This document shows positions 1 to 5,285 of a DNA stretch of 5,285 nucleotides, one piece after another. The notes under the pieces are model-generated. The model was not told where the DNA came from and did no database searches. It saw only the letters and a list, made by a program, of their open reading frames with translations. The translations under genes and the position numbers were made by a program. How positions within the stretch are numbered: the first letter of the stretch is position 1; every line of letters starts with the position of its first letter. Origin of the DNA: Bacillota bacterium (GTDB lineage: Bacteria; Bacillota_E; RBS10-35; JAJYVN01); contig JAJZWQ010000193.1 of the NCBI GenBank assembly GCA_021846605.1, positions 1 to 5,285 on the forward strand. Direction: 5' to 3'.

Positions 1-156
1 GCGCAGAACATCAAGGATGCGGGGCTCGCGGAACTGGCCGCCGGGCTGGCGGCGTCTGCCTGTGGAGGGGACGTAAGCCTACCCGGAAACGGGTGGGCGG
101 ACCCCGGCGAAGCAGGAAGCCCCGGTGGGCGATCACCGGGAATCCCCCGGCTTTAG
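1..156 (+). CDS. tnpB: TnpB RNA-guided nuclease, C-terminal end (partial)
   Basis: The frame is open from base 1 to the TAG at 154-156, giving 51 residues that start AQNIKDAGLAELAAGL and continue ...ACGGDVSLPGN... to the end SPGIPRL. In TnpB proteins of IS200/IS605 elements the third RuvC Asp is followed by a D-x-N-A-A-x-N-I stretch, a short helix, and often an ACGGDV-like tail. This fragment therefore starts just after the last catalytic motif. The catalytic domains and zinc finger lie upstream of the window. TnpB is an RNA-guided DNA endonuclease that cuts the empty donor site and so helps the element persist. The last codons read through the right-end hairpin, so coding sequence, omega RNA and transposon end overlap. 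The tail beyond ACGGDV is poorly conserved in the family. Whether the full gene is intact cannot be judged here. Confidence 0.85.
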   Translation, partial: AQNIKDAGLAELAAGLAASACGGDVSLPGNGWADPGEAGSPGGRSPGIPRL

Positions 157-174
157 CCGTGGGGAGGAGGTCAA
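61..174 (+). ncRNA. TnpB omega RNA, 3' scaffold
   Basis: Three hairpins follow one another at the 3' end of tnpB. 78-97 is an 8-pair stem (one G-T) capped by a GAAA tetraloop. 121-140 is a perfect 7-pair stem (CCCGGTG/CACCGGG) with a 6-base loop. 144-164 is the terminal hairpin with one unpaired T. In TnpB systems the omega RNA is cut from the 3' end of the tnpB transcript and ends at the element's right end, with the guide read from flanking DNA. The structures here fit that. The 5' limit is arbitrary: the true scaffold probably begins further up in tnpB, and position 61 only marks where clear pairing starts nearby. Confidence 0.75.
144..174 (+). mobile_element. IS200/IS605-type right end with bulged-T hairpin
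   Basis: The imperfect palindrome at 144-164 pairs CCCC with GGGG and CGGC with GCCG around a TTTA loop, leaving T160 unpaired in the 3' arm. Subterminal hairpins with one extrahelical T are the sites bound by Y1 transposases of this family (known for IS608). Seven bases later comes TCAA (171-174), the same tetranucleotide as the IS608 right-end cleavage site, so the element probably ends at 174 or 175. Host DNA starts immediately after. The first ~16-20 bases from 175 would be the guide of the omega RNA. Confidence 0.75.
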
Positions 175-392
175 CCAGTGGCTCGAGGCCGCCCGGGGGA
201 GTTCCGCACGCGAGGCCGGACTGGTCCTTTTGCCGATGAACGCGCTCTCCGCGGTCATCAGCGCCGTGCGGCCTCGCAGTTCCAACCGGCCCAGCCCCGC
301 GGCCCCCTGCCGTTCCGCCCCGGCCCGCGCTACGCGCCCGCCGGCCGCGTCCGGAACCGGGAAGGGGCCGCGCGCGCTGGTCAGTCCACGGG
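175..392. other. Non-coding spacer between IS end and dioxygenase gene
   Basis: These 218 bases lie between the right end of the tnpB element and the stop codon of the minus-strand dioxygenase gene. The open frames here are GC-rich shadows with Arg/Pro/Ala-rich translations and no family resemblance. No hairpin followed by a T-run, as expected of an intrinsic terminator for the minus-strand genes, was found. The nearest oddity is the 9-base direct repeat GGTCAGTCC at 379-387 and 391-399, which spans the stop codon. Confidence 0.5.
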
Positions 393-1181
393 TCAGTCCG
401 AGAGGACCGCGCACCCGCGGAAGGGCATGTGGTCGCCCGCCCGGTAACGGGGCCGGGGCGCATAGGTGTTGATGCCAGGGACGGGGCGCCCGCGCAGCAG
501 GAAGGCGCACGGCCACTCCGGGACGGTGATCCGGGTCGTCGTCGGAATGTAGCGGATCGTGAGGCCGCAGCGGCGCAGGTCGGAGTGGTTGGCCTCCGAT
601 CCGTGGACGACGTTGGGGTGGTGCACCTCGACACCGCCGGCCGGCAGGATGCAGTCGACCGCGCGGCCCTCCTCCACCAGGGCGTCGTCCATGGCGGAGC
701 CCAGGACGTTGGCGACATCCTGCCGGGCCTGCATCTTCTGCAACTGCATGTGCTGGGTGCCAGGGATCACGCGCAGGCAGCCGTTCTCCCGGACCGAGTC
801 ATCGACGGCCAGCCACAGCGTGACCACCTGCATGGGGTCCAGCGGCCAGTAGCTCCCGTCCTGGTGCCAGAGCACCGGCTGGCCGTCGCGCGGGGGCTTG
901 CAGATGTAGTGCGAGGCGAACAGGGCGATATCCGGACCGATGAAGACCTCCGCGATGTCCAGCAGGCGGTCGTCGCTCACCAGGCGCACCCAGAAGGGGT
1001 CGTCGGCCATGAGCGTGTGACCGAGTTGCTCGGGGCGGAGATCCGGATGCCGCTTCTGCAGCCACTCGACGTGCGCCTGCGCCTCGGCCACCAGACCCGC
1101 GTCCAACACATGCGGGAAGAGCATGTATCCCTCTTTGTCGTACTGGCGGCGGATCTCCGCGCGTTCCTCTGCGGTCGGCAT
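393..1181 (-). CDS. Phytanoyl-CoA dioxygenase (PhyH) family protein
   Basis: This is a 262-residue cytoplasmic Fe(II)/2-oxoglutarate-dependent dioxygenase of the PhyH family, whose members hydroxylate small organic substrates using O2 and 2-oxoglutarate. The iron triad is visible: H106 and D108 in LWHQDGSYWPLD, and the distal H193 in VVHGSEANHSDLRR. R204, 11 residues after H193, fits the 2-oxoglutarate-binding Arg, the same spacing as in human PHYH. The N-terminus (EIRRQYDKEGYMLFPHVL) is the usual PhyH opening and the length is normal. The ATG at 1181-1179 is chosen because AAGGGG lies 9 bases upstream and the family N-terminus begins there. The frame stays open far upstream, but that part overlaps the isomerase gene and is not coding. 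It is the second gene of a unit with the isomerase, 53 bases downstream of it. The substrate is unknown; bacterial PhyH proteins of this kind are often next to sugar isomerases and oxidoreductases. Confidence 0.9.
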   Translation of the reverse strand: MPTAEERAEIRRQYDKEGYMLFPHVLDAGLVAEAQAHVEWLQKRHPDLRPEQLGHTLMADDPFWVRLVSDDRLLDIAEVFIGPDIALFASHYICKPPRDGQPVLWHQDGSYWPLDPMQVVTLWLAVDDSVRENGCLRVIPGTQHMQLQKMQARQDVANVLGSAMDDALVEEGRAVDCILPAGGVEVHHPNVVHGSEANHSDLRRCGLTIRYIPTTTRITVPEWPCAFLLRGRPVPGINTYAPRPRYRAGDHMPFRGCAVLSD

Positions 1182-1201
1182 GTTCCGACACCCCTTCCCT
1201 G

Positions 1202-1223
1202 CCGCGAGCTTCGCTGGCCGCGG
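1202..1223 (-). other. Intercistronic hairpin
   Basis: CCGCG (1202-1206) pairs with CGCGG (1219-1223), and the inner AGC/GCT can pair around TTC, leaving a 3-base bulge. It lies in the 53-base gap between the isomerase stop and the dioxygenase start. No T-run follows on the minus strand, so read-through is expected. It could stabilise or process the transcript, or be a chance pairing in GC-rich DNA. Confidence 0.3.
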
Positions 1224-1234
1224 ACACGGCTCCT

Positions 1235-1954
1235 CTATGCGCCGGGGAGGGCCGCGCGCACCGCGGCCCCCGCCTGGCGAACGGCCGGGGTGGGGTCGTT
1301 CTCGTCGGCCTCGTACTCCAGGACGAAGGGCGACGCCATGCCGGCCTCCTCCAGGGCGCGCAGGGTGGCCGGCAGGTCCAGACGACCGGTTCCCGGCAGG
1401 ACCTCGGTGTCCGCATCCACGAAGTCCTTCAGGTGCACGGCGTGGACCCGGGGGCGCAACTGGCCGATGACGGCGACCGGCTCCTCCCCGGAGCGGAGGA
1501 AGTGACCGGTGTCGACGCAGGCGCCCAGCACCGGCGGGTTGTGCGCGAGCACCGCGGCCACGCTGGCGGCCGTGCTGTAGTGATGGCCGGGCCCGTGGTT
1601 GTGGATGCCCAGTTTGATCCCCAGTTGCTCGGCCAGGGCGCAGGCCTCCGCCTGCACCGACCGTTCGTTCGGCGCGACGTCGACGCTCAGGTAGTCGCAC
1701 CCCAGCCGCCGGGCCAGGCGCAGCTGCCCCGGGGTGTTCGGGCCCAGGCGCACCACCCCGTAACCGCAGATGCGCAGTCCCCGCGCGGCGACCTCCTCCA
1801 GCAGGCGCTCGGCCTCGGCGTCGGGCGCCTCCGGGCGCAGGTGTCCGGGCCAGAGCTCGATCGCCTCCAAACCGGCCGCCCTGACCTCGTCGAGCATCTT
1901 CAGCACCGGGAAGTGGCGGTACGTGTAACTCTGCACCCCGACGGTCCGCGCCAT
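1235..1954 (-). CDS. Sugar phosphate isomerase/epimerase (TIM barrel, AP-endonuclease-2-like)
   Basis: A 239-residue protein of the xylose-isomerase-like TIM-barrel superfamily, which isomerises or epimerises sugars, inositol derivatives or their oxidised forms using a divalent metal. Barrel-strand motifs occur in order: VGVQSYTYR at the N-terminus, AIELWPGH (E33), GIHNHG (118-121), CVDTGHF (D148, H151), HAVHLKDF (H174), PGTGRLD (187-193) and FVLEYE (E213). E33, D148, H174 and E213 are the likely metal ligands by family pattern. It is slightly short for the family (often 250-290 residues) but no core motif is missing. The ATG at 1954 has GGAGGG 7 bases upstream and gives the expected start MARTVGVQSY. 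It is the first gene of the minus-strand unit, followed by the PhyH gene, and diverges from the lipoprotein gene. The exact substrate cannot be read from sequence. Confidence 0.9.
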   Translation of the reverse strand: MARTVGVQSYTYRHFPVLKMLDEVRAAGLEAIELWPGHLRPEAPDAEAERLLEEVAARGLRICGYGVVRLGPNTPGQLRLARRLGCDYLSVDVAPNERSVQAEACALAEQLGIKLGIHNHGPGHHYSTAASVAAVLAHNPPVLGACVDTGHFLRSGEEPVAVIGQLRPRVHAVHLKDFVDADTEVLPGTGRLDLPATLRALEEAGMASPFVLEYEADENDPTPAVRQAGAAVRAALPGA

Positions 1955-2202
1955 CTGCCATCCCTCCACGTCTTCCGCGTCGCGCGGGGGCCTGCCGCGC
2001 CCCGGCCCCGTTTCCCCGCCGCGGGTCGCCTGCACCGGCCCGCGCGCGGACGGGGTCACCCTGCTGGGTGGATTCGGCGGAGCGGGCGCAGTTGCTGCCG
2101 GCCCGGGCAGGTGCGCACATCCTGCAGGGTGGGGAGCGGGCGTTCCCGGGCAGGGAATGCGGCCTGGCAACCGAAACAACGACACTCCCAGGGGGTGTTG
2201 CG
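1955..2202. promoter_or_regulatory. Divergent intergenic region
   Basis: These 248 bases separate the starts of the isomerase (-) and the lipoprotein (+), so promoters for both should lie here. No convincing -35/-10 pair was found on either strand; the region is very GC-rich. The clearest symmetric site is TTCCC-GGGCA-GGGAA at 2143-2157, a possible operator but short enough to be chance. A GTG-initiated frame extends into this region from 2068, in frame with the lipoprotein, but it has no good ribosome site and would put 45 residues before the signal peptide. Confidence 0.4.
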
Positions 2203-2205
2203 TTG
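2190..2205 (+). promoter_or_regulatory. Ribosome binding site deciding the TTG start
   Basis: AGGGGG at 2190-2195 lies 7 bases before TTG at 2203-2205. Starting here gives the compact N-terminus MDRAGGLGRRDLLK, ideal for a Tat signal, whereas the upstream GTG at 2068 lacks a Shine-Dalgarno. This favours the rare TTG start. Confidence 0.6.
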
Positions 2206-4938
2206 GATCGGGCTGGGGGACTCGGCCGCAGGGATTTGCTGAAGGCGGCCGGGTTGCTTCCTGTCCTGGGGGCGCTACCCCTCCTGTCGGGCTGTGCCGT
2301 CCCAGGCGCCAGCCAATCGGGCAGACAGGCCCAGGGCTGGCTGCCCGCCCCGGCGGCCATGCCGGGCACGCTGCTGGTGGTCGACCTCAACGGGGTTTCC
2401 CTCGAGACCCAGGTGACCCTGTCCATCATGGAGGGCGTCGTCAACTCCCGGCTGCGGCACGGCGGCGAGGGGCTGTACCTGCTGCTGCCGTCCAACTACG
2501 TGGGGGGCGTCGCCTTCCAGGGGTCGGACCAGCGCTGGCTGGACGTCTACGCCAAGGCCTACGGCATCCGCTACCACAGCGGCACGCCGACGGACGCCGT
2601 CGCCCTGGCCAAGGCCAGCGGCATCACCGAGTACGTGATCTGGGATCCCACCGTCCCGGCCACCATTAACGTGGCCAATACCCTGGCCTGGCTCGACGGG
2701 ACCCTGGCCGTGTCCCCGCAGGATGCCGGGTCGGCCCTGCAGGGCCCCGCCGGGCTCCTGGCCGGCGGACTGGCCCTGGCCCAGCGCGGCTTCAAACAGG
2801 CGCTGGACCTGCGTACGCAGGACTTCGCCAGCGCGGACGCCGCCTATGCCTGGGCCCTGGCCCGCCTGGGTAAGCAGGTACCCGACACGCTGGCGTTCGT
2901 CTCGGTGGGCGACCTGCCCGGCGACCCCACGGAGGACGTGATCCGCTGGACGCCCCGCGACTACGCGGTGGTGGCGCGCGCCTTCGCCTGGATCGGCGAG
3001 TTGGGCCCCAACCCGGTGGCGCCGGGGGTCCTGACCGACCTGTTCAAACTGGTCTCCCCCCGTAAGTCCACGGTGTTCGGCTGGACCAACAACGAGTCGG
3101 TGCAGACCATCCTCTGCAGCCAGAACGGCGTGGCCTTCGTGGGTGCCGACACCCCGGGGCTCTCGGCGGAGAACCTGAGCGTGCACAGCGCCATCCGCGG
3201 CAGTGTGCGCCAGAAGCAGCTGGCGGCCGCCCCCGCCCTGGCCGCCGACGGGGTGTATGCGGCGATCGTCATCACCGACGGCGACAACATCTCCGTGCTG
3301 ATCGACTTCCATGAGGGGCGCTGGCTGGACCCCAATCGGGGCAAGGTCCCGGTCGGCTGGTCCATGCAGGGGATGGCACCGAGCTGGACGTCGGGGATCG
3401 CGCGCCACTACTTCGATACCGCCACGGCCAACGACGAATTTGTGGCCTGGCTGCCATTCGGCTATCCAGACCTGGCCTCGTTTGTGGGGCACCCCAACTG
3501 GCCCGCCTACACGGCGTCGGTGCGCGCGGCCATGCACGATGCCCGCCTGGCTGTCGGACAGTCGCTGCCCCACACGGGCGGGATCCTGACCGCCGAGACG
3601 TCGGGGCTGTCGGAGATTCTGCACGGGACCGATGCGCCCGATGGGTTCCTGCTCGGATACACCAGCATCTCGGGGTATCCCGCGGGGCAGGCGCTGTGGA
3701 TCAACAGCCGGCCCGTCTTTCCGATGGGTGGCCTGGGTGGGCAGGGCAGCACGCAGGTCGAGCAGGCCATCAGCGCCATCCAGGGGGCGGTGCAGGCCGT
3801 GTCCCATCGGCCGCTGTTCGTCGTGGTCGGGCTGCAGAACGGCACCACGTACACCGACGCCATGGATGTCGCCCAGGCGAAGTACAGCGAGGCGGTGCGC
3901 TTTGTCCTGCCGGGCCAACTGGTGGACATGGCCCGGCAGGCGTGGAAGGCGGGGATGGACCGCGCCGCGCCGCTCGGCAGCCCGGCGACATACGGCGCGC
4001 TCGATACGTACTACCTGCTGTCCGCCGGCGACAGCGGGAGGACCTCGTCGCCGGGGACCTACCAGCGGGACAAATTCGTGGCGGAGTTGCGCCAGGCCAC
4101 CGACGGCGGGCAGTGGCAGTATGCATTCAACGTGGAGGGCTGCCACCAGGTCAGCGCCGAGATCGTGGTCACGGGCGCGGGCACCGTGGAGGCCAGCAAG
4201 GACGGAACGACGTGGCTCCCCGTGGGGACCGTGACGCAGTCCTGGGGGACGTTCAGCGTCCTCACGGCGGATCTCTCCAGCCTGCTGCCGACGACGCAGG
4301 TCTACCTGCGCTTTCAGGCGGCGGCGCAGGCCATGTTCGCGGCGCTGGACATCAACCTGTGGTACAACCGCCTGCTGGCGGGGGCGCGGCTGCCCGCGGC
4401 GACCCGCACGGCCACGTCGGCGGAACTGAACATGCAGGTGCCGACCGCCAATGCGCAGTCGGTATCGGTGGTGCTGGGCGGCTCGACCGCTTCGCTGAAC
4501 CTGTCGCAGGTCGGCGCCCACGTGGGGGACAGCAACTTCCACACGGCCACGGTGGGCGGGAAGACCGCGGAGGTGTTCGACCAGAACCGGACATCGGCCG
4601 CATCGCACGTGTCGTACCTCTACTTCACGGCGGACGTGCCCGGCTGGGTGTTCCCGCAGACCCTCTACCTCAGCGTCGAGTACTACGACCAGCCCGCCAG
4701 CGGCCTCCTGCACGTCTCGTACAACTCCACGGCGACGGGCCTCTCCGGTGCCTACGCTTCGGGCGGCAGTCCCCTGAGCCTGGGGGGAACCGCGTCCTGG
4801 AAGACCAGCACCTGGACGCTGCCCGACGCTGATTTCACCGGACGTCAGAACAATGCCGCCGACTTCCGCATCACGGGCTCGCCGGGCGTGGCCGTGCACC
4901 GCCTGACGCTCTCCCGGACCCCGCCCGCCGGGGGGTAG
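2203..4938 (+). CDS. Tat-exported lipoprotein with GxGYxYP domains and C-terminal beta-rich regions
   Basis: With the TTG start the product has 911 residues. Residues 1-31 are a Tat lipoprotein signal: R9-R10 in GRRDLLK, a hydrophobic stretch, and the lipobox LLSGC with C31 as the lipidated residue, so it should be anchored outside the membrane. About 55-260 resembles the GxGYxYP N-terminal domain (LLVVDLNGVSLETQVTLSIM, then VNSR and WLDVY). About 347-583 resembles the GxGYxYP C domain: YAAIVITDGDN (352-362), VGWSMQGMAPSW and FVAWLPFGYPDLASF. The name-giving motif appears here only as LPFGYPD (417-423), a divergent form. About 600-725 and 735-911 are Ser/Thr/Gly-rich with beta-type alternation, like carbohydrate-binding modules (inferred). 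GxGYxYP proteins are suspected, not shown, to be glycoside hydrolases. It is divergent from the isomerase/dioxygenase unit, which suggests a shared sugar-related role. Codon use is uniformly GC-rich, with no break. Confidence 0.8.
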   Translation: MDRAGGLGRRDLLKAAGLLPVLGALPLLSGCAVPGASQSGRQAQGWLPAPAAMPGTLLVVDLNGVSLETQVTLSIMEGVVNSRLRHGGEGLYLLLPSNYVGGVAFQGSDQRWLDVYAKAYGIRYHSGTPTDAVALAKASGITEYVIWDPTVPATINVANTLAWLDGTLAVSPQDAGSALQGPAGLLAGGLALAQRGFKQALDLRTQDFASADAAYAWALARLGKQVPDTLAFVSVGDLPGDPTEDVIRWTPRDYAVVARAFAWIGELGPNPVAPGVLTDLFKLVSPRKSTVFGWTNNESVQTILCSQNGVAFVGADTPGLSAENLSVHSAIRGSVRQKQLAAAPALAADGVYAAIVITDGDNISVLIDFHEGRWLDPNRGKVPVGWSMQGMAPSWTSGIARHYFDTATANDEFVAWLPFGYPDLASFVGHPNWPAYTASVRAAMHDARLAVGQSLPHTGGILTAETSGLSEILHGTDAPDGFLLGYTSISGYPAGQALWINSRPVFPMGGLGGQGSTQVEQAISAIQGAVQAVSHRPLFVVVGLQNGTTYTDAMDVAQAKYSEAVRFVLPGQLVDMARQAWKAGMDRAAPLGSPATYGALDTYYLLSAGDSGRTSSPGTYQRDKFVAELRQATDGGQWQYAFNVEGCHQVSAEIVVTGAGTVEASKDGTTWLPVGTVTQSWGTFSVLTADLSSLLPTTQVYLRFQAAAQAMFAALDINLWYNRLLAGARLPAATRTATSAELNMQVPTANAQSVSVVLGGSTASLNLSQVGAHVGDSNFHTATVGGKTAEVFDQNRTSAASHVSYLYFTADVPGWVFPQTLYLSVEYYDQPASGLLHVSYNSTATGLSGAYASGGSPLSLGGTASWKTSTWTLPDADFTGRQNNAADFRITGSPGVAVHRLTLSRTPPAGG

Positions 4939-5167
4939 CCCGGCTCATCAAATCTCCGCGCGGCCGTCTGATACCCTCGGATTCAGCCGTGGGCTGGGCC
5001 GCGCGCTCCCTCCCCTGGGGTAGATTGTGGTAAGATGGAGACGCACCTTGAAAATCGAATGTATGGCGTTGCGCCGAAGAATCCGTCGGCGCGTAAAACG
5101 TTCGCGGAACATGCGGGAGATAGGCGTTGTCCAAAGGCACCGGCTTGCCGGTAACAGTTTCGGACAT
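4871..5167 (-). CDS. Short ORF after the omega-RNA-like leader; possible iscB remnant
   Basis: A 98-codon frame starts at ATG 5167-5165 with an excellent ribosome site, GGGAGGTGA (5181-5173), 5 bases upstream. The product begins MSETVTGKPVPLDNAYLPHVPRT. The position is right for IscB, whose gene follows its omega RNA, and GKPVPL faintly recalls the PLMP motif near the IscB N-terminus. No arginine-rich bridge, RuvC or HNH motif is present, so the family is not recognised. The first ~48 codons (to about 5021) use mixed third bases. The rest runs through the left-end hairpin and antisense to the lipoprotein gene, where it is surely not a natural protein. Most likely this is the beginning of a nuclease gene whose body was deleted, or a small unrelated peptide. 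A GTG at 5176 is in frame but lies inside the ribosome site. Confidence 0.35.
   Translation of the reverse strand: MSETVTGKPVPLDNAYLPHVPRTFYAPTDSSAQRHTFDFQGASPSYHNLPQGRERAAQPTAESEGIRRPRGDLMSRATPRRAGSGRASGGARPRPASP
4957..5005. repeat. Inverted repeat enclosing the left-end-like hairpin
   Basis: CGCGCGGCC (4957-4965) is perfectly complementary to GGCCGCGCG (4997-5005). The smaller hairpin at 4974-4993 nests inside, so the whole stretch can form a long two-part stem 19 bases after the lipoprotein stop. It could end transcription of that gene, though no T-run follows on the plus strand, or belong to the transposon end. Confidence 0.5.
4974..4994 (+). mobile_element. Left-end-like hairpin of a miniature IS200/IS605 element
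   Basis: This stretch matches the right-end hairpin at 5258-5278 at 17 of 21 aligned positions, in the same orientation. It folds as CCC/GGG, a T-T mismatch, CGG/CCG and an ATTCAG loop. The T at 4990 sits in the same place as the unpaired T of the right end. IS200/IS605 elements carry similar, same-orientation hairpins near both ends, so this is a good candidate for the partner left end. The exact cleavage site could not be placed. Confidence 0.55.
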
Positions 5168-5285
5168 AAGCGTCACCTCCCTTGCCAGCCTCGCTATACG
5201 TGGGACTGGCGGGCCGCTGTCAGACGGCCTATCGCAGCACGATCCGGTAGCTGCAAGCCCCCGGCTTTAGCCGTGGGGTCCTGAC
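5168..5285 (-). ncRNA. HEARO/IscB-type omega RNA candidate
   Basis: Read on the minus strand from 5285, the stretch folds into several stems. GTCAG (5285-5281) pairs with CTGAC (5223-5219) and encloses the 8-pair hairpin with one bulged A at 5278-5258 and the stem GCAGC/GCTGC (5254-5250 with 5238-5234). A separate hairpin GCCAG/CTGGC (5210-5206 with 5188-5184) follows, then the ribosome site and ATG. The sequence GGCTT/AGGCC (5259-5255 with 5230-5226) can extend the second stem in competition with the first. HEARO RNAs, now known as IscB omega RNAs, sit directly upstream of an ORF start, have multi-stem folds and carry the guide at their 5' side. The guide here would come from DNA beyond 5285. 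This is identified by position and fold, not by a database match. Confidence 0.55.
5258..5278 (+). mobile_element. Right-end hairpin, exact copy of the one in the tnpB element
   Basis: All 21 bases are identical to 144-164, including the unpaired T (5274). The bases around it differ (AAG before, TCCTGAC after), so this is not one long duplication but a conserved end signal. The stop frame ...SPRL-TAG read on the plus strand also resembles the tnpB tail, but the upstream codons do not resemble TnpB. Confidence 0.75.

Follow-up and report, generated by a model that had tools for sequence, protein, structure and literature searches.

A nuclease-free TnpB-type mini-element with a structured leader RNA and a boxA-like motif, a probable IS200/IS605 satellite in Bacillota

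Results and discussion

Organization of the locus

The window analysed here, i.e. the whole stretch of 5,285 nt from contig JAJZWQ010000193.1 of a Bacillota bacterium, encodes three products recognized by Pfam, a PhyH dioxygenase, a xylose-isomerase-like TIM barrel protein and a GxGYxYP putative glycoside hydrolase, which perhaps make up a sugar-use neighbourhood (Table 1). Ten bases past the stop codon of the GxGYxYP gene lies the start of a short element, at position 4949, and this element fills the remainder of the window.

Table 1 Features of the 5,285-nt window. Positions are those of the forward strand.
Feature	Positions	Strand	Basis or remark
Second TnpB-type end	1-178	+	Tail AQNIKDAGLAELAA... 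(1-156), hairpin 145-164, then AGGAGGTCAAC; assigned by eye
PhyH dioxygenase	393-1181	-	Pfam
Xylose-isomerase-like TIM barrel	1238-1954	-	Pfam
GxGYxYP putative glycoside hydrolase	2107-4935	+	Pfam
ORF MSETVTGKPVPL... (MSETV...)	4871-5167	-	Mostly antisense to the element; not considered a gene
Target tetranucleotide TCAT (consensus YCAY)	4945-4948	+	Boundary from alignment; putative TAM
Non-autonomous TnpB-type mini-element, 337 nt	4949-5285	+	Full-length relatives elsewhere, sharp ends
Left-end palindrome region	4971-4994	+	Repeat comparison; 75% like the right-end hairpin
Candidate extended -10 promoter-like site TGGTAAGAT	5028-5036	+	Read by eye
boxA-like motif CACCTTGAAAATCGAATG	5044-5061	+	16/18 to the motif derived from the elements
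Central structured RNA domain	5055-5183	+	Covariance model R1, 143.1 bits (window in training set)
Helices of the central domain	5057-5061/5099-5103, 5071-5077/5086-5092, 5115-5119/5177-5181, 5129-5132/5162-5165	+
TnpB C-terminal tail remnant LASLAIRGTGGPLSDGLSQHDPVAASPRL	5181-5270, stop 5268-5270	+	Similarity to the TnpB fragment of G006:C243
Stem GCCAG/CTGGC	5184-5188/5206-5210
Putative TnpB omega-RNA scaffold	5211-5285	+	Stems, pseudoknot and TnpB homology; guide would begin at 5286
First scaffold helix	5211-5216/5225-5230	+
Scaffold pseudoknot GTCAG/CTGAC	5219-5223/5281-5285	+
Scaffold stem GCAGC/GCTGC	5234-5238/5250-5254	+
Scaffold hairpin	5259-5278	+

The right end is assigned to a TnpB-type transposon

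The segment 5168-5285 had been interpreted in a first-pass annotation as the gene of a minus-strand IscB-type (HEARO) omega RNA that had lost its nuclease ORF or retained a very short one; standalone IscB omega RNAs are reportedly mentioned by Altae-Tran 2021. All of the stems described there are present at the positions given. On either strand, the predicted fold of the segment is more stable than those of dinucleotide shuffles, with a larger margin on the plus strand (-54.7 kcal/mol, z -2.49, 2/200 shuffles equally good) than on the minus strand (-52.9 kcal/mol, z -1.57, 16/200). The pairing of GTCAG with CTGAC, previously taken for a closing stem, is real, but its nature is that of a pseudoknot, one that shows strong compensatory change between copies.

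Family and strand were assigned by comparison with TnpB. The translation of 5181-5267 was identical at 25 of 28 residues to the C-terminus (HADLNAARNIGANHLASLATRGTGGPPSTGLSQHDPVAASPRL) of a TnpB fragment encoded by G006:C243, in which Pfam detects a Cas12f1-like_TNB domain (82.3 bits). Furthermore, 5211-5279 on the plus strand matches plasmid NC_015665 (79%, 24% of the query) at the 3' end of an annotated TnpB gene, from its last codons into what follows, and in genomes of the family that includes G001 the segment continues the TnpB frame. The scaffold overlaps the tnpB 3' end on the same strand. By this homology, the right end, read on the plus strand, belongs to a TnpB-type transposon and is the part that specifies its guide RNA; it is not an IscB guide RNA. 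The earlier proposal is borne out, in TnpB form, in that a scaffold for an RNA guide lies at the end of a transposon lacking a nuclease gene, which makes action in trans plausible. The guide of the window copy is out of view, as the window stops exactly at the right end of the element.

The Rfam HEARO model (RF02033) matched the minus strand of 5219-5285 with 13.7 bits (cut-off 83). Although the match starts at the right place, it spans only model positions 1-52 of 211; the other 159 positions were unmatched by the window segment, which also differs from a HEARO locus in lacking an IscB and in its strand. The antisense of the end of the TnpB-encoding element in G006:C243 scores higher still (15.5 bits, E 1.65), so the partial score is best explained as a TnpB end read backwards. 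As a TnpB right end, once reverse-complemented, looks like the 5' domain of HEARO and resembles the first 52 positions of the model, strand errors are easily made in omega-RNA annotation.

No HEARO match above the cut-off was found in the six genomes of the G001 family. G005 contained two matches, of 48.5 and 46.6 bits. The first (L057:1-1692, G005:C118) covers all 211 positions and adjoins an ORF with RRXRR and HNH domains, which make this locus IscB-like; the Rfam cut-off of 83 seems to miss HEARO members of this kind. The second (L059:13-204, G005:C20) heads toward the contig start, and any IscB there would therefore be out of sight. Ten loci (nine mini-elements and one tnpB-derived copy) gave no HEARO match at E<=10, which rules out good matches only, because a 14-bit match would go unlisted at that scan size.

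For the alignment of 13 copies, RNAalifold gave similar folds on the two strands and a slightly better score to the minus strand (-140.4; plus strand, -137.6); the strand assignment therefore rests on the TnpB homology and not on folding. What the first-pass annotation had itself named as evidence against its reading was a missing covariance hit together with a lack of compensatory changes, or homologues always coding on the plus strand. We found no real HEARO hit and plus-strand coding of the TnpB tail in homologues, but compensatory changes do exist; these are uninformative on the strand, since base pairing cannot distinguish the two.

The sequence GGGAGGTGACGCTTATG is present on the minus strand of the segment, and both the ribosome-like site and the ATG reported there exist, but the sequence following them does not look coding. 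At the aligned position, 11 of the 13 copies carry a potential start codon (one ATG, nine GTG, one TTG; the others have TGG and GCG), and none of the 13 translations meets a stop within its 39-47 codons. Indels of one base put the copies in different frames, and substitutions relative to three copies fall on codon positions 1/2/3 as 4/8/5, 6/7/6 and 4/7/6, i.e. with no third-position bias. A Pfam search of the ORF (read as 4874-5176) gave no match, hence no RRXRR, RuvC or HNH domain. Three database proteins are similar to the first part of the ORF. For two of these the similarity is in frame (85% and 77%, covering 47% of the query); in the third (P0003) a stretch is shifted. Given the lack of a Pfam match, the frame drift and the absence of third-position bias, we judge this ORF unlikely to be a gene; it more probably represents the antisense of an RNA.

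The minus-strand ribosome-like site with its ATG, the sub-threshold HEARO match and the slightly better minus-strand fold are what speak for an IscB omega RNA. Set against the short model coverage, the antisense score of a TnpB-element end, the 48.5-bit score of an IscB-like locus and the coding of the TnpB tail in homologues, this reading is refuted as far as sequence can do so, and we consider it close to untenable.

The element occurs as dispersed copies of similar length

A genome scan based on the alignment of the minus-strand ORF yielded 34 pattern stretches and one confirmed locus, in the Bacillota MAG JAJZXK01 (G001), where contig C168 carries a full-length relative of 4938-5285 (82%). 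Matches to the element were found in five of the six family genomes, full or near-full in G001, G003, G005 and G006 and partial in G002; the left part, 4942-5020, was also matched alone. When the window and 15 loci were aligned (16 sequences), both edges were sharp. Three loci were dropped from the 13-sequence alignments, L040 for an internal deletion and L046 and L056 as decayed or tnpB-derived. Measured between conserved end motifs chosen by the analyst, the 13 copies are 312-336 nt long, and YCAY precedes the element in ten of them and is absent from three.

The one clear insertion is found in G005:C491, where the element interrupts a GFO_IDH_MocA oxidoreductase gene. The flanks are in frame with no bases missing or duplicated, and match the left (profile positions 1-54, 23.0 bits) and right (58-119, 21.7 bits) parts of the Pfam family, each half scoring just below the whole-protein cut-off of 24. 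Conserved at both ends, devoid of a transposase gene and present as multiple dispersed copies, the elements have the properties of non-autonomous IS200/IS605 (PATE-like) elements, and on these comparisons 4949-5285 is very likely a mobile, nuclease-free TnpB-type element.

Covariation in the central domain and in the pseudoknot

The central domain had no match in Rfam at E up to 10. RNAalifold predicted 54 pairs for the 13 copies, 20 of them with two-sided changes. In alignment A5, which represents the central domain by 29 pairs in 13 copies, 90.9% of cells are paired, and two-sided changes occupy 30 cells compared to 10.7 +/- 2.5 in shuffles (0/500) and 2-9 in slid controls. Two of the five covariation measures for this domain do not exceed shuffles, namely the number of pairs with a two-sided change (9 vs 7.2, 83/500) and the number of further pair types (25 vs 24.3, 236/500).

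The pseudoknot joins the loop of stem 1 with the 3' end beside the putative guide. Among 23 right ends (19 from alignment A7 and four added by hand), 123 of 138 cells were paired, with 15 two-sided changes where shuffling gave 4.2 (0/2000); moving the register by 1-3 positions left 0-2. Five right ends that had at first been excluded pair at 6, 5, 4, 3 and 2 of 6 positions, three of them poorly, and with these included (28 ends) 143 of 168 cells were paired, with 19 two-sided changes compared to 6.6 (0/2000). The window has GTCAG/CTGAC, the TnpB element of G006 GTCAAC/GTTGAC, the multicopy TnpB element of G001 GTCATG/CATGAC and G001:C47 GTCCAC/GTGGAC. As the copies are kin, the covariation counts are not independent. 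The conserved pairing suggests that the RNA of the element is likely kept by selection.

A promoter-like site and a boxA-like motif precede the central domain

TA-rich sequences similar to the candidate extended -10 site are found at the promoter-like place in several copies, with TATAAT in those of G320. Just before the first hairpin, the elements have a common motif, CACCTTGAAAACCGAACG, derived from the elements themselves. In a set of 31 elements (the window, 28 of the 35 matches of the R1 model in the order, and two of three in G320), 26 score at least 12/18 to this motif and five fall below, compared to scores of 8-9 for the left ends of tnpB-bearing or tnpB-derived copies (n=6, five near-identical) and a mean of 8.8 and a maximum of 13 for random sequence of window composition.

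Nine genomes were searched for 23S rRNA; five had one, four of these with its 5' end. In three of the four, the best boxA-like site of the whole rRNA locus, on both strands, lay 96-152 nt upstream of the 23S gene, which is where the boxA of rRNA operons sits. The scores there, to a motif defined post hoc, were 14/16 in G001 and 12/16 in both G006 and G320; in G002, the best boxA-like site of the locus was not upstream of 23S. A direct comparison of elements with 23S leaders used segments picked after the motif had been seen and is illustrative only. The boxA-like motif may have an antitermination role, which would be exerted on the transcript of the element.

Two distant mini-elements in G320 have a strong TATAAT promoter and the motifs TTCTTTGAAAACT (L120) and TCCTTTGAAAACT (L121), which we take to be very like the boxA of Firmicutes.

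Distribution and possible partners

The R1 model of the central domain gave 35 matches, some incomplete, in six of 13 genomes of the order. Under stricter filters it matched five of 154 genomes in the class, the same five family genomes, and in the phylum sample two of 398, G001 and, weakly (31-32 bits), G320, whose copies have a clear TATAAT and a leader layout as in the element of the window. Viral contig scans returned no relative of the element; in phages, only a 24-nt match was found, in two records of one phage, and among plasmids the central part alone matched one record, over 31 nt.

Three types of right end follow the first hairpin of the domain: the type seen in the window, another found in G001, and an AGGAGG type, assigned by eye, which belongs to elements of ~480 nt in G006. 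These ~480-nt mini-elements (L086, L090, L093 and L098) have only the first leader hairpin in common with the element of the window; their centre is different and rich in hairpins, and L086, L090 and L093 have the AGGAGG-type TnpB-like end.

A TnpB domain is encoded in all six family genomes. In these draft genomes, a Y1 transposase was found in G001, G002 and G004 and not in G003, G005 and G006, each of which carries mini-elements. G004 has a Y1 transposase, yet no match to the element.

A probable satellite element and its possible guide RNA

We interpret the locus as a short non-autonomous IS200/IS605 (TnpB) satellite element with a left end, a promoter-like site, a boxA-like motif, a conserved RNA domain of several hairpins and, as its right end, an omega-RNA scaffold (probability about 0.8). 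Mobility and structure are supported by the TnpB homology, the copies of similar length, the one duplication-free insertion and the conserved pairing, including the pseudoknot. A Y1 transposase (TnpA) encoded elsewhere would move the element. RNA polymerase may transcribe it from the left end, and the boxA-like site would shield the untranslated transcript from termination, such that transcription could run beyond the right end and the neighbouring sequence would become the guide. A TnpB from elsewhere might then bind the RNA and cleave, behind YCAY, the donor site that the element has left, which would favour retention of the element. Whether the RNA works as an omega RNA in trans we regard as an even question.

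TnpB omega RNAs have already been described (PMC8612924), and in the ISDra2 TnpB structure a pseudoknot links the 3' end of the omega RNA to the region of stem 1 (PMC10097598). The element shares with ISDra2-type omega RNAs (reRNAs) the right-end scaffold overlapping the tnpB 3' end, the 3'-end pseudoknot beside stem 1 and, presumably, the guide in the flank (PMC8612924, PMC10097598). Unlike them, the window element is without tnpB and has instead a separate conserved leader domain and a boxA-like motif. Protection by boxA, known for transcripts of rRNA operons and mentioned for CRISPR arrays in one study (PMC12691694), offers a second likeness, in that a boxA-like motif lies close to where the transcript of a non-coding guide RNA presumably has its 5' end; here it is located on a mobile element, and its boxA-like role is putative. 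In the open-licence literature we found neither a TnpB mini-element that has an RNA domain of its own or a boxA nor a family of repeats that combines a conserved leader RNA with a boxA-like site, a statement limited to that literature and not a claim of absence from print.

The satellite reading has to be weighed against two others. Y1 transposases act on single-stranded hairpins, and the element might be an inert relic of which only the transposition ends matter, its RNA being unused. A precedent is the PATE-like IS605 element of Halanaerobium hydrogeniformans (~271 nt), which is likewise short and without transposase and consists of a left end, the last 58 nt of tnpB and a full right end (PMC7290912). 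That element was a single copy, whereas the present elements form a multi-genome family with a conserved, covarying central RNA domain. Transposition ends alone do not account for the two-sided changes that maintain pairing in the central domain and the pseudoknot, and the first leader hairpin is found joined to three TnpB-like end types (the ends being assigned by eye); we hold an inert relic to be unlikely. Still less probable is that the central domain is a fragment of a host rRNA leader, captured by chance and spread passively: the boxA-like motif does resemble the 23S leader in related genomes, but the hairpins that follow it have compensatory changes and the domain recurs in several subfamilies, which argues for selection on it.

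The satellite reading can be extended, tentatively and with odds somewhat short of even, to the proposal that such nuclease-free elements are standalone TnpB guide-RNA genes, each with an rRNA-type boxA leader and a structured RNA domain of its own, which would take their guides from the landing site and borrow TnpA and TnpB of different subtypes by swapping right ends; the swapping is suggested by the first leader hairpin common to three end types. Should the RNAs indeed be used, TnpB in these genomes would be a guide-RNA nuclease that many small non-coding satellites have in common, which would form a natural intermediate between a transposon with a single guide and CRISPR with its arrays of many guides. 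The boxA-like leader, if its role is as proposed, would explain, in a way open to test, how a guide transcript that is not translated extends as far as its guide.

Further TnpB-type ends

The window contains two copies of a 20-mer hairpin, CCCCGGCTTTAGCCGTGGGG, one at 145-164 and the other at 5259-5278; the two are on the plus strand, and shuffled sequence has none (mean 0.00). The first copy overlaps the end of the reading frame AQNIKDAGLAELAA..., and its succession by AGGAGGTCAAC has what we take to be the look of a TnpB right end. The 51-aa tail in 1-178 had no Pfam match, and a weak HgcC match was found at 93-184 (15.2 bits). By eye, 1-178 is the tail of an AGGAGG-type element, resembling that of the mini-element in G006:C383 (L098). 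The window both starts and ends in TnpB-type repeats, like a short-read contig broken at repeats. In plasmid pAt1 of Allochromatium tepidum, a stretch (L003:2480-2540) consists almost wholly of a TnpB-type end hairpin, with no tnpB annotated beside it; the surrounding region presumably reads as PIN-like.
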